A stretch of 64,000 nt of DNA from Natrialba swarupiae (GTDB taxonomy: Archaea > Halobacteriota > Halobacteria > Halobacteriales > Natrialbaceae). The stretch lies in contig NZ_VTAW01000003.1 of NCBI RefSeq assembly GCF_008245225.1, forward strand, positions 186,001 to 250,000. The letters are read 5' to 3'. The position numbers and the translations under genes were made by a program. The notes beneath the pieces were generated by a model. It saw nothing but the letters and a program-made list of their open reading frames with translations. It ran no database searches and had not been told where the DNA came from. This document shows, one piece after another, positions 1 to 64,000 of this stretch. The number at the start of each line of letters is the position of its first letter. Positions within the stretch are counted from its first letter, which is position 1.

Positions 1-1
1 C

Positions 2-763
2 TACGTCGACACCGGCCTGATGCGCAAAGGCGAGACCGCCCAGATCCGCGAGACGTTCTCCTACATGGAGTCGCTTCGCGTTATCGAGGCCAGGGATCGA
101 TTCCTCGAGGCGCTTTCCGGCGTCACCGACCCCGAGGAGAAGCGAAAGATCATCGGCGAGCAGTTCATTCGCGAGTTCGAACGCGAGGCCAAAGACGCCG
201 ACGCCGACTACCTCGTCCAGGGGACGATCTACCCCGACCGGATCGAGAGCGAGGGCGGGATCAAGTCCCACCACAACGTCGGCGGCCTCCCCGAAGTCGT
301 CGACTTCGAGGGCATCGTCGAACCGGTCCGCGACCTCTACAAGGACGAGGTTCGCGAGGTCGCCCGTCACCTCGGACTCGAGGAGATCGTCGCAGAACGA
401 ATGCCGTTCCCCGGTCCTGGTCTTGCCGTACGCGTCATCGGCGAAGTGACCGAGGAGAAACTCGAGGTCGCCCGCCACGCCTGCCACGTCGTCGAGGACG
501 AACTCGAGGAGTACGAGCCCTGGCAGGCGCTCGCCGCGGTGATCGGCAAGGCGACGGGAGTCAAGGGAGACAACCGGGTTCACGGCTGGGTCGTCTCCGT
601 TCGCTCCGTCGACTCTCGTGACGGGATGACCGCCCGCGCCCAGGAAATCGACTGGGAGACCCTCCAGCGGATCCAGTCGCGGATCACCGGGACGAACGAG
701 AATGTCGCCCGCGTCGTCTACGACGTGACCCACAAACCGCCGGCGACCATCGAGTACGAGTGA
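2..763 (+). CDS. guaAB: GMP synthase, ATP-pyrophosphatase subunit (C-terminal part, cut by window edge)
   Basis: This is the ATP-pyrophosphatase/dimerisation subunit of GMP synthase, which converts XMP to GMP with ammonia supplied by a separate glutaminase subunit, as is usual in archaea. The reading frame is open from the first codon at the window edge, so the N-terminal P-loop region lies outside. Visible family features are the [13 protein letters not shown] segment, the substrate-loop IKSHHNVGG, the [11 protein letters not shown] motif and the C-terminal [11 protein letters not shown] tail that forms the dimer and XMP contact. The next gene starts 2 bases after its stop, so the two are probably co-transcribed. 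Identification is secure; only the start is missing. Confidence 0.96.
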
Positions 764-765
764 CG

Positions 766-1086
766 ATGGAGGTTATCGTCGCCGGACCCGACGAGGACGA
801 GATTGCGCCGGCGCTCGAGGCCGAAGGCGCGACCGTGAGTCGTCTCGAGGGCGTCGTCTCGCGTCCAGAACTCGAAACCGCTGGAATCGTCGATGCGGAG
901 CTGTACGTGCTGACGGACGTCGGCCAGGCGACGACGATCCCGATCGTCTGCGATTTGAACGACGATATCCGGACCGTCGTCTACGCGCGGGATACGGTTC
1001 CGGAGTTCGTCAGGGGACAACTGGACCTCGCTCTCGATCCGCAGCTGATCGATCCGATCGTCCTCGCCGAAGAGGTAACTGACTGA
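766..1086 (+). CDS. small conserved haloarchaeal protein of unknown function downstream of guaAB
   Basis: An acidic protein of 106 residues starting with ATG at 766; a GTG at 760 in the same frame is possible but overlaps guaAB. The N-terminus (MEVIVAGPDEDEIAPAL) alternates hydrophobic and acidic residues like the first strand and helix of a Rossmann-type fold, and a second such segment (AELYVLTDVGQATTIPIVCD) follows. No catalytic motif can be named. The 2-base gap after guaAB suggests co-transcription and a possible link to nucleotide metabolism, which is inference. The stop codon TGA at 1084-1086 runs straight into a palindromic repeat. Confidence 0.8.
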   Translation: MEVIVAGPDEDEIAPALEAEGATVSRLEGVVSRPELETAGIVDAELYVLTDVGQATTIPIVCDLNDDIRTVVYARDTVPEFVRGQLDLALDPQLIDPIVLAEEVTD

Positions 1087-1148
1087 TACGGTTTGGGATG
1101 ACTGCTTGCCGGTCTGCGATCGACCGGGAGACCCATCGCGATCCGTAT
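1086..1148. repeat. palindromic 3' repeat, copy 1 (63 bp)
   Basis: The left end at 1086-1100 (ATACGGTTTGGGATG) and the right end at 1134-1148 are imperfect inverted repeats of each other, 12 of 15 positions matching. The element begins on the A of the upstream TGA stop codon. Related copies are at 24014, 24712, 37800, 41162, 50961, 57165 and 61524. A 3'-end stem-loop involved in termination or mRNA protection would fit the placement. Confidence 0.7.
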
Positions 1149-1659
1149 GAACGGTTTCTGTCCCGATCCCCCGGCGCAACCGCGACCGGACAGCGGGTTG
1201 ACCGGAACTGACGGAGAGTGCTGTGACTGGCCCACAAACCGGCGGGATCCGACCACCACGACTCGAACCGTATTCGATACCTCGTTCCATTCGACGCCGA
1301 CTACCAAGGATGAAAAACTATTAAGAAATACCTTATTCCGAGGTATGAACTGTTTACCTCCCGATATCGGAGGTTTGAATCCGGGTTAACTGCGAGGGAA
1401 TTCGGTGTAAGAACGGTATACCGTCATCCCCGTTCAAGTAGTTCTCCCCGGTAGCATGTGATGGAGGTCGACGGGTAGACCCCACCAAGGCACCCCACGC
1501 CTGTTCCCGTGACTTCCAGCAATCCCACCACAGCACCCTTCCCCCACCATTGCCATACCGTTCCCGACGCGGGCTACTGCACCGGCCTGCGTCACACCCT
1601 GCGGTTCTGGCACCCCTGGGACGTGCGTTGCGTCCCAGGTTGGACGTTCAATCCGCGAG
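1149..1659. other. non-coding stretch with several hairpins, no gene recognised
   Basis: No convincing gene is seen between the palindromic repeat and the stop codon of the folate gene. The part from about 1310 to 1400 is AT-richer and holds a hairpin (ACCTCC at 1356-1361 pairing with GGAGGT at 1369-1374). At 1413-1424 is a perfect 12-bp palindrome, ACGGTATACCGT. From about 1450 to 1600 the plus strand is C-rich with few G, which argues against a compact folded RNA over that span. An open minus frame without an ATG (about 1437-1640) exists but matches no family I recognise; a worn-down transposon end is possible. Confidence 0.5.
1615..1639. other. strong perfect hairpin downstream of the folate gene
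   Basis: CCTGGGACG at 1615-1623 pairs perfectly with CGTCCCAGG at 1631-1639 across a 7-base loop. It lies 21 bases beyond the stop of the minus-strand gene ending at 1660, so it could form in that gene's 3' transcript end. There is no T-run on either side. It could be a terminator-like structure, a transposon end or part of a structured RNA. Confidence 0.6.
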
Positions 1660-2391
1660 TTACGACTGCCGTTTTCGAAGTCGACTGAGAATGGGGATCT
1701 CCGTTAGACGTCTCTCGTCCAGGAGACGCCAGTCGATCCCACCCGGCGGCGCGTCGCCGTCCGGACGGATCGTCCGTTCGGGCGTGATGACCAGATCCAT
1801 CGGGACGTCGTGTGCGTCGAACTCGAGGTCGTCGTCGACGAGTTGTCGCTCGTGGACGGTCGTCGCGACCGGCGTGGTCTCGTCGACGAGATCGAGTTCT
1901 CGACAGATAGCGTACTCGAGGTCGCTGTATCCTTCCCCCTTTCCGATACGGCCGCCGTCGGCGACGGCGACGCTTCCGGCGACGATCAAGTCGATCGGCG
2001 CGAGGGCGTCCGGCCCGACCTGGACGCCGTGTTTCGCGGAGCCGGAGACGGTGGTGGCCTCGTCGTAGTCCTCGAGCACGTCGGGGTCGAGTTCGAGAAA
2101 ACACCGCTCGTCGCGCAGCCGCGGCACGGCCATGTAGACGGTCTTTCCGTCCCGGAGCGCCCGTCGTCGCACGGGGAGTTGCGGCGCGTCGGGGTTCGTC
2201 TTGATCGTCGTCGCCTCCTCCCACTCGGGCTGGTCTGCGAGCCGTTCGACCGCTTCCTTCGCGCCGGCGAAATTCGGAATTCGGCCGTGAGGCGGGAACG
2301 GAAACCGGGCCGTTGCGCTCTCCTCGAGGTCGTCCCAGACCCGCTCTCGAATGGCTTCCTTCTCGGCGTCGTCGTCCGTTTCGCTCGTCAT
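1660..2391 (-). CDS. 5-formyltetrahydrofolate cyclo-ligase family protein
   Basis: A 243-residue protein of the methenyltetrahydrofolate synthetase family, which closes 5-formyl-THF to 5,10-methenyl-THF using ATP. Family features are the N-terminal basic/hydrophobic helix (IRERVWDDLEE), the PHGRIPNFAGA segment, the glycine-rich RIGKGEGYSDLEYA motif expected at the nucleotide/phosphate site, and PVATTVHERQ near the end. The start ATG overlaps the stop of the moaB-like gene by 4 bases (ATGA), so the two form a translationally coupled pair. Archaeal members are sometimes called methenyl-THF synthetase-like because the substrate is unproven; the exact reaction here is inference. Confidence 0.85.
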   Translation of the reverse strand: MTSETDDDAEKEAIRERVWDDLEESATARFPFPPHGRIPNFAGAKEAVERLADQPEWEEATTIKTNPDAPQLPVRRRALRDGKTVYMAVPRLRDERCFLELDPDVLEDYDEATTVSGSAKHGVQVGPDALAPIDLIVAGSVAVADGGRIGKGEGYSDLEYAICRELDLVDETTPVATTVHERQLVDDDLEFDAHDVPMDLVITPERTIRPDGDAPPGGIDWRLLDERRLTEIPILSRLRKRQS

Positions 2392-3044
2392 CGGCTTCGC
2401 GGTTCGGCGTCGTCGGTTCCGTCGTCGTTTCGCGATTCGGCGTCGATCGGAGTCGCCTCGTCGTTTTGCGGTTCATCGTCGTCATCGGTCCCATCGTCGT
2501 CCGCGCCGCCGTTGCCACGCGCGAGTTCGACGAGGTGGCGCGCTTCGTGGAGGAGTATCTCCTCGACGCCGAGTCGGGCGGCCTCGGCGTTCCCCGGCAG
2601 GCTGAAAACCGGGGTCGATTCGGCGACGCCCGCGAGGGTTCGCGCCGCGACGACGCGGGTTCCGACGGACTCGTAGGCGAGCATCGTAAACAGGTCGCCG
2701 AACGCCGGAAGCTCTCTGTCCAGAAGCGGCTCGATCGCCTCGATGGCGACGTCGTCCGGTTCGACGCTCGTGGCGCCCGCGGTGACGACGAGGTCGACGT
2801 CGCCGCGTTCGATCACGCGCAGGACGATCGACTGGACGCGATCGTGGTTGGGTCCGACGTGCTCTCTCGTCGCGATTTCGTGGCCAGCCTCCTCGAGCGC
2901 CGAACCGATCGCTTCGCCGGCTGCGTCGGACTCGAGCGTCCGGTTCGAGGCGACGGTGACGACGCCGACGCCGAGTGGCGGGTCGGATTCGGTGACGTCG
3001 CTGTCGGCCGCGTCCACACCTGTCTCCACGTTTGTCTCGTTCAT
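2388..3044 (-). CDS. moaB: MoaB/Mog-family molybdopterin adenylyltransferase
   Basis: A 218-residue member of the MoaB/MogA/gephyrin G-domain family, which adenylylates molybdopterin before metal insertion. The core is recognisable in order: GVGVVTVASNRT at the first strand, the DRVQSIVLRVIERGDVDLVVTAGATSV segment where bacterial enzymes carry GGTG, the following acidic PDD that contacts the pterin, and FSLPGNAEAARLGVEEIL. About 40 C-terminal residues are a low-complexity Asp-rich tail, probably a halophilic extension. The GGTG motif is altered to AGAT here, as seen in some archaeal members. It is upstream of and overlaps the folate gene. Confidence 0.85.
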   Translation of the reverse strand: MNETNVETGVDAADSDVTESDPPLGVGVVTVASNRTLESDAAGEAIGSALEEAGHEIATREHVGPNHDRVQSIVLRVIERGDVDLVVTAGATSVEPDDVAIEAIEPLLDRELPAFGDLFTMLAYESVGTRVVAARTLAGVAESTPVFSLPGNAEAARLGVEEILLHEARHLVELARGNGGADDDGTDDDDEPQNDEATPIDAESRNDDGTDDAEPRSR

Positions 3045-3121
3045 GGGACGGCTTCGGTATCCACCGGGAAAACGCTGATCAACCGAACCATTATGGGTGA
3101 CGTTTCCGTCCGTCGTGACGC

Positions 3122-4162
3122 ATGCAGGCAGTCAAGATCACGGAACACGGCGACACGGACGTCATCGAGTACGGCGAGTATCCAGATCCCGAAGTCCGCC
3201 AGGATGAGGTGCTCGTCGACGTGAAAGCGGGCGCGCTCAACCACCTCGACGTGTGGGTTCGCCGTGGGCTGCCGACGCTCTCCCTCGAGATGCCCCACGT
3301 CCCGGGGAGCGACGCCGCTGGCGTCGTCGAGGCGGTCGGTGAGGACGTCACGCGGTTCGAACCAGGAGATCGAGTCGCCGTGAGTGCCGGGGTGAGCTGT
3401 GGTGACTGCGAGTTCTGTCGCGACGGAGACCCGACGCTCTGTGTCAACTTCCACCTCCTCGGCGAGCACGTTACCGGCGTCCACTCGGAGTACGCGGCCG
3501 TCCCCGCGGACAACCTGATCGCGGTTCCCGACGGCGTCGACTGGACCACCGCGGGTGCGTCGACGCTGGTGTTTCAGACTGCGTGGCGGATGTTGATCGA
3601 TCGGGCGGATCTCGAGGCCGGCGAGTCCGTGCTGGTGCTGGGTGCCAGCGGTGGGGTCGGACATGCGGCCGTCCAGATCGCCGACTATGCGGGCGCGGAG
3701 GTGTACGCCACCGGAAGCACGGTGGAGAAACTCGAGTACGCGCGCGATCACGGTGCGGATCACGTTGTCAACTACGAAGAGCAGAACTTCGCGGACTGGA
3801 TCCGTGAGGAGACGGGCAAACGCGGCGTCGACGTCGTCGTCGACTACATCGGTGCGGGGACCTGGCGAGACTCGATCAAGAGCCTCGCGAAGAACGGTCG
3901 ACTCGTCACCTGCGGTGGGACGGCCGGCGGCAATCCGGAGACCGACATTCCACGGATCTTCTGGAACCAGTTGCGGATTGTCGGTTCGACGATGGGAACA
4001 CCGGGACAGGTCGACGACGTGATGGATCTCGTCTGGGACGGCACGTTCGAGCCCGCGATCCGCGACGTGCTCCCGATGAGCGAGATGGCTCGCGCTCACG
4101 AGATCATCGAGGGTCGCGAGGGGTTCGGCAAGGTCGTGGTTCGTCCGGACAGCGAACTGTAA
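3122..4162 (+). CDS. zinc-dependent alcohol dehydrogenase family oxidoreductase (MDR superfamily)
   Basis: A 346-residue medium-chain dehydrogenase/reductase. The N-terminal catalytic domain contains the HVPGSDAAGVVEAVG motif and a structural-zinc-type Cys cluster (CGDCEFCRDGDPTLC, around residues 98-112). The Rossmann NAD(P) domain shows LGASGGVGHAAVQ near residue 180. The usual catalytic cysteine ligand near residue 40 is replaced by Asp in HLDVWVRRG, as in many quinone-reductase-like members, so simple alcohol oxidation should not be assumed. It is divergent from moaB; the promoter with CCATTATGGG near 3088-3097 lies about 27 bases before the ATG. Confidence 0.85.
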   Translation: MQAVKITEHGDTDVIEYGEYPDPEVRQDEVLVDVKAGALNHLDVWVRRGLPTLSLEMPHVPGSDAAGVVEAVGEDVTRFEPGDRVAVSAGVSCGDCEFCRDGDPTLCVNFHLLGEHVTGVHSEYAAVPADNLIAVPDGVDWTTAGASTLVFQTAWRMLIDRADLEAGESVLVLGASGGVGHAAVQIADYAGAEVYATGSTVEKLEYARDHGADHVVNYEEQNFADWIREETGKRGVDVVVDYIGAGTWRDSIKSLAKNGRLVTCGGTAGGNPETDIPRIFWNQLRIVGSTMGTPGQVDDVMDLVWDGTFEPAIRDVLPMSEMARAHEIIEGREGFGKVVVRPDSEL

Positions 4163-4187
4163 CGGGTCGACACGCACCGAGCAAACC

Positions 4188-4541
4188 GTGAGGACTTTGC
4201 TCCCGTGGCGACAACGCAGACTCGTGACCTCGAGCGACGACGGCGGTTACGTCCACGATCCTTCGGCGTTCGACGACGACGGCGAGCGCCGGGAGGAGGC
4301 GGACGGGCCGGCGGACGACGACTGGACCGACCGGCCGGTACATCCCGCAGATGCCGACCGCGAGTTCGACCGGCGGGGATGGATACTCGTCGCCGTCATC
4401 GTCTTCGCGTTCGTCGTCTCCCCGCTCGCGATCGTCCTGTGGCCGCCCGACGTGAGCTACCTGTTCGCGCTGTTGATCCTGCCGCTCGTTCCGGCTGTGT
4501 TACTCGCCGTGACGGCCGTCTGGGCGACGACGAGACCGTAA
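4188..4541 (+). CDS. small two-helix membrane protein, unknown function
   Basis: A 117-residue protein with a GTG start. The first 60 residues are acidic and hydrophilic with many Asp, then two predicted membrane helices follow: WILVAVIVFAFVVSPLAIVL and LFALLILPLVPAVLLAVTAVW. A short PPDVSY turn separates them. It lies 25 bases after the oxidoreductase and may share its transcript. I do not recognise a named family. The acidic N-terminal part is probably cytoplasmic. Confidence 0.7.
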   Translation: MRTLLPWRQRRLVTSSDDGGYVHDPSAFDDDGERREEADGPADDDWTDRPVHPADADREFDRRGWILVAVIVFAFVVSPLAIVLWPPDVSYLFALLILPLVPAVLLAVTAVWATTRP

Positions 4542-4562
4542 AACGCGAGCTGTCTGGCGCTC

Positions 4563-4880
4563 TTACGCTCGAGCGCCAGTGACGTCCTCGAGCCGCTCGA
4601 GGACGGCGGATCCGTGGACGAGGTCCTGTTGAGGTGTCTCCTCGGAGTCGAGATAGTCCGCGAGCAGATCCGCGAGTCGGCGGATCTGTCGGTGGGTGAA
4701 CGTCTCCGGTTCGTCGTCGGATTCGATCGTTTCGAATACGTCGATTGCCCACGCTGGCGGCGTTTCCTCGGCGTCGAGCGCGTCGTCGACGCGGATTGCC
4801 ACGACGTGGTGGACGACCCATCGTTCTTCTCGGGAGAGCACAACTTCGTGCGTCTCGGTTTCCGGTGGTGGGGAACTCAT
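4563..4880 (-). CDS. acidic haloarchaeal protein of unknown function
   Basis: A protein of 105 residues. An upstream in-frame ATG at 4982 exists, but the ATG at 4880 is preferred: translation from there begins with the acidic MSSPPPETETHEVVLS, whereas the upstream part looks non-coding and holds the likely promoter (CTTATTAC read on the minus strand near 4935-4942). The body is helical with a winged-helix-like stretch (FTHRQIRRLADLLADYLD), but no DNA-binding family can be assigned. It is convergent with the membrane protein before it. Confidence 0.65.
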   Translation of the reverse strand: MSSPPPETETHEVVLSREERWVVHHVVAIRVDDALDAEETPPAWAIDVFETIESDDEPETFTHRQIRRLADLLADYLDSEETPQQDLVHGSAVLERLEDVTGARA

Positions 4881-5021
4881 TTCGTCACACGGACCGATTC
4901 TGTCGGTCCTCACGGGAGGATACGAACAGTACCGTAATAAGTCTTGTTGCATGGTAACATATACCACTCCACGAGGGGACATCCAGGTTTACCCGGTCGG
5001 GCCCGAATCTGCTTCGAGGCG

Positions 5022-5582
5022 TTAGCGAACGTCTCGTCGCATTGCGATCTCGAACCAGGGACAGAGCCGGAGCTGTCGGTACCACTCCGGGTTCGCGGAC
5101 AGGCGCTCGTACGGCACCCACATCAGCCCCGCGACCTCCTCTTCGTTCGGCTCGAGAGAGCGATCGGTCAGCGTCAGCTTCAGGACTGCACAGACCTCGT
5201 GTTCGACCCCCGCGTTCTCGAAGTAGCGTTTGTACTCGAAGCGGTCGGTCAGACGAACCTCGTCGTACTGGTCGGGCGTGATGCCGAGTTCCTCCTCGAG
5301 TCGCTCCCGGGTCGCTTCCTCCTGACTCTGGCCCTCGACGGGGTGGGAGGCGACGGTCCCGTCCCAGTGGGTTCCCCAGAGGCGCTTGTCGGGTGCACGC
5401 TGTGCGAGTAAGACGTTGTCGTCCTCGTCGAAGACCAGCGAGGTGAACGCCCGGTGACGGATCCCGTCTCCGGTGTGTGCCTCGAGTCGGTTGACGAGTT
5501 CGAGTTCGGTGTCGTTTTCGTCGACGGCGATAACGTCCTGTGCGGCGTTTTCGTGACCGAGTTCTTCCTGTGGTGTGGTCAT
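5022..5582 (-). CDS. NUDIX-fold protein of the type I isopentenyl-diphosphate isomerase family
   Basis: A 186-residue protein with the layout of type I IPP isomerase (IPP to DMAPP, the entry to isoprenoid lipid synthesis). Matching segments are RHRAFTSLVFDEDDNVLLAQRA, the NUDIX helix ending EATRERLEEELG, FEYKRYFENAGVEHEVCAVL and the EEEV segment that supplies a metal-binding Glu in the bacterial enzyme. In the E. coli enzyme a catalytic Cys sits in VCGHP; the aligned motif here reads VASHP, so that Cys is Ala. The family assignment is firm, the isomerase activity is not. Usual annotation would be idi. Confidence 0.8.
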   Translation of the reverse strand: MTTPQEELGHENAAQDVIAVDENDTELELVNRLEAHTGDGIRHRAFTSLVFDEDDNVLLAQRAPDKRLWGTHWDGTVASHPVEGQSQEEATRERLEEELGITPDQYDEVRLTDRFEYKRYFENAGVEHEVCAVLKLTLTDRSLEPNEEEVAGLMWVPYERLSANPEWYRQLRLCPWFEIAMRRDVR

Positions 5583-5661
5583 ACTCTCCCAATCGGAGAG
5601 CCGCCTGAAACCAGTATCGCCTTCCGGTACCTGACGGTGGCGGGGCGGGCGTCGACGATAC

Positions 5662-6075
5662 TCAGCCGAGTTCCTCGTCGAGGATGAGACGTGTCTTTGT
5701 GCTTACGACTTCCTCCTGGTCGCGTGCCTGCGTGATGAGATCGTTTACGCCGCGGGTGTCGGTGGCGTCGACGACGAGGACGATATCCTGTTCGCCGGAG
5801 ACCATCCAGACGAAATCGACCTCTTCCCAGGTTGCCATCCGTTCGGAGACGGCTTTGGTGTCGACATCGACTGCGACGCTGATCTCGACCATCGCTTTGA
5901 CGTTGCCTGTCCGAGTCGAGATCGTAAAGCGCTCGATGATCTCGTCGTCCATCATTCGTTCGACGCGGTTGCGGACGGTTCCCTCGCTCGTCCCGACCTC
6001 GTCCGCGATCTCGGTGTAGGGCGTCCGGGCGTCCCGTCGAAGGCTATCGAGGATCTGTCGGTCCAGGTCGTCCAT
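5662..6075 (-). CDS. Lrp/AsnC family transcriptional regulator
   Basis: A 137-residue Lrp-type regulator: an N-terminal winged helix-turn-helix (MDDLDRQILDSLRRDARTPYTEIADEVG, residues 1-28, then recognition helix SEGTVRNRVERM) and a C-terminal RAM ligand-binding domain with the sequence SGEQDIVLVVDATD. Such proteins form octamers that sense amino acids. It is divergent from carA with 102 bases between the start codons, and two palindromes lie there, one 6 bases before its own start. Self-control and control of carA are the natural inference. Confidence 0.93.
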   Translation of the reverse strand: MDDLDRQILDSLRRDARTPYTEIADEVGTSEGTVRNRVERMMDDEIIERFTISTRTGNVKAMVEISVAVDVDTKAVSERMATWEEVDFVWMVSGEQDIVLVVDATDTRGVNDLITQARDQEEVVSTKTRLILDEELG

Positions 6076-6081
6076 AGAGAT

Positions 6082-6097
6082 CCGATCGTACGATCGG
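6082..6097. promoter_or_regulatory. perfect 16-bp palindrome before the lrp-type gene
   Basis: CCGATCGTACGATCGG reads the same on both strands and starts 6 bases before the regulator's ATG on the minus strand. It is a candidate operator for autoregulation. It could also be chance, because CGATCG words are common in this genome. Confidence 0.5.
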
Positions 6098-6111
6098 CGC
6101 TCACTTACCCA

Positions 6112-6126
6112 TTACGAATTTCGTAA
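6112..6126. promoter_or_regulatory. inverted repeat, candidate Lrp operator between lrp and carA
   Basis: TTACGAA at 6112-6118 and TTCGTAA at 6120-6126 are perfect 7-bp inverted arms around one T. The site is AT-rich in a G+C-rich genome and sits about 20 bases upstream of the carA TATA-like CTTATG (6145-6151). This fits an operator that a dimeric Lrp-type protein could use to control both divergent genes. Confidence 0.6.
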
Positions 6127-6177
6127 CTCAGCTTCGAAGACAACACTTATGCCGGTGTATCCGATACGTAGATCGTA

Positions 6178-7254
6178 ATGACAGCGGCCTACGTTGCGTT
6201 GGAAGGCGGCCACGTACTCGAGGGGCGTGGTCGTGCTCCGGGAACAGCACACGGCGAACTGGTTTTCACGACGGCGTATACGGGATACGAGGAGAGCCTG
6301 ACGGACCCCTCCTACGAGGAGCAGGTCCTGACGTTCTCGTACCCACTGATCGGCAACTACGGCGTTCGAGAAGAACGATTCGAGGACGACCGCGTCCACC
6401 CGCGTGCGGTGCTCGCGAAGGAACTCACTGCAGATGTCGTCGACTGGCTCGACAGCGAGGGCGTTCCCGCTATCGACCATCTCGACACGCGCGAGGTCGT
6501 CACCGACATCCGCGACGGCGGCGCGATGAAGTGTGGCATCGCCGTCGGCGAGGACGTCACCCAGGAGGATGCACTCGACGAACTCGCGGCCTGCAAGTCG
6601 ATGAGCGAACACACAGATATCGGCACACAGGTTAGCGTCGACGAACCGATCGTCCACGGCGCGGACAACGACGGACCGGACGTCGCGCTCGTCGACTGCG
6701 GCGCGAAGGGATCGATCGTCGACTCGCTGCTCGACCGCGATGCGACGGTTCACGTCCTGCCCTACGACGTCGCCGCTGCCGACGTCGACGCGCTCGATCC
6801 CGATGTCCTGTTCATCTCGAACGGCCCCGGCGACCCGGCGAACTACGAGGACGCGATCTCGCTCGTTCAGGCGTTCGTCGAGGAGACGCCCGTTGCCGGC
6901 ATCTGCCTCGGCCAGCAGATCGTCGCCGAAGCGCTCGGCGGGACGACTACGAAGATGACGTTCGGTCACCGCGGCGTCAACCAGCCCGTCCTCGACCTCG
7001 AGTCGGGTCAGGTCGTGATGACGACCCAGAACCACGGCTACACGGTCGACGATCCGGGCGACCACCTCGAGATCACCCAGGTAAACGTCAACGACGACAC
7101 GCCCGAGGGACTCGACGGAATCCAACACGACATCATCACCCGTCAGTACCACCCCGAGGCCAACCCCGGCCCGGAGGACACCCTCGACTTCTTCGACGAC
7201 GTCCTCGCGATGGCCGAGACGCACGCGACGACGGCCGTTCCCGCTGACGACTGA
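6178..7254 (+). CDS. carA: carbamoyl-phosphate synthase small (glutaminase) subunit
   Basis: A 358-residue class I glutamine amidotransferase that feeds ammonia to carbamoyl-phosphate synthase for arginine and pyrimidine synthesis. The N-terminal CPSase small-chain domain shows GELVFTTAYTGYEESLTDPSY. The GATase domain has the nucleophile C243 in GICLGQQ and the His/Glu pair in QYHPEANPG (H325, E327). carB is not next to it in this window. The promoter has CTTATG about 27 bases before the ATG, and the intergenic palindromes point to control by the divergent Lrp-type regulator. Confidence 0.96.
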   Translation: MTAAYVALEGGHVLEGRGRAPGTAHGELVFTTAYTGYEESLTDPSYEEQVLTFSYPLIGNYGVREERFEDDRVHPRAVLAKELTADVVDWLDSEGVPAIDHLDTREVVTDIRDGGAMKCGIAVGEDVTQEDALDELAACKSMSEHTDIGTQVSVDEPIVHGADNDGPDVALVDCGAKGSIVDSLLDRDATVHVLPYDVAAADVDALDPDVLFISNGPGDPANYEDAISLVQAFVEETPVAGICLGQQIVAEALGGTTTKMTFGHRGVNQPVLDLESGQVVMTTQNHGYTVDDPGDHLEITQVNVNDDTPEGLDGIQHDIITRQYHPEANPGPEDTLDFFDDVLAMAETHATTAVPADD

Positions 7255-7299
7255 TCGACCCTTGTTTCGATTTTCGTAGTCGCTCGAGTTCAGGACCGA

Positions 7300-8076
7300 T
7301 CAGCCGGCGTCTTCGAAGCCGTAGACGACCTCGACCGACCCGCTTACGGTGACGTGTCCAGTGTCGATCTCGGTCCGCGGCGTCGTACCGGCGGCGGAGT
7401 CGTCCGCTTCGACGACCGCATACTCGTCGGCGCGGACGGGAACGACGTCGACGTTTCTGGTCGACACCGATTTCGTCCCGGTGATCGAAACACCGCGGTT
7501 GGCCGCGATGTGTTGAGCTTCCTCGTCGGCGTTCTCGAGAGCGTGATCCAGCGCGTCGCCTCGCAACTCGGCGCGTTTCTCGTCGCTCAACCCGAAGCTG
7601 ACGCGTCCGACGTCGTCGGCACCGGCCGCGGTGACCGCGTCGATGACCTCTCCCGTTCGATCGACGTCCTCGAGGCGAACCTGGAAGCTGTGTGCACCCT
7701 GGTATCCGTTCCCATCGCGCTCCGGTCGAATGGTGTACCGACCCGACTCGATGTCGTCGTCGGGGATCCCGAGTTCGTCGAACGCCTCCCGCAGGTTGTC
7801 GGCCCGTTCAGCGAGTTCGGTTTCGACCTCGTCGGCGCTTTCCCCGGACGCTTCGACGCCGACCTGGAGTCTCGCCTCGTCGGGTTCGGTCTCCACCTCT
7901 CCGCTCGCGCTCACTTCGATCGTTCGACCCGCCGAGTCACCGGTCGCCGAGCCAGTTATCGATCCTTCGGTGGCCGGCCCGTCGTTCGAATCGCTTCCCA
8001 GTGTGGTCTCCAGACACCCTGCCGTCGCGGCGGTGACGCCCGCCGCCGACATCGCGAGAAACTGTCGTCGGTCCAT
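7300..8076 (-). CDS. Tat-exported lipoprotein with SIMPL (DUF541) domain
   Basis: A 258-residue protein starting at the ATG at 8076 (MDRRQFLAMSAAG), which places the twin-arginine signal at the N-terminus; an in-frame ATG 27 bases upstream would bury it. A lipobox-like TAGC supplies the lipidated Cys at about residue 21. After a Ser/Asp/Gly linker, the SIMPL domain starts (RTIEVSASGEVETEPDEARLQ) and ends in TVSGSVEVVYGF, the classic DUF541 core. The molecular role of such periplasmic or cell-surface proteins is not settled. It is convergent with carA. Confidence 0.85.
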   Translation of the reverse strand: MDRRQFLAMSAAGVTAATAGCLETTLGSDSNDGPATEGSITGSATGDSAGRTIEVSASGEVETEPDEARLQVGVEASGESADEVETELAERADNLREAFDELGIPDDDIESGRYTIRPERDGNGYQGAHSFQVRLEDVDRTGEVIDAVTAAGADDVGRVSFGLSDEKRAELRGDALDHALENADEEAQHIAANRGVSITGTKSVSTRNVDVVPVRADEYAVVEADDSAAGTTPRTEIDTGHVTVSGSVEVVYGFEDAG

Positions 8077-8187
8077 ACGCTCGATAACGGGCTGACGTAT
8101 CAAACCACCTCCGCAAGCTAAAACCCCTCTTTCACCGAGTACAGCCCGGCGGCGTGCTTATATCTACTCGTGTGATACTCGCACACA

Positions 8188-9060
8188 ATGTCAGCTGACC
8201 GCCTCCTCGTCCCCGTCGCGAATCCGGAGACTGCAGACCGGTTGCTCGACACCGCCGTGGATCTCGCGGCCGACCGCGACCTCGAGCTTCTCGTCCTCTC
8301 GGTGGTTACCGTTCCGATGCAGCTCTCGCTCTCGCAAGCGCGAACCTCCCTCGAGACCGACGACCGCGAGCAACTCGTCGACGACGCGGTTGACCGCGTC
8401 CGCGGATACGGCGTCGACGCATCGGGCCGAATCCGCTTCGCACGGAGCGTTGCGAGTGGCATCTGTGGCGTCGCAACGGACGCCGACGCCGAGGCGGTAC
8501 TGCTCGGGTGGCGCGGCCAACCGAGACGGCGGGACGTCGTTCTCGGCAGCCACATCGACGCCGTTCTCGAGGAGGCACCGTCTGACGTCCTGGTCGAGCG
8601 CATCGATCGAGATCGCGAATCCGTCTCCTCCGTGCTCGTTCCCGTCGCGGGAGGACCGAACACGAGGCTTGCTGCGTCGATCGCCGGCTCGCTCGCCCGC
8701 ACGCACGACGCTCGCGCCGAACTGCTCACCGTCGTTCCCGACCGGACCGAGACGGTCGTTGGCGACGCTCGAGACCTGCTCACGCGGACGTCTCCGGAAC
8801 TCGGTGCCGTCAGTTCCGTCGAGGAGACCGTCCTCGAGGGGCCGGTCGTCGAGACGATCGTCGAGCGAAGCGAGCGCCACGACGTCACCGTCGTCGGGGC
8901 CGCCGAGGGCGGTCTCTTCCGGCGCGTCCTCGTCGGCGACGTCCCCGAGACGATCGGACGCGAGGCCGACGGGACGGTCCTCATGGCAAAACGGCACGAA
9001 CCCGTCTCGAGTGCGCTCCGGCGACGGGCTCGTGATCGCGTTGGCTCGCTGTTCCGGTAG
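8188..9060 (+). CDS. tandem universal stress protein (two UspA domains)
   Basis: A 290-residue protein with two UspA-like alpha/beta domains, at about residues 1-140 and 143-272. Domain 1 starts RLLVPVANPETADRLLD and domain 2 starts SVLVPVAGGPNTRLAAS. The second ends with VVGAAEGG followed by TVLMAKR, resembling the ATP-binding loop region of Usp proteins, though the canonical G-x2-G-x9-G(S/T) spacing is not clean. A TATA box CTTATATC near 8157-8164 lies about 27 bases before the ATG, suggesting a leaderless transcript. Confidence 0.9.
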   Translation: MSADRLLVPVANPETADRLLDTAVDLAADRDLELLVLSVVTVPMQLSLSQARTSLETDDREQLVDDAVDRVRGYGVDASGRIRFARSVASGICGVATDADAEAVLLGWRGQPRRRDVVLGSHIDAVLEEAPSDVLVERIDRDRESVSSVLVPVAGGPNTRLAASIAGSLARTHDARAELLTVVPDRTETVVGDARDLLTRTSPELGAVSSVEETVLEGPVVETIVERSERHDVTVVGAAEGGLFRRVLVGDVPETIGREADGTVLMAKRHEPVSSALRRRARDRVGSLFR

Positions 9061-9170
9061 GAGAACCCTCGAAACGATTCAGGCGGGATACCGTCCGCCA
9101 CTCCCGAAAACCGCCGTTCGAATCGCGGTCGAACGGGGGCTCGGACGCGATCGAACGGAAGACCGAACGG

Positions 9171-10796
9171 TCACGACCGTCCGCCGAGCCGTGCCGTCAC
9201 CGACCGCAGCGACTGCGTCACTTCCGCCGGGTGCGGTAGTCCGAGGCGGTAGCGGAACCGATCCTCGCGCTTGAACGGCTCGAAGACGACGGGTTCCTCG
9301 AGCTCCCAGATCGTCGCTCGCTGGGGAATTCCGTGCCGGCGACGGATCGCGTTCGCCGCCCGACGGCCGGCCTCGTTCGCCGACTCCATCGACGCCAGAT
9401 CGGAGTTCGTCCGGACGTAGTCGCCCGCGAGCACGAGGTTCTCGACGCCGACGTCGGCCGGGGGGCGGTTGCGAAGCGAGCCGACGGTGTTGATCAAAAG
9501 CGGCGAGCGGTTCTCGACGCCGCCGTCGGTTTCGACGATCGCGGGATCGAGAAACCAGTCGACGAGCACGTCGTCGGTGAGTTGCGGTTCCGCGGCGTGG
9601 AGGTGGGCTCGTAGCTGCGCCCAGATCTCCGCAGCGATCTCCTCGCGGGTGCACTCCCGGGCCGGTCTGTCGTATAAAATCCCCGGCGTCGTCCAGTCGG
9701 ACGCGATCACCGAGAGGACGCCGGCGACGTCGTCCGGGCCCCGCTCGTCGACGTCGTAGTCGGTCCAGAACTGCCGCTGAGAGATCGACGTCAGCGCCCA
9801 CGGCGAGTCGGTGTACACCTGGTGGCCGGGGCTCAACTCGAGGTCGACCGAGAGGTAGAACTGGATGCCGTTCATCCAGGCGGTCTCGAGGCGCTCGATC
9901 CGGCCGAGTTCGGGCGCGACGCGGGCCAGTTCGGGCGTGACGAACGTCGGTGCGACGTCGACCGGAACCGCGAGGACGTATTCGTCGGCCGAAATCGTCG
10001 TGCCGTCGGCGAGTTCGACGCCGTCGATGCGCCGGCCATCGAACGAGATCGATCGGGCGGCGGTGTTCGGACGGAGGTCCACGCCGAGGTTCTCGAGGTG
10101 ATCGATCCAGGGATCGATCCAGGCTTCGTTCGTCGGCGCGTTCAGGATCTGCTCGGTCGGTCTGGTGGGATCGAGTTGGCCGAACAGCAACTGGAGGTAG
10201 ATCGTCCCCATCGTGCGCGCACTGGCGGCCCTGGGTCTGAGCGCGACCAGCGACTGCGTCGTCGACGCGAGCCGATCCCGAAACGCCGGCGAGCGGTTCT
10301 CGGCGTCGGTGAACTCCCACCAGGAGATGTCGTCCAGTTCCTCCGCCCGCCGTTTCTCACAGGCGGTCAGGAGGTACGCCAGCCGCTCGAGTAAGAAGTG
10401 TACGTCGCGGGCCGGTAACTCGTCGGCAAACGCCGGCCGGAGCGCCTCGAGCCAGCCGCGAACCGAGTCGGGTGTCCCCGTCTCCGCGACCCGATCGGGG
10501 CCGGTGGTGCTCGCGAGCAGTGTCGCCTCGGTCTCGACGAGGTTGTCCGCCACGGTACCGTTCCCGTCCGGAATGCGCGCCATCGTCTCGACGACGTGGC
10601 GGTAAAACGCGGGGAAGAACCGGAATCCGTGCTCGCCGTGGAGCGCGGCGGGACCGTCGTCGATCGGCATCGATCGCGCTTTCCCGCCGAAACGGTCGTT
10701 GGCCTCGAGGACGGTCACGTCGACGCCGCACTCGGCGAGTTCGTGGGCCGTCGTGAGGCCGCCGATTCCTCCGCCGATCACGAGAACCGTCGTCAT
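9171..10796 (-). CDS. FAD-dependent amine oxidase/phytoene-desaturase type oxidoreductase (hydroxysqualene dehydroxylase-like)
   Basis: A 541-residue flavoprotein. It opens with the FAD-binding motif VLVIGGGIGGLTTAHELAE, followed about 25 residues later by LEANDRFGGKARS, the second FAD contact. Near the C-terminus NLVLAGDYVRTN closes the FAD site. The HGFRFFPAFYRHVVETM segment is typical of the HpnE/squalene-associated dehydrogenase group. No squalene or carotenoid genes adjoin it, so the substrate is uncertain; carotenoid, quinone or squalene metabolism are all possible. Confidence 0.8.
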   Translation of the reverse strand: MTTVLVIGGGIGGLTTAHELAECGVDVTVLEANDRFGGKARSMPIDDGPAALHGEHGFRFFPAFYRHVVETMARIPDGNGTVADNLVETEATLLASTTGPDRVAETGTPDSVRGWLEALRPAFADELPARDVHFLLERLAYLLTACEKRRAEELDDISWWEFTDAENRSPAFRDRLASTTQSLVALRPRAASARTMGTIYLQLLFGQLDPTRPTEQILNAPTNEAWIDPWIDHLENLGVDLRPNTAARSISFDGRRIDGVELADGTTISADEYVLAVPVDVAPTFVTPELARVAPELGRIERLETAWMNGIQFYLSVDLELSPGHQVYTDSPWALTSISQRQFWTDYDVDERGPDDVAGVLSVIASDWTTPGILYDRPARECTREEIAAEIWAQLRAHLHAAEPQLTDDVLVDWFLDPAIVETDGGVENRSPLLINTVGSLRNRPPADVGVENLVLAGDYVRTNSDLASMESANEAGRRAANAIRRRHGIPQRATIWELEEPVVFEPFKREDRFRYRLGLPHPAEVTQSLRSVTARLGGRS

Positions 10797-11042
10797 TAAC
10801 CCGTCCTACGGCGGCGAACGGATTAACGGCCACCCCTAACGAGGTGGTTTCGATCGGTTACGGGTGGACGGGAGCGAGATCCGCACTTTGTCGCCGGAGG
10901 GATGTCGACCAGTCCAGTCGGTGAATCGAAAGGGAGTCTGACAACGGGTGGCATGGAGATCCCACATCCCCGCTCGAGGACGACGGCCTCCCCAGCCTCG
11001 AGCGGTGTCGATCCCCGCCGTCAGCGTCTGACTTCGCCCACT

Positions 11043-11987
11043 TCACCACGAGGTCAGCAGATCTCGAGGTCTCCGGTCCGGAACCGCGTGCTCAGGGAGT
11101 GCGTCCCAGCCCAGCTGTTGTTCTTCTGGATCGGCGTCGGTCTCGAACCCGGGATCCGCGACCGGGGTGCCGCCGCGATACTCCGGTGACGGCGCGTCGT
11201 GGGCGAACACGCCCTCGGGATGTGGGACGGTCCAGACGTGCATCATACACGGCGTCCGGCACGGAATCGAGAGTTCCCCCTCCTCGTAATCGCGTTCGTG
11301 CACCTGTCGGTAGTACGCCCACGCCAGCCGTCCGGGCAATCCGCGGTGGTAGTGCCACGGCGAACACCGCTTCTCGTCGCCCGCCACGTCGTGATCTGTT
11401 TCACCGTGGCTCGAGCCGTCGTCCGCCCCCTCGTCACTCGAGTCGCCGTTCGTTCCCTCGTCGCTCGAGTCCCCGCTGTCCGATCCCGGCCCCGCGTAGA
11501 GTGTGGGCGGGTCGACCGGATCGCCGTCGACGGTCGCGATGAACATGATGCCGATCGGTCGCCAGGACTCGTTGTCGACGAGGATGGACTCGGGTCGGTC
11601 GGGATCGACCAGGGTGTCGTCGCCGATGTACTCGGGACTCAGCCAGTGTGACCAGCCCGCCGTCGCTCCGGGGCGTTTGACGTCGAAGTAGGGGAGAAAA
11701 TCCGCCTCGAGTAGACTCCCGACTGTCGGGTATCGGGTGTCGATCGTCTCACTGGCCTGCTCCCTGAGTTCGATCGTCTCCGGATGGTCGTCCGCACAGC
11801 CCTCCATACTTGCGTCCTCGCAGTGGTCCATGTCGGTCCGAATCGTCGCGTCCGGACATCTCCGGCTTCCCCCCGGCTCCGCGCCTCGAGCCGTCGCCGT
11901 CCCCACCGCGGAGACGCCCACCGCCGATCCGACCGCCGAGAGCAGTGCCCGCCGCCGAACCGCCGAACGATCGTGTTCGCCGTTCAT
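11043..11987 (-). CDS. secreted (Tat) acidic protein with His/Cys clusters, unknown function
   Basis: A 314-residue protein starting at ATG 11987; an in-frame ATG at 12002 is also possible. RRRALLSAVGSAVGVSAVG is a twin-arginine-type signal. The mature part has five Cys in its first 90 residues or so, a WSHWLSPEY segment, a Ser/Asp/Gly-rich linker (about residues 170-205), CSPWHYHRGLPGR, and a C-terminal block with CRTPCMMHVW and VPHPEGVFAHD. The grouped His and Cys could bind metal. I do not recognise the family. Confidence 0.75.
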   Translation of the reverse strand: MNGEHDRSAVRRRALLSAVGSAVGVSAVGTATARGAEPGGSRRCPDATIRTDMDHCEDASMEGCADDHPETIELREQASETIDTRYPTVGSLLEADFLPYFDVKRPGATAGWSHWLSPEYIGDDTLVDPDRPESILVDNESWRPIGIMFIATVDGDPVDPPTLYAGPGSDSGDSSDEGTNGDSSDEGADDGSSHGETDHDVAGDEKRCSPWHYHRGLPGRLAWAYYRQVHERDYEEGELSIPCRTPCMMHVWTVPHPEGVFAHDAPSPEYRGGTPVADPGFETDADPEEQQLGWDALPEHAVPDRRPRDLLTSW

Positions 11988-12217
11988 GCCACGAACTCGC
12001 ACACCTGCCCCGACCGTAAATGCTGTCGGCGATTATCCGTACTGTCGTCGGCATGGAACAGTCGCTACAGCCGGTCGGTTACTGTGGACGACTCGAGGCG
12101 TGATTGGCTGACTTTCTGGATCGAAAATCGCCGTAAATTCGGGCGCTCGCGGTCACTGTGTTCCCGCTCGCCGTGTAGCGGTTCGGAGCGAGTGAAGTGG
12201 GTGGGAACCGCGCTCGC

Positions 12218-13855
12218 TCAGTCGTGCCGGAACGACCGCTGGCCCGTAAACGCCATCGCCATGCCGTGTTCGTCCGCCGCCTCGATGACGTCGTCGTCGT
12301 TGACCGAGCCGCCGGGCTGGACGACCGCCTCGATGCCCGCCTTTGCGGCCTCCTCGATGCCGTCCGGGAACGGGAAGAAGGCGTCCGAGGCCATGACTGC
12401 GCCCTCGGCGTCCTTTCCTTCCGCGTGTTCGTCGGCTTTCATCGCCGCGAGCCGAACCGCGTCGACGCGGGAGACCTGCCCCATCCCGATACCGACCGTC
12501 TCGGTGCCGTCGGCGAACAGAATTCCGTTCGATTTCACGTGTTTCAGGGTCTGCCACGCGAACACCATCGACTCGAGTTCCTCGTCGGTCGGTTCGCGCT
12601 CGGTGACGATCTCGAGGTCATCAACGGAGATCGACTGGAGGTCCCGTTCCTGGACGAGGCGGCCGCCGACGATCGGTTTCTCGGTAAAGCGGTCGGTCCG
12701 CTCACCCAGCTCGCCGACATCGAGGACGCGCAGATTGTCCTTCTCGAAGAGGATCTCGAGCGCCCCCTCGCTGTAGCCGGGGGCGACGACGACCTCCTTG
12801 AACGAGTCGACGATCCCTTCGGCGGTGTCGGCGTCACACTCGCGATTCAGCGCGACGATGCCGCCGAACGCGCTCATCGGGTCCGTCGAGAGCGCCTTCT
12901 CGTACGCTTCCGACAGGGAGTCCGCGGTGGCACAGCCCGCGGGGTTCGTGTGTTTGATCACCGCCGCCGCAGGCTCGTCGAACTCCTTGATGAGGTTCAA
13001 CGCGCCGTCGGCGTCGTTGTAGTTGTTGTACGACAGCGCCTTCGCGCCCTCGTTGAGTTGGTCGGCGTGGACCACGCTCGCCTCCTCGCAGGTGTAGTCG
13101 GCGTACACCGCGGCGTCCTGGTGGGGGTTCTCCCCGTATCGGAGGGTATCGAGACGGTCGCTCGAGACGATGCGGCGGCCGGGAAGACCACCGTGGTCCG
13201 CGTCGTCGACGGTCGCCACGTCGGCCTCGACCGTGACCTCACCGGCGGTTTCGTCGACATCTACCGCACCCTCGGCGAACCACTTCACCGCACGCGGATA
13301 CGCACGGAACTCGCCCTCGTAGAGGACGCGTTCTTTCAGACTCTCGGCGTCGTCGCCCTCGTAGACCGGAATCGGCTCCTGGGTGACGATCGGGCCGGCG
13401 TCGACCTCGCTCTCGAGCACGTCGCCGTCGTCGTCGGTCGCGTCCGTCACGACGTGGACCGTACAGCCCGTCACCGAGACGTCTGCCTCGAGGGCGTCGC
13501 CCCAGGCGTCCATGCCGGGAAACGACGGCAATAAGGAGGGGTGGACGTTCAGCGTCGTCGTCGCCTCCGAGAGGAACGTATCCGAGAGGATGCGCATGTA
13601 GCCGTCGAGACAGACGAGGTCGAACTCGTACTCGCTCAAGGCCTCGAGCACCGCCTCCTCGTGTTCACGGCGGTCCATATCGTCGGCGAGTGGGACGACC
13701 TCGGTCGAAATCCCGCGCTCGGCCGCGGACTCGAGGACTGGTGCGTCCTCGCTGTTCGTCAGAATCACCTCGAGTTCGGCTCCGCCCGGTTCTCTGTCGG
13801 CGATGTTCAACAGGTTGCGCCCCCGGTTGCCGGCCATCCCGGCGATTCGCGTCAT
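12218..13855 (-). CDS. fused GAR formyltransferase (PurN-like) and AICAR formyltransferase (PurH C-terminal)
   Basis: A 545-residue fusion from ATG 13855 (MTRIAGMAGNRG); a start at 13915 would add 20 residues upstream. The first 190 residues or so are a PurN-type formyltransferase domain with NVHPSLLPSFPGMDAW and the D-G-PIVTQEPIPV motif holding the catalytic Asn/His/Asp elements. From about residue 230 the AICAR transformylase domain follows: LRYGENPHQDAAVY, KALSYNNYNDADGALNL, KHTNPAGCA and YSEGALEIL. The bacterial PurH cyclohydrolase (MGS) domain is absent. It serves de novo purine synthesis and is divergent from purB. Confidence 0.92.
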   Translation of the reverse strand: MTRIAGMAGNRGRNLLNIADREPGGAELEVILTNSEDAPVLESAAERGISTEVVPLADDMDRREHEEAVLEALSEYEFDLVCLDGYMRILSDTFLSEATTTLNVHPSLLPSFPGMDAWGDALEADVSVTGCTVHVVTDATDDDGDVLESEVDAGPIVTQEPIPVYEGDDAESLKERVLYEGEFRAYPRAVKWFAEGAVDVDETAGEVTVEADVATVDDADHGGLPGRRIVSSDRLDTLRYGENPHQDAAVYADYTCEEASVVHADQLNEGAKALSYNNYNDADGALNLIKEFDEPAAAVIKHTNPAGCATADSLSEAYEKALSTDPMSAFGGIVALNRECDADTAEGIVDSFKEVVVAPGYSEGALEILFEKDNLRVLDVGELGERTDRFTEKPIVGGRLVQERDLQSISVDDLEIVTEREPTDEELESMVFAWQTLKHVKSNGILFADGTETVGIGMGQVSRVDAVRLAAMKADEHAEGKDAEGAVMASDAFFPFPDGIEEAAKAGIEAVVQPGGSVNDDDVIEAADEHGMAMAFTGQRSFRHD

Positions 13856-14031
13856 AGTTTCATCGCCACCCGCGAGCGACAAAGTGATTGCGGTCTCGAC
13901 GCCGATGATATTCACGTTCCTGCATCATTCCTGTGCTATTTCGACCCTACATCCACTGGGTATGCATACACGTGGCCCTTTCCGGCTCGGGTTTCGATAC
14001 GCTTTTGGACCGCGCTGGAAAGAGTCGGACG

Positions 14032-15420
14032 ATGACCGACACCGACGCCTTGTACGCCGTCTCGCCGCTCGACGGACGGTACAGTGGACGGACCGCACCG
14101 CTGTCGCCGTACGCGAGTGAGGCCGCGCTCATGCGCGCCCGCGTCCGAGTCGAAGTCGAGTACCTGATCGCACTCGCCGACCTCGAGGCCACGCCGCTCG
14201 AGATCGATATCGACGAGCGAGAACACTTGCGCGGCCTCTACACCACGTTCGCCGAGGAAGACGCCCAGCTGATCAAGAAACTCGAGACGGAGGGTCACGC
14301 CGGCTTCGAGGCGACGAACCACGACGTCAAGGCCGTCGAGTACTTCGTTCGCCACCGGCTTCCCGAGGACAGCGATGCCTCACCGTGGATCCACTTCGGA
14401 CTGACCAGCGAAGACGTGAACAACCTCGCCCACCGGCTGCTCGTCCGCGACGCCGTCGACGAGGTCCTGCTTCCGGCGCTGTACGAGGTCCAGGACTCGC
14501 TGGCCGAGATGGCACGGGAGTACCGCGACCTCCCGATGCTCGCCCGAACTCACGGCCAGCCCGCGACGCCGACGACCTTCGGCAAGGAAATGGCCGTCTA
14601 CGCGGCTCGCCTCGGCCGTGCGACCGGCCGCATCCGCGAGGCGACCGACGACCTGCGGGGGAAACTCGGCGGCGCGTCCGGAACGTACGCTGCCCACCAC
14701 GCCGCCTATCCCGAGGTCGACTGGCAGTCGTTCGCAGCGGAGTTCGTCACGGACGGACTGGGCCTCGAGTTTCAGTCGCTCACCACACAGGTCAATCCCT
14801 GTGACGACCTCGCAACACTGTTCGACGCGTTCCGCGGCGCCAACGACGTCTTGCTCGATCTCGACCTCGACGTCTGGCTCTACGTCTCCGATCGCTACCT
14901 CGGCCAGGAGACCGTCTCCGGCGAGACCGGCTCCTCGACGATGCCCCACAAGGTCAACCCCATCGATTTCGAGAACAGCGAGGGTAACCTCTCGAAGGCC
15001 AACTCCGATCTCACCTTCCTCGCCGACTACGTCACCACCTCTCGGCTCCAGCGTGACCTCTCGGATTCGACGGTCAAACGCAACATCGGCGCCGCGTTCG
15101 CCCACTGCCTGATCGGCTACTCGAAGACCGCCGCCGGCCTCGAGAAGGTCGTCCCCACCGAGGCCGTCATGCGCGAGGACCTCGAGTCGACGCCAGAAAT
15201 TATCGGCGAGGCCGTCCAGACGATCCTCCGACGCGAAGGCCAGGCGGACGCCTACGAGCAGGTCAAAGCCGTCACCCGCGGGAAGGACGTCACCCTCGAG
15301 GACTTCCGAGCGATGTTCGACGACCTCGAGGTCGACGAGGACGTCCGCGAGGAACTGCACGCGCTGACGCCGACCGGCTACACCGGCGTCGCGAGCGAGC
15401 TAGTCGACGGACTCGAGTGA
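14032..15420 (+). CDS. purB: adenylosuccinate lyase
   Basis: A 462-residue fumarase/aspartase-superfamily enzyme that cleaves SAICAR and adenylosuccinate to release fumarate. The start is the ATG at 14032 (MTDTDALYAVSPLDGRY). Signature motifs are ARTHGQPATPTTFGKE with its catalytic His, TSEDVNNLAHRL, and the flexible signature loop SSTMPHKVNPIDFEN. It is divergent from the PurN-PurH fusion gene, so two steps of purine synthesis may be co-regulated from the 176-base gap; GCTTTTGGAC near 14000 is a plausible TATA element. Confidence 0.96.
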   Translation: MTDTDALYAVSPLDGRYSGRTAPLSPYASEAALMRARVRVEVEYLIALADLEATPLEIDIDEREHLRGLYTTFAEEDAQLIKKLETEGHAGFEATNHDVKAVEYFVRHRLPEDSDASPWIHFGLTSEDVNNLAHRLLVRDAVDEVLLPALYEVQDSLAEMAREYRDLPMLARTHGQPATPTTFGKEMAVYAARLGRATGRIREATDDLRGKLGGASGTYAAHHAAYPEVDWQSFAAEFVTDGLGLEFQSLTTQVNPCDDLATLFDAFRGANDVLLDLDLDVWLYVSDRYLGQETVSGETGSSTMPHKVNPIDFENSEGNLSKANSDLTFLADYVTTSRLQRDLSDSTVKRNIGAAFAHCLIGYSKTAAGLEKVVPTEAVMREDLESTPEIIGEAVQTILRREGQADAYEQVKAVTRGKDVTLEDFRAMFDDLEVDEDVREELHALTPTGYTGVASELVDGLE

Positions 15421-15436
15421 GCGCGATTCCTGTGGT

Positions 15437-15616
15437 ATGACGAAAGACGTCGAAGAGTGGTGGAACGCAACCGCCGATAACTTTCAGCGGGATATCGATA
15501 CGGACGTCGGCGTCGACTGGTTTAGCGCGGGGAGGATGTCAAGGACGGTGCGTCACACGAGCTCACCGAGAGTTAGTTCGATACCGGGCGAGAGACGTTT
15601 TCTCACTCGTCGGTGA
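15437..15616 (+). pseudogene. N-terminal remnant of a SAM-dependent methyltransferase
   Basis: A 59-codon open frame starts MTKDVEEWWNATADNFQRDI and continues with a VGVDW motif. This is the typical N-terminus of haloarchaeal class I methyltransferases of about 250 residues. After about 30 residues the resemblance stops abruptly and the frame runs into unrelated sequence. The +1 frame from about 15530 reads GEDVKDGASHELTES and then stops, so an internal deletion joining the two ends of a gene is possible. None of the SAM-binding motifs are present, so it cannot be functional. Confidence 0.65.
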
Positions 15617-15947
15617 TCCCCGCCTCGGACGTTGCGCGTCCTGACGTCGAGAGCCACGAACACAGTTGTTCGACGACGACGTCGGCGACGACGGCGGCGA
15701 TCTGGTCCGGGGTATCGGTCAGATCCCAGACGTAGTCGCCCGTTCGCGTGACCGATACCCACTCGAGACAGTCGGCTCGATCCAGTACGATCAACAGTTC
15801 CTCGAGAGCCGCTTCCTCGAGTTGGTGGCCGGTCGACGATTCGATACTCGCGACGAGTTCTGGAGTGGTCGCGAGGACGCGGTCGTCGCCGTCGCGTTCG
15901 ATCGGTGATGGGGACGTAATGGAGGGTGATGGCGGCCTGTTGGACAT
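15603..15947 (-). CDS. hypothetical acidic protein
   Basis: A 114-residue protein from ATG 15947 (MSNRPPSPSITSPSP); the open frame continues upstream but that part is unlike haloarchaeal coding sequence. After a Pro/Ser-rich leader, two helical segments (ELVASIESSTGHQLEEAALEELL) and a C-terminal helix (DQIAAVVADVVVEQLCSWL) follow, with EWVSVTRTGDYVWDL between them. No family recognised. It overlaps the end of the methyltransferase remnant and is divergent from the next small gene. Confidence 0.55.
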   Translation of the reverse strand: MSNRPPSPSITSPSPIERDGDDRVLATTPELVASIESSTGHQLEEAALEELLIVLDRADCLEWVSVTRTGDYVWDLTDTPDQIAAVVADVVVEQLCSWLSTSGRATSEAGITDE

Positions 15948-16010
15948 ACTCGAGGTGGGACTCGTGGCGGAACGTCCATCACGGTTGGCGTGTACCACGA
16001 CAGAATTGAT

Positions 16011-16355
16011 ATGGACTGTTCTCCTATCGTGGACGACAGCCGTGACGGTCAGGACGATCCGACGGATTCGTTCGACCTCGAGTACTTCGACCGAATCAGG
16101 GTTGGCGTCACGCGTGGGGAGTACGACCTCGGGATCGGCCCGCCCCGGGAGTATCCGGCTCGAGGCGACGTCTCCGTGCGGCCGGATGCAGGCGGCGACG
16201 GACTGGTACTGCTGAGCACCGACGCGATGGCCGGCGATTACGGAACCGGTCACGCGGACGTAGCGCTGACGCTCGAGGAGAGTCGCACGCTTCGGGATCT
16301 CCTCGACGAGGCGGTTCGATGTGTGCCAGCCCGGTCGCGATTGTCCTCGAACTGA
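16011..16355 (+). CDS. hypothetical acidic protein
   Basis: A 114-residue protein from ATG 16011 (MDCSPIVDDS); GTG at 15990 is an alternative. It has a very acidic first 40 residues and a C-terminal half with DVSVRPDAGGDGLVLLSTDAM, then ALTLEESRTLRDLLDEAVR, a helix-forming end. No family recognised. It is a head-to-head neighbour of the hypothetical gene on the other strand and may be accessory rather than core. Confidence 0.55.
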   Translation: MDCSPIVDDSRDGQDDPTDSFDLEYFDRIRVGVTRGEYDLGIGPPREYPARGDVSVRPDAGGDGLVLLSTDAMAGDYGTGHADVALTLEESRTLRDLLDEAVRCVPARSRLSSN

Positions 16356-16421
16356 CGGAGCGTCGCCCGGACGAACCGCTATCCGCGTCGATCGAACGGT
16401 GGCTCGACCGACCGTCGCCGA

Positions 16422-16829
16422 CTACTCTTTGGGGCTGGGCGAGTGGACCCGTGAGAGGTAGGAAGCGAGATCCGTCGTCGTGATGATTCCGATTGCCCCT
16501 TCTTCCTCGTCGACGACGGGGACGTGTTTGAACCCCTCTTCGACCATCAGATCCGCGACATCTCGGATACTGTCCTGGGCGGAGGCCGTCACGACGTCCG
16601 TACTCATATACCGCGAGACGGTCGTCTCGGCTTTCGGATAGCTCTGTGCGACGATGTCGACGAAGTCCGTCGTCGTCAGGATTCCCTCGAGGTGGCCGTC
16701 GTCGTCGACGACGAGCACCGAGCCGATATCGTTCTCGAGCATTACCTGACCCGCGTCTTCGACGAGCGTATCCGGCGTTACCGTCCGAAGCGACGTGGAC
16801 ATGACTCGTGCGACGAAAATATCTTGCAT
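16422..16829 (-). CDS. CBS-domain pair protein
   Basis: A 135-residue protein made of two CBS domains (about residues 8-60 and 72-127), which typically bind adenosyl nucleotides as energy sensors. Both copies show the expected pattern: MSTSLRTVTPDTLVEDAGQVM then IGSVLVVDDDGHLEGILTTTD, and MSTDVVTASAQDSIRDVADLM then HVPVVDEEEGAIGIITTTDLA. There is no fused effector domain. Upstream on the minus strand CTTATACTAT near 16849-16858 is a good TATA box. It is divergent from the helicase-nuclease operon. Confidence 0.92.
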   Translation of the reverse strand: MQDIFVARVMSTSLRTVTPDTLVEDAGQVMLENDIGSVLVVDDDGHLEGILTTTDFVDIVAQSYPKAETTVSRYMSTDVVTASAQDSIRDVADLMVEEGFKHVPVVDEEEGAIGIITTTDLASYLSRVHSPSPKE

Positions 16830-16913
16830 ACTGCATTATTTCCCTTGCATAGTATAAGGGTTGTCGAACCGGTGAGTTGTGCTATCGGTCACCTCACCGG
16901 ACGTTCTACACAT

Positions 16914-16921
16914 CTTTAAAT
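16914..16921 (+). promoter_or_regulatory. TATA box of the helicase-nuclease operon
   Basis: CTTTAAAT in an AT-rich stretch ending about 33 bases before the first ATG (16955) of the operon. Transcription would start near 16942, leaving a very short leader. It is the only promoter-like element seen for the three overlapping genes. Confidence 0.55.
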
Positions 16922-16954
16922 ACAAATTCGAACATACACGGTGACGTGTCAGAG

Positions 16955-19177
16955 ATGTCAACCGACCCTCCCCTCGAGGGGACGTGTAAACTCCGTCCCG
17001 GACCGATCGGCGATCCCGTCGACTCGGTCGCCGCCGAGTACACCGCCCTCGCAGACGAGTACGGGCCGCGAAACGTGCTCGTATTGAAACGTCACCCGGC
17101 CGGCCTCGAGCGCATCACGACGGAACTCTCCGACGTTGCGGCGACGACCGGCTCACCCCGCTCGCCACGGGTCGAATCGGTGCCCGAACACGCCTCCAAG
17201 GTCGTCGAGGAGTTCGACCCGACGCTCGACCGCCTCGAGTACGAAGAGCGGATCGAACTCATCTCGCTCGTGATCGACGGCACGAGTCGGGACGTCCCGG
17301 CGTACATAGAGCGGGCGTCGACACACGAGAGTTTCGTCCGCGACGTCGGCCAACTGTTGCTCGAGGCGACACGCCAGGGCATCCGCCTCGACGCCCTCGA
17401 GAGCGGGAGTGAGTCGCCACACGACTGTCTCGCGTTTCTCTACGCGATCAACGACCGATTCCACGAGGAGATCGCGAGCCGAGGCTACGTCGAGCGGGCA
17501 GACGTGATCCCCCGTGCAGTCGAGGTCCTCCAGGCCGACGTCGACGGGCTCCGAACTCGCGTGACCGACTCCGTCGACGCCGTTCTCGCCGTCGAGTTCG
17601 AGGAGTATCGCCGACTCGACCGTCGGTATCTCGCGGCGCTTTCCGAGGACGCGGATCTCGTCTGTCTCGGCGAACGCCACGCCAGCGTCGAACGAACGCG
17701 AGTCGAAACGGGGCGGATCGAAGACGCCGTCGGCGACGGTCTCGAGATCGAGACGCTCGAGGAGACGACCGCGGACGATGGTTCCTCGGGGACGGGCAGG
17801 AAAGACGGATCCCCTGACCGGACAGCGCACGAGGAACTGACGCGATTTCTCGCGACCGGCGAATCGCCCGCGGGACGGTCGGGTCGAGCGAAGCGAATCC
17901 GGACGCGGACCGAACGCGACCAGATCCGGGCCGTTGCGAGCGAGATCCGGTCGTTGCGTGAACGCCACGACTGGCGATACGACGAGTTCGCGGTCGCCGT
18001 CCCGCGGATCGAACGGGTTCCCGAGACGCGGCGATCGCTGCGCGAGGCGGGCGTGCCGACGGCGACGATCGGCACGCCGTCGCTGGCCGAAGATCCGGCG
18101 GTCAACGAACTGTATGCGTTCGTGACGGTCCAGTGTGAACGCGCCCGCGGCGGCGTCGAAACCGACCGCCAGGACCGCCGACGGGACGACGATCACGACG
18201 CCGCACTCGAGCGCCTGCGAGCGCGGGTGGACGACTTTTCGCCCGCCTTACTCGAGGCCTGTTCGGGCACGGGCGTCTCGCGGTCGCTCGCACGGTGGAT
18301 ACTCGAGACCGATCTGAAAGGACGGATCGCCGCGACCGAGGAGTGGGTCGACGCCCGCGAGCAGTACGAGGGTGTCAGACGGCTACTCGAGATCGCCCGC
18401 TTCGTCGAGGAGACGGATCTCGTCGGACCGGACTGGCGGGGGCTTCGGCGGATGCTCCGGCGAACGATCCGGTACGACGCACCGTACGTCCACACGGTCG
18501 ACGCGCGAGCGCCGACCGGCGGCGTGGCGGTTCGACCGATCGAGAACCTGAAGTACGACTCGCGGGAGGTCGTCTTCGTCCTCGACCTGATCGACGAGAT
18601 CTACCCCGGCGAGCAGTTTCTCACCCAGCTGTTCCCGACGGCCTGGCTCCGTGAACTGTCGACTTACCCCGCCGTCACCGACCTCTCGCCGGCCGCCGTC
18701 GACTCGACGTTCGCGCCGCCCTCGGGCGACGACGGCGTCGGTACCGCCTTCGAACGATACCACGCACAACGGTCCCGACGGCGGCTCGCGCTCGGATCGC
18801 GGGCCGCACGGAGCGCCCTCTATTGTTGTTCGTACGAACGGGGATCCGGCGGCCTCCGTCGAACGCACGACGAGTCGCGCTACCTCACGCTGATCGACTC
18901 GACCCCAGGCCTCGAACTCGAGGACGTCACCACCGACGCCACCTCGTCGGTCCGCGGCGCGACCAGCGCCGTGGAGACGATTCTCGAACAGCCCCACGGC
19001 GAACTCGAGCGGGTGCTCCGCGAGGCGAGCACCGGGGGCGAGGCGGATCTCGGCGAGACGGAAGCGCTGTTCTGTGAGATCGCCCTGGTTCTCGAGGGCG
19101 ACGTCGATCCCGATCTCGCGGCGGCGATCCGCTCGCAGTTCGAGTTCGCGGCGGGCGAGGTGATTCGTGATGAGTGA
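16955..19177 (+). CDS. AddB/RecC-like degenerate helicase subunit (operon gene 1)
   Basis: A 740-residue protein from ATG 16955 (MSTDPPLEGT). It resembles the helicase-fold part of AddB/RecC-type recombination proteins: an N-terminal strand-helix unit (NVLVLKRHPAGLERITTEL) sits where AddB has its P-loop but lacks GxxGxGKT, and near residue 525 VVFVLDLIDEIYPGEQFLTQLFP matches the late helicase region of AddB, where a loop ends in D-x-x-(Y/F/L)-P. A linker of about 60 residues (270-330) is low-complexity. No nuclease domain is present; the next gene could supply it. Role in DNA end processing is inference from fold cues and the operon. Confidence is moderate for the name, high for the gene. Confidence 0.7.
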   Translation: MSTDPPLEGTCKLRPGPIGDPVDSVAAEYTALADEYGPRNVLVLKRHPAGLERITTELSDVAATTGSPRSPRVESVPEHASKVVEEFDPTLDRLEYEERIELISLVIDGTSRDVPAYIERASTHESFVRDVGQLLLEATRQGIRLDALESGSESPHDCLAFLYAINDRFHEEIASRGYVERADVIPRAVEVLQADVDGLRTRVTDSVDAVLAVEFEEYRRLDRRYLAALSEDADLVCLGERHASVERTRVETGRIEDAVGDGLEIETLEETTADDGSSGTGRKDGSPDRTAHEELTRFLATGESPAGRSGRAKRIRTRTERDQIRAVASEIRSLRERHDWRYDEFAVAVPRIERVPETRRSLREAGVPTATIGTPSLAEDPAVNELYAFVTVQCERARGGVETDRQDRRRDDDHDAALERLRARVDDFSPALLEACSGTGVSRSLARWILETDLKGRIAATEEWVDAREQYEGVRRLLEIARFVEETDLVGPDWRGLRRMLRRTIRYDAPYVHTVDARAPTGGVAVRPIENLKYDSREVVFVLDLIDEIYPGEQFLTQLFPTAWLRELSTYPAVTDLSPAAVDSTFAPPSGDDGVGTAFERYHAQRSRRRLALGSRAARSALYCCSYERGSGGLRRTHDESRYLTLIDSTPGLELEDVTTDATSSVRGATSAVETILEQPHGELERVLREASTGGEADLGETEALFCEIALVLEGDVDPDLAAAIRSQFEFAAGEVIRDE

Positions 19178-20246
19178 GGGCGGCCTGGACGGTCCCCCAC
19201 AGCCAGTCGAACGCCTCTCGGTCGACGGCGTCGAGACCTACCTCCGGTGTCCGCGCCGGTACGAGTTTGCCCACGTCCACGACCTCGAGTCCGCCGGCGA
19301 GAACGGTGGCGCGGATCGGGTCGATCTGCTCCGACGAGCAATCTGTGGGGCGTTCCAAACCGGGAAGACCACAGACGACGCACTCCTCGAGGCCAGTCGG
19401 ACGACGCTGTCGGAGCAGTGGGCAGATCACGACGAGCGATTTCACTCCCGAACCCAGCGCCGACACGAGCGGACGGTGCTCGAGGCGACGCTCCGGGCGT
19501 ACGTCGAAGAGGTCGGAGTCGACCACGCTGGCGGCCTCGAGCGGTGTGTCGGCGGTAACGTGACGATGGCCGACGTCGTCGGCCCCGGCCTCACACTCTC
19601 GCGGACGGTGTCCCCGACGGCAGCCGAGGAGTCCGCCAACCCGGGGTCCGACGGTGATCCCCACCCGATCGAGATCGAGGCCGAGGTCGACTACGTCTTC
19701 CGCGACGGCTCGTCGCTCGTCGCGGCTCGGTTCGTGCCGACGCTCGCCCCGCTCGGCCTCCTCCGGTATCGATCCCGGTGGGAGGGCGACGTCGCCGGCC
19801 AGTTCGTCGATCACTTCGACCGCGAGAGCGACGTCTACGACCCCGCCGCCGTCGCCGCGTTGCTCGAGACGGCGGTCGTCCTCGACGGTCTCCGGCGTCT
19901 CCGGGATCGTCTCGACCTCGGCGGGAAGACGTGTCGCTACGTTCAGATTCCGCTCGCGGATCGCTCGCGGACGTCGGTCAACTGGGTTCGCGAATCAGTC
20001 GAGACGAGTCTCGAGATCGCCGATCTGACGGACGTCTACGTCGACCAGCACACGTACGGACTGACCCACGAACACCGAAACGAGACGGTCGACGGCCGCC
20101 TCGCCGCGATCGTCGAACGGATCGGTGCCGGGGAGTTCGATCCCACCGATCGGTGGGACCACGTCAGGCGGACGGCCTGCCCCGACTGTGGGTACGCGGT
20201 CTGCTGTCAGGACCACATCGCCTCGGAGGTGCAGTTCGATGGGTGA
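19170..20246 (+). CDS. RecB/AddB-type nuclease-fold protein with Fe-S cysteines, active site apparently lost (operon gene 2)
   Basis: A 358-residue protein starting at ATG 19170, overlapping gene 1 by 8 bases and preceded by a clear Shine-Dalgarno sequence (GAGGTGA, 19157-19163). C27 in YLRCPRRYEF and the C-terminal cluster C337, C340, C345, C346 (CPDCGYAVCC) match the split four-Cys iron-sulphur signature of AddB and Cas4-like nucleases. The expected PD-(D/E)xK core maps to EIEAEVDYVFRDGSSLVAARF; the first Asp is kept but the (D/E)xK triplet reads A-A-R. It therefore looks like a structural, non-cutting AddB C-terminal domain encoded separately. Confidence 0.7.
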   Translation: MSEGGLDGPPQPVERLSVDGVETYLRCPRRYEFAHVHDLESAGENGGADRVDLLRRAICGAFQTGKTTDDALLEASRTTLSEQWADHDERFHSRTQRRHERTVLEATLRAYVEEVGVDHAGGLERCVGGNVTMADVVGPGLTLSRTVSPTAAEESANPGSDGDPHPIEIEAEVDYVFRDGSSLVAARFVPTLAPLGLLRYRSRWEGDVAGQFVDHFDRESDVYDPAAVAALLETAVVLDGLRRLRDRLDLGGKTCRYVQIPLADRSRTSVNWVRESVETSLEIADLTDVYVDQHTYGLTHEHRNETVDGRLAAIVERIGAGEFDPTDRWDHVRRTACPDCGYAVCCQDHIASEVQFDG

Positions 20247-23200
20247 AGACGACGGGCTCGAGCCGAGGGGGAACCAGCGGACGGTCATCGAAAGCCGGGC
20301 GGCCTGTCTCTCCGTCGACGCCGGCGCTGGCACTGGAAAGACGACGACGATGATCGCTCGCCTCGAGCGTGCGATCGAACGCGGCGAGATCGACCCCGAC
20401 GGCGCGCTCGTGTTGACGTTCGCCAACGAGGCGGCGGGGAGCATCCGTGACGCGGTCGCCGACCGCCTCGGTCCGGAGACTGCGGCGGCGATCGACGTCC
20501 ACACCTACCACTCGTTCTGTTATCGGCTGGTCCGGGAGTACGCCTACGCGGTGGGCTACTCCCCCGAGTTCGAGGTGGTCACCGAACGCAAGCGCCGCCG
20601 GATCGTCGGTCGCCTGCTCGCCGAAAACGAGTACGAGTTCGCGGCCGCGTCGGGCGGCGACGGCTCGACGACCGACCTCGTCGACGCCGTCGAACGGTTC
20701 GTCCGGACGATGAGCCGCGAGGACGTCACGCCGGAGACGCTACGGGCGACCCTTCCCGATGTCCGGACGCTCGAGTTGTTGACCGAGTTCGTCCTCTGGC
20801 TCGAGAGGCAGGCGAGCGAAGAGCTCTCGTTCGACAACGAGGCGTTTCGGTTCTTCAACCGGGACGAACACCTCGAGGCGGGTCGCGAGTCGCTGGTCGA
20901 GTACGGCACGCTCATCTCGTTCTGCCGGGAGAAAATCGCCGAGGCACCGGCGGCGTTTCGCGACGACGAGGTGGTTCGCGACGTCGATCGGTACCTCCGG
21001 GTACTCCAGCGGTGCGTGACGAACACGATCGAGACGCTCTCGCTCGACGAACCGACGACGAAACAGCTTCCGCGCGCGCTGTTCGGCAACGAAATCTGGG
21101 GGCGGCGAACCGATCGACTCGAGCAGAGCCCGTTTGGACGACTGAAACACTACGTCGAGTTCCTCCGGCTTGCCCGCCACTACGTGGACGTCTACGCGGA
21201 TTACCACGAGCACCTGTCGAACGAGCGCGCGCTCGACTTCGACGAACTGGTGCGGACGGCGACGGGGCTGGTCCGCGGAGACGACGTGATGGGACGGATC
21301 GCTGGCGGCGGAGCGAACGGATCGCCCACCGGAGAATCGATCGCCGACGAGATCGCGACCCGGTGGGAACAGGTCTACTGCGACGAGTTCCAGGACACCG
21401 ACGAGACGCAGTTCGGCCTGATTACGGCGCTCACCAGCGGCCCCGACCGGCCAGATCTGCTCGCGATCGGCGACAAGGACCAAGCGATCTACGGCTGGCG
21501 CGGTACCGACCGCGAAGGGCTCGACAGGCTCGCCGAGAGCTACGACGACCACGAATCGATCGAACTCGGGCTCAACTTCCGGTCGCGCCAGGAGATACTG
21601 GACCTCGCGAATCACTGCGAGTACGGCCCACAGTCCTCGAAGACGTTGCGAGAGGTCGACCGCGAGTCCGGGACGGGCGGCGGGCCGACGGCGGGGGGAA
21701 GCGAGTGGACGGACGGCGACGCCGGCTCGGAGACCGACGGTGATCCGAACGCACGCCCGGATCGCGTCGTCAAAGTCGAAAGCGACGAGCTCGGCCTGTC
21801 GACGCCCGAGCAGGTGTCGACGACGGTCTCGAGGCTGTTGAACGGCGACTCCGAGAACGTGCCCCGCCGGTCGCTCGGCGATATCGCCGTCATCGTCCGG
21901 ACGAACCGCCACGCCCAGGCCGTCGCCGACGCGCTCCAGGAACGCCGGATTCCCCACGAGATCTCTGGATCGCCACGCGGAGAGATCGAACCCGGGATAC
22001 AGACGGTGCTGTCGTACTTTCGGGTGCTCGTCGATCCCGACTTAGACGCCCACCTCCGGCGTGTGCTGCTGTACCGCTATCGCCTCTCGGGGAGCGACCT
22101 CGAGACGCTCCAGCGTCGGGACGGATCGCTGTACGACGCCGTCTTTGACGTCGATTTAGGGACTCTCGAGCGTTCGGAACGCCTCGAGCGGGCGCGCGAG
22201 CATCTCGCCGAACTGGAGCGGATGCGTGACGTCTACCCGTTGCCGGGGTTCGTCCGTCGGTTCCGCGAACTGACCCGCCTCGAGTGGTTCCTGACGGCCG
22301 ACGAACGGGCCGACCTCGAGCGACTCGAGCGCTTCGTCGCGGCCTACGAGTCCGACGCGGCGATCCGCTCGCTCTCGACGGCGTTCGTCGACGGACTCGA
22401 GCGGACCCTCCGCGGGAGCGAACGCGAGCGCACTCGCGGCACGCGATCTGACGACCGGATCGACGTCATGACGGTCCACCAGGCGAAGGGCCTCGAGTTC
22501 GATACCGTACTCGTCCCCTACCTCTCCGACGAGGAGTGGTGTGTCGAGAACGATTACGCCGAGCGCGCCCGGTATCGACTGCTCGCGGCGACGCTCGACG
22601 ACGACGTCGACTCGCCGTTGCTCGCAGATCTCGCGGCCGAGACCGTCGCCGAGGAGTGGCGGGTGCTCCACGTCGCGCTCACCCGTGCCGAGAATCACCT
22701 GTTCGTCTTCGGCTCCCCCTACGAGTACGACGGTGGTGAGGACGAACTCGGCGTCTCGACCGCACAGGGCTGTCTACACGCCGAGATCGAGTGGTCGGTC
22801 GCCGGCGAGCGCATGGCGCTGTGGTCGTCGCTTTCCGAGAGCTTCGAGCGGGTTCGCGAGAGCTATCCCGACACCGTCGCGGATCGAACCGATGCGATCG
22901 CGCGCTCGGCGGACTCGAGTCCGGGCACGATCACCTACTACGCCGGCTACGACGACCGAAGCGTCGAACCCCTCGAGACGGACGAGGCGATCGGGACGGT
23001 CCACCGACTGGGCCGGTTGCTTCGCGACGGGACGCTGTTGCCGGCGGCCGACGCCGCGGACGCTCTCCGACGGGGAGACACCGTCGACCGCCCCGTTCGA
23101 GTACCGAGTGGCCGACAGCTCTCGGCGCTGACCCCCGAGACCACGCGGTTCCCGATCCAGTCGCTCTCGACGGCCTCGGAGTTGTCGGTCGCCATACGCC

Positions 23201-24012
23201 ACAGCTACACCGCGATGGAGACCCACGACACCTGCCCCCGGAAACACTACCTCGACCACGTCGTCCGTGCGATCGACGATCCGCTGGCAGGGACGACCCC
23301 GACGGCATCGGATCGGATCAGTCCGTCGGTCGCGCGTTCACGCGTCGTCGGAACGGTCTTCCACGACGTCGCGGAGGAGGCGTTCTACCGGGGGTATCGA
23401 ACCAGCGAAGAGTGGCGCGAGGCGGCGATCCGCCAGCTCACCGCCCGCGACCTCGGTGCCTACCGCGAGCCGGTACTCGACTGCGTCGATCGCTACTTCG
23501 CGGCGACCGTGCCCGGATTCGATCTGCCGGTCGCCGACTGGGACCAACTCGCCGCCGAGCGCCCGTTTTCGCTCGCGAACGTCTCCGGCGTGGCGGGCGA
23601 CGTGGTCGGCTACGTCGACTCGATCCGACGGCTCCCGCCAGTCGAGGCCGACGAAGCGCCGATCGACGGCGATTCCGGAGACCTCGTCGTCCTCGATTAC
23701 AAGGCCACCGCCGGGCGGATCGATCTCGCGGACGCGACCCAGCTGACGCTGTACGCTCGAGCCTGTCGACAGCGGTTCGACGAGCCGATCGCGGGGGTCG
23801 GCTACGTCTACGTCGGTGATTCGGGGCCCGCCGTCGACCTCTACGAGCCGGCGGCGTTGCCGTCGTGGTCTGCCGTCCGCGAGACTCTCGAGTCGGTCGA
23901 CGATCCGTCGTACGCGGAGACGTCCCCCGGTGAGCACTGCCGATACTGTCCGCACCGATCGCTCGGCTGTGCCCCCGAGGAGTTCACGCCCGCGGTCGCA
24001 GACGACGACTGA
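20239..24012 (+). CDS. AddA/RecB-like UvrD-family helicase with C-terminal Fe-S nuclease domain (operon gene 3)
   Basis: A 1257-residue protein from ATG 20239, overlapping gene 2 by 8 bases with Shine-Dalgarno GGAGGT at 20225-20230. All superfamily 1 helicase motifs are visible: Walker A AGAGTGKT (K34), motif II DEFQDTD (D382), GDKDQAIYGWRG, LNFRSR, MTVHQAKGLEFDTV near 745, and VALTRAENHLFVFG. The last 260 residues form a RecB-type nuclease: C999 in CPRKHYLDH, GYVDSIRR, the catalytic VVLDYKAT (D1153, K1155), then C1234, C1237 and C1244 (HCRYCPHRSLGC), an iron-sulphur set. It should unwind and cut DNA ends. Its TGA stop runs into a palindromic repeat. Confidence 0.9.
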   Translation: MGEDDGLEPRGNQRTVIESRAACLSVDAGAGTGKTTTMIARLERAIERGEIDPDGALVLTFANEAAGSIRDAVADRLGPETAAAIDVHTYHSFCYRLVREYAYAVGYSPEFEVVTERKRRRIVGRLLAENEYEFAAASGGDGSTTDLVDAVERFVRTMSREDVTPETLRATLPDVRTLELLTEFVLWLERQASEELSFDNEAFRFFNRDEHLEAGRESLVEYGTLISFCREKIAEAPAAFRDDEVVRDVDRYLRVLQRCVTNTIETLSLDEPTTKQLPRALFGNEIWGRRTDRLEQSPFGRLKHYVEFLRLARHYVDVYADYHEHLSNERALDFDELVRTATGLVRGDDVMGRIAGGGANGSPTGESIADEIATRWEQVYCDEFQDTDETQFGLITALTSGPDRPDLLAIGDKDQAIYGWRGTDREGLDRLAESYDDHESIELGLNFRSRQEILDLANHCEYGPQSSKTLREVDRESGTGGGPTAGGSEWTDGDAGSETDGDPNARPDRVVKVESDELGLSTPEQVSTTVSRLLNGDSENVPRRSLGDIAVIVRTNRHAQAVADALQERRIPHEISGSPRGEIEPGIQTVLSYFRVLVDPDLDAHLRRVLLYRYRLSGSDLETLQRRDGSLYDAVFDVDLGTLERSERLERAREHLAELERMRDVYPLPGFVRRFRELTRLEWFLTADERADLERLERFVAAYESDAAIRSLSTAFVDGLERTLRGSERERTRGTRSDDRIDVMTVHQAKGLEFDTVLVPYLSDEEWCVENDYAERARYRLLAATLDDDVDSPLLADLAAETVAEEWRVLHVALTRAENHLFVFGSPYEYDGGEDELGVSTAQGCLHAEIEWSVAGERMALWSSLSESFERVRESYPDTVADRTDAIARSADSSPGTITYYAGYDDRSVEPLETDEAIGTVHRLGRLLRDGTLLPAADAADALRRGDTVDRPVRVPSGRQLSALTPETTRFPIQSLSTASELSVAIRHSYTAMETHDTCPRKHYLDHVVRAIDDPLAGTTPTASDRISPSVARSRVVGTVFHDVAEEAFYRGYRTSEEWREAAIRQLTARDLGAYREPVLDCVDRYFAATVPGFDLPVADWDQLAAERPFSLANVSGVAGDVVGYVDSIRRLPPVEADEAPIDGDSGDLVVLDYKATAGRIDLADATQLTLYARACRQRFDEPIAGVGYVYVGDSGPAVDLYEPAALPSWSAVRETLESVDDPSYAETSPGEHCRYCPHRSLGCAPEEFTPAVADDD

Positions 24013-24013
24013 T

Positions 24014-24091
24014 ACGGATTACTGTCGCGATGTACCGGTGAGACCGCCGTCGGGGTCGTGGTCTCACCGAAACTGATCTACAGTAAACCGT
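24014..24091. repeat. palindromic 3' repeat, copy 2 (78 bp)
   Basis: Ends ACGGATTACTGT (24014-24025) and ACAGTAAACCGT (24080-24091) are inverted with one mismatch. Inside, CGGTGAGACC (24036-24045) pairs perfectly with GGTCTCACCG (24060-24069). The copy follows the helicase stop codon directly (TGA at 24010-24012). Confidence 0.75.
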
Positions 24092-24160
24092 CTGAGCTGC
24101 TGGCGTCGCCGCTTCCGACTCGAGAGGACGTTTTATCAGCGGCCGGCCAAACCGGATCGT

Positions 24161-24703
24161 ATGATCGAGGCGACGCTGTGTTTCGCTCTTAGGGTGGACG
24201 CCACCGGTGAATCAGTCGACGACAACCAGAGAACAGAGCGCGAGGTGCTCCTGATCGAGAAACGACGCGGACTCGGCGAGGGGTGGTACAACGGGCCCGG
24301 CGGCAAACTCGAGGCAGGCGAGACGCCACGTGAGTGTGCCATCCGGGAGACCCGCGAGGAAGTCGGCCTCGAGATCGATCCGGCGGACCTCGAGAAAGCC
24401 GCCGAGTTGACGTTCACGCTCGACAGCGAAATTCACACGTTCTGTCACGTCTACCGCACCGAGTCGTTCGCCGGCGAGGCGCGGCCCTCCGAGGAGGCCC
24501 GCCCCGAGTGGGTCCCAGTCGAGGACGTTCCCTACGACCGGATGTGGGAGGACGACCGGCTCTGGCTTCCTGGCGTCCTCGAGGGACGGACAGTCGTCGG
24601 CGAGTTCGCGTTCGAGGGGGGTGAGCCACTCGACGAAGCCGACTTCGTCGAACACGACCTCGAGTGGGACGTGACGCTCGAAGAGGGCGCGGACGACGGA
24701 TAA
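24161..24703 (+). CDS. NUDIX hydrolase (8-oxo-dGTP diphosphatase/MutT-like)
   Basis: A 180-residue NUDIX protein with an intact box: GGKLEAGETPRECAIRETREEVGLEI (G-x5-E-x7-REVxEE). The N-terminal LIEKRRGLGEGWYNGPGGKLE layout and the C-terminal VPYDRMWEDDRLWLPGVLEG are typical of MTH1-like 8-oxo-dGTPases, which clean the nucleotide pool. A TATA box (GTTTTATCAG, about 24130-24139) lies 25 bases before the ATG, so the mRNA is probably leaderless. The exact nucleotide substrate is inferred. Confidence 0.92.
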   Translation: MIEATLCFALRVDATGESVDDNQRTEREVLLIEKRRGLGEGWYNGPGGKLEAGETPRECAIRETREEVGLEIDPADLEKAAELTFTLDSEIHTFCHVYRTESFAGEARPSEEARPEWVPVEDVPYDRMWEDDRLWLPGVLEGRTVVGEFAFEGGEPLDEADFVEHDLEWDVTLEEGADDG

Positions 24704-24711
24704 CAATTCGG

Positions 24712-24743
24712 ACGGTTTGCGATGACCGATTGCCGGCCGTTCG
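24712..24743. repeat. partial copy of the 3' repeat, copy 3
   Basis: ACGGTTTGCGATGACCGATT and the following GCCGGCCG match the inner-strand consensus seen at 37800 and 41162. No matching opposite end was found, so this is half an element. It lies between two convergent genes, just after the NUDIX stop codon. Confidence 0.55.
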
Positions 24744-24783
24744 ACGATCCCGTGCCCGGTGGGCCGAACCCGGCGAGCGACCG

Positions 24784-25806
24784 CTACACCACCAACACGA
24801 GTTTCCCCGAACTCTTCCGTGACTCGAGGTACCGATGGGCGTCGGCGGCGTCCTCGAGTGCGAACGTCTCGCCGACGACGACCTCGAGGTCCCCGTTCGT
24901 CAGCTCCGCCGTCAGTTCGGGGACGGCCTCCACGATGCGCTCGGGGTCGCGAGCAGCCGTCTGGCCGAGGTGAAAGCCCCTGACGGACTTGTTTTCGAAC
25001 AGTAACCGTCGGTTCTCGGCCGAAGCCGGCTCGCCGCTCGCGACGCCGTAGGTGACCATCCGTCCGAAGTGGGCCATCGCGTCGAGGCTCCGCTCGAAGA
25101 CGTCACCGCCGACGCTCTCGAGGACGAGGTCGACGCCCTCGCCGCCCGTCTCTTCGTCGACGACCTCGCGAAAGTCGGTCTCCTCGTAGTTGATCGGGTG
25201 ATCACAGCCGAGTTCGGCGGCGAGCTCGAGTTTCTCCGTACTGCTCGCGGTGCCAAACACCTCCGCGCCGGCGTTCGACGCGAGCTGGACGGCGGCCGTC
25301 CCGACGCCGCCCGCGGCGGCCTGGATCAACACCGATTCGTCGGCCTCGAGGTCGCCCCACTCGAACAGACAGGCGTGAGCGGTGAGAAACTGAACCGGGA
25401 AGCCGGCGGCTTCCGTAACCGCCATCCCCTCGGGGATCGGGAACAGCGATTGGACGGGCGCGGTTGCGTACGCCGCGTAGCCGCCGCGGCCGACCATCGC
25501 GACGACGCGGTCGCCCTCCTCGAGGTCGGTGCCCGCTCGGGGTTCACCGCCACTCGCGCCGTCCGCAGAGGGTGGCTCCGCTCGCCCCCCGACCGCGTCG
25601 ACCGTTCCCGCGACCTCCATCCCCGGAACGTACGGCGGTTCGGGACCGCCCGGATACTGCCCGCGCCGTTGCATGACGTCCGCGAAGTTGATGCCGGCCG
25701 CCTCGACGTCGATCCGAACCTCACCCGGCCCCGGTTCCGGAATCGGCGCGTCGATGGCCTCGAGTCGATCGCTGTCGCCGTAGGAGTTGACCTCGATGGC
25801 TCGCAT
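24784..25806 (-). CDS. NADPH:quinone oxidoreductase (zeta-crystallin type, MDR superfamily)
   Basis: A 340-residue enzyme from ATG 25806 (MRAIEVNSYGDSDRLE); an in-frame ATG 27 bases upstream is likely part of the promoter, since CTTTTATGCC sits about 26 bases before 25806. Motifs: AAGINFADVMQRRGQYP, PYVPGMEVAGTVDAVG, AAAGGVGTAAVQLA for NADPH, and GCDHPINYEETDF. No zinc-binding Cys cluster is present, in line with quinone reductases. It reduces quinones or small enones with NADPH; the natural substrate is unknown. Confidence 0.9.
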   Translation of the reverse strand: MRAIEVNSYGDSDRLEAIDAPIPEPGPGEVRIDVEAAGINFADVMQRRGQYPGGPEPPYVPGMEVAGTVDAVGGRAEPPSADGASGGEPRAGTDLEEGDRVVAMVGRGGYAAYATAPVQSLFPIPEGMAVTEAAGFPVQFLTAHACLFEWGDLEADESVLIQAAAGGVGTAAVQLASNAGAEVFGTASSTEKLELAAELGCDHPINYEETDFREVVDEETGGEGVDLVLESVGGDVFERSLDAMAHFGRMVTYGVASGEPASAENRRLLFENKSVRGFHLGQTAARDPERIVEAVPELTAELTNGDLEVVVGETFALEDAADAHRYLESRKSSGKLVLVV

Positions 25807-25980
25807 ACGACGATGGGCGTTACCGATCGGCATAAAAGTCGGCCGTCGGCCGGTGACGACAGTTGTCGCGAGGAACAGTGCTGTGGTGGACGCGAAGATG
25901 GGTGTCGATCGTTACCGCAGGAGCGCGTCGTCGCCCGTCGTTCGCATGGTTTAAGACCGCGCTGACTGACTGTCGACACA

Positions 25981-27468
25981 ATGAGCGACGAGAGTCAGGA
26001 ACTCGGGATCACCGAGTCGAAATCGCACAAACCCGGCGAGTGGTACGCCGAAGTCGTCCAAAAAGCGGGCCTCGCGGACTACGCACCGATGGGCGGCTTC
26101 ATCGTCACGAAGCCCCGCGGCTACGCCCTCTGGGAGCAGATTCAGGACGCACTCGACGGCTGGTTCAAAGAGACCGGCGTCGACAACGTCTACTTTCCCA
26201 TGTTCATCCCGGAATCCTTCCTCGAGCGTGAGAAAGACATCGTCGAGGGGTTCGACCCAGAGGTCGCGTGGGTCACCCAGGGCGGCCACGACGAACTCGA
26301 GGAGCGCCTCGCGGTGCGCCCGACCAGCGAGTCGATCATCGCGCCCTTCATGGCCGACTGGACGCGGAGTCACCGTGACCTCCCCCTCCGACTGAATCAG
26401 TGGTGTTCGGTCGTCCGGTGGGAGGCCACCGAGACGAAGCCGTTCTTCCGGACGAAGGAGTTCATGTGGCAGGAGGGCCACACCGCCCACGCCACCAACG
26501 AGGAGGCATGGGAAGAGGTCTGGACCCGACTCGGGCAGTACGAACGTGTCTACGAGGACGTGCTCGCGATTCCGGTGCTTCGTGGCAAGAAGCCCGAACA
26601 CGACAAGTTCCCCGGTGCGGACACGACGACCACTGTGGAGGCGCTGATGCCCGACGGCAAGTCCGTCCAGGGAGGAACCAGCCACCATCTCGGCCAGAGC
26701 TTCGCCGAGGCGTTCGACATCACGTACGTCGACGAAGACGAGGAAGAACGAACCGCCTACACCACGTCGTGGGGCCTCTCCTGGCGTGCACTCGGAGCGC
26801 TGGTCATGACCCACTCCGACGACCAGGGCCTCGTTCTCCCGCCAACCATCGCGCCCACGCAGGTCGTCATCGTCCCCATCTGGCAAGAGGATACGAAGGA
26901 GGACGTCCTCGAGTACTCCGAATCCATCGCCGACGACCTCGAGGCGGCCGGCTTCCGCGTCGAACTCGACGACCGAGACGAGCGCAATCCCGGCTTCAAG
27001 TTCAACGAACACGAGCTCAACGGCGTCCCGCTTCGTCTGGAGATCGGCCCCTACGAGGTCGACGACGCGGAGGTCACGCTCGTCCACCGACCCGACAACG
27101 AGGAATCGGTCGAAGACCGCGAGGAGATCGTCGACACCGTCGACGACCACCTCGAGACGATCTACGAAAAGCTCTACGACACGGCGGCCGAGAACCTCGA
27201 GAACAACATCCGTGAGGCCGACAGCCCCGAGGAGATCATGGGAACGATCGGCAAACACGGCGGCTACGTGAAGGTGCCGTGGTGTGGCGATCCCGCCTGC
27301 GAGGAGGCGATCAAGGAGAAGGTTTCCGCCGAAATCGTGATGCAACCGCTCGAAGATCAGGGTGGAACCACCGCAGGAGCCCCGAAAGCACCCGACGACG
27401 AGGATGCAACGTGTGCGGTCTGTGGGGAACCTGCGGACCAGCTCGCTTACTTCGCGAAGAGTTACTAA
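25981..27468 (+). CDS. proS: prolyl-tRNA synthetase (archaeal/eukaryotic type)
   Basis: A 495-residue class II synthetase without the bacterial editing insertion. Motif 1 region PMGGFIVTKPRGYALWE, motif 2 TKPFFRTKEFMWQEGHTAH, QGGTSHHLGQSFAEAFDI, and motif 3-like GLSWRALGALVMTHSDD are all present. The anticodon-binding domain follows, and a C-terminal zinc-type Cys set appears (WCGDPACEEAI and CAVCGEPADQLAYFAKSY), typical of archaeal ProS, which ends in Tyr. GTTTAAGACC about 26 bases before the ATG serves as TATA box. Confidence 0.97.
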   Translation: MSDESQELGITESKSHKPGEWYAEVVQKAGLADYAPMGGFIVTKPRGYALWEQIQDALDGWFKETGVDNVYFPMFIPESFLEREKDIVEGFDPEVAWVTQGGHDELEERLAVRPTSESIIAPFMADWTRSHRDLPLRLNQWCSVVRWEATETKPFFRTKEFMWQEGHTAHATNEEAWEEVWTRLGQYERVYEDVLAIPVLRGKKPEHDKFPGADTTTTVEALMPDGKSVQGGTSHHLGQSFAEAFDITYVDEDEEERTAYTTSWGLSWRALGALVMTHSDDQGLVLPPTIAPTQVVIVPIWQEDTKEDVLEYSESIADDLEAAGFRVELDDRDERNPGFKFNEHELNGVPLRLEIGPYEVDDAEVTLVHRPDNEESVEDREEIVDTVDDHLETIYEKLYDTAAENLENNIREADSPEEIMGTIGKHGGYVKVPWCGDPACEEAIKEKVSAEIVMQPLEDQGGTTAGAPKAPDDEDATCAVCGEPADQLAYFAKSY

Positions 27469-28002
27469 CCGATCTCGGTTGGAATTGTCAAGGGGTATCG
27501 GAGAATGCCCCGAGGCGATTGACGCTACGAGCCGTCACCCTCGTCGACGGTCGTGCATGCGTGTCGTCGACACTCAAACCTAACCCTTTAACCAAAGATT
27601 CCTTACCGGTCGGCTCCGAATAGAACGTGTGGTGTTCACCTCGCCGTGGACACTACGTGCCTCTGACACTTCTGACCCTCGATGGGCCATTTCGGCCCGT
27701 GGGGGGCTGTACGAACAGGACGCTGACGAATACCGTTAGGATAGTTCGAAAAGCCGACGATCAGACGGATTGCTATCCAGATAGATCGGTGGACCTGCCC
27801 GAGGGGTCGCAGGTGTGCCGACACTGACCGACAGGGAACCGTCTCAGTCCACCGAGACGACGTTCGACAACGGGATCGGTTCGTCACGGTCGTTCCGGCA
27901 CATTCGAGGAGGACAATACACCTTATATACGATTGTATGTGTCTATAATACATTTAGTGATTATGGAGTACCCTCTTATAGGTGTTCTCGCTACGGGTGT
28001 GT
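27469..28002. other. long intergenic region before gltB, no gene seen
   Basis: No believable gene is seen here. The only features are a run of CCTTTAACC-like AT-rich bases near 27585, a hairpin GGGCC-ATTTC-GGCCC at 27684-27698, a lone end-like match to the dispersed repeats (ACGGATTGCTATCC from about 27766) and the gltB promoter region from 27920. Such a long leader upstream of a nitrogen-assimilation gene may hold regulatory sites that cannot be named from sequence alone. Confidence 0.5.
27920..27980 (+). promoter_or_regulatory. gltB promoter region with two TATA-like boxes
   Basis: Two candidates are seen: CCTTATATACG at about 27921-27931, and CTCTTATAGG at about 27972-27981. The second is about 26 bases before the gltB ATG at 28003 and would give a leaderless transcript; the first would give a leader of about 50 bases. 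Confidence 0.5.
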
Positions 28003-31000
28003 ATGTCACAGCCACACTGCTCGCTATCCACCGAGCGCCAGCAGGGACTTGCGGATCCAACGGAATCACGTTCGAACTGCGGTGTCGGCGTCGTCATGGA
28101 TCTCGACGGAGAGACGGGTCACGACGTCGTCACCGACGGACTCGAGTTACTCGAGAACCTCGAGCACCGCGGAACGACCGGCGCGGAGAAAGACACCGGT
28201 GACGGCGCGGGGATTTTGCTTCAGATTCCGGATGGGTTCTTCCAAGACGTTCTCGAGACGGATCTCCCCGAGACGTACGCGGTTGGTTCGATCTTCTTTC
28301 CACAGAACGACGACGCGCGCACGGAACTCGTCTCTCTCGTCGACGAGACCCTCGAGCGCTACGACCTCGAGGTACTCGAGTGGCGTGACGTTCCGACGAA
28401 CAACGACGATCTCGGCGAGACGGCCGTCGATTCCGAACCCGACGTCCGGCAGGTCGTCGTCGCTCCGGACGACGAGAGCGTCACCGAGGAGGAGTTCGAC
28501 CGACGACTCTACGTCGCTCGTCGTGCCCTCGAAAATGCGATCGACGATGCTGACGTCGATGGCGCGGATCGCTTCTACGTCGTCTCGCTCGATTCGAAGA
28601 CCGTCGTCTACAAGGGACTGCTCAAGGGCGTCCAGGTACCCAGCTACTATCCGGATCTGACCGACGACCGAATCACCTCGAACTTCGTGATGGTCCACGA
28701 GCGGTTCTCGACGAACACCCTCGGTGCGTGGCACCTCGCCCACCCCTACCGCAACATCATTCACAACGGCGAGTTCAACACCATCCAGGGCAACATCAAC
28801 TGGATGCGCGCCCGCGAGACGGACCTCGAGAGCGACGTTTTGGAAGACGTCGACGCCGTCAAACCGGTGATCAACGATCCCGAACAGTCCGACACCGCGA
28901 GCGTCGACAACGCGCTCGAACTCCTGATGCAAGACGGGCGCGACTTAGAACACGCACTGCGGATGCTCGTCCCCGAGGCGTGGCGCGGCGACGACGCGAT
29001 GGATCCGAAGCGAAAGGACTGGTACGACTTTCACGCCTCCCTCGTCGAGCCGTGGGATGGCCCCGCCCTCGTCGCGGCCACGGACGGCGAACGCATCGGT
29101 GCCGTCCTCGATCGCAACGGCCTGCGACCCTGCCGATACGACATCACGACCGACAACCGCCTCGTCATGGCCAGCGAAGCCGGTGCCCTCGAGACTCCAC
29201 CCGAGGAGATCGAGGAACGTGGCCGTCTTCAGCCCGGCCAGCTGTTTCTCGCCGATCCGAACGAGGGACGCGTCATTCCGGACGACGAGGTCTTCGACGA
29301 CCTCACCGACGATCGGTACGGCGAGTGGGTCGAGCAGGAACAGGTTCGACTCGAGGACCTGGTGACGTCCGGAGACGACAGCCCACGTCGGCCGGTCTCC
29401 GGGCTTCGTGACCACCAGACGTCGTTTGGCTACACCCACGACGAACTCGAGAACCTGATCGAGCCGATGACCCAGAAGGGGAAGGATCCGGTGGGCTCGA
29501 TGGGTGACGACACGCCGCTGTCGGTACTCACCGAGTTCAACCGTCCGCTGTTTTCGTACTTCAAACAGCTGTTCGCCCAGGTCACCAACCCGCCGCTGGA
29601 TTACATTCGCGAGGAACTCGTCACATCGATGGAGTCGCGGCTGGGCCACCAGCGCAACCTCCTCGACGAATCGCCCGAACACGCCCGCCAACTCGTGCTC
29701 GACTCGCCGATCCTGACGGACGCCGAACTCGAGGCGGTCCGCGACTGTTCGGCAAACGACATCACGGCGGCGACGGTCGACATCACCTACGAGCCGACGA
29801 GCGACGAGCCGGGGCCGGACCTCGAGACCGCGATCGATCGGGTCCGCGACGACGTCGTTTCCGCGATCGAAGACGATGGTCACGACGTCATCATCCTCTC
29901 GGACCGTCGCGTCGGCGAGAATCGAGTCGCGATTCCCAGTCTGCTCGCGACCGGCGGCGTTCACCACCATCTCGTTCGAAACGGGCTGCGCAACCACGTC
30001 GGCCTGGTCGTCGAGTCGGCCGACCCGCGTACCGTCCACCATTTCGCGACGCTGGTCGGCTACGGCGCCGGCGCGGTCAACCCGTACCTCGCCTACCAGA
30101 CGATCGAGGACATCACCGCCGGCCCCGACGGAGCCGACACCGAGGTCGCGATCGACGCCTACGTCGGGGCCCTCGAGGACGGGCTGCTCAAGATCATGGC
30201 GAAGATGGGAATCTCGACAGTCGAGAGCTACCAGGGTGCCCAGATCTTCGAAGCGGTCGGGCTCGATTCGGGGTTCGTCTCGGAGTACTTCGAGGGCACC
30301 GAGAACCGAACCGAGGGGATCGGCCTCGCCGAGATCGAAGCGGACGTCCGCGAGCGCCACGAGAGTGCCTTCGGCGAGGACGAACCCGATCTCGAGCGAT
30401 ACGGCGAGTTCGAACACCGCTCGGACGGCATCCACCACCAGTGGAATCCGGCGACGGTCGGTGCGCTCCAGCAGGCGGTCCGATCGAACGACTACGAGCG
30501 CTACGGCGAGTTCGCCGAGCAGATCAACGAACAACAACAGAACCTCCAGACGCTTCGGGGACTGCTCGAGTTCGACTCCGACCGCGACTCCGTTCCGGTC
30601 GAGGACGTCGAGCCGATCGAGGAGATCGTCACGCGGTTCTCGACGGCGGCGATGTCGCTGGGCTCGCTCTCGCCCGAAGCCCACGAGAACAACTCGATCG
30701 CGATGAACCGGATCGGCGGCAAGTCGAACTCGGGTGAAGGTGGCGAGCCGCCCGAGCGCTTCGGCACGGAAAAGGAGTGTAACGTCAAACAGGTCGCCTC
30801 GGGTCGTTTCGGCGTCACCTCGACGTATCTCTCCTCGGCGGACGAACTCCAGATCAAGATGGCCCAGGGAAGCAAGCCCGGCGAGGGTGGTCACCTCCCC
30901 GGCGAGAAGGTCAACGAGATGATCGCCCACGTCCGCAAGTCGACGCCCGGCGTCGGTCTCATCTCCCCACCGCCGCTTCACGACATCTACTCGATCGAGG

Positions 31001-32559
31001 ATCTGAAACAGCTGATCTTCGACCTCAAAGCCGCAAACGAGGACGCCGACATCAACGTCAAGCTCGTCTCAGAGGCCGGCATCGGTACGATCGCCGCCGG
31101 CGTCGCGAAGGCAAACGCCGACGTCGTCCACATCTCGGGACACTCCGGCGGCACGGGCGCTTCACCGCGGACGTCGATCAAAAGCGCAGGGCTCCCCTGG
31201 GAACTTGGTCTCGCCGAAGCCAACCAGATGCTCTGTCAGACCGGTCTCCGCGACCGGATCCGTGTCTCGACCGACGGCGGGATGAAGACCGGCCGAGACG
31301 TCGCCATCGCCGCCCTGCTCGGCGCCGAGGAGTACATCTTCGGCACGGCGAGCCTCGTCGCCGAGGGCTGTGTGATGGCCCGGCAGTGTCACAAGAACAC
31401 CTGCCCGGTTGGCGTCGCCACCCAGCGTGAGGACCTGCGCAAGCGCTTCCCCGGCGAACCCGAACACGTCATCAACTACATGACGTTCATCGCACAGGAG
31501 CTGCGCGAGATCATGGCCGAACTCGGCTTCGAGACCGTCGACGAGATGGTCGGCCGCGTCGACGCCCTCTCCCAGCGTGACGACGTCGACCACCCGAAAG
31601 CCCGAACCGTCGACCTCTCGGAGGTTCTCGCCGACCCCGGCAGCGAGGTCCGCCGAAAGCTCCGCGAACAGGACCACGAACTCGAGGCTCAGCTCGACCG
31701 TGATCTCATCGAAGCTGCGGCCAACGCCATCGAAGAGCAGGTACCAGTCACGCTCTCGGCCGAGGTCACGAACGTCGACCGCACCGTCGGCGCGATGCTC
31801 TCGAATCGGATCACGAGCCGCTACGGCGAACCCGGTCTCCCGGAGGATACGATCGCGGTCGACCTCGAGGGGACGGCCGGCCAGAGCTTCGGTGCGTTCC
31901 TGGCCAGCGGCGTCTCGATGCACCTGAACGGCAGCGCCAACGACTACGTCGGAAAGGGACTGTCGGGCGGGAAGCTTACGATCCGCACGCCCGAAGCAGC
32001 GGCCTACGACCCAACCGAGAACATCTCCATCGGGAACGTCGCACTCTACGGCGCGACCGATGGCCAGCTGTACGTCAACGGCGTCGCCGGCGAGCGGTTC
32101 GCCGTCCGCAACTCCGGCGCGAAAGCCGTCGTCGAGGGCGTCGGCGACCACGGCTGTGAGTACATGACCGGTGGCGTCGTCGCCGTCCTCGGGGAGACGG
32201 GGAAGAACTTCGCTGCCGGCATGTCCGGTGGCGTCGCCTACGTCTACGACCCCGACGACGAGTTCGAATCGCGCGCCAACACCGAGATGGTCTCGCTGCA
32301 CGACGAACTGGAGGAGAAAGACGAGCAGATGCTTCGTCGCCTCGTCGAGAATCACGTCGCTTACACCGGCTCCGACCGCGGGAGTCAGCTTCTCGAGAAC
32401 TGGGAGCGCGCACTCGAGTGCTTCGTCAAGGTCATGCCCGACGCCTACCACGAAGCGATCACCGAACAGGGATCCGACGACGTTCGGGGCGAACTTCCCG
32501 GCTCGGCGAAAGCGGAACTCGAGGCCGAGTCCGCAGGGTTCGCCGCAAGCGACGACTGA
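28003..32559 (+). CDS. gltB: glutamate synthase large subunit (ferredoxin type)
   Basis: A 1518-residue enzyme that makes two glutamates from glutamine and 2-oxoglutarate. The start at 28003 (MSQPHCSLST) leaves a 25-residue propeptide before C26 in SNCGVGVV, the class II amidotransferase nucleophile exposed by processing. LEHRGTTGAEKDTGDGAGI continues the glutaminase domain. The FMN domain carries GHSGGTGASPRTSIKSAG, and CHKNTCPVGVATQ is the 3Fe-4S loop. The C-terminal GXGXG beta-helix domain is complete. No small NADPH subunit adjoins it, so ferredoxin is the likely donor. Confidence 0.96.
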   Translation: MSQPHCSLSTERQQGLADPTESRSNCGVGVVMDLDGETGHDVVTDGLELLENLEHRGTTGAEKDTGDGAGILLQIPDGFFQDVLETDLPETYAVGSIFFPQNDDARTELVSLVDETLERYDLEVLEWRDVPTNNDDLGETAVDSEPDVRQVVVAPDDESVTEEEFDRRLYVARRALENAIDDADVDGADRFYVVSLDSKTVVYKGLLKGVQVPSYYPDLTDDRITSNFVMVHERFSTNTLGAWHLAHPYRNIIHNGEFNTIQGNINWMRARETDLESDVLEDVDAVKPVINDPEQSDTASVDNALELLMQDGRDLEHALRMLVPEAWRGDDAMDPKRKDWYDFHASLVEPWDGPALVAATDGERIGAVLDRNGLRPCRYDITTDNRLVMASEAGALETPPEEIEERGRLQPGQLFLADPNEGRVIPDDEVFDDLTDDRYGEWVEQEQVRLEDLVTSGDDSPRRPVSGLRDHQTSFGYTHDELENLIEPMTQKGKDPVGSMGDDTPLSVLTEFNRPLFSYFKQLFAQVTNPPLDYIREELVTSMESRLGHQRNLLDESPEHARQLVLDSPILTDAELEAVRDCSANDITAATVDITYEPTSDEPGPDLETAIDRVRDDVVSAIEDDGHDVIILSDRRVGENRVAIPSLLATGGVHHHLVRNGLRNHVGLVVESADPRTVHHFATLVGYGAGAVNPYLAYQTIEDITAGPDGADTEVAIDAYVGALEDGLLKIMAKMGISTVESYQGAQIFEAVGLDSGFVSEYFEGTENRTEGIGLAEIEADVRERHESAFGEDEPDLERYGEFEHRSDGIHHQWNPATVGALQQAVRSNDYERYGEFAEQINEQQQNLQTLRGLLEFDSDRDSVPVEDVEPIEEIVTRFSTAAMSLGSLSPEAHENNSIAMNRIGGKSNSGEGGEPPERFGTEKECNVKQVASGRFGVTSTYLSSADELQIKMAQGSKPGEGGHLPGEKVNEMIAHVRKSTPGVGLISPPPLHDIYSIEDLKQLIFDLKAANEDADINVKLVSEAGIGTIAAGVAKANADVVHISGHSGGTGASPRTSIKSAGLPWELGLAEANQMLCQTGLRDRIRVSTDGGMKTGRDVAIAALLGAEEYIFGTASLVAEGCVMARQCHKNTCPVGVATQREDLRKRFPGEPEHVINYMTFIAQELREIMAELGFETVDEMVGRVDALSQRDDVDHPKARTVDLSEVLADPGSEVRRKLREQDHELEAQLDRDLIEAAANAIEEQVPVTLSAEVTNVDRTVGAMLSNRITSRYGEPGLPEDTIAVDLEGTAGQSFGAFLASGVSMHLNGSANDYVGKGLSGGKLTIRTPEAAAYDPTENISIGNVALYGATDGQLYVNGVAGERFAVRNSGAKAVVEGVGDHGCEYMTGGVVAVLGETGKNFAAGMSGGVAYVYDPDDEFESRANTEMVSLHDELEEKDEQMLRRLVENHVAYTGSDRGSQLLENWERALECFVKVMPDAYHEAITEQGSDDVRGELPGSAKAELEAESAGFAASDD

Positions 32560-32572
32560 CGATCGTCGTCCG

Positions 32573-32719
32573 TCAGTGCCGGTACGACCGCGATCCGTCC
32601 GTCGGTTGCTCGAGTTCACACTCGCGGTCGGCGTCGGGATAGATAACCACGTCCTCGAGCGACGTCGCCGGATGGCCGACGCCGATCACGAGGTCGTACG
32701 TGTCGACGTTCGTTCCCAT
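32573..32719 (-). CDS. small hypothetical protein (48 residues)
   Basis: A 48-residue acidic protein from ATG 32719 (MGTNVDTYDLVIGVGHPATS). The open frame extends upstream to 32845, but the stretch containing GTTTTTGATCG lies about 25 bases before 32719 and looks like its promoter. The sequence VIGVGHPATSLEDVVIYPDAD is regular, but no family is recognised. It is convergent with gltB, 13 bases from its stop. Confidence 0.5.
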   Translation of the reverse strand: MGTNVDTYDLVIGVGHPATSLEDVVIYPDADRECELEQPTDGSRSYRH

Positions 32720-32911
32720 ACCGGTACTCGGCACGGAACGATCAAAAACGTTCGACGTCGCGGGCTCGAGTGCGGCGGCGAGTCGGTGGGTGCCCAACTC
32801 CGCGTCAGTCTCCGTCGCGCTCGTGGCGTGTTCCGTCGGTGCCACGCTCGTGCCGTCGATCCTCGTTTCGGTCGTTCATCGTGGTCCGGTGTGCTCCGAC
32901 AGAGAACCGTA

Positions 32912-33322
32912 TCACAATCGTTCTCGAACGCGAGCTGCCAACTCCGCTCCATCGTCGGCCGTCAGCCGGTCCCGCGGTAACGATAGCGAGACGTCGTCGT
33001 CCTCGAACCGGGGAACGAGATGGACGTGGGCGTGCTCGACGGTACCGACCAGCGGCCCGCTGGTGTGAAAGAGGCTGAAGCCGTCGGGGTCGAGCGTCTC
33101 CTCGAGCGCCGTCGAGACGGTTTCGACCGTCCTGAACACGGCGTGGGTCGCCGATGCGTCAGTCGTCAGGAGTTCCTCCTCGTGGACGCGAGGGGCGACC
33201 AGCGTGTGTCCTGTGGTGGCCGGTCGGCGGTCGAGAAACGCCACCGTCCGCTCGTCCTCGTAGACGACGCGGACCGAGCCGTCGCCGGCGACGATTCGAC
33301 AGAACGTACAGTCGTCGTCCAT
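32912..33322 (-). CDS. HIT family nucleotide-binding hydrolase
   Basis: A 136-residue histidine-triad protein. CTFCRIVAGDGSVRVVYEDE opens with a CxxC that may bind zinc, and the active-site triad is EHAHVHLVPRF near residue 100. HIT proteins hydrolyse adenosine nucleotide phosphoramidates or dinucleoside polyphosphates. A TATA-like CTTATAATTC on the minus strand near 33341-33350 lies about 25 bases upstream of the ATG. The specific substrate cannot be read from the sequence. Confidence 0.93.
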   Translation of the reverse strand: MDDDCTFCRIVAGDGSVRVVYEDERTVAFLDRRPATTGHTLVAPRVHEEELLTTDASATHAVFRTVETVSTALEETLDPDGFSLFHTSGPLVGTVEHAHVHLVPRFEDDDVSLSLPRDRLTADDGAELAARVRERL

Positions 33323-33409
33323 ACCGAGATATGTTCGGGATCGAATTATAAGTACTTTGGTAGAACGGTGTGGTCGGAGAACGGCCCGTCTCGACCGACG
33401 AGTGGTCGA

Positions 33410-34471
33410 TCAGAGGAAGCCGGAGGTGTCCTGCAACGCGCGATACGAGGTGAGATACCGATCGCGGACGACGTCCCTGTCGTACTCCGCGAACGTCTCG
33501 TCGTAGTCGCGGCGCTCGAGGTCACCCGCCGCAAGGATGGCGTCGGCGAGTTCCTCCTCGCTGGTCGTCCGAAAGCCCCGATCCCAGCCTTCGACGAGTT
33601 CGTGGGCGCTCGAGGCGGTGTGGTACTCGACGAGGCCGATACATCCCGACGCCAGCGCCCACAGCATCTCCGTCGGAAACACGCAGTGTTCGGCGGTCTG
33701 AGCGAAGACGTGTGCGCCGCGGTAGATCGCGATCCGCTCTTCGAGCGAGAGATCCCCCGTGAAGGTGATTCGGTCGTCGATCCGGAGGTCGCTCGCGAGT
33801 CGTTCGTACACCGGCCGCTCGGGTCCGTCGCCGATGACGGTTACCCGCCAGTCTCGGCCCCGGAGTTCGGCGAGTCCGAGAAACAGGCTCTCGAGGTTGG
33901 CCGCTTCGTCGAGTCGGCGGGCGTAGACCACATCGACGGAGTCGTCCGGGTCGATCTCTCGTATCCGATCGAGATCGACCGGGGCGGGGACGACGTCGAT
34001 ACCGTTGCTGGCGATCCCCAGTTCCCGAATCCAGGTCGCGACCATCTCCGACGGCGCTACGATCCGATCGGCCCACCGGCCCGCTCGGCGATTCCACCAG
34101 GTGTTCTCGATGCCGCCGTCACCGTGCCACTCGAGAATCGTCGGTGCTCCTGCAAGCGTTCCGCCGAGGCTAGCCGACACCACCTGCTCCGGTGGATTCG
34201 CACCCGCGTGAACGACGTCGGGATCGAACGCCGAAATCGTCCCGGGGAGACGCGCGAGAAACGACGATTTCGCCTCGAGCCCCGACGATACGCCGTGATA
34301 CGTCACGCCGTCACGTTCGAACGCTGGAACGTCGCCACCCCAGAACCGCGCACAGAACACGTGGACATCGTGACCTCGTTCGTCAAGCAACTCGAGAACC
34401 GAGTGGAGTCGTCGGTTCGTCTCGGAATCCCGGTGGTGAACGGTTTCGAACGAGACGAACGCCACGCGCAT
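33410..34471 (-). CDS. GT4-family glycosyltransferase
   Basis: A 353-residue group 1 glycosyltransferase from ATG 34471 (MRVAFVSFETVHHRD); the frame is open further upstream but CTTTTTATCC about 28 bases before 34471 marks the promoter. The N-terminal domain has DVVHAGANPPEQVV; the C-terminal donor-binding domain begins near residue 170 (VDVVYARRLDEAANLESLFLGLAEL) and contains the family's VFAQTAEHCVFPTEMLWALASG, corresponding to the E-x7-E region that holds the nucleotide-sugar. No other sugar-envelope genes adjoin it, so the acceptor is unknown. Confidence 0.88.
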   Translation of the reverse strand: MRVAFVSFETVHHRDSETNRRLHSVLELLDERGHDVHVFCARFWGGDVPAFERDGVTYHGVSSGLEAKSSFLARLPGTISAFDPDVVHAGANPPEQVVSASLGGTLAGAPTILEWHGDGGIENTWWNRRAGRWADRIVAPSEMVATWIRELGIASNGIDVVPAPVDLDRIREIDPDDSVDVVYARRLDEAANLESLFLGLAELRGRDWRVTVIGDGPERPVYERLASDLRIDDRITFTGDLSLEERIAIYRGAHVFAQTAEHCVFPTEMLWALASGCIGLVEYHTASSAHELVEGWDRGFRTTSEEELADAILAAGDLERRDYDETFAEYDRDVVRDRYLTSYRALQDTSGFL

Positions 34472-34623
34472 ATGCAAGCGGGACGCAACGATGGGATAAA
34501 AAGTCACTTCTTTCCGTCGGTTCACTCGAGGAGTTCGCCACGAGTGAGCCGGTCTCGTCGCTCGATCCAACAGGGCAACCGGGTTTGTTCGCCGGTGATG
34601 GCGATTTTTCGTCGTCGTCTTCG

Positions 34624-35574
34624 TTAGCTGTCTTTATCGTCGTTCTGATCATCGCGGTCGTCCTTCTCGTCGGCGGGTTTGTCGTCCGCCGGGACGTTGA
34701 CCATCGGATCGGTGATTTTGTCGACGATCTCTCTGTCGTCCTTATCGTCCATCGGGACGTTGACCATCGGGTCGGTGATTTTGTCGATAATTCCTTTGTC
34801 GTCCGTCTCGTCGACGTGTTTGTCGGGCGCAGGCTCTTCGTCGCGGTCTTCCTTGTCGTGGTAGTCGTCCTCCTCGTCGTGGTCTCTGTCGTCTGTGACT
34901 TCGTCGTCGGGTTTCTCGTCTTCTCCGACCTTAACGTCGTGATCGTCGTCTTCGTGGTCTTCGTCGGTTGTCTCGGTCACCGAAACGGTGTCTCCGACCG
35001 TCTCGCCCGCGACGTGTTCTTCGAGTTGATCGCTCGTCAAGACGGAGATGGTTTCGTCGCCGTCGGAGCCACACTCGAGAGTGATTTCGGTGTGCTCGAG
35101 TGGGACGTCCTCGCCATCTGCGGTCGCAGAGAGTTCGTACGTTCCGTCGGCGAGTCCGACGAACGTTACGTTCTCTGCTGGGGGGACCGTCGTACTGAGG
35201 CTGTAGGCTGTCGTTTGCGAATCGGAGTCGTCCGAGGCCGTAGCCGTCGTTTCGGACTGGATCTCCGTATCGAGCGACTCAGAGCTCTGGAGCTGGATCG
35301 ACTGCTGGTCCGTAGACCAGCTCAGCATCAGTTCGACCGGTTCGCCGTTCGGATTCTCGACCGAGAGATGGTTCGTCTCCTCGTCACAGTGGTCAGTAAC
35401 GAGTAGTTCGTCGTACTGGCCCTGTTTCGCCTCTCCCGAACCGGCGATAGCGCCAGCGGAGGCGACGGTCAGTCCAACGACGACTGCGGCGACGATGACG
35501 ACGGTCAGCCACGATCTCGCCCATCCTGGGCGGGCTGTTCCCCATTTTGTACCCTGTGTCTCTTTCTCTCTCAT
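34624..35574 (-). CDS. acidic secreted or anchored protein with Asp/His-rich tail and tandem repeat
   Basis: A 316-residue protein from ATG 35574. One N-terminal membrane helix or uncleaved signal (WLTVVIVAAVVVGLTVASAGAIAG) is followed by a globular part of about 130 residues with a Cys pair and a beta-rich look. The last 130 residues are extremely Asp/Glu/Lys/His-rich. Near the end the unit KITDPMVNVP occurs twice, 21 residues apart, also visible as a 34-base DNA repeat (34691-34724 and 34754-34787). No known family; a cell-surface or metal/ion-binding role is a guess. Confidence 0.75.
   Translation of the reverse strand: MREKETQGTKWGTARPGWARSWLTVVIVAAVVVGLTVASAGAIAGSGEAKQGQYDELLVTDHCDEETNHLSVENPNGEPVELMLSWSTDQQSIQLQSSESLDTEIQSETTATASDDSDSQTTAYSLSTTVPPAENVTFVGLADGTYELSATADGEDVPLEHTEITLECGSDGDETISVLTSDQLEEHVAGETVGDTVSVTETTDEDHEDDDHDVKVGEDEKPDDEVTDDRDHDEEDDYHDKEDRDEEPAPDKHVDETDDKGIIDKITDPMVNVPMDDKDDREIVDKITDPMVNVPADDKPADEKDDRDDQNDDKDS
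34691..34787. repeat. in-frame tandem repeat, period 63 bp
   Basis: Two 34-base copies starting GGGACGTTGACCATCGG at 34691 and at 34754 differ at one base. The 63-base period keeps the reading frame and encodes two copies of the KITDPMVNVP unit in the secreted protein. Confidence 0.85.
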
Positions 35575-35943
35575 AGCCACGCGAACCCTCAACGCGACTT
35601 CGGCTCTTTGTTATGGACATCAGACAGTTGATGTATTCCCGACGACGACGGGCCGATTTCGTGGTGAAAATTTCCAGCCCCGAGAGACGAACGGAAGTGG
35701 TGTCTAAGCTTCTATTGGCGGCCGTGTAACGGTACCTCCGATCGACGGAGACCGTTTCCAGAGGCGAACGAAGGCCGAAATCACCTGGTAACACGGATCA
35801 ACGAACGATTCACCGATAAACTGACTGCACACGATATTCACGAGACCGTGATATGGATCGTTACTACGGGAATCCGCGGTATCTAGTGTGAATCGATGGG
35901 ACGAAATCCAAACGACTACTGATTCCGCCCGCGTGTTCTCGGT
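35575..35943. other. intergenic region between divergent genes, no gene seen
   Basis: A gap between the divergent secreted-protein and peptidase genes. It is somewhat AT-richer than its neighbours around 35800-35930. No ORF with haloarchaeal codon use, no long palindrome and no RNA signature was found. It should contain the promoters of both neighbours, but no clear TATA box stands out for either. Confidence 0.5.
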
Positions 35944-37800
35944 ATGGTTACGTACGACATCGAACGCTATCTCAACATTCGAAGCGCGTACGGTGCGTCG
36001 TTCGGCCCCGACGGCGAACGACTCTCGTTTCTGATGGATACGACCGGAACGTCCCAGGTCTGGACCCTCGAGGGTCCACAGGAGTGGCCCGAGCAGCGAA
36101 CGTTCTCCGACGAGCGGGTGACGTTCGCGACGTGGTCGCCCGAACGTCCCGAACTGATCTTCGGGATGGACGAGGGAGGGAACGAACGAGCACAGCTGTT
36201 CCGACTCGAGGCCGAAACCGGCGCGATCGAGAATCTGACGGCGATGCCCGACGCTAAACACCGGTGGGGCGGCTTCAGCCACGACGGCGAACGGTTCGCG
36301 TTCGCGTCGAACCGACGCGAGGAGTCCGTCTTCGACGTCTACGTCCAGGGCCGCGACGAGACCGAGGACGCCCGGCTCGTCCACGAAGGCGACGGCTGGC
36401 TCTCGGTCTCGGGGTGGTGCCCGGACGACACCCGGCTGCTCGTCTCACAGGCGTACTCGAACTTCGACCAGGACCTGTACGTGCTCGACCTCGAAACGGA
36501 GGAACTCGACCACCTCACCCCCCACGAGGGCGACGTCCGCTACCAGAGCGCGAACTGGGCGCCAGACGGCGAGGGGATCTACCTCGTCACCGACCACGGG
36601 GACGCGGATACCCTCTATCTGGCTTATCTCGACGTCGAGACCCGCGACCTCGAGACGGTTACCGAGGGAGAAGGGTGGAACGTCGACGGCATCGCGCTGG
36701 ACGACGAAACCGGTCGGTTCGTCTACTCCCAGAACGTCGAGGGATACACCGAGTTGACCGTCGGCGAGTTCGACGACGCGGATCCGACCGAGTTCGAGAC
36801 GTTCGCCCAACCCGACCTCCCGGGCGGCGTCGCCGGCGGCGTGAGCTTCGGACCCGACGCCGAACGCTTCGCGCTGTCGACGAGCGGCGATACGGTGAAC
36901 ACGAACGTCTTCGTCGTCGACATCGGGCAACGACGTGGTTCGGACGGTGAGACAGAGTCACACGACGTCGAGACCGCCGAGGCCGAGCGGTGGACCGACG
37001 CGCCGACGGCGGGTATTCCGCGCGAGACGTTCGACGAGTCCGAACTCGTCCACGTCGAGAGCTTCGACGGCCTCGAGGTGCCCGGATTTTTCTCCCTCCC
37101 AGACGACGCTGAAACGGGCGAAACACCCGTCGTCGTCGACATCCACGGTGGCCCCGAGAGCCAGCGCCGACCGTCGTTCTCGAGTGTCAAGCAGTACTTC
37201 CTCGATCGGGGCTACGCCTACTTCGAGCCGAACGTCCGCGGCTCCGCAGGATACGGCGCCGACTACGCCGCCTTGGACGACGTCGAGAAGCGAATGGACT
37301 CCGTCGCCGATATCGAGGCCTGCGTCGAGTGGCTCCAGGACCACCCCGCGATCGATCCCGACCGCATCGCTGCCAAGGGCGGCTCTTACGGCGGGTTCAT
37401 GGTGCTGGCCGCGCTGACCGAGTACCCCGACCTCTGGGCTGCGGGCATCGACGTCGTCGGCATCGCGAACTTCGTCACGTTCCTCGAGAACACCGGCGAC
37501 TGGCGGCGCGAACTCCGCGAGGCGGAGTACGGCTCGCTCGAGGACGACCGCGAATTCCTCGAAGAAATCTCGCCGACGAACAACATCGAGCACATCGAAG
37601 CGCCGCTGTTCGTCCTCCACGGCGAGAACGACCCCCGAGTGCCGGTCGGCGAGGCCGAACAGATCGCCGAACAGGCGAACGAGCAGGGCGTGCCCGTCCG
37701 GAAGCTGATCTTCGACGACGAGGGCCACGGCTTCTCGAAACTCGAAAACCGCATCGAAGCCTACTCGGCGATCGCCGACTTCCTCGACGAACACGTCTGA
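35944..37800 (+). CDS. S9 family peptidase (acylaminoacyl-peptidase/prolyl oligopeptidase type)
   Basis: A 618-residue serine peptidase. The first 360 residues or so are beta-propeller repeats of the WD/TolB type (for example FGPDGERLSFLMDTTGTSQVW and WAPDGEGIYLVTDHGD). The alpha/beta-hydrolase domain follows, with S481 in GGSYGGFM, D563 in GENDPRVP and H595 in DEGHGFSK forming the catalytic triad. There is no signal sequence, so it is cytoplasmic and probably removes residues from short or acylated peptides. The TGA stop merges into a palindromic repeat. Confidence 0.93.
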   Translation: MVTYDIERYLNIRSAYGASFGPDGERLSFLMDTTGTSQVWTLEGPQEWPEQRTFSDERVTFATWSPERPELIFGMDEGGNERAQLFRLEAETGAIENLTAMPDAKHRWGGFSHDGERFAFASNRREESVFDVYVQGRDETEDARLVHEGDGWLSVSGWCPDDTRLLVSQAYSNFDQDLYVLDLETEELDHLTPHEGDVRYQSANWAPDGEGIYLVTDHGDADTLYLAYLDVETRDLETVTEGEGWNVDGIALDDETGRFVYSQNVEGYTELTVGEFDDADPTEFETFAQPDLPGGVAGGVSFGPDAERFALSTSGDTVNTNVFVVDIGQRRGSDGETESHDVETAEAERWTDAPTAGIPRETFDESELVHVESFDGLEVPGFFSLPDDAETGETPVVVDIHGGPESQRRPSFSSVKQYFLDRGYAYFEPNVRGSAGYGADYAALDDVEKRMDSVADIEACVEWLQDHPAIDPDRIAAKGGSYGGFMVLAALTEYPDLWAAGIDVVGIANFVTFLENTGDWRRELREAEYGSLEDDREFLEEISPTNNIEHIEAPLFVLHGENDPRVPVGEAEQIAEQANEQGVPVRKLIFDDEGHGFSKLENRIEAYSAIADFLDEHV

Positions 37801-37879
37801 TACGGGCCGCGATGCGTCGGTTCCGGCCGGTCGCAGACCGGCGAGCGATCGACCGACAATCAGTCATCGCAGACCGTAT
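37800..37879. repeat. palindromic 3' repeat, copy 4 (80 bp)
   Basis: Left end ATACGGGCCGCGATG (37800-37814) and right end CATCGCAGACCGTAT (37865-37879) are inverted with two mismatches. The first base is the A of the peptidase TGA stop. The minus-strand version reads into GATGACTGATTG, shared with copies 1, 3 and 5. Confidence 0.75.
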
Positions 37880-38000
37880 GAATCGACGGGACGTCCCGTC
37901 ACTGCTATCGGTTTTCGATCTCCGGCCGACCCGGCCCGCGGCTATCGATCGTGCGGGAGGGACGGACACGTTTAACTCGAGGACTGTCTTACCAGTCAGT

Positions 38001-39015
38001 ATGCGTTGGCGGCGAGCGGTCGGAGGACTGGCAATCGCGGTGGTCGTCGTCGCACTCTTTGTCTACAGCGTCGGCTGGAACGAGGTCGTCGCGAACGTCC
38101 GTACGGCCCATCCGATCGCGCTCACGCTCGCGGTCGTCGCCGGGCTCGTGATGCTCGCGCTTCGCGGGTTGTTGCTCAGGCAGTTGCTCGAGCCGGTTTC
38201 GGGGAGCGCCCGCGGCATCGCGTTCGGATCGTCGTTCCTCTCGGGATACTTCGCCAGGAGCGCCCTCCCGTGGGGTCGGTCGACGGGAACGCCGATCACG
38301 GCGTATCTGCTCTCGGCGAACTCCGACTCGGAGTTCGAGGACAACCTCGCGGCCGTCGCGGCCACGGAAGGGTTCAACGTCCTCGGAAGCTTGATCGTCG
38401 CCGTGTTCGGATTCGTCGCGTACGCGGCGATGACCGGCACGACGGCGAACCCAGTCACCCAGAGCGTCGCAATCGCGGGCGGTGGTGGACTTGTCGTCGC
38501 TGGCGTGATCGTCGTCGTCTTCCATCAGGGTGTCGCACGAACCGTTTCCCTTCACACCGCGCGGACCCTCGAGGCGGCGATCGGCCGCGTTCCCAAACTC
38601 GGGGACGTACGCGGAACGCTCACCGGTCGGATCGAGGGCTTTTTCGCCACGCTCGAGACGATTCAGGCGTCCCATCGGACGCTGGCGGTCGCGTTCGGGA
38701 TTACGACGGTCGGCTGGGTGTTCAACGCGTTGCCGCTTTACTTCAGTCTGCTCGCGCTCGGCGTCGACGTCCCGTTCGCGCTGGTGCTCGTCTGTGCGCC
38801 GCTTGCATCCTTCGGCGGGGTTGTTCCCCTTCCCGGGTGGAAGCGGCGGCATCGAAGTCGTCCTCGCGAGCCTGCTCGTCGCGACTGCGGGCGTCTCGGG
38901 TGGCGTCGCAACCGCAGCGGCGATCCTCTACCGACTGACGACGTACTGGACACACCTCGCGATCGCCGGCTGTGGGGCCGCCGTTGCGTCCGTCGCGGGG
39001 ACCCAGCGCGTGTGA
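38001..39015 (+). pseudogene. LPG-synthase/flippase-like (UPF0104) membrane protein, single-base frameshift
   Basis: From ATG 38001 (MRWRRAVGGLAIAVVVVALF) the frame encodes a polytopic membrane protein of the lysylphosphatidylglycerol-synthase transmembrane/AglD-like family, about 8 helices, up to APLASFGGVVPLPG. There it shifts into a hydrophilic frame, while the +1 frame carries the expected continuation GGSGGIEVVLASLLVATAG and ends at 39015. Removing one C from the TCCCCTTCCC run (38825-38834) restores a 338-residue protein. This is either a real inactivating mutation or a sequencing error in a short homopolymer. Family members move lipid-linked substrates or act in glycosylation. Confidence 0.85.
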
Positions 39016-39079
39016 GCCTGACCTGCCGTCAGTCCGTTCCGAAAGGGGTCTCGCTCGACCATCTGAAACGCGGTCTGTC

Positions 39080-40141
39080 TCAGCCGATGACGCCAGTTTT
39101 CGTCGCGACCTCTCGAGCCGCGTGTTCGTTCATCCCGTCGCCGAGGATCGTGTACCGATCGCGGATCTCGTGACACGAGGTCAACGCCTCGATCACCGTG
39201 TCGTCGTCGATCCCGAGTTCGGCGGCGGTCGTCGGCGCGTCGATACTCGAGAGCGCATCCCGGATATCCCGCCAGAAACCGCGTTCGCCGCCGTGGAGGT
39301 ACGCAGTCATGATCGAGCCGACGCCGACCTGGTGACCGTGTAACGCGGCGTCGGGTGCGAGCCGATCGAGCTGGTGGGAAAAGAGGTGTTCCGCCCCGCT
39401 TGCGGGTCGGGAGGAGCCGGCGATGCTCATCGCGACGCCCGAGGAGACGAGCGCTTTGGTGACGATCCAGGCCGACTCCTCGAGACCGGGACGGACGAGG
39501 TCGGCGTTGTCGACGAGAATCTCGGCGGTCATCTCCGAGAGCGCGGCGGCGTACTCGGAGTACTCGACGTCTTTGAGCCGTCTGGCCAGTCGCCAGTCCA
39601 TCACGGCGGTGTAGTTCGAAATAATGTCGGCACAGCCCGCGGTCGTCAACTCCCACGGTGCGTCGGCTAGGATTTCGGTATCGGCGACGACGCCCAGTGG
39701 AGGCTCCGCCGCGACGCTGTGGCGGGTGTTACCGTCGGGGACGGAGCCGCGATTGCTGACGATGCCGTCGTGGCTCGCTGCGGTCGGCACCGAGAGAAAC
39801 CCTATTCCGAGGTGTTCACTCGCCATCTTCGCGATGTCGATCGCCTTTCCGCCGCCGACGCCGACGAGGTAGGAAACATCCTCGCGCTCTGCGGTCTCGA
39901 TGACGGTTTCGACGGAGTCGAACGTCGCCGACTCGACCGTCACGGTCACCGGATCCATTCCCGCCGCTTCGAAGTCGCTGGCGACCGAATCCGTCACCAC
40001 GTTTCGCGGCGTCGGACTCGTCACGAACAACGGTCGCCCCTGCAGGTGGAGATCGTCGACCGTGTCGACGACCGCCGACCGAACGCCGTGGCCGACGACG
40101 ACGTTTCGCGGCAGTCGTATCCACTTCGATTTCTCGAACAT
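39080..40141 (-). CDS. egsA: sn-glycerol-1-phosphate dehydrogenase
   Basis: A 353-residue NAD(P)-dependent enzyme from ATG 40141 (MFEKSKWIRLPRNVVVGHG). It reduces dihydroxyacetone phosphate to G1P, the backbone of archaeal ether lipids, and is an archaeal hallmark. Motifs include GGGKAIDIAKMASEHLG for the dinucleotide, SVPTAASHDGIVSNR with the metal Asp, HLFSHQLDRL and LHGHQVGVGSI with the two metal-binding His. An in-frame ATG 27 bases upstream is less likely. It is convergent with the frameshifted flippase-like gene. Confidence 0.96.
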   Translation of the reverse strand: MFEKSKWIRLPRNVVVGHGVRSAVVDTVDDLHLQGRPLFVTSPTPRNVVTDSVASDFEAAGMDPVTVTVESATFDSVETVIETAEREDVSYLVGVGGGKAIDIAKMASEHLGIGFLSVPTAASHDGIVSNRGSVPDGNTRHSVAAEPPLGVVADTEILADAPWELTTAGCADIISNYTAVMDWRLARRLKDVEYSEYAAALSEMTAEILVDNADLVRPGLEESAWIVTKALVSSGVAMSIAGSSRPASGAEHLFSHQLDRLAPDAALHGHQVGVGSIMTAYLHGGERGFWRDIRDALSSIDAPTTAAELGIDDDTVIEALTSCHEIRDRYTILGDGMNEHAAREVATKTGVIG

Positions 40142-41260
40142 ACGTAGGGCGATACACTCCCGAACCATACGTGTTTATCCGTTCGCTCGAGGCTGGGCCA
40201 GGGTCGGTGTTTCCCAATACTATCAGTTCAGATGATATTATATATTACGGGTGTGTTGGAGAATCATTTCACGCCCATATTTATACCGCTCCTCTATTTC
40301 CAGAGTGTCTGTCGACTGATACAGATGGTCTATCACATGAGATCCCACAAATATCGTTCGTCCCGCAATCGAATTAATCAGCACCGTGCTTTGGGGTGTA
40401 TCCACAGCGACGACACCGAACAGACCGGTTGTACAGCTGAATCCGGGCAGGACAGTACGGACAGTCAAACTCCATACGCTCGCTACTATCGTCAAACACT
40501 AAAATATTACTACGACAATCGTCGTAACCTCGGTCACGAAACGGTTGTAATCAATTTTTGGCCGTTTGTAGACCAGCGTTTCTATAACAGTTTCTAATTT
40601 GGTATATTGTGGGAGTTAATTCTTGAGTGATGTTTTCCACGCTTGTGTGCCGATCGGTAGATTTGTACTGGAACTCGGGCCCCGACAGTAGGGCGCGACG
40701 CTCAACCAATCGATACCACCACCAGGAAACACGACGTCGTCCATATCGTGTTTCTCGGTTGGTTCATCGCGGGAGATTCCGTGAGGTCCGTATTTTTGGC
40801 CGGAAACACTCGGGCATACAGCGTCCGCTTTGAAAGTAACTGCCGTAAACAGCCAGTGTCGGCCGTCATTACGCTGAATGTGAGTTTCGTTAACCGGAAC
40901 GAGACCCGATGAGTTGTCGCCTCCGAACTGTAACTTCGCGTTTTAAACTCCGCTGTGGGTGGTATCTCGAGCGTGGATACTACCAAAAACTCCACAGAAT
41001 AAACAGTATATAAAATAGACATATTAGAACGGTAATAGAGTTATCGCTATTAGCTCGCGTGATGTTTGCTCGTTACCAATACATTCGGACGTTGGCGAGG
41101 GGTGGATCGAAACCGTTGAATTCGGGCATTGTGACTGTGAACTCCACCGCCTCACTCTTTCATACGATCTGTGATGACTGATTGCCGGCCGATCCGAACA
41201 GCTGCCCGGCGACGGGCCTGTACCCAGGCGAGGATTCAAGATGCCGAGCGGACATCCGTA
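40142..41260. other. AT-rich island of 1.1 kb, no gene recognised
   Basis: This stretch is far richer in A+T than the rest of the window (for example TTATATATTACGG near 40240 and AACAGTATATAAAATAG near 41005). Open frames of 60-121 codons exist on both strands, but they use codons and residues (Tyr, Asn, Ile, Lys, Cys) unlike the acidic proteins of this organism and match no family I know. Likely a foreign remnant or a regulatory spacer. A half copy of the 3' repeat occurs at 41162-41194. Confidence 0.55.
41162..41194. repeat. partial copy of the 3' repeat, copy 5
   Basis: ATACGATCTGTGATGACTG followed by ATTGCCGGCCGATC closely matches the minus-strand version of copy 4. It lies downstream of the MATE exporter gene (stop at 41261). 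No matching opposite end is clear. Confidence 0.6.
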
Positions 41261-42706
41261 TCAATCGTCTGCGATCGCTGAATCCGGACGATACGCTTCG
41301 CTAATCGTCTTCCACTTTCCGAGTCGAAACCGCCAGTAGTTGACCGCCGCCGGAACGCCCGCTTCCGCGAAAAACGCGAGGTACAGCCCCCAGTAGCCGA
41401 GTGCCGTCGTCGCTCCGAGATACGCTAGCGGGATCGCTCCGAAAAAGACGCCGAGAAACTGGCTCACGAACGGCACTCGAGTATCACCGCTTGCGTCGAG
41501 TGGACCCGCTGCGGCGCCACCGACGCCCTGAAAGACGACGGCGACGCAGGCGGCGTAGACCAGGTCGACGGCAATCGGGATCGCCGGGCTGGTTGGGTCC
41601 TCGGCGAACAGGACGACGACCTGTTCGGCGAAGATCGCCACGAGCACCGCCGAAACGACGTACGTCGCGACTGAAAACCGAATAATATCTCGCCCGTAGA
41701 GCGTCGCGGTCCGCTCGTCGTCTCGACCGAGCGCTTGACCGACGAGACTCGAGGATGCGAGGCCGAACCCCCAGCCGGGTGCGTTCATGAGCGCCCAGAT
41801 ACGACGGGCGATGACGAACGCAGCGACGGTGCTCTCGCCGAAGACGTCGAGGATGGCGAACATGGGGAACTCGGCGACGGTCCAGACGAGGTTTCGCGCA
41901 CCGATCGGGAGGCCGATACGACAGAGGTCGCGGATCGTCTCGCCATCGACGTAGGTTCCGACCGGCGAGATCTGGACCGGAAATCGGCCGATACCCGGCA
42001 CGGATCCGGAGACGAGTCCGACGACGAAGACGGCGGTGACGGCGACGTTCGCGAGGACAGTTCCAACCGCCGCGCCGGCGACGCCCCACTCGAGGCCGAA
42101 GATGAATACGGCGTTCAGGCCGATGTTGGCGACTGCGCCGCCGGCGCGAACCTGCATCGCAGTGTAGGCGTCGTCGACGCCGACGAGCGTTCGGCTTCCA
42201 ACGAGATTCAACCCGGCCAGCGGAATGCCGAGTCCGACAATCTGAAGGTAGGTAGCCCCGTGTTCGACCGCTCGTCGATTGTCACTCAACAGCGAAACGA
42301 GTTCGGCGGGATACAGCCAGAACGCGACCGTCACCGGAACGCTGATCACGACGACCAACACGGTGCTCGCCCGAACCGCGACTCCCAGCTGGTCGAACGC
42401 GTCCGCACCGTAGCGCTGGGAGACGAGTGCAAGCGTCCCGCCAGCGACGCCACCGCCGAGTGCGAACGCGAGTCCCCAGAACGGACCGGCGAAACCGACG
42501 CCCGCGATAGCCGACGTTCCCACGGCCACACCGACCATCGCGACGTCGACGACGCTTTTGGACATCCGAGCGAGACCGGTGACGATGCGAGGCCACGCGA
42601 GTTCGGTCGTGCGAACGGCACGCTCACGGTCGATCACGCCGAGGCGCGCGAGGCCGAGACCGATTACCAGGACGACTGCCTTGAGGGGGTTCGGAAACCG
42701 AGACAC
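41261..42706 (-). CDS. MATE-family multidrug/toxin exporter
   Basis: A 481-residue membrane protein with about 12 hydrophobic segments arranged as two six-helix halves, characteristic of MATE exporters driven by Na+ or H+ gradients. Typical pieces are ELAWPRIVTGLARMSKSVVDVAMVG in the first helix and GLASSSLVGQALGRDDERTA in the second half, the duplicated counterpart of LALVSQRYGADAFDQ. Substrate cannot be predicted. There is no adjacent regulator gene. Confidence 0.93.
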   Translation of the reverse strand: MSRFPNPLKAVVLVIGLGLARLGVIDRERAVRTTELAWPRIVTGLARMSKSVVDVAMVGVAVGTSAIAGVGFAGPFWGLAFALGGGVAGGTLALVSQRYGADAFDQLGVAVRASTVLVVVISVPVTVAFWLYPAELVSLLSDNRRAVEHGATYLQIVGLGIPLAGLNLVGSRTLVGVDDAYTAMQVRAGGAVANIGLNAVFIFGLEWGVAGAAVGTVLANVAVTAVFVVGLVSGSVPGIGRFPVQISPVGTYVDGETIRDLCRIGLPIGARNLVWTVAEFPMFAILDVFGESTVAAFVIARRIWALMNAPGWGFGLASSSLVGQALGRDDERTATLYGRDIIRFSVATYVVSAVLVAIFAEQVVVLFAEDPTSPAIPIAVDLVYAACVAVVFQGVGGAAAGPLDASGDTRVPFVSQFLGVFFGAIPLAYLGATTALGYWGLYLAFFAEAGVPAAVNYWRFRLGKWKTISEAYRPDSAIADD

Positions 42707-43263
42707 CGGAAGACATGCCGTCGTTTCGGGGCACCCTCAAAGGATGTTCCCTAGCCGGCAAAGTCGTCCGTATCAGGTGCCAGTGAACGTATCGTTCTGT
42801 TGGTTCCCCTGCCCGCTTCGATCGGTCGTTGTCAACTCGTCGGTCCGTGTGGCTGTTACGGCCGATTCACCAGAGAGGAATCTATTTCTGTAAAGTAGAA
42901 CAATTGTCCACCTATGAAAGAAGGATAGTCAGTAAACGGCCATGTCGAATTTTACAGAAGTACTACCGTAATTCAATCTCCAGCCGGCCCTCTCATCGGT
43001 TTTACCAGCATCTCGAGGCCAGTGGGAGAACGACGAATGACATCCTTTGCCATGGGAGTTTTCTACAAGAGAATAGGGTTCTCTTGGGTAGAATAGATCA
43101 TGCTCCTTGATGATTCGAAGTCAGCCGAGAGACGGTGTAGCCACTCGAGTACTGGTGTCCCGCCTTGCGATCGTCGCCCTCGATCGGGGTCGATAGTCGA
43201 AACTCAGAGGAGACGATCTCGAAAATTCGGGCTCGAACTCGAGACGGGGTCGACGGCGTCGGA
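42707..43263. other. intergenic region downstream of the xylonate dehydratase gene, no gene seen
   Basis: Moderately AT-rich and without a credible gene; ORFs here have atypical composition. The only clear structure is a hairpin at 43066-43086. It marks the boundary between the MATE gene and the sugar island, so it may contain an old junction. Confidence 0.5.
43066..43086. other. perfect 8-bp stem hairpin
   Basis: CAAGAGAA (43066-43073) pairs with TTCTCTTG (43079-43086) across TAGGG. It is about 180 bases past the stop of the xylonate dehydratase gene. No T-run follows in either direction, so terminator function is uncertain. Confidence 0.5.
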
Positions 43264-44499
43264 TTACGCTTCGTCGAAGAGTTCCTCGCCCTCGACCATG
43301 TACTCGGCGACCGCGTCGAGATCGAGTGTGAGTCCGAGGCCAGGTCGTTCGGGAATCTCCATGTAGCCGTCCTCGATGAGTCCGTCCTCTTCGACCAGAT
43401 CCTCCCACCAGCCGAGCTGGTAGGAGTGATACTCGACGGCCAGGGAGTTCGGGATCGCCGCGGCGACCTGGGCGCTCGCCATCGTCCCGATTGGTGAGGA
43501 AACGTTGTGCATCGCCACCGGAACGTAGTACAGATCCGCGAGGTCGGCGACCTTTCGCGTCTCGCGCATGCCGCCGACGCGGGGCAGGTCCGGCGCGATG
43601 ATGTCGACGGCCTGCTCTTCGAGCAGACGCCGCTGACCGTGAGTCCGGTAGACGTTCTCGCCGACCGTGATCGGCGTCGTCGTCGACTGGGTGACCTCTC
43701 GCTGGACGTCGTGGTTCTCCGGCGGCACGGGGTCTTCGAGCCACCAGACGTCGTAGGGCTCGAGTTCGCGTGCGAGACGTTTCGCGGAGCCGGCCGAAAA
43801 CGACCAGTGACAGTCGAAGGCGACGTCGGCGCGGTCGCCGACGCGTTCGGTGACCTCGCGGACGATCTCGACTTTGTGATCGATCTCCGGGCCGCGAAGG
43901 TGGCGATTCGCCCGATCTTTCTCGTGGCCCGAGGGGACGTCGAGGTCGAACTTGATGGCGTCGTAGCCGAGTTCGGAGACGACCCGTTCGCCTTCGTCGG
44001 CGCACGCGATCGGATTGGCCTCGTCTTCGGTGTGTAAGTCACAGTAGATGCGAACCTCGTCGCGGTACTTGCCGCCGACCAGCTGGTAGGCCGGAACGTC
44101 GAGGATCTTGCCGGCGACGTCGTGGAGTGCGATCTCGATCCCGGAGATCGCCGAGATGACTTTTCCGGAGACCGAGCCCTCGCCGGACATCTTCTGGACG
44201 AGATGTTCGTAGAGTCGGTCGATGTCCAGCGGATTCTCGCCGACGAGAAACGGTGCCATCCGCTCGATGATCGCGTCGTCACCGCCACCCCAGTAGGATT
44301 CGCCCGTTCCGACCAGTCCGGCGTCGGTGTAGACTCGTACGAGGATCCACGGGTAGTTGCCGTCGACCATCGTCGTCTGGACGTCGGTGATCTCGACGTC
44401 GCGCGGGCCGCGGTCGGCGTTCAGATTCATCGTCTCTGACGAGAGGTCGCGCATGGTATACTCTGCGTTCGGATCGCGTAGCGTCCGGTAGTTCGGCAT
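43264..44499 (-). CDS. xacD: enolase-superfamily sugar-acid dehydratase (xylonate/arabinonate dehydratase)
   Basis: A 411-residue mandelate-racemase-subgroup enzyme. The catalytic barrel shows AIKFDLD with the base Lys, three metal ligands in DVAFDCHWSFS, WWLEDPVPPEN and ITVGENVYR, and PVAMHNVSSPIG with the partner His. In haloarchaea this type dehydrates xylonate and arabinonate to 2-keto-3-deoxypentonate. The neighbouring ABC transporter and other Xac-type genes support that role. The promoter AGGTATATCA at 44521-44530 is 26 bases before the ATG. Gluconate or another acid cannot be fully excluded. Confidence 0.85.
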   Translation of the reverse strand: MPNYRTLRDPNAEYTMRDLSSETMNLNADRGPRDVEITDVQTTMVDGNYPWILVRVYTDAGLVGTGESYWGGGDDAIIERMAPFLVGENPLDIDRLYEHLVQKMSGEGSVSGKVISAISGIEIALHDVAGKILDVPAYQLVGGKYRDEVRIYCDLHTEDEANPIACADEGERVVSELGYDAIKFDLDVPSGHEKDRANRHLRGPEIDHKVEIVREVTERVGDRADVAFDCHWSFSAGSAKRLARELEPYDVWWLEDPVPPENHDVQREVTQSTTTPITVGENVYRTHGQRRLLEEQAVDIIAPDLPRVGGMRETRKVADLADLYYVPVAMHNVSSPIGTMASAQVAAAIPNSLAVEYHSYQLGWWEDLVEEDGLIEDGYMEIPERPGLGLTLDLDAVAEYMVEGEELFDEA

Positions 44500-44520
44500 A
44501 CGACCGACGTATACGCGGCC

Positions 44521-44530
44521 AGGTATATCA
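44521..44530 (-). promoter_or_regulatory. TATA box of xacD
   Basis: Read on the coding strand it is TGATATACCT, centred 26 bases before the ATG. The TATACCT core recurs at the same distance before the xylose dehydrogenase and semialdehyde dehydrogenase genes. Confidence 0.6.
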
Positions 44531-44664
44531 CGTTTGGCATGTCGCCGTCTCCCACGACGAGTATCGCGACGGTCGTCGGTTCGGAAGCCGACGACGTGAC
44601 TCGAGGTGACCCGACCGAACGCGCGAACGAGCGATGGGCCCGAAGATAGAGCCTCTCGAGGCGA

Positions 44665-45564
44665 TTACGACTTGACCGCGCCTTCGGCCAGTCCCTTGAC
44701 GATGTACTTCTGGAGGAAGATAAAGACCACCAGAAGCGGTATCGTCGCGCCGATCGCCCCGGCCATCATCATATCCCAGTTGAGCGTCTGCCGACCGATC
44801 CACTCCCCCATTCCCGGTGGGAGCGTCTGCTTCTCGGAGTCGTTGATCAACACGAGCGCGAAGACGAACTCGTTCCAGGCGAGCACCCAGTTGAAGATCG
44901 CCGTCGTCGCGATCGCCGGTGCCGACAGCGGAAGAATTACCCGCACGACGGCACCGAATCTGGTGCTCCCGTCGATCATCGCCGCCTCCTCGAGCGACTC
45001 GGGGAGGTTCTCGTAGAATCCGCGAAGCATCCAGATCGCGAAGGGGAGCGTAAACGCGACGTACGCGATCACGAGACCGGTAAGTGTGTTGAACAACCCG
45101 AAGTCCCGGAAGACCAGAAACAGCGGAATCGCGATCAGGATCGCTGGGAACATCTGCGTGACCAGCAGGAACGTCGCCACAGCAGTTCGACCGCGGTACC
45201 GAAGTCGGCCGATACTGTAGGCACCCAGCGTACAGACGGCGACGCTCAGAATCGTCGCGCCGACGCTGACGATGAGGCTGTTTCGAAGCCAGTAGGGGAA
45301 GTCAGACTCGTACCAGACGTCGCGGTAGCCGGAGAGGTTCGCGTTCGACGCCCATCCGAGTGGGTCGGCGACGAGCGGTTCGAAGGCAGTCTGGTTGACC
45401 GAGACGACGACCATCCAGAGCACCGGGAACAGGACGGTCCCGATCAGCGACCACAGGATCGCGTGAAAGCCGACCGCTTTCCCGAGTTCGACCTGTCGGT
45501 CGCTGAACCTCGAAAATCGGCCGCCCGGTTCGTCGTCCGTGACGGGTGGTGTATCGGTAGCCAT
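44665..45564 (-). CDS. sugar ABC transporter permease (MalG type, CUT1 family)
   Basis: A 299-residue inner-membrane permease with six or so helices and the EAA loop EEAAMIDGSTRFGAVVRVILPLSAP, which docks on the ATPase. The start ATG 45564 lies 2 bases after the upstream permease stop, so the two are co-transcribed. By synteny with haloarchaeal xacGHI-type systems it imports pentoses or small oligosaccharides; the substrate is inferred. The cytoplasmic N-terminus is acidic, as usual for halophiles. Confidence 0.9.
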   Translation of the reverse strand: MATDTPPVTDDEPGGRFSRFSDRQVELGKAVGFHAILWSLIGTVLFPVLWMVVVSVNQTAFEPLVADPLGWASNANLSGYRDVWYESDFPYWLRNSLIVSVGATILSVAVCTLGAYSIGRLRYRGRTAVATFLLVTQMFPAILIAIPLFLVFRDFGLFNTLTGLVIAYVAFTLPFAIWMLRGFYENLPESLEEAAMIDGSTRFGAVVRVILPLSAPAIATTAIFNWVLAWNEFVFALVLINDSEKQTLPPGMGEWIGRQTLNWDMMMAGAIGATIPLLVVFIFLQKYIVKGLAEGAVKS

Positions 45565-45566
45565 CG

Positions 45567-46496
45567 TTACTTCCCTCCGACCTCCTCTCGATACAGTCTG
45601 AGATAGATCAGCCCGTACGTAAGCATCACCATCAGCATGACGACGGCGATGGCGCTTGCAAGGCCCATCTCACCCAGATGGAACGCACGCCGATAGATGT
45701 AGACGGGTAACACCATCGACGAGTTCCCAGGTCCGCCACTCGTCATCACGTAGATGAGCGTAAAGTGGTTGAGTGACCAGAGACTCATCAGCAACGTCAT
45801 CACGATCGCGACCGGCTGGAGGAACGGCAGCGTGATGTGGCGGAACGAATCCAGTTTCGACGAGCCGTCGACGTGTGCCGCTTCGTAGAGGTCATTGGGG
45901 ATCCCCTTCATCCCGGCGAGGAACGTGAGCATGAAAAACGGGAAGTTCCGCCAGACCCACGCGAGCATCACCGAGAACAGCGCATAGCGGGAGCTTGCGA
46001 TCCAGGGAAGCCCCTCGCTGATTCCGGCGAGCCGAAGGAAGCCGTTGAGCGGCCCGAGTTCGAAGTTGTACAGCAGTCGCCAGTTCAACGCGATCGAGAT
46101 GAACGGGATCGCCCACGGGAGCAAGAGCAACGTCGTCGCGACCGATCGCCCGGTGAACTCGCGGTTGAGCAAGATCGCAAAACCGAGCCCGATCAGCGCC
46201 ATGATCACGACCGCTGCGAACGCCCACACGAGCGTGTTTCGCATGATGATCCAAAACTCCGTCCAGCCGAGAATGTAGGCGTAGTGGTCGAGGCCGACCC
46301 ACTGCGGGTCGGCGATACCGTCGTACTCGAAGAAGCTGAGGTAGATTCCCCTGAACAGCGGATAGACGCTTACCAGCCCGAGTACGAGCAGCGAGGGCAG
46401 GAGAAAGAGCCACCCCCAGAAACTCTCCTTCGAAAGCCAGTGGTAGTACTCCCGAGGGAGTTCGGCGTTACGTATCGATTGTATTCGTGTTGACAT
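45567..46496 (-). CDS. sugar ABC transporter permease (MalF type, CUT1 family)
   Basis: A 309-residue permease with six membrane helices, starting SWF/LLPSLLVLGLVSVYPLFRGIYLSFFEYDG in its first helix. The coupling loop is YEAAHVDGSSKLDSFRHITLPFLQP. It follows the binding protein gene by 36 bases and is followed directly by the second permease. Together with those and a MalK-type ATPase at 51038 it completes an importer. Confidence 0.9.
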   Translation of the reverse strand: MSTRIQSIRNAELPREYYHWLSKESFWGWLFLLPSLLVLGLVSVYPLFRGIYLSFFEYDGIADPQWVGLDHYAYILGWTEFWIIMRNTLVWAFAAVVIMALIGLGFAILLNREFTGRSVATTLLLLPWAIPFISIALNWRLLYNFELGPLNGFLRLAGISEGLPWIASSRYALFSVMLAWVWRNFPFFMLTFLAGMKGIPNDLYEAAHVDGSSKLDSFRHITLPFLQPVAIVMTLLMSLWSLNHFTLIYVMTSGGPGNSSMVLPVYIYRRAFHLGEMGLASAIAVVMLMVMLTYGLIYLRLYREEVGGK

Positions 46497-46532
46497 TCGT
46501 GCTAAATATAGTGAGAGCTATCGGTCGGCCAC

Positions 46533-48110
46533 CTACTCGTAGGGGTTCCAGATCTGGGGCGTCCCGTTGTCGCCGCTGATCCAGTCCTGCAGTTCGTCCG
46601 GGACGTCCTCGAGTTCCGGTTCGTCGGTGTTCTCCTCGACGTCGTAGTCCACTTCGTCGTCGACGCTCTCTCTGACCTGGTTGGCCATATCGACGACCGC
46701 TTCCTTGGGATCGTCGTCCGCGCCCAGAATGCCGGAGATCGCGACCGAGTAGGCGTCCGTCGATCCCTCGAGATCGCCGAGGAACGGCGCGTTCCGCTCG
46801 GGGCCGGAGATGCCGTACCGGACGCTCTGTTCGGCCTGATCCAGGCGGGTCTGGATCCACTCGTCGGGGATGTCGGTCGTGTTTTCGGTAAACGGCGGAA
46901 TCTCCTCCTGTGCTTCGCGAACGGGGAGGAAGTTCGGCGTTGCCTGTGGGAAGTAGCCTTCCATCGTGTCGGGGAGGGTCATGTACTCGACGAACGACAG
47001 CGAGAGGTCGTCGTCGGCGTCGTGTTCGGTGTAGTCGGAGTCGAACACGGAGAGACAGCTTCCGCCCATGAACGCCGAGTTGGTCCCCATTGGCCCCTCC
47101 GGGATCGTCGAGAGTTCGGTTACGTCGGCGACGTCGTCACCGTCGTCGATCATCTCGTTTGCGGCGTCGCCGCTGTTGATCATGAACGCGGCGTTGCCCT
47201 CCCGGTAAAGCTGTTCGGCGTCGGTGCCGTCCATACCCGCCCAGCCGCCGGGTGCGATATCCCACTCCTCCTGGAAACTCGCCATCCAGAGGTGAGCGAA
47301 CAGCGACGTCGGGGAGTCGATTTCGACGGACCACTCCTCGCCGTCGTGATCGTAGAACGATCCACCGGACTGAGCGGTCGCGCCGTACACGACCTGGCCG
47401 GTTCCCGTCGCCTGCGCACCCGAGGAGGTGAACCCGGTCTCGTCGGTCTCCGATTCGACGTCCATCGCCATCTCGATCATCTCCTCCCACGTCTCGGGAA
47501 CGTCGTTGTGCCCGGCGTCGTCGAGGAGGTCCATGTTGGCGTAGAAGTTGCGAACCTCGACGAACCACGGGAAGCCCCAGACGTCGCCCTCGTAGTTCCC
47601 CCAGAACGAGGGCGTATCGTACCAGTCGTCGTATTGCTCGAACAGTTCCGTGTTCGGCCGGACGACGCCGGATGAGCCGTAGTCGACGGCGTGCTCGTTC
47701 GCCATCTCGCTGACGTTCGGCGTATTCTGGCCCTGAATCGCGGCCTGCCACTGTTCGAAGACCTGATCCCAGGTGATAACGTTCGTCGTCAGGTTGATCT
47801 CCTCGTCGGTCCACTCTTCGAACGCCGCCGCAGTCTCCTCGATCGCTTCGGTCTCCTCGGGGATGTACCCCCGCATCGTCCACCAGACGAAGTCCTGCTC
47901 GCTGGTCGTCTCGGTCTCGTCTTCGCCGAGACAGCCCGATACCCCGACGGCCGCCCCTGTGGCACCCATCGCGCCTGCCGTCTCGAGAAAGCCGCGCCGG
48001 GAGTACTCGTCGTCCGTTCGTTCGTCGGTATCGAACTCGGAACTCGCAGTGGGCGAGTCGGACTCTACACTGTTTGCACTGGTAGCACCGGACGTATTCG
48101 TCCCTGACAT
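46533..48110 (-). CDS. sugar ABC transporter substrate-binding lipoprotein (CUT1)
   Basis: A 525-residue extracellular binding protein from ATG 48110 (MSGTNTSGATSANS); the longer open frame upstream covers the AT-rich promoter. After an acidic lead, SRRGFLETAGAMGATG is a Tat signal and GVSGCLGE a lipobox, so it is exported folded and lipid-anchored. The mature part has the DFVWWTMRGYIPEETEAIEE start of family 1 binding proteins and a WGFPWFVEVRNFYANMDLL segment near residue 200. It delivers sugar to the two adjacent permeases. Confidence 0.92.
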   Translation of the reverse strand: MSGTNTSGATSANSVESDSPTASSEFDTDERTDDEYSRRGFLETAGAMGATGAAVGVSGCLGEDETETTSEQDFVWWTMRGYIPEETEAIEETAAAFEEWTDEEINLTTNVITWDQVFEQWQAAIQGQNTPNVSEMANEHAVDYGSSGVVRPNTELFEQYDDWYDTPSFWGNYEGDVWGFPWFVEVRNFYANMDLLDDAGHNDVPETWEEMIEMAMDVESETDETGFTSSGAQATGTGQVVYGATAQSGGSFYDHDGEEWSVEIDSPTSLFAHLWMASFQEEWDIAPGGWAGMDGTDAEQLYREGNAAFMINSGDAANEMIDDGDDVADVTELSTIPEGPMGTNSAFMGGSCLSVFDSDYTEHDADDDLSLSFVEYMTLPDTMEGYFPQATPNFLPVREAQEEIPPFTENTTDIPDEWIQTRLDQAEQSVRYGISGPERNAPFLGDLEGSTDAYSVAISGILGADDDPKEAVVDMANQVRESVDDEVDYDVEENTDEPELEDVPDELQDWISGDNGTPQIWNPYE

Positions 48111-48304
48111 TGTACCAACCAATAAATGAGCATAATACCATTTATATCTTTGTGAATTAAGCGCACGATCCTCAACAGTATAGTACACAGTGGTATCAAA
48201 CAACGCGAGTTAGCCGAACGTAACGGACGAGACCCGGCGGACACGTGGACGTAAGCCGACGGGGGATTCACTTATTAGGGATCGGACGTATCTCCCGAAC
48301 GAAC

Positions 48305-48496
48305 ATGGTCGTAGGCACCGTCTCGTCCCGGACGATCGGCATCTCCAGTGCACTCGGCATCGGTTTCGTAACGCTCGCGTCCCTCGGCATCTACTACATT
48401 TACACGCAGGCATGGGGACTCGTCTTCGAACTCGCGTACGTCATCGTCCTGTTGATCGTGTTCGCGATCGTCGCCGATCGATTGCTCATTCGGTGA
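48305..48496 (+). CDS. small two-helix membrane protein (63 residues)
   Basis: A 63-residue protein from ATG 48305. It has two hydrophobic helices, IGISSALGIGFVTLASLGIYYIY and LVFELAYVIVLLIVFAIVADRL. Small proteins of this form are common and conserved in haloarchaea but have no known function. It precedes the chaperonin-like gene by 58 bases and may share its transcript. Translation from GTG 48245 would add 20 hydrophilic residues. Confidence 0.65.
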   Translation: MVVGTVSSRTIGISSALGIGFVTLASLGIYYIYTQAWGLVFELAYVIVLLIVFAIVADRLLIR

Positions 48497-48554
48497 TCGC
48501 GGAACCCGTCACCACCAAAGAGTTTACTACCGCCACGGCTGATCTCACAGGAAG

Positions 48555-50225
48555 ATGCCAGAATCACGCTCGAGCACAGTCGGTAGTGTGGAACGGCTCT
48601 CGTCGACGGAGACGCGACGCGGGATCCAACGTGCGTCTCGACAGATGGGGGATCTCGTCCGGAGTACCCTCGGGCCGATGGGTGTCGACAAGATGGTCGT
48701 CCGGCGAATGCAAGACGATAGCGTCCGGACGTTCGTCAGCAACGACGGCGTCGCGATCCTAGAGGAGTTCGAGGGGGAGACGGAGAACCCGATCGCGAAC
48801 CAGTTCATCACGCTCGCCGAGGAACACGAAGACGACGTCGGCGACGGAACGACCACGACGACCCTGTTGGCGAGTGAACTGCTTTCCGCTGGCGTCGATC
48901 TGATCGACGCCGGCGTCCCGCCGACCGCCGTCGTCGACGGCTTCTCGATCGGTGCCCAACGCACACTCGAGGTCTGGAACGAGATCGGAATACCCGTCGC
49001 CGACGACGATCGGCCACAACACCGGGGTGCGTTCGACGTGTCGAAGCTCGAACGCATCGCTATCGGCGGCATGACCAACGGGCGGGCGGGAGCCTGGTCG
49101 CTCGAGCACCTCGCCGCCGCCGTCGTCGACGCCGTCTTCCACGCCTGGGAGCCTCAGCGAGGGACCGTTCACCTGGGCTACGTCTCCGTCGAGACGATTC
49201 CCGGCGGGGACGTCGCCTCCTCCGAACTGTTTCCGGGAGCGTTCCTTCCGTACGAACCGATGGTCGCCGATCGTGTCCTCCCCTCTGACGGCGGTGTCCT
49301 CCTCGTCGAAGGCTCGCTCGAGCCTCGCGAGATCCGCGCCGGTTCCGTGACGATCGACGCCGACGACGTCGCCGCCGTCGACGAGCGCGAACCCGAGCGC
49401 GAGCGAATCGCCGACGCCATCGCGCGTTCGAACGCCGCGGCAGTGTTCGTCACTGGCGACGTCACCGATGCGATCGGAACGGCACTCGCACACCGGAACG
49501 TCGCCTGTTTCCGAAACGTCAAGCGATCCGACGTCGACCGCCTCTCGCGGATCACCGGTGCCTCCGTTCGCGGCCCCGTCACGCCGACTGCACCCGCGTC
49601 GCCGGCCGAGTTCGGCCGGGGGAAGATCCGACTCCGCGAGGCCGGCGAGAACAGGACGTGGCTCGAGGTTGCCGCCCCTGACGGCGTCGACCCCCGGAGC
49701 GTTGGACTCGTCGTTCGCGGCGGGACCGAACGCGCGGCCGACGAAGCGAGACGACGTATCAAGGTCGGACTCAACGCCGTTCGCGCCGCGGTCAAACGAC
49801 CCGTCGCCGTTCCCGGCGGCGGGGCGGCCGACGTTGCCGCTGCACGGGCCGTCCGAGAGCTTTCCCCGCGGTTCGACGGCCGCGAACAGCTCGCCGTCGA
49901 TCGGTTCGCCGACGTACTCGAGTCGATTCCGCGGACGTTGGCGCGCAACGCGGGCCAGGACCCGATCGACGCCGTGACGGATCTGCGAGCTCGCCACGAC
50001 GACGGGAAGCGCCGTGCCGGAATCGACGCCACGGGTGCAGTCGTAGACGACGTGGTCTCGACTGGCGACGCCCTCGACGCACAGCTCGTTCGAACCAGCA
50101 GTCTCGCCCGGAGCGTCGAGTTCGCGAACTCGCTTCTGACCGTCGACAGCGTGATATTCGACACCTCGCCCCCGGTCGATCCCGAAGCATTTCCAGGACC
50201 GGAGAGACGTTTGGAACGGTACTAG
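48555..50225 (+). CDS. divergent group II chaperonin (thermosome-like) paralogue
   Basis: A 556-residue Cpn60/TCP-1-fold protein. The nucleotide-binding motifs STLGPMGVDKMVV, FVSNDGVAIL and DVGDGTTTTTLLASELL are clear, and PGGGAADVAAARAVREL near residue 420 matches the second nucleotide site. The middle apical-domain region is poorly conserved. It lacks the typical Gly-Gly-Met-rich C-terminal tail of thermosomes. This suggests a specialised paralogue rather than the main thermosome. It sits inside the sugar island between two parts of one transporter. Confidence 0.85.
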   Translation: MPESRSSTVGSVERLSSTETRRGIQRASRQMGDLVRSTLGPMGVDKMVVRRMQDDSVRTFVSNDGVAILEEFEGETENPIANQFITLAEEHEDDVGDGTTTTTLLASELLSAGVDLIDAGVPPTAVVDGFSIGAQRTLEVWNEIGIPVADDDRPQHRGAFDVSKLERIAIGGMTNGRAGAWSLEHLAAAVVDAVFHAWEPQRGTVHLGYVSVETIPGGDVASSELFPGAFLPYEPMVADRVLPSDGGVLLVEGSLEPREIRAGSVTIDADDVAAVDEREPERERIADAIARSNAAAVFVTGDVTDAIGTALAHRNVACFRNVKRSDVDRLSRITGASVRGPVTPTAPASPAEFGRGKIRLREAGENRTWLEVAAPDGVDPRSVGLVVRGGTERAADEARRRIKVGLNAVRAAVKRPVAVPGGGAADVAAARAVRELSPRFDGREQLAVDRFADVLESIPRTLARNAGQDPIDAVTDLRARHDDGKRRAGIDATGAVVDDVVSTGDALDAQLVRTSSLARSVEFANSLLTVDSVIFDTSPPVDPEAFPGPERRLERY

Positions 50226-50914
50226 AGGAGAAACGCGGAGATCACGCCTGCGAGCGTTACTGGCAGAACGCTCAGAACGCTTCGTTTTTCGTCGATCTCG
50301 TACAGTCGCCCGACGACTGGCAACATCAGGAACCCGACCACGATCCAGGCGATCGCCTTGAGGGTACGAACCGCGTGCATCTGTGGGGTGTCGTAGACGA
50401 ACGAGTACGACGTCATCGCGAACTCGGCCGCCTCCGCTCCGTTTCCGGAGACTCCCTCCGTGTGCAGGCCGTCAGGGGCACCGACCGTCGCCATCAGGAT
50501 CGTGGCGAGAAAAAAGACCGGGGCAAACAACGTCAACAGATACCCGCCGATCTTGAACACGTCCGTCTCCATGACGTGGTCGTCCGAGAGCGTTCCGGCG
50601 ACGACACCGATCAGGCCGAAGTACAGAAACCAGGAGAAGACGACGACGAACGCCCCGAACAGGAGATTGACGACGAGTGCGGCCGGCCAGGCGGGGAAGA
50701 CGTACCCCTCTGCGACGACGAACGGCTCGCTTACGTACTCGAACGCGCCTCGAGCGAGCGAGTGAACGGCGAGTCCGCACAGCGCCGGAAACCACCCGTA
50801 CCGGCGAACGACGGCGATCACGCCGTCGATATCGTTCGCCCCCAGCAGCTTCCGCCACGGCCGGAGAACCGTCCAGCCCGACGCTCGGTGGTCCGGATCG
50901 ACGCTACGACTCAT
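50222..50914 (-). CDS. Yip1-like polytopic membrane protein
   Basis: A 230-residue membrane protein from ATG 50914 with five hydrophobic helices after a hydrophilic N-terminus (RPWRKLLGANDIDGVIAVVRRYGW). The arrangement, with a short cytoplasmic head and five helices ending in VLSVLPVTLAGVISAFLL, is like YIP1-domain proteins; that assignment is tentative. Its stop codon overlaps the chaperonin-like gene's stop on the other strand. Confidence 0.65.
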   Translation of the reverse strand: MSRSVDPDHRASGWTVLRPWRKLLGANDIDGVIAVVRRYGWFPALCGLAVHSLARGAFEYVSEPFVVAEGYVFPAWPAALVVNLLFGAFVVVFSWFLYFGLIGVVAGTLSDDHVMETDVFKIGGYLLTLFAPVFFLATILMATVGAPDGLHTEGVSGNGAEAAEFAMTSYSFVYDTPQMHAVRTLKAIAWIVVGFLMLPVVGRLYEIDEKRSVLSVLPVTLAGVISAFLL

Positions 50915-50960
50915 ACTCGGTCCTGTCTCCACCCAATAAAAAAGCTGGCGTTCCCCTCAT

Positions 50961-51034
50961 ACGGATTGCTGTCCCCGTGTACCGCCGCACCCGCGACCGT
51001 GGGTCGGATGCGCCGGGCGGTCGGGACAGCATCC
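50961..51034. repeat. palindromic 3' repeat, copy 6 (74 bp)
   Basis: ACGGATTGCTGTCCC (50961-50975) and GGGACAGCATCC (51023-51034) are inverted ends, differing by one missing base. The copy starts 3 bases after the malK-type gene's stop on the minus strand, where TGA is again followed by a GGAT-type end. Confidence 0.7.
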
Positions 51035-51037
51035 ATC

Positions 51038-52243
51038 TCACGCAGTCGGCGGCGTCTCCTCACGAGTGAGATGCGCGACGTTGGTTCCCGTCTCTGCATC
51101 GAAAATATCCGCCTGCTCGAGGTCGAGGCTCAGGAACACGTCGGTGGCGTCTTCCGAGATCGACTCGGGTTCGATGAACGCCTTTCGCTCGTCGACTTCG
51201 GCCTCGGGTGCCGTCTGTTCGTCCTCGAGGGCGGCGGCGTCTCCGGTGACGAGACTCCCATCGTCGGCCTCCTCACCCAGTTCGAAGTACAGCAGGTCAC
51301 GAGCGCCGAGTGGTTCGATGATGTCGACGGACGCCGCGACGTGGCTGTCGTCGCGACGCTGGCTGACGCCGACGTGCTCCGGTCGGATTCCCAACTTCAA
51401 CCGCTCGGCGCCGGCGGCTTCGATCCGTCTGGCCCGTTCGGGACCGACCTCGATGTCGACGTCGCCGACGAGTCGCCCGCCGTCGTCGCCGGTCGACTCG
51501 TAGCTCACCTCGAAGAGGTTCATCGACGGGCTGCCGATGAACTGCGCGACGAACAGGTTCTTCGGGTCGTTGTACACCTCCCGGGGGGGTCCGACCTGCT
51601 GGAGCTTCCCGTGGTTCAAAATCGCGATGCGGTCCGACATCGTCATCGCCTCCTCCTGGTCGTGGGTGACGTAGATCGCCGTCGTCTCGAGTTCCTGTTG
51701 AATCCGCTGGAGTTCGGTCCGCATGTGTTTTCGAAGCTTGGCGTCCAGATTCGAGAGCGGTTCGTCGAACAGGAAGACGGCGGGCTCGCGAACGATCGCG
51801 CGGCCGGTCGCGACGCGCTGTTGTTGGCCACCCGAGAGCTGTTTGGGCAGGTCGTCGAGCAGTTCCGGTATACCCATCAACTCGGCGGCGTCCTCGACGC
51901 GGTCGTAGATCGCCTCGTCGGGGAGGTTCGTCGAGCGTTTGAGCCCGAACGCCATGTTTTCGCGAACGGAGAGATGTGGATACAGCGCATAGCTCTGAAA
52001 CACCATCGCGATGTCGCGGTGGCGCGGCGGCAGTTTGTTGACGCGCTCCTCGCCGATAGAGATCGTCCCCTCCGTAATCTCCTCGAGGCCAGCGACCATC
52101 CGTAACAGCGTCGATTTGCCGGATCCGCTGGGGCCGACCAGCGTGAGAAACTCGCCACCCTCGATCGTCAGGTTGAAATCCTCGACGGCGACGATATCGC
52201 CGTCGTACACCTTCGTCACGCTATCGAACTCGATCGAACTCAT
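51038..52243 (-). CDS. sugar ABC transporter ATP-binding protein (MalK/UgpC type)
   Basis: A 401-residue ATPase: Walker A GPSGSGKST, Q-loop FQSYALYPHLSVREN, signature LSGGQQQRVATGRA, Walker B VFLFDEPLSNLD and the switch His in THDQEEAM. The last 150 residues are the TOBE/regulatory extension, LGIRPEHVGVS, as in MalK. It is the expected energy subunit of the CUT1 importer at 44665-48110, though the chaperonin and Yip1-like genes stand between. AGAATATTAGG about 27 bases upstream of the ATG is its TATA box. Confidence 0.95.
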   Translation of the reverse strand: MSSIEFDSVTKVYDGDIVAVEDFNLTIEGGEFLTLVGPSGSGKSTLLRMVAGLEEITEGTISIGEERVNKLPPRHRDIAMVFQSYALYPHLSVRENMAFGLKRSTNLPDEAIYDRVEDAAELMGIPELLDDLPKQLSGGQQQRVATGRAIVREPAVFLFDEPLSNLDAKLRKHMRTELQRIQQELETTAIYVTHDQEEAMTMSDRIAILNHGKLQQVGPPREVYNDPKNLFVAQFIGSPSMNLFEVSYESTGDDGGRLVGDVDIEVGPERARRIEAAGAERLKLGIRPEHVGVSQRRDDSHVAASVDIIEPLGARDLLYFELGEEADDGSLVTGDAAALEDEQTAPEAEVDERKAFIEPESISEDATDVFLSLDLEQADIFDAETGTNVAHLTREETPPTA

Positions 52244-52343
52244 GGTCGCACAATTCGAAATCAGTCCCTAATATTCTTTGGGGTCAGTTCCGAAATGGAG
52301 GCTCGGTTCGGGTGACGAGAAATCGTCGGAGCGGGTCGGTCGG

Positions 52344-53792
52344 TTAGAAGCCGTCGTAGACCGTCTTCTCGATCGTGTAGAAGTCGATCCCTGCGTCACC
52401 CTGCTCGCGCCAGGTCTCGCTCGAGGACTGCTTGAACCCGCCGAAGGGGACGTGGAGTTCGAGACCGGTGGTCTTCGCGTTCACCTTCGCGACGCCGGCT
52501 TCGACCTCACGGACGAACCGCTCGGCCTCGGTGTGATCGTCGGTGACGATACTCGCAGAGAGACCGTACTGGACGTCGTTTGCGGCCGCGAGGCCGGCCT
52601 CGAAGTCCTCGACTTCGATCACGGCGAGGACGGGGCCGAACACCTCCTCCTGGGCGATTCGGAAGTCGTTGTCGACGCCCGAGAACACCGTCGGCTCGAC
52701 GTAGTAGCCGTCGCCGAAGCGGTCGCCCTCGGGTTGGCCGCCGCCGGTCTCGAGGGTCGCACCCTCGCGTTCGGCGACCTCGATGTAGTCGAGGGTTCCC
52801 TCGAGTTCGCTTTCGGTGACCTGTGGGCCCATGTCGTACTCGTCGCCGGGGCCGATCTCGATGGATTCGGCTTGCGCGACGACGGCATCGACGAACTCGT
52901 CGTAGAGGTCCGTGTGGACGATTGCGCGTGAGCAAGCGGTACAGGCCTGGCCCGTGACGCCGAAGGCGCCGTTGGCGACTATCTCCGCGGCATCCTCGAC
53001 GTCGGCGCTGTCGGATACCACGGTGGGGTTCTTCCCGCCGAGTTCGGTCTGGACGCGTTTGCCGTCGTCGGTGGCCTGATCGTACACCATGTGGCCGACC
53101 TCGCCGGAGCCGGTAAAGGAGACGGCGTCGACGTCCTCGTGGGTGACGAGCGTGTTTCCGACGGTGCTACCGGGGCCCGTGACGACGTTCGCGACGCCGT
53201 CGGGGAGGCCGGCCTCGTCGAGCGCCTCGAACAGCGCGACGGCGACGCCGGGTGCCACCTTCGCGGGCTTGAGGACGACCGTGTTACCGGTCGCAAGCGC
53301 GGGTGCGAGCTTCCACGCCGGGATCGCGATCGGGTAGTTCCACGGCGTGATCAGTCCGGCGACGCCGACCGGTTCGTCGACCGTATAGAGGTTCGTCCGC
53401 GGACCGCTGGCGGACTTGACGGTGCCGCCGAGGTCGCGGGTCTTCTCCGCGTAATAGTAGAAGATGTCGATCGCACGCTGTACCTCGCCGCCTGCTTCGG
53501 CGTGGGTCTTCCCCTCCTCGCGGGTGAGCAACTCGGTGAGTTCCTCCTTCCGATCGGCCAGGATCGATCCCGCCTCACGAAGGAGAGCGCCGCGTTCGGG
53601 TGCGGGTGTCTGACCCCACTCGTCTTGGGCCGTCGCCGCAGCCTCGACGGCGGCTTCGGCATCCGATCCGTCCGACAGCTGGTACTCGGCGACGACCTCC
53701 GCCGGTGTCGCCGGATCCGTCGTCTCGAACGTCTCGTTCGTTCGGGTGTCGATCCACTCTCCGTTAACGTAGTTCTGGTAGCGTTCAGTCAC
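52344..53792 (-). CDS. xacF: aldehyde dehydrogenase, probably 2-oxoglutarate semialdehyde dehydrogenase
   Basis: A 482-residue NAD(P)-dependent aldehyde dehydrogenase with E250 in ELGGKNP and the nucleophile C284 in GQACTACSR. GPGSTVGNTLVTHEDVDAVSFTGSGEVGHM is the dinucleotide region. Haloarchaeal relatives oxidise 2-oxoglutarate semialdehyde in the final step of the oxidative pentose pathway, yielding 2-oxoglutarate. The divergent neighbour encodes the preceding step, which strongly supports this substrate. The coding-strand CGTATACCTG lies about 25 bases before the ATG. Confidence 0.87.
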   Translation of the reverse strand: MTERYQNYVNGEWIDTRTNETFETTDPATPAEVVAEYQLSDGSDAEAAVEAAATAQDEWGQTPAPERGALLREAGSILADRKEELTELLTREEGKTHAEAGGEVQRAIDIFYYYAEKTRDLGGTVKSASGPRTNLYTVDEPVGVAGLITPWNYPIAIPAWKLAPALATGNTVVLKPAKVAPGVAVALFEALDEAGLPDGVANVVTGPGSTVGNTLVTHEDVDAVSFTGSGEVGHMVYDQATDDGKRVQTELGGKNPTVVSDSADVEDAAEIVANGAFGVTGQACTACSRAIVHTDLYDEFVDAVVAQAESIEIGPGDEYDMGPQVTESELEGTLDYIEVAEREGATLETGGGQPEGDRFGDGYYVEPTVFSGVDNDFRIAQEEVFGPVLAVIEVEDFEAGLAAANDVQYGLSASIVTDDHTEAERFVREVEAGVAKVNAKTTGLELHVPFGGFKQSSSETWREQGDAGIDFYTIEKTVYDGF

Positions 53793-53839
53793 GATCGAAT
53801 CGACGGTGTGCAGGTATACGATTCTTGTGATTTTACACT

Positions 53840-53859
53840 CACACCATCGACCTGGTGTG
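53840..53859. promoter_or_regulatory. inverted repeat between xacF and xacE, candidate operator
   Basis: CACACCA (53840-53846) and TGGTGTG (53853-53859) are perfect 7-bp arms with 6 bases between. The site is in the middle of the 129-base divergent promoter region, well placed for a regulator that controls both genes. Confidence 0.55.
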
Positions 53860-53860
53860 G

Positions 53861-53870
53861 CTCACGTGAG
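53861..53870. promoter_or_regulatory. perfect 10-bp palindrome next to the xac operator
   Basis: CTCACGTGAG directly follows the inverted repeat at 53840-53859. It lies about 20 bases before the TATA-like GCTATAATG (53886-53894) of xacE and could be part of a composite operator. Confidence 0.45.
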
Positions 53871-53921
53871 CGAACGAGCAGTAGAGCTATAATGCAAGAG
53901 CCTAATGATGGAGATACCCAC

Positions 53922-54791
53922 ATGCGTTACTATCAGCTCCGTGAGGAGGGAACACCTCGTCTCGCAGTCGAAGCGGCGGGTGGCGTATACGATATCACTG
54001 CGGCAACCCCCCGATTGCGGACGTTCGACGATCTCCTGTGTGCCGCTACGATCACCGACAGTTCAGCCGATACGGTTGCAAACGACCTTCTCGAGAAGGC
54101 AGCGACGCTTCCGAGCGACGCCCTCGAGAACGGCTCGGTATCAGCACCCGTCTTGGGAGAAGTCTGGGCCGCAGGGGTGACGTATCGTATCAGCGAGGAG
54201 GCCCGGAAATCGGAGAGTTCGATGCCGGAGATGTATCTCGACGTCTACGAGAACGATCGACCCGAAGTCTTCTTCAAGGCGACCCCGGATCGCACCGTCG
54301 GCCCCGGCGAGGGGGTCGGCATCCGCGCCGATTCGGAGTGGGACGTTCCCGAACCCGAACTCGGCGTCGTTCTCTCGGGCGAGGAAATCGTCGGCTACAC
54401 CATCGGCAACGACATGAGTAGCCGATCGATCGAGGGGAAAAACCCGCTCTATCTCCCCCAGGCGAAAGTGTACGATCGGTGTTGTTCGATCGGCCCCTGC
54501 ATCCGATCCGCCGATTCGATCGACGACCCACACGACCTCGAGATGTGGATGACCATCAGCCGCGACGGCGAGATCCGCTACGACGAGGCGACCAACACCG
54601 GCAAGATGGTTCGATCCGTCGAGGAACTCGTCGACTGCTACGTCGCCCACAACGCCGTCCCCGACGTCTCCGTCCTGCTCACCGGCACGTCGCTGGTCCC
54701 CGACGAGGGGTTCACCCTCGAGGAAGGAGACGTCATCGAGATCGGTCTCGAGGGGATTGGAACGCTTACGAACACGGTCGTTGAAGTGTAA
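53922..54791 (+). CDS. xacE: fumarylacetoacetase-fold 2-keto-3-deoxyxylonate dehydratase
   Basis: A 289-residue FAH-family enzyme. The start ATG 53922 is preferred over the in-frame ATG 53892, because GCTATAATG (53886-53894) looks like the TATA box. The metal site is typical of FAH: EPELGVVLSGEE, then GYTIGNDMSSRSIEGKNPLYLPQAKVYD, and GTSLVPDEGFTLEEGDVIEI. By the haloarchaeal Xac pathway it dehydrates 2-keto-3-deoxyxylonate to 2-oxoglutarate semialdehyde, the substrate of the divergent aldehyde dehydrogenase. Confidence 0.86.
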   Translation: MRYYQLREEGTPRLAVEAAGGVYDITAATPRLRTFDDLLCAATITDSSADTVANDLLEKAATLPSDALENGSVSAPVLGEVWAAGVTYRISEEARKSESSMPEMYLDVYENDRPEVFFKATPDRTVGPGEGVGIRADSEWDVPEPELGVVLSGEEIVGYTIGNDMSSRSIEGKNPLYLPQAKVYDRCCSIGPCIRSADSIDDPHDLEMWMTISRDGEIRYDEATNTGKMVRSVEELVDCYVAHNAVPDVSVLLTGTSLVPDEGFTLEEGDVIEIGLEGIGTLTNTVVEV

Positions 54792-55216
54792 CACGTCGGT
54801 AAGAACGGGCTGTTCGTCGTTCAGTCAACGGTCGTCGATGCGATTTTACAGACGACCTAATTGACACCAGTGGAACAACGACACGGACTGCGACAGTTGT
54901 CGTCGCGTGCGGTTGCAGGGGAGTAGCCGTCACGTACTGTAATCGGTGGCCACGTGACCACTGTCACGACGAACGGGCCCGATCGATCGTGGCCGATCGG
55001 GCGACTGGTTGACGACAGGTGAGGTGACCTCCGTTCGCGACACCTCGTTGAGCGACGATCGGCCTCCCCCGCAGGGTCGCCCCGAATGGCATGACATCGA
55101 TCGTGGGAACGTCGAATGGGGAGACTCTCACTGACTGTTCCGTAGACGACCCATCTACTACCAGTTTGTGGCAGCTATTCAAAACGACTGTGGCGAAAAT
55201 TATTTCCGGTAGTTAC
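54792..55216. other. intergenic region between convergent genes, nothing recognised
   Basis: A gap between the ends of the convergent xacE and binding-protein genes. There is no ORF of the expected acidic composition and no repeat-family copy. Short AT-rich bits (GATTTTACAG near 54842, AAAATTATTTCC near 55195) are the only contrast. Confidence 0.5.
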
Positions 55217-57034
55217 CTACTCCGGAGAGAGACCGTGCTCGAGGAGGTAGTGGGTGATCCGGTTCGAGGTGAGCCAGGCGTCGGAGTCGAGGTCGAAGTT
55301 CCACTCGCCGGCGTTGACCCAGTAGTGTTCGCTCCACGGATGGATCACGGCGGCCGGGAGCAACTGGTTGTGCATCCAGGCGAGGTCGGTCGCGTGATCC
55401 ATCGCCTCCTCGTCGCTCTGTGCCGTTGCGAGCCCGTCGAGCGCGTCGGGGATATCGATCTCGACCGTATCACCGTCCGGGTTGCCGACTTCGGGGACCT
55501 CGACGACCTCGTCGAAGAGGGTTCGCTCGGTGAGAACCCCTCGATCTGGGTTGTACATCTCCTCGTAGATGTCGGCGTGGGCGTGGTACTGCCGTGCCAT
55601 CCCGTAGTCCAGGTGGACGGTCAGGTCGAAGTCCAGATCGGGTTCGACTTCCGACTGCCAGGTCGGCATCTCGTCGAGGAAGTAATCGACGTCGATGCCG
55701 AACTCGGCGAGATTGTTGAAGATCATCTCCGACTGCGTGTCGAACCAGTCGCCGACCGGGAAGTTGAGCGTCCACAGGTCGCCGTCCGGCGTGTGCCACT
55801 CGTCGTCTTCGAGGGTAAAGCCGACGTCTTCGAGCAGCACCTGGGCGGTGTCGGTGTCCTCCGGCGCGTAGTTTGGCATCGCATCGAGGACGTCGTCGTG
55901 GACGAAGTGTTCGGCGTACCCGTAGTCGATCCCGGTGGAGTACGTGTCGACCGGCGTTCCCGGGGAGGCGACGTCGACGAGGGTCGGCATGTCGACGGCG
56001 TAGGCGATGGCCTGACGGACCTCCGGATAGTCGCGGATGTACTCGTCGTCCCTGCCGAAGATGATCGCCAACGACTGTCCCGAGAACGACACCGGCGGTT
56101 CGTCGTATTTGTCCGGGAGGTCCTCGATGGTCGGATCGTTGTGTTCCCAGTCGACCTCCCCGGCGTGGAGACCCTCTTCGCCTTCGTACTCCCCGTGGCG
56201 AAGGTAAAAGTTCCAGTCCTGAGCGATCGGATGGTGCGGATTCGGAATCTGATCCGCGAACTCTTCGTTCGCCTCGACGAAGGCGAACGGTCCGGAGAAC
56301 AGGGCCTCGTTCCAGCTGGGTTCGAACCCGATGACGTCCTCCTGTATTGCTTCGCGTTCTTCCTCCGAGTCCGCATCCTCGAACTCCTCGATGAACCGGC
56401 CGTACTGTGCCTCGGAAACGTCGAGCAGTGCCTCGATCCACTGGTTGAGCCACAGCTCTTCCTCGAGGTCGGTGTACTCGTCACGGGGCTCGATTTCGAA
56501 CGCGTAGTCGCCGTCGGTTCGAATGCCGGTGTCGGGATCGACGTACTCTTGGATCCCCATCTGCATATATCCCTCCAGTCTGAGCGCCGTTACGAAGTCG
56601 GCAGCCGTTACCGGGGTGCCGTCGGACCAGCCGTACTCGTCGCTGATTTCGACTCGCGTGTGGAGGTCGTCGTCGATTTCCCAGTTCTCCGCGACGCGGG
56701 GGATAAACTCACCTTCTCCCGTGTGGAAGATCGTGAGATACTCGAACAAGGTTTCCTGTGCGTCTCCCGGGTTCCACGCGTGGTGGTACGGGTTGAAGAT
56801 GTGCTCGTCGTCGAACGGGTTGACGGCTCCGGAGGGAACCACCTGATTCATCTCGTCGTCGTAGTTCTCCGGGTAGTCGACCTCGACTTCGTCGTGGTCC
56901 CCACCGAGCAGATCGTCTGCGTCTCCGTTTTCGTCTCCGGAACAACCTGCGAGTGCCGTTGCACCTGCCACACCGGTCAGCGCCAGTACCCGTCGTCGCG
57001 ACAGGTAGTCATGGCGGTATCTCCTTGCTGGCAT
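55217..57034 (-). CDS. oligopeptide/oligosaccharide-type ABC substrate-binding lipoprotein (family 5)
   Basis: A 605-residue binding protein (SBP family 5, DppA/OppA type). SRRRVLALTGVAGATALAGC is a Tat signal with lipobox. The mature part shows NPYHHAWNPGDAQETLFEYL and YGWSDGTPVTAADFVTAL, a hallmark of family 5. Relatives bind peptides or, in sugar islands, xylo-oligosaccharides and aldouronic acids. The nearby dppDF-type ATPases and the alpha-glucuronidase suggest a glucuronoxylan fragment as ligand, which is inference. Its TATA box CATTTATAATGG is near 57055-57066. Confidence 0.9.
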   Translation of the reverse strand: MPARRYRHDYLSRRRVLALTGVAGATALAGCSGDENGDADDLLGGDHDEVEVDYPENYDDEMNQVVPSGAVNPFDDEHIFNPYHHAWNPGDAQETLFEYLTIFHTGEGEFIPRVAENWEIDDDLHTRVEISDEYGWSDGTPVTAADFVTALRLEGYMQMGIQEYVDPDTGIRTDGDYAFEIEPRDEYTDLEEELWLNQWIEALLDVSEAQYGRFIEEFEDADSEEEREAIQEDVIGFEPSWNEALFSGPFAFVEANEEFADQIPNPHHPIAQDWNFYLRHGEYEGEEGLHAGEVDWEHNDPTIEDLPDKYDEPPVSFSGQSLAIIFGRDDEYIRDYPEVRQAIAYAVDMPTLVDVASPGTPVDTYSTGIDYGYAEHFVHDDVLDAMPNYAPEDTDTAQVLLEDVGFTLEDDEWHTPDGDLWTLNFPVGDWFDTQSEMIFNNLAEFGIDVDYFLDEMPTWQSEVEPDLDFDLTVHLDYGMARQYHAHADIYEEMYNPDRGVLTERTLFDEVVEVPEVGNPDGDTVEIDIPDALDGLATAQSDEEAMDHATDLAWMHNQLLPAAVIHPWSEHYWVNAGEWNFDLDSDAWLTSNRITHYLLEHGLSPE

Positions 57035-57164
57035 CGGCTAAATATGTACAATAGTCCATTATAAATGTTTCGAGGTACCACCCCTCATGGTGTCGCCCGT
57101 CTCGAGAGTCCGGTCGTCGGTACATTCGTGACCGAGCGGCTCCCGGCCGTCGTCCCCATCTCGT

Positions 57165-57244
57165 ACAGTTTACTGTCCGTCGGTACCGCCGCGCTCGGGA
57201 CCCGTTCTCCAGGCGCGGCGGTACACAGGGACAACAATCCGTAT
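57165..57244. repeat. palindromic 3' repeat, copy 7 (80 bp)
   Basis: Ends ACAGTTTACTGTCC (57165-57178) and GGGACAACAATCCGT (57228-57242) are imperfectly inverted. Inside, TACCGCCGCG (57184-57193) pairs perfectly with CGCGGCGGTA (57214-57223). The loop contains CGGGACCCGTTCTCC (57196-57210), identical in copy 8. It lies about 50 bases after the xylose dehydrogenase stop. Confidence 0.75.
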
Positions 57245-57292
57245 CAGATACCGATCGGGAACCAATCGGGTGTACTCACCGATGATGGGATC

Positions 57293-58384
57293 TCAGCGGT
57301 CAGCATCGACGGAAACCGTCCGGCCCCGTTCGGCTGCGTCGTAGATCGCCTCGAGCGTTCGCATATCGACGAGACCGTGTTGTGGATCCGCGTACGGCTC
57401 TCGCCCGGAGAGGACGCAATCGGCAAAGTAGTCGAACTCCTCTTCCATCTGGTTGACCTGCGGGGTCTCGATGTCGACCGTCGCCTCCCCGACACTGACG
57501 CTGAGGCTGCTCTCCATGTGAAAGGCGGGCTCGATCGTGATCGACCCCTCGGTTCCGACGATCCGCAGGAAACTCTCGAGTTGGGAGTGTTGGCTGGCCG
57601 TACACGCCGCGTAAATACCGCCTTCGTAGGAGACGGTGAACGCGGCGACTTCGTCCGGCACGTCCTCGAAGTACTCGTGGGTCGAGTCCATCGTCGACTG
57701 GACGGCGACCGGATCGCGGTCGAGAACGAATCGGCTCGTGTTGATCGGATAAATTCCGAGATCGGAGACGCTCGCACCGTAGCCGACGAGGTCGCTGTCG
57801 AGTCGCCACTGGTCCGGCCCCCAGTCGACGATCGACTGGGACATCGTGCCGTGGACGGAAACTGGGTCGCCGATCGCACCCGATCGGACCAGCTCCCGCG
57901 CACGTCTGACGGCCGGTTCGGTGTGCATTCGATAGGCGATCATCGCCGGTGCGTCGGCGTCCTCGCAGGCGTCGGCGACCGCTTCGGCCCGCTCGAGGGT
58001 GGCCTCCATCGGTTTCTCACAGAGGATCGCCTTCCCCTGGGACGTCGCCGTCTCGACGAACTCGAGGTGGCGAGCGTTGGGCGTACAGACGTAGACGGCG
58101 TCGTAGGTATCGCTCGCGACGCCGTCGTGAAACTCCTCGTAGGTGAGCCCGGCCTCGACCGATTCGTGCTCGTCGGCGACCGACTCCGCCTTCCCGCTCG
58201 AGCCGCTGACGACAGCCGTCGTCTCACAGAACGTCGAGTCCTCGATCGCCGGCATCGCCTCGTCGACGGTCCACCAGCCGAGCCCGATCAGGGCGAACCG
58301 GACGGGTCCGGCGTCCGTCGGCGATTCCTGCCAGTCGCTGCGCGTAAACGATTCCAGGTAGTTTCGGAGGTCATCCGATTCCAT
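57293..58384 (-). CDS. xacA: D-xylose dehydrogenase (Gfo/Idh/MocA family)
   Basis: A 363-residue oxidoreductase from ATG 58384 (MESDDLRNYLESFTRSDW); the open frame upstream contains the promoter. RFALIGLGWWTVDEAMPAIE is the NAD(P) motif and ILCEKPMEATLE the EKP motif of the family; ASVSDLGIYPIN contains the catalytic G-x-x-x-D-x-G-x-Y-like segment. The haloarchaeal xylose dehydrogenase of the Xac pathway has this fold and length. It oxidises xylose to xylonolactone, making the acid that the xacD dehydratase uses. Glucose-fructose type activity is an alternative. Confidence 0.85.
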   Translation of the reverse strand: MESDDLRNYLESFTRSDWQESPTDAGPVRFALIGLGWWTVDEAMPAIEDSTFCETTAVVSGSSGKAESVADEHESVEAGLTYEEFHDGVASDTYDAVYVCTPNARHLEFVETATSQGKAILCEKPMEATLERAEAVADACEDADAPAMIAYRMHTEPAVRRARELVRSGAIGDPVSVHGTMSQSIVDWGPDQWRLDSDLVGYGASVSDLGIYPINTSRFVLDRDPVAVQSTMDSTHEYFEDVPDEVAAFTVSYEGGIYAACTASQHSQLESFLRIVGTEGSITIEPAFHMESSLSVSVGEATVDIETPQVNQMEEEFDYFADCVLSGREPYADPQHGLVDMRTLEAIYDAAERGRTVSVDADR

Positions 58385-58404
58385 GTCGATTCGTTTCGAA
58401 CGAG

Positions 58405-58415
58405 GTATAATAAAT
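58405..58415 (-). promoter_or_regulatory. TATA box of xacA
   Basis: Coding-strand TTATTATACCT, centred about 26 bases before the ATG. It shares TATACCT with the xacD and xacF promoters. Confidence 0.6.
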
Positions 58416-58620
58416 CGTCCCGGTACGTCTTGCTTTGACAGTCTGTCGTCGGGAACACGCCGGCCTCCAGTCGAGCCGGCAAACGCGACGGTCGACCGAT
58501 GGAATGATATATATGATGCAAGCGCAAACGTGATATGCAATGTCATGTGGCTTTGGTGCGTGGAATCCGAACGCCAACGGCTCCGGCGGACCGAACGAGT
58601 TGGGGGGATGGTGAACGAAG

Positions 58621-59682
58621 ATGGCAAATAACGTCGTAAATACACGCGAGTCGACCAGCCGATCCGCGAACGATCCGATCCTTACGGTCCGAAACGCCAG
58701 CGTCCGGTTCGAAATGGATAAGGGCGTCTCGAAGGTCCTGAACGACGTCACGATCGACATCGAGCGCGGCGAGACGCTCGGCGTCGTCGGCGAGAGCGGC
58801 AGCGGAAAGTCGATGTTCGCCGACGCTCTCCTCGACGCCGTCGTCGATCCCGGTATTCTGACCGGCGAAATCACGTACTACCCCAAAGAGGGCGACCCGA
58901 TCAACGTCCTCGACCTCGAGCCGTGGGAGCTTCGCGAGGTCCGCTGGGAGCACATCTCGATGGTGTTCCAGGGTGCAATGAGCGCGTTCAACCCGACGAT
59001 GACGATCGGGGAACACTTCGAGGAGACCCTCGACGCACACAACTGGGACAAAGTGGAGGGGCTCGAGCGTGCCAAACAGCTGTTCTCCGATCTCCACCTC
59101 GACCCCGAGCGGATGCTCTCGTCGTTTCCCCACGAACTGAGCGGCGGACAGAAACAGCGCGCGCTGATCGCGTTGAGCCTGATTCTCGAGCCGGAGGTGC
59201 TCGTGATGGACGAGCCGACCGCGGCGCTCGATCTGTTGATGCAACGGTCGATCCTCAACCTGCTGTACGACATCCGGGACAAGTACGACCTCACGCTCGT
59301 GTTCATCAGCCACGACCTGCCGATCGTCTCCGGATTCGCCGACCGCCTCGCGGTTCTCTACGCCTTCGAGTTCGTCGAAGTCGGGGAAGCGAACGAGATC
59401 CTCGGCGACGCATCACACCCATACACGCGTGCACTGTTGAAGTCGACCCCGAATCTCGAGATCTCACTCGAGGAGATGCGGCCGATCGAGGGCGAGAGTC
59501 CCGACCCGGTCAGCCACCCGAGGGGGTGTTCGTATCACCCTCGCTGTCCGCTCGGCGACGATCGCTGTACGGTGGACGACCCCGAGTTCAGCGAGGTCAG
59601 TGCCAGCCACGAAGTCCGCTGTCACTACTGGGAGCGGGCGGACGAAGCGGTCCCGCTCGCGTTCGGAGGTGACGATCGATGA
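58621..59682 (+). CDS. dipeptide/oligopeptide-type ABC transporter ATPase (DppD-like)
   Basis: A 353-residue ATPase with Walker A GESGSGKS, Q-loop FQGAMSAFNPTMTIGEH, signature LSGGQKQRALIALS, Walker B VLVMDEPTAALD and SHDLP. The C-terminal oligopeptide-type domain ends with YHPRCPLGDDRC, whose cysteines resemble the Fe-S-like site of DppD/OppD proteins. It overlaps the next ATPase by 4 bases. Divergent from xacA; GATATATATGATG near 58505-58517 may be its promoter. Confidence 0.93.
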   Translation: MANNVVNTRESTSRSANDPILTVRNASVRFEMDKGVSKVLNDVTIDIERGETLGVVGESGSGKSMFADALLDAVVDPGILTGEITYYPKEGDPINVLDLEPWELREVRWEHISMVFQGAMSAFNPTMTIGEHFEETLDAHNWDKVEGLERAKQLFSDLHLDPERMLSSFPHELSGGQKQRALIALSLILEPEVLVMDEPTAALDLLMQRSILNLLYDIRDKYDLTLVFISHDLPIVSGFADRLAVLYAFEFVEVGEANEILGDASHPYTRALLKSTPNLEISLEEMRPIEGESPDPVSHPRGCSYHPRCPLGDDRCTVDDPEFSEVSASHEVRCHYWERADEAVPLAFGGDDR

Positions 59683-60848
59683 CGTCCCGTGACGAGCCGG
59701 TGATCTCGATTCGCGACCTCGAGGTGCACTTCGAGGACAACTCGATGACGAGTTCGATGGCACCGTCGTGGCTCGGCGACCGTCTCGGGTTGACCGAAGA
59801 TCCGCCCGTCCGGGCCGTCGACGACGTCGACCTCGACCTCGGCGAGAACGACGTGCTCGCACTGGTCGGCGAGAGCGGCTGCGGGAAGACCACGCTCGGG
59901 AAGACGATGGTCGGCCTCACCCGCCCGACAGGTGGCTCGGTAGAATATCGCGGCCACGACATCTGGGAGGTACGCGAGGGAGAGGACGACGACATCACGT
60001 TCGAGGAGATCCGCCGATCCCTCCAGATCATCCATCAGGACCCCGGCTCCGCGCTCAACCCCTACCGGACGGTCCTCGAGAACCTGGCAGTGCCGCTGAA
60101 ACGGTGGCATCCCCACCTCGATTACGCCCAGCGCCGAGCACGCATCCTCAAGATGCTAAAGCGGACGGGGATCAGCCCGCCGGAGGATTACTCCCAGCGG
60201 TACGTCCACCAGCTCTCCGGGGGCGAACAACAGCGGGTCGCGCTCATCCGCGCGTTGCTCGTCGAACCCGAGGTCATCCTCGCCGACGAGGCGGTCAGTG
60301 CCCTCGACGTCTCGCTTCGAATCGGCGTGATGGATCTCTTCCTCGAGATGCAGGAGCTGTTCGACACCTCCTTCGTGTTCATCAGCCACGACCTCGCGAA
60401 CGCCCGCTACCTGGCCGGAAAATCTGGCGGGAAGATCGCCGTCATGTACCTCGGCGAGGTCGTCGAGATCGGCACGGCAGACGAGATCATCAACGACCCA
60501 CAACATCCCTACACCAAGGTGTTACAGTGGGCGACGCCGAAACTCGACCCCGAGCAGGCTGCCCAGGCGATGCGCGAGTCGCCGCCGGTGCGAAAGATCG
60601 ACATTCCCGATGCGACCAACCCGCCGTCTGGCTGTCGGTTCCACACCCGCTGTCCGGAGGCACGAGAGGCCTGCCGGGCCCAGTCGCCCGACCTCTACGA
60701 GAGCGACGGCGAGGAGTACCACCGCACGAAGTGTTTCCGCGAGGTCGACGACCACGAGTACTGGCACAGCGAGGAGGTCACGGACGAAGAGACCTACGGG
60801 GGGACATCCCCCGAAGAACCGCCGAACGCCGACGAAGCCTCTTCCTGA
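59679..60848 (+). CDS. dipeptide/oligopeptide-type ABC transporter ATPase (DppF-like)
   Basis: A 389-residue ATPase, partner of the preceding one. A Shine-Dalgarno sequence GGAGGTGA (59665-59672) precedes its ATG, which overlaps the upstream stop (ATGA). Walker A GESGCGKTT, Q-loop HQDPGSALNPYRTVLEN, signature LSGGEQQRVALIRA, Walker B VILADEAVSALD and SHDLANARYLAGK are present; CRFHTRCPEAREAC forms the Cys motif of the C-terminal domain. No permease genes accompany the pair in this window. Confidence 0.93.
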   Translation: MTSRDEPVISIRDLEVHFEDNSMTSSMAPSWLGDRLGLTEDPPVRAVDDVDLDLGENDVLALVGESGCGKTTLGKTMVGLTRPTGGSVEYRGHDIWEVREGEDDDITFEEIRRSLQIIHQDPGSALNPYRTVLENLAVPLKRWHPHLDYAQRRARILKMLKRTGISPPEDYSQRYVHQLSGGEQQRVALIRALLVEPEVILADEAVSALDVSLRIGVMDLFLEMQELFDTSFVFISHDLANARYLAGKSGGKIAVMYLGEVVEIGTADEIINDPQHPYTKVLQWATPKLDPEQAAQAMRESPPVRKIDIPDATNPPSGCRFHTRCPEAREACRAQSPDLYESDGEEYHRTKCFREVDDHEYWHSEEVTDEETYGGTSPEEPPNADEASS

Positions 60849-60917
60849 TCGGTCAGCACACGGCCGCTCTTCTGAACTCGAGTGCCACACCGTTCTCCCG
60901 GCGAGGACGCCGGTCCG

Positions 60918-61139
60918 TCAGAACGGTTGCCACCCGGAGAACATCGCGAGAAGCGTTCCGATCAGCGTAATCGAGAGCACGATCAGGCTCACCTGGCCGA
61001 TCACGTACGACGGCGTCCCCTGCTCGAGGTGAAGAAACGACCAGCCGAGCAACAACAGGAGGACGACCGACATGGTAAACAGCCCGATCCAGATCTGGTG
61101 ACTGAAACTTGACGGCCGAGACGACGGACGGTTCGGCAT
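60918..61139 (-). CDS. small membrane protein (73 residues)
   Basis: A 73-residue protein from ATG 61139 (MPNRPSSRPSSFSHQ) with two hydrophobic helices, IGLFTMSVVLLLLLGWSFLHL and VIGQVSLIVLSITLIGTLLAMF. It is head-to-head with the small membrane gene at 61256. No family recognised. Confidence 0.55.
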   Translation of the reverse strand: MPNRPSSRPSSFSHQIWIGLFTMSVVLLLLLGWSFLHLEQGTPSYVIGQVSLIVLSITLIGTLLAMFSGWQPF

Positions 61140-61255
61140 CGGTACGCGTGGGTAGCGTTCCGGTACGGATAAACGTACGGGCGACGCGCCCACCGTCGAT
61201 CGCCGTTTGGGAGGAGACCGCATGATTGATATGCCGAGCGATCCACAGACAGCAT

Positions 61256-61522
61256 ATGATCGATACGTACATGGACCGACTCGAGCATCCGTACCTGTTC
61301 ACGCTCGTTCCCGTCGCCGGTCTCTTGTTCGTCCTCGGGGTGATCGTCGACCTGACCGGGGTCGCCGGGCCACGCTACACCGACTTCGTCGCGGGCTTTC
61401 TGGGGCTGTACGCGGTCGTCGCGCTGATTATTTGTGCCCTCGGATACGCCGCGCTGTACTCGATTTCGTTTACGACCGAAGCGCTTCGTCAGTGGCGAAT
61501 CGATCGCTCTGAACTGGATTGA
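61256..61522 (+). CDS. small two-helix membrane protein
   Basis: An 88-residue protein from ATG 61256 (or 83 from ATG 61271). Two hydrophobic segments, YLFTLVPVAGLLFVLGVIVDL and FLGLYAVVALIICALGYAALYSISF, are followed by a short charged tail. No family recognised. Its TGA stop (61520-61522) leads directly into a repeat copy. Confidence 0.6.
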   Translation: MIDTYMDRLEHPYLFTLVPVAGLLFVLGVIVDLTGVAGPRYTDFVAGFLGLYAVVALIICALGYAALYSISFTTEALRQWRIDRSELD

Positions 61523-61523
61523 G

Positions 61524-61601
61524 ACGGATCGCTGTACGTCAGCACCGCCACACCCGGGACCCGTTCTCCGTCTCCGGCCGTATACGGGGACAGCAATCCG
61601 T
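61524..61601. repeat. palindromic 3' repeat, copy 8 (78 bp)
   Basis: Ends ACGGATCGCTGT (61524-61535) and ACAGCAATCCGT (61590-61601) are inverted with one mismatch. The centre contains CGGGACCCGTTCTCC (61555-61569), identical to copy 7. It follows the TGA of the small membrane gene with one base between. Confidence 0.78.
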
Positions 61602-61690
61602 ATGAGACGACCACCGATTTCGACTCCACCGATCCGCCCCGATCGCCGCCGGTGGCGCGGAGACGAGACGTCCGCCAGAAGGACTTCCCG

Positions 61691-63766
61691 TTACCCCGCC
61701 GGAACCCGACCGTGTTCGTCGGGAATCTCCGATTTCTCGTAGAAGTACTCACAGAGCGTATCCCGCCAGCGTTTCGCCTGGAGCGCGTGTTCGTCGAAGC
61801 GTTCGGCGACGTGACGGTGACGCCGCTCGTCGACCTGCCCCTCGAGTGCGAGCCAGCGCTCGCGAAGCTCGTCGACGGCCGCGGCGCCCGCGTACAGGTC
61901 GTCGTAGAGTCGCTGGATCACCGTCGTTCCGTCCTCGAGTTCGTACTCCCAGGGGAGATGATGGAAAAACAGCAGCAACTCCTCGGGACAGGTCTCGGGG
62001 TCGTCGTAGAAGTCGGTCAACGGCTCGCGATACTGGGCGGCGTAGCCGCTTCCGTCGGTGGTTCGGTCGACGCCGATCCCGTCGGCGGTCGCTCCGTGGT
62101 ACTCCGGCCACTCCCAGGGGGCGGGGTCGTAGTGGTTCTCGAGGGTTTTCTCGCCGTTGTACATCATGTGCATCAGGCCGATGCCGCCGGTGTGGTAGTC
62201 GATACAGGCCTGCCAGGAGTCGAGCAGGATTTCGCTGACCGCGTCGACGACGGCCTCGTCGTGGCCGAACGTCTGGCGGACCCACTCGTCGGTGATTTCT
62301 TCAGTACTGAGGTCGGGGTTCCAGCAGAGTCGGCCGAAGCCATAGAGGTTCGACTGGAGGAGGTAGTTGCCGGTCCAGTTGGGATCTTCGCCGACGATGC
62401 CGACGCCGGCGATCCCCTGGCCATCGCGTTCGGTCAGTACGTCCTTGACGGGCGTCCCCTCACCGTCGGCGTGGGTGTCGAACCCCAGTACTTCTTTCCA
62501 CATCGGGACGTGGGAGGTGGGGTGGACGCCCTGGCCGGTGTACTCGCCGGTGATCTGGAGTTCACAGCCGAGGTCGGTTTCGGGCATCGCGCCGAACAGC
62601 GTCGAGACGGGCTCGCGCTGCTGAAAGTCGATGGGGCCGTTTTTGATCTGGACGGTGACCTTCTCGTGGAACTCGCCGTCGAGATGGGCGAACGCTTCGT
62701 AGGCCTGGACGGCGCGATCGTCGTGCTCGGAGTAGACGAACGCACGCCACCAGACGCGGCCGTCGTGGCCCTCGAAGGCTTCGCCGAGGACGTTCGCGCC
62801 TTCGGCGTGAGAGCGATCGTAGTCGTAGGGGCCGGGCTGGCCCTCGGAGTCGGCCTTGACGAGAAAGCCGCCGAAGTCGGGGACGATCTCGTAGATCTCG
62901 TCGACCTTGTCCTGCCACCACTGCTGGACCTCGGGGTCGTGTGGGTCGGCGGTGTCGAGGCCGCCCAGCCGGATCGGCGCGGCGTAGTTGATCGAGAGGT
63001 ACGTTCGAATGCCGTACCGGCGAAAGACCGATGCGAGCGCCTCGAGTTTCTCGAGGTTCTCCCGTTTCAGAAGTTGCCAGCCGGCGCGTTCGGCGACGGC
63101 GTCGTTGGCGGTCGAGCGCGGGGGGATGCCGGTGTTGACGTTGTTCGGGACGATGCCGTCGATGCCGACGGAGGCGAGCAGGCGGGCGTAGTCGAAATAG
63201 CGCTCCCGCAGGTCGGGTAGACGCTCCCAGTCGAAGATCGACTGACCCGCGTAGCCGCGCTCGACCGATCGACGGAACGGGTTGTCCCAGTGGTTCACGA
63301 TACGATTCGCGTTCGCGGGCTCTTCGCACACGTCGAGGTCGTCGATCGGTTCGCCCGTCGCGACGAGCCGGAGTAGATGGAAGGTCCCGTACACCAGCCC
63401 GCGGTCGCTCGAGGCCGTAAGCACCGTACACTCCTGGCCTTCCCACTCGACGGTCCGGAGCAGGAAGCCGCCGTCGGCGAGATCCCACGCCTCCTCGGGG
63501 TCGATCGTCTCGCTGATCGGTCGCATCTCCTCGGGGTGGCCGATCACCAGAAACGAGTCGACCGACCGCGGGGGGTGTTGCCAGAGGTGGGGTTCGCGAC
63601 CGAGCATCCCCTCGAGCCCTCGGCGAAGTTCGGCCCGAACGGCGCCGAGTTCGGGCGCGCCCTCGGAGACGTAGGCGTGGGAGAGCCGTTCCCGGTAGGC
63701 CGCACGCAACGTCTCCTCGACCCGGTCGTACCGGAGCCAACAGTCGTCGTATGTCGTCTCGACCAT
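61691..63766 (-). CDS. aguA: alpha-glucuronidase (GH67)
   Basis: A 691-residue family 67 glycoside hydrolase that removes 4-O-methyl-glucuronic acid from the non-reducing end of xylo-oligosaccharides. The family motifs with the catalytic carboxylates are E308 in DSEGQPGP, D380 in NGPIDFQQREP and E408 in TGEYTGQG, with spacing close to characterised enzymes. GAMPETDLGCELQ and SHVPMWKEVLGFDTHADG are further GH67 marks. There is no signal peptide, so it acts in the cytoplasm after import, in line with the adjacent transporter genes. Very few archaea encode it. Confidence 0.93.
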   Translation of the reverse strand: MVETTYDDCWLRYDRVEETLRAAYRERLSHAYVSEGAPELGAVRAELRRGLEGMLGREPHLWQHPPRSVDSFLVIGHPEEMRPISETIDPEEAWDLADGGFLLRTVEWEGQECTVLTASSDRGLVYGTFHLLRLVATGEPIDDLDVCEEPANANRIVNHWDNPFRRSVERGYAGQSIFDWERLPDLRERYFDYARLLASVGIDGIVPNNVNTGIPPRSTANDAVAERAGWQLLKRENLEKLEALASVFRRYGIRTYLSINYAAPIRLGGLDTADPHDPEVQQWWQDKVDEIYEIVPDFGGFLVKADSEGQPGPYDYDRSHAEGANVLGEAFEGHDGRVWWRAFVYSEHDDRAVQAYEAFAHLDGEFHEKVTVQIKNGPIDFQQREPVSTLFGAMPETDLGCELQITGEYTGQGVHPTSHVPMWKEVLGFDTHADGEGTPVKDVLTERDGQGIAGVGIVGEDPNWTGNYLLQSNLYGFGRLCWNPDLSTEEITDEWVRQTFGHDEAVVDAVSEILLDSWQACIDYHTGGIGLMHMMYNGEKTLENHYDPAPWEWPEYHGATADGIGVDRTTDGSGYAAQYREPLTDFYDDPETCPEELLLFFHHLPWEYELEDGTTVIQRLYDDLYAGAAAVDELRERWLALEGQVDERRHRHVAERFDEHALQAKRWRDTLCEYFYEKSEIPDEHGRVPAG

Positions 63767-63858
63767 TCGTACGGGGACGTGTGTGAGCAGGGGTAAAAGC
63801 GTTCCCGGTCGTCGAATCGCCGAAAAACGTTAAGCCGATTCGCTCGAGACGTGTTCGC

Positions 63859-64000
63859 ATGTCGGAGGATGATCCCGGGAGCGGTGACCGCCCGGAGCGC
63901 TCGAGACGTGTTCGTCGACGACCGCTGTTGTACTCGATCGGTGCCATGGGTGCCGTCGCCGGCTGTGCCGGCCTCGAGGGAGAGGGCGGGGAAAACGACA
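63859..64000 (+). CDS. lipoprotein, N-terminal part only (cut by window edge)
   Basis: The open frame from ATG 63859 starts MSEDDPGSGDRPERSRRVRR, continues with a short hydrophobic stretch and reaches a lipobox-like AVAGCAG, followed by an acidic Gly/Glu linker. This is the usual start of a haloarchaeal Tat-exported binding protein. Position after the glucuronidase suggests another substrate-binding subunit. The leaderless-type TATA ACGTTAAGCC lies about 28 bases upstream. Confidence 0.65.
   Translation, partial: MSEDDPGSGDRPERSRRVRRRPLLYSIGAMGAVAGCAGLEGEGGEND

Follow-up and report, generated by a model that had tools for sequence, protein, structure and literature searches.

Whether haloarchaea possess a counterpart of their own to AddAB and RecBCD, the bacterial machines that unwind and degrade broken or foreign DNA, is the question raised by three overlapping genes of Natrialba swarupiae. 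These genes lie in a stretch of 64,000 nucleotides (contig NZ_VTAW01000003.1, positions 186,001 to 250,000), hereafter called the window, and the original prediction read them as an archaeal AddAB/RecBCD-like helicase–nuclease with a new, three-part architecture. Domain matches, folds and gene linkage support the first element of this reading. The second has to be revised, since the three genes do not encode three distinct components but a split AddB and an AddA-like subunit.

Organization and conservation of the operon

All three genes, and the features described below, are on the forward strand. Gene 1 (16955..19177) is an open frame of 740 aa for a P-loop-less SF1A-helicase-like subunit corresponding to about residues 2-768 of AddB; gene 2 (19170..20246, 358 aa) encodes the AddB C-terminal Fe-S PD-(D/E)XK domain as a protein of its own; and gene 3 (20239..24012, 1257 aa) joins a UvrD-type SF1A motor to a C-terminal Fe-S PD-(D/E)XK nuclease, in an AddA-like architecture. 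As predicted, both junctions are overlaps of 8 bp, and overlaps of 8 or 4 bp recur nearly everywhere in the related haloarchaeal loci. A TATA-box-like element read from the sequence, TTTAAATA (16915..16922), lies 33 nt upstream of the gene 1 start, a position that suggests a short-leader or leaderless operon transcript. The Shine-Dalgarno match of gene 1 is weak (5 nt only). The strong sites that had been expected at two of the genes precede gene 2 (GAGGTGAT, 19157..19164, within gene 1 and 5 nt before gene 2) and gene 3 (GGAGGTG, 20225..20231, within gene 2 and 7 nt before gene 3).

The related loci fall into two classes, that of the window and a sister class, and the motor tree divides accordingly, with support of 100/100 and 100/99 for its halves. 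A Shine-Dalgarno match of at least 6 nt precedes gene 2 in 53/64 loci of the window's class and 30/40 of the sister class, and gene 3 in 51/62 and 34/40, respectively. Because they are kept across most loci of both classes, these sites are not due to chance. The linkage across Halobacteria that the original prediction implied is equally evident, all three genes being present in the same order in 101 of 103 related loci, and we conclude that the trio is a putative translationally coupled operon. In every locus read, genes 1 and 2 are separate genes; since this split extends across many genera, and since gene 2 also has its own start, Shine-Dalgarno site and overlap, we hold that an addB frameshifted recently, or broken in assembly, is not what produced it.

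Genes 1 and 2 and the AddB-type subunit

Gene 1 had been proposed to be the helicase part of an AddB devoid of a P-loop, and the data agree. The best match of its profile in the PDB was AddB (3u44_B, E 2.4e-9), and Walker A is absent from 105/105 copies. Its predicted model, of medium confidence (pLDDT 77.8), adopts the SF1 helicase fold, with residues 8-731 aligning to residues 2-768 of Bacillus subtilis AddB (Z about 21); UvrD-type chains gave slightly higher Z scores than AddB, but with fewer residues aligned. Searches of Pfam, NCBIfam and PADLOC with gene 1 returned nothing useful, and its weak NCBIfam matches (aRF1, methionine sulfoxide reductase) were dismissed as random. For gene 2, comparison of the profile with PDB sequences gave chance matches only (lysozyme, potassium channel), so that fold and profile–profile comparison are the grounds for its identification. 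The predicted model has a PD-(D/E)XK fold, in which residues 11-356 align to residues 785-1138 of B. subtilis AddB (Z 15.2).

The two models accordingly tile AddB, nearly without gap or overlap, over residues 2-768 and then 785-1138. The same picture emerges from archaeal proteins in which the two parts are fused and which are AddB by profile (E 2.2e-42): separately, the gene 1 profile matches their N-terminal and the gene 2 profile their C-terminal part, while the joined profile matches them over nearly the full length (E 6e-21), in a comparison in which UvrD-Cas4 fusion proteins were matched as well as AddB. The order of the three genes is that of addB-addA. The character of AddB, an inactivated helicase fold followed by an Fe-S nuclease domain, is present in the form of two proteins, and the models indicate that genes 1 and 2 are one AddB-type subunit split in two, not two new components. 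Gene 2 as an added third subunit was rejected, because along AddB it aligns to the stretch next to that of gene 1, on the C-terminal side.

The fit of both models to AdnA is nearly as close as that to AddB, and in one motor tree AdnB is the sister of gene 3 (88/88); genes 1 and 2 might then be the partner subunit of an AdnAB-like system, equivalent to AdnA, with gene 3 as its AdnB-like motor. We regard this as quite improbable, considering that gene 1 is far nearer AddB by profile (AdnA E 0.036), and that the sister position of AdnB, represented by a single sampled AdnAB, involves a long branch that joins AdnA in the other tree. Alternatively, gene 3 might act alone as a UvrD-nuclease, genes 1 and 2 being accessory or regulatory proteins and no AddB-like half existing. 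Stand-alone UvrD-Cas4 fusions do exist (Hudaiberdiev et al. 2017, PMC5704561), and a plasmid of halophilic archaeon DL31 carries a solo gene 3 homologue without annotated partners. Yet the coupling of all three genes is conserved, and genes 1 and 2 tile AddB over its full length, which makes independent action of gene 3 highly improbable.

Loss of the gene 2 active site

Gene 2 had been described as a separate, Cys-bearing nuclease. The PD-(D/E)XK fold and the cysteines are indeed there, but the protein is the C-terminal domain of AddB and no separate extra nuclease, and its catalytic residues are gone. The catalytic H-D-D-K set is kept in 39/40 copies of the sister clade, whereas no readable copy of the window's class has the His, the second Asp or the Lys. 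In the window, the position of the nuclease His of the active sister clade is taken by R55 (19332..19334), and that of its catalytic D-Y-K by R187-F188-V189 (19728..19736). The four Fe-S-type cysteines are nevertheless retained in both clades; in the window they are C27 (19248..19250), a Cys in every readable copy, and C337-x2-C340-x5-C346 (20178..20207). A decaying pseudogene is ruled out by these cysteines, by open frames that are intact in all copies save one broken copy, and by dN/dS values of 0.15-0.46 in the window's class. Gene 2 of N. swarupiae and of the window's clade is thus predicted to be a catalytically dead pseudo-nuclease. Loss of this active site would make the operon of the window's clade a one-nuclease, RecBCD-like version, the sister clade being, by its residues, the two-nuclease, AddAB-like one.

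Gene 3 and the phylogeny of its motor

Gene 3 justifies its earlier description as a complete AddA-like motor–nuclease. It matches UvrD_N, UvrD_C and PDDEXK_1; the motor domains (residues 12-823, 20272..22707) include Walker A GAGTGKT and Walker B CDEFQDT, and the nuclease domain match (residues 989-1241, 23203..23961) contains the catalytic D1153-Y1154-K1155 (23695..23703), whose D and K are identical in 99/99 covering copies. The motor residues tested (Walker A, Walker B, Q415, R448 and R816) and those of the nuclease (H1042, D1127, D1153-Y-K1155 and the four Fe-S-type cysteines C999, C1234, C1237 and C1244) are invariant in all covering copies (99-104 loci). A UvrD-type motor with a C-terminal PD-(D/E)XK nuclease is the architecture of AddA; Fe-S-type cysteines, by contrast, are known from AddB and not from AddA.

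The operon could, of course, be a true AddAB that was inherited, or acquired from bacteria by transfer, and in which addB has merely been broken into two genes. The tiling of the AddB fold, the addB-addA gene order and the top profile match of gene 1 would all be accounted for, and grouping gene 3 with AddA is a placement that the AU test did not reject (p 0.136). However, gene 3 stays below the cut-offs of the NCBIfam AddA equivalogs (121 versus 708 bits and 95 versus 861 bits). PcrA and AdnB outscore AddA in the PDB comparison, and UvrD-Cas4 fusions are the best match among the groups compared, above AddA. In the best trees (n=2), moreover, its motor forms a well-supported clade of its own on a long stem, outside the clade of AddA and RecB, in which RecB branches with AddA; the four UvrD-Cas4 fusion proteins sampled form a clade apart from gene 3 in both trees. 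Genuine AddB-AddA pairs, finally, are also present on haloarchaeal plasmids. We therefore consider a true AddAB unlikely. As the trees do not firmly place its motor inside AddA/RecB or inside AdnB, the most fitting name for the system is that of a separate AddAB-like lineage.

Genomic context

In Natrialbaceae the operon occupies a fixed chromosomal place next to CBS, NUDIX, oxidoreductase and proS genes. Copies of the sister clade are often on plasmids, and several of these adjoin a type III-like restriction pair, methyltransferases, AAA ATPases and Mre11/Rad50-like genes. Such neighbours, together with the proposal that UvrD-Cas4 fusions are defence components (PMC5704561), may hint that the chromosomal operon too serves mainly in antiviral defence and not in repair. 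The constant location of the Natrialbaceae operon argues otherwise, as does the fact that PADLOC 2.0.0 systems were matched only through shared helicase domains: gene 3 hits GajB and DRT helicase models via its UvrD domain, while neither gene 1 nor gene 2 hits any of the models. A mainly antiviral role is, in our view, rather doubtful. No close copies of the trio turned up in viral contigs or phage records. The UvrD-type relatives there were distant and for the most part partial, with 21-38% identity in the viral contigs and none reaching 80% coverage in the phage records.

A NurA-family gene is present elsewhere in the N. swarupiae genome, so the operon is no plain replacement for HerA-NurA. 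A search for the Rad50 zinc hook gave no match, but the same search misses Haloferax volcanii as well. Databases label the parts as unrelated proteins ('DNA helicase UvrD', 'PD-(D/E)XK nuclease', 'ATP-dependent DNA helicase'), and the system is thus easily missed; our literature search, covering few subscription journals, found no published description of it.

Discussion

We think it likely that the operon encodes a DNA-end-processing helicase–nuclease of the AddAB/RecBCD kind, made from three co-translated polypeptides with the AddB half split into genes 1 and 2, and we infer its assembly, direction, activity and role as follows. Gene 3, as the sole ATP-driven motor, would load on a duplex end, travel 3′ to 5′ along one strand and cut with its C-terminal Fe-S nuclease. 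Gene 1, an ATPase-dead helicase fold, would separate the duplex and take up the other strand, and gene 2 would complete the AddB-type half, the split falling at the junction of the helicase-like part and the C-terminal Fe-S nuclease domain. In the window's clade gene 2 may be structural, with its Fe-S site kept and its active site lost, leaving gene 3 as the only nuclease; in the sister clade, where gene 2 has the catalytic set, the machine would be AddAB-like. The chromosomal version would probably act in end resection and degradation at breaks; plasmid copies would more probably serve to attack foreign DNA or to maintain the plasmid.

The closest likeness is to AddAB of B. subtilis (PDB 3u44, 4cei), with which the operon shares gene order, the AddB fold tiled by genes 1 and 2, an AddA-like motor–nuclease, Fe-S-type cysteines in the AddB half and, in the sister clade, two nuclease sites. 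It differs in that AddB is a single polypeptide, that gene 1 lacks Walker A, that gene 3 also has four Fe-S-type cysteines, that the best trees do not group its motor with AddA and that, judged by sequence, the window's clade has one active nuclease site, gene 2 being dead. The latter state recalls Escherichia coli RecBCD, where one motor–nuclease is paired with an inactive helicase–nuclease partner (RecC). Unlike RecBCD, however, the operon has no gene for a RecD-like SF1B helicase, gene 2 being a PD-(D/E)XK fold and the flanking genes CBS and NUDIX; its partner subunit is split, gene 2 keeps Fe-S-type cysteines, and RecB groups with AddA. Actinobacterial AdnAB, which has a P-loop helicase domain and a nuclease on one chain in both subunits, resembles the operon in the folds and the domain order of its two halves, and gene 3 scores well against AdnB; the P-loop of the sampled AdnA, though, is missing from gene 1, the haloarchaeal partner has its nuclease domain in a separate gene, and gene 1 is nearer AddB by profile.

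Among archaeal systems, two-gene AddB-AddA loci (for example Halobacterium salinarum PHS3 WP_012289693/WP_012289692) likewise have an AddB-like gene overlapping an AddA-like gene, but their AddB is one protein, and their AddA proteins form a clade from which gene 3 is separate. UvrD-Cas4-like fusions also join a UvrD motor to a Cas4-like pfam12705 nuclease; in the part of Hudaiberdiev et al. 2017 (PMC5704561) considered here they stand alone or with restriction-modification genes, with no AddB-like partner reported, and they form a separate clade in our trees. HerA-NurA with Mre11-Rad50 would share the proposed job, DNA end resection, but consists of unrelated proteins. It is tempting to go further and to see in the operon a fourth separate lineage of the RecBCD/AddAB/AdnAB type, native to haloarchaea, with a B half that is permanently two proteins, with a single passage from two nucleases to one (gene 2 active site lost, Fe-S site kept) and with a chromosomal form that is a housekeeping resection enzyme of Natrialbaceae. 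This composite reading is plausible, but we would stop short of calling it probable.

H. volcanii tolerates the deletion of mre11 and rad50, and the mutants show more, not less, recombination (review PMC7776575). As a coupled AddAB-like machine whose chromosomal location is constant in most of the Natrialbaceae sampled, the operon is a direct candidate for DNA end resection in the family. It also suggests that the halves of AddB can function as separate chains. Finally, its two clades offer a natural before-and-after pair for understanding what AddAB gains from a second nuclease, and how RecBCD could do without it.

Operon layout

Within the window, whose genomic coordinates are G000:C49:186001-250000, the three open frames, gene 1 (16955-19177), gene 2 (19170-20246) and gene 3 (20239-24012), all on the + strand, overlap by 8 bp at both junctions (gene 1/gene 2 and gene 2/gene 3), as originally noted. 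The strong Shine-Dalgarno sites noted before two of the genes are also present, that of gene 2 (GAGGTGAT) within gene 1 and that of gene 3 (GGAGGTG) within gene 2, and both recur in relatives. Gene 1 has no strong Shine-Dalgarno in the sequence 5′ of its start; a TATA-like TTTAAATA, read 33 nt upstream of that start, would fit a short-leader transcript. Shine-Dalgarno sites of at least 6 nt were found for gene 2 in 53 of 64 loci and for gene 3 in 51 of 62 loci of the window's class, in which gene 2 has lost its catalytic residues, and in 30/40 and 34/40 loci, respectively, of the sister class, in which they are intact. The overlaps in relatives measure 8 or 4 bp, nearly without exception. This pattern is best read as translational coupling maintained by selection; chance as its source was dismissed, since the same pattern recurs across relatives.

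Genes 1 and 2

No family model matched gene 1 convincingly. Searched against the PDB, its 44-row profile gave AddB as the top match (3u44_B, E 2.4e-9), followed by UvrD1 (1e-7) and then PcrA. The AlphaFold2 model (pLDDT 77.8, pTM 0.79) adopts an SF1A helicase fold, with Foldseek E-values of about 1e-21 to 1e-19 against PcrA, UvrD and AddB. In a second structural comparison it matched UvrD over 437 residues (Z 24.6) and AddB over 614-626 residues (Z about 21; model 8-731 on AddB 2-768), the model being of medium confidence and its rmsd to AddB about 7 Å across all domains. A Walker A GK[S/T] occurs in the first 70 residues of 0/105 copies, and Walker B is degenerate (EFEE-type). Gene 1 has the fold of a helicase and no ATPase motifs; its proposed identity as the P-loop-less helicase part of AddB is supported, and the SF1 fold, whose absence was to count against the proposal, was found in the model.

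Gene 2 has a Pfam PDDEXK_1 match. The best structural match of its model (pLDDT 87.9, pTM 0.88) is AddB (Z 15.2, 282 residues; model 11-356 on AddB 785-1138), ahead of AdnA, Cas4-family and Exo5 nucleases, so that gene 1 stops where gene 2 starts on the AddB chain. For either model, the fit to AdnA is only slightly poorer than that to AddB. Profile-profile comparison with fused archaeal proteins, themselves AddB by profile (E 2.2e-42), placed gene 1 on the N-terminal and gene 2 on the C-terminal part, and the joined profile aligned over near full length (E 6e-21). Of the view of gene 2 as a separate Cys-bearing nuclease, the PD-(D/E)XK match and the four cysteines stand, but the protein maps to the C-terminal part of AddB and its active-site residues are replaced here.

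The nuclease His, Asp, Asp and Lys columns of gene 2 divide the loci cleanly into two classes. The sister class has the DYK set in 40 loci and the His too in 39; in the window's class His, the second Asp and Lys are replaced in all readable loci, most commonly giving R-D-R-V, and only the first Asp is kept. Both classes retain the four cysteines, except for one Tyr (locus L039) and two damaged or truncated copies left aside. As the intact and lost classes form separate, well-supported groups in the motor tree (100/100 and 100/99), a single loss event is enough. Values of dN/dS of 0.15-0.46 (seven pairs, window's class) indicate that purifying selection is still acting on gene 2.

Gene 3 and its relatives

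Gene 3 contains UvrD N, UvrD C and PDDEXK_1 domains (Pfam). The Walker A Lys, the Walker B Asp-Glu, Q415 and R448 are invariant in 104 copies, as are, in the copies covering them, R816, the nuclease residues H1042, D1127, D1153 and K1155, and cysteines 999, 1234, 1237 and 1244. Domains and residues alike confirm the expected complete AddA-like protein, with UvrD motifs, C-terminal nuclease and four cysteines, which by appearance is an active SF1A motor with an Fe-S-type nuclease.

In trees, gene 3 forms its own clade (100/100) outside AddA and RecB, with neighbours that shift with sampling (UvrD, UvrD-Cas4, AdnB); grouping it with AddA is compatible with the data (AU p 0.136). Its scores fall far below the AddA equivalog cut-offs. 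It is therefore AddAB/RecBCD-like by anatomy rather than an established AddAB member. On the same anatomy, the operon product would work like AddAB or RecBCD. Hudaiberdiev et al. 2017 (PMC5704561) reported UvrD-Cas4 fusions from bacteria and from archaea that are mesophilic; the description consulted gives them no AddB-like partner, whereas gene 3 accompanies genes 1 and 2.

Canonical AddB-AddA encoded by two genes is found elsewhere in the archaeal phylum (L249, L251-L254) and on haloarchaeal plasmids of H. salinarum PHS3 and Natrinema caseinilyticum, in the latter adjoining BrxA and McrBC-like genes. The pairs at L271:3931-10615 (Halobacterium salinarum PHS3) and L272:3772-10591 are annotated merely as PD-(D/E)XK nuclease and UvrD-helicase. 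On a Natronosalvus caseinilyticus plasmid (L274:5420-10877), the genes for a PD-(D/E)XK protein of 860 aa and a UvrD-type helicase of 960 aa overlap as well; this pair is very divergent and is not placed in the tree.

Linkage and distribution

The three genes occur together in 30/30 first loci and, in order and on one strand, in 101/103 modelled loci, a count that includes some species twice, reached via two collections; of the two exceptions, one lies at a contig end and one is a broken copy. The linkage predicted for most relatives therefore holds. Gene 1 is present in 55/100 sampled relatives. Judged by gene 1, the closest named relatives of this haloarchaeon are Natrialbaceae. The strong matches in the phylum sample fall in the window's order only, and among 84,980 species genomes, scanned with one short pattern and so with limited reach, only Halobacteria gave hits. 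Incomplete copies include gene 1 in pieces (L133:4161-6867), a short gene 3 of 529 aa (L041:6204-7793), an isolated gene 1 fragment (L257:8928-9992) and an unannotated C-terminal remnant of gene 3 on a Natronomonas pharaonis plasmid (L275:7878-8855).

In Natrialbaceae the window's class has a fixed place adjoining CBS, NUDIX, oxidoreductase and proS genes, no part of which is shared by loci of other classes. Sister-class copies are frequently plasmid-borne. Next to them lie a DEAD/DEAH helicase paired with a DNA methyltransferase, along with genes for an AAA ATPase and a phosphodiesterase, or an exonuclease and AAA ATPase pair resembling Mre11-Rad50, or genes encoding a methyltransferase and a metallophosphoesterase; transport and siderophore genes surround one copy. 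On a Natrinema zhouii plasmid (L268:7239-18363) the two-nuclease version directly follows the gene of a 'DNA repair exonuclease' and that of a large AAA ATPase, a Mre11-Rad50-like pair. On plasmid phalar01 of halophilic archaeon DL31 (L292:1-9411), no partners are annotated for the gene 3 homologue, which sits next to DUF87 (HerA-like), NurA-domain and SMC genes; a transposase lies between them.

Proposed mechanism

On the best reading of the anatomy, gene 3 would load at a DNA end and power the machine, while genes 1 and 2 would form a passive AddB half guiding the other strand. The two nucleases of AddAB cut one strand each, while RecBCD cuts both strands with the single nuclease of RecB. 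By this anatomical parallel, RecBCD-like behaviour would be expected of the window's type and AddAB-like behaviour of the sister type.

The PF09376 (NurA) search gives a match in Haloferax volcanii, contrary to a 2020 review that describes this species as without HerA or NurA (PMC7776575). In the window's genome the same family matches on another contig (G000:C72:116095-117039), and Rad50/SMC-type ATPase matches are present as well; the operon thus supplements other end-processing genes rather than replacing them.
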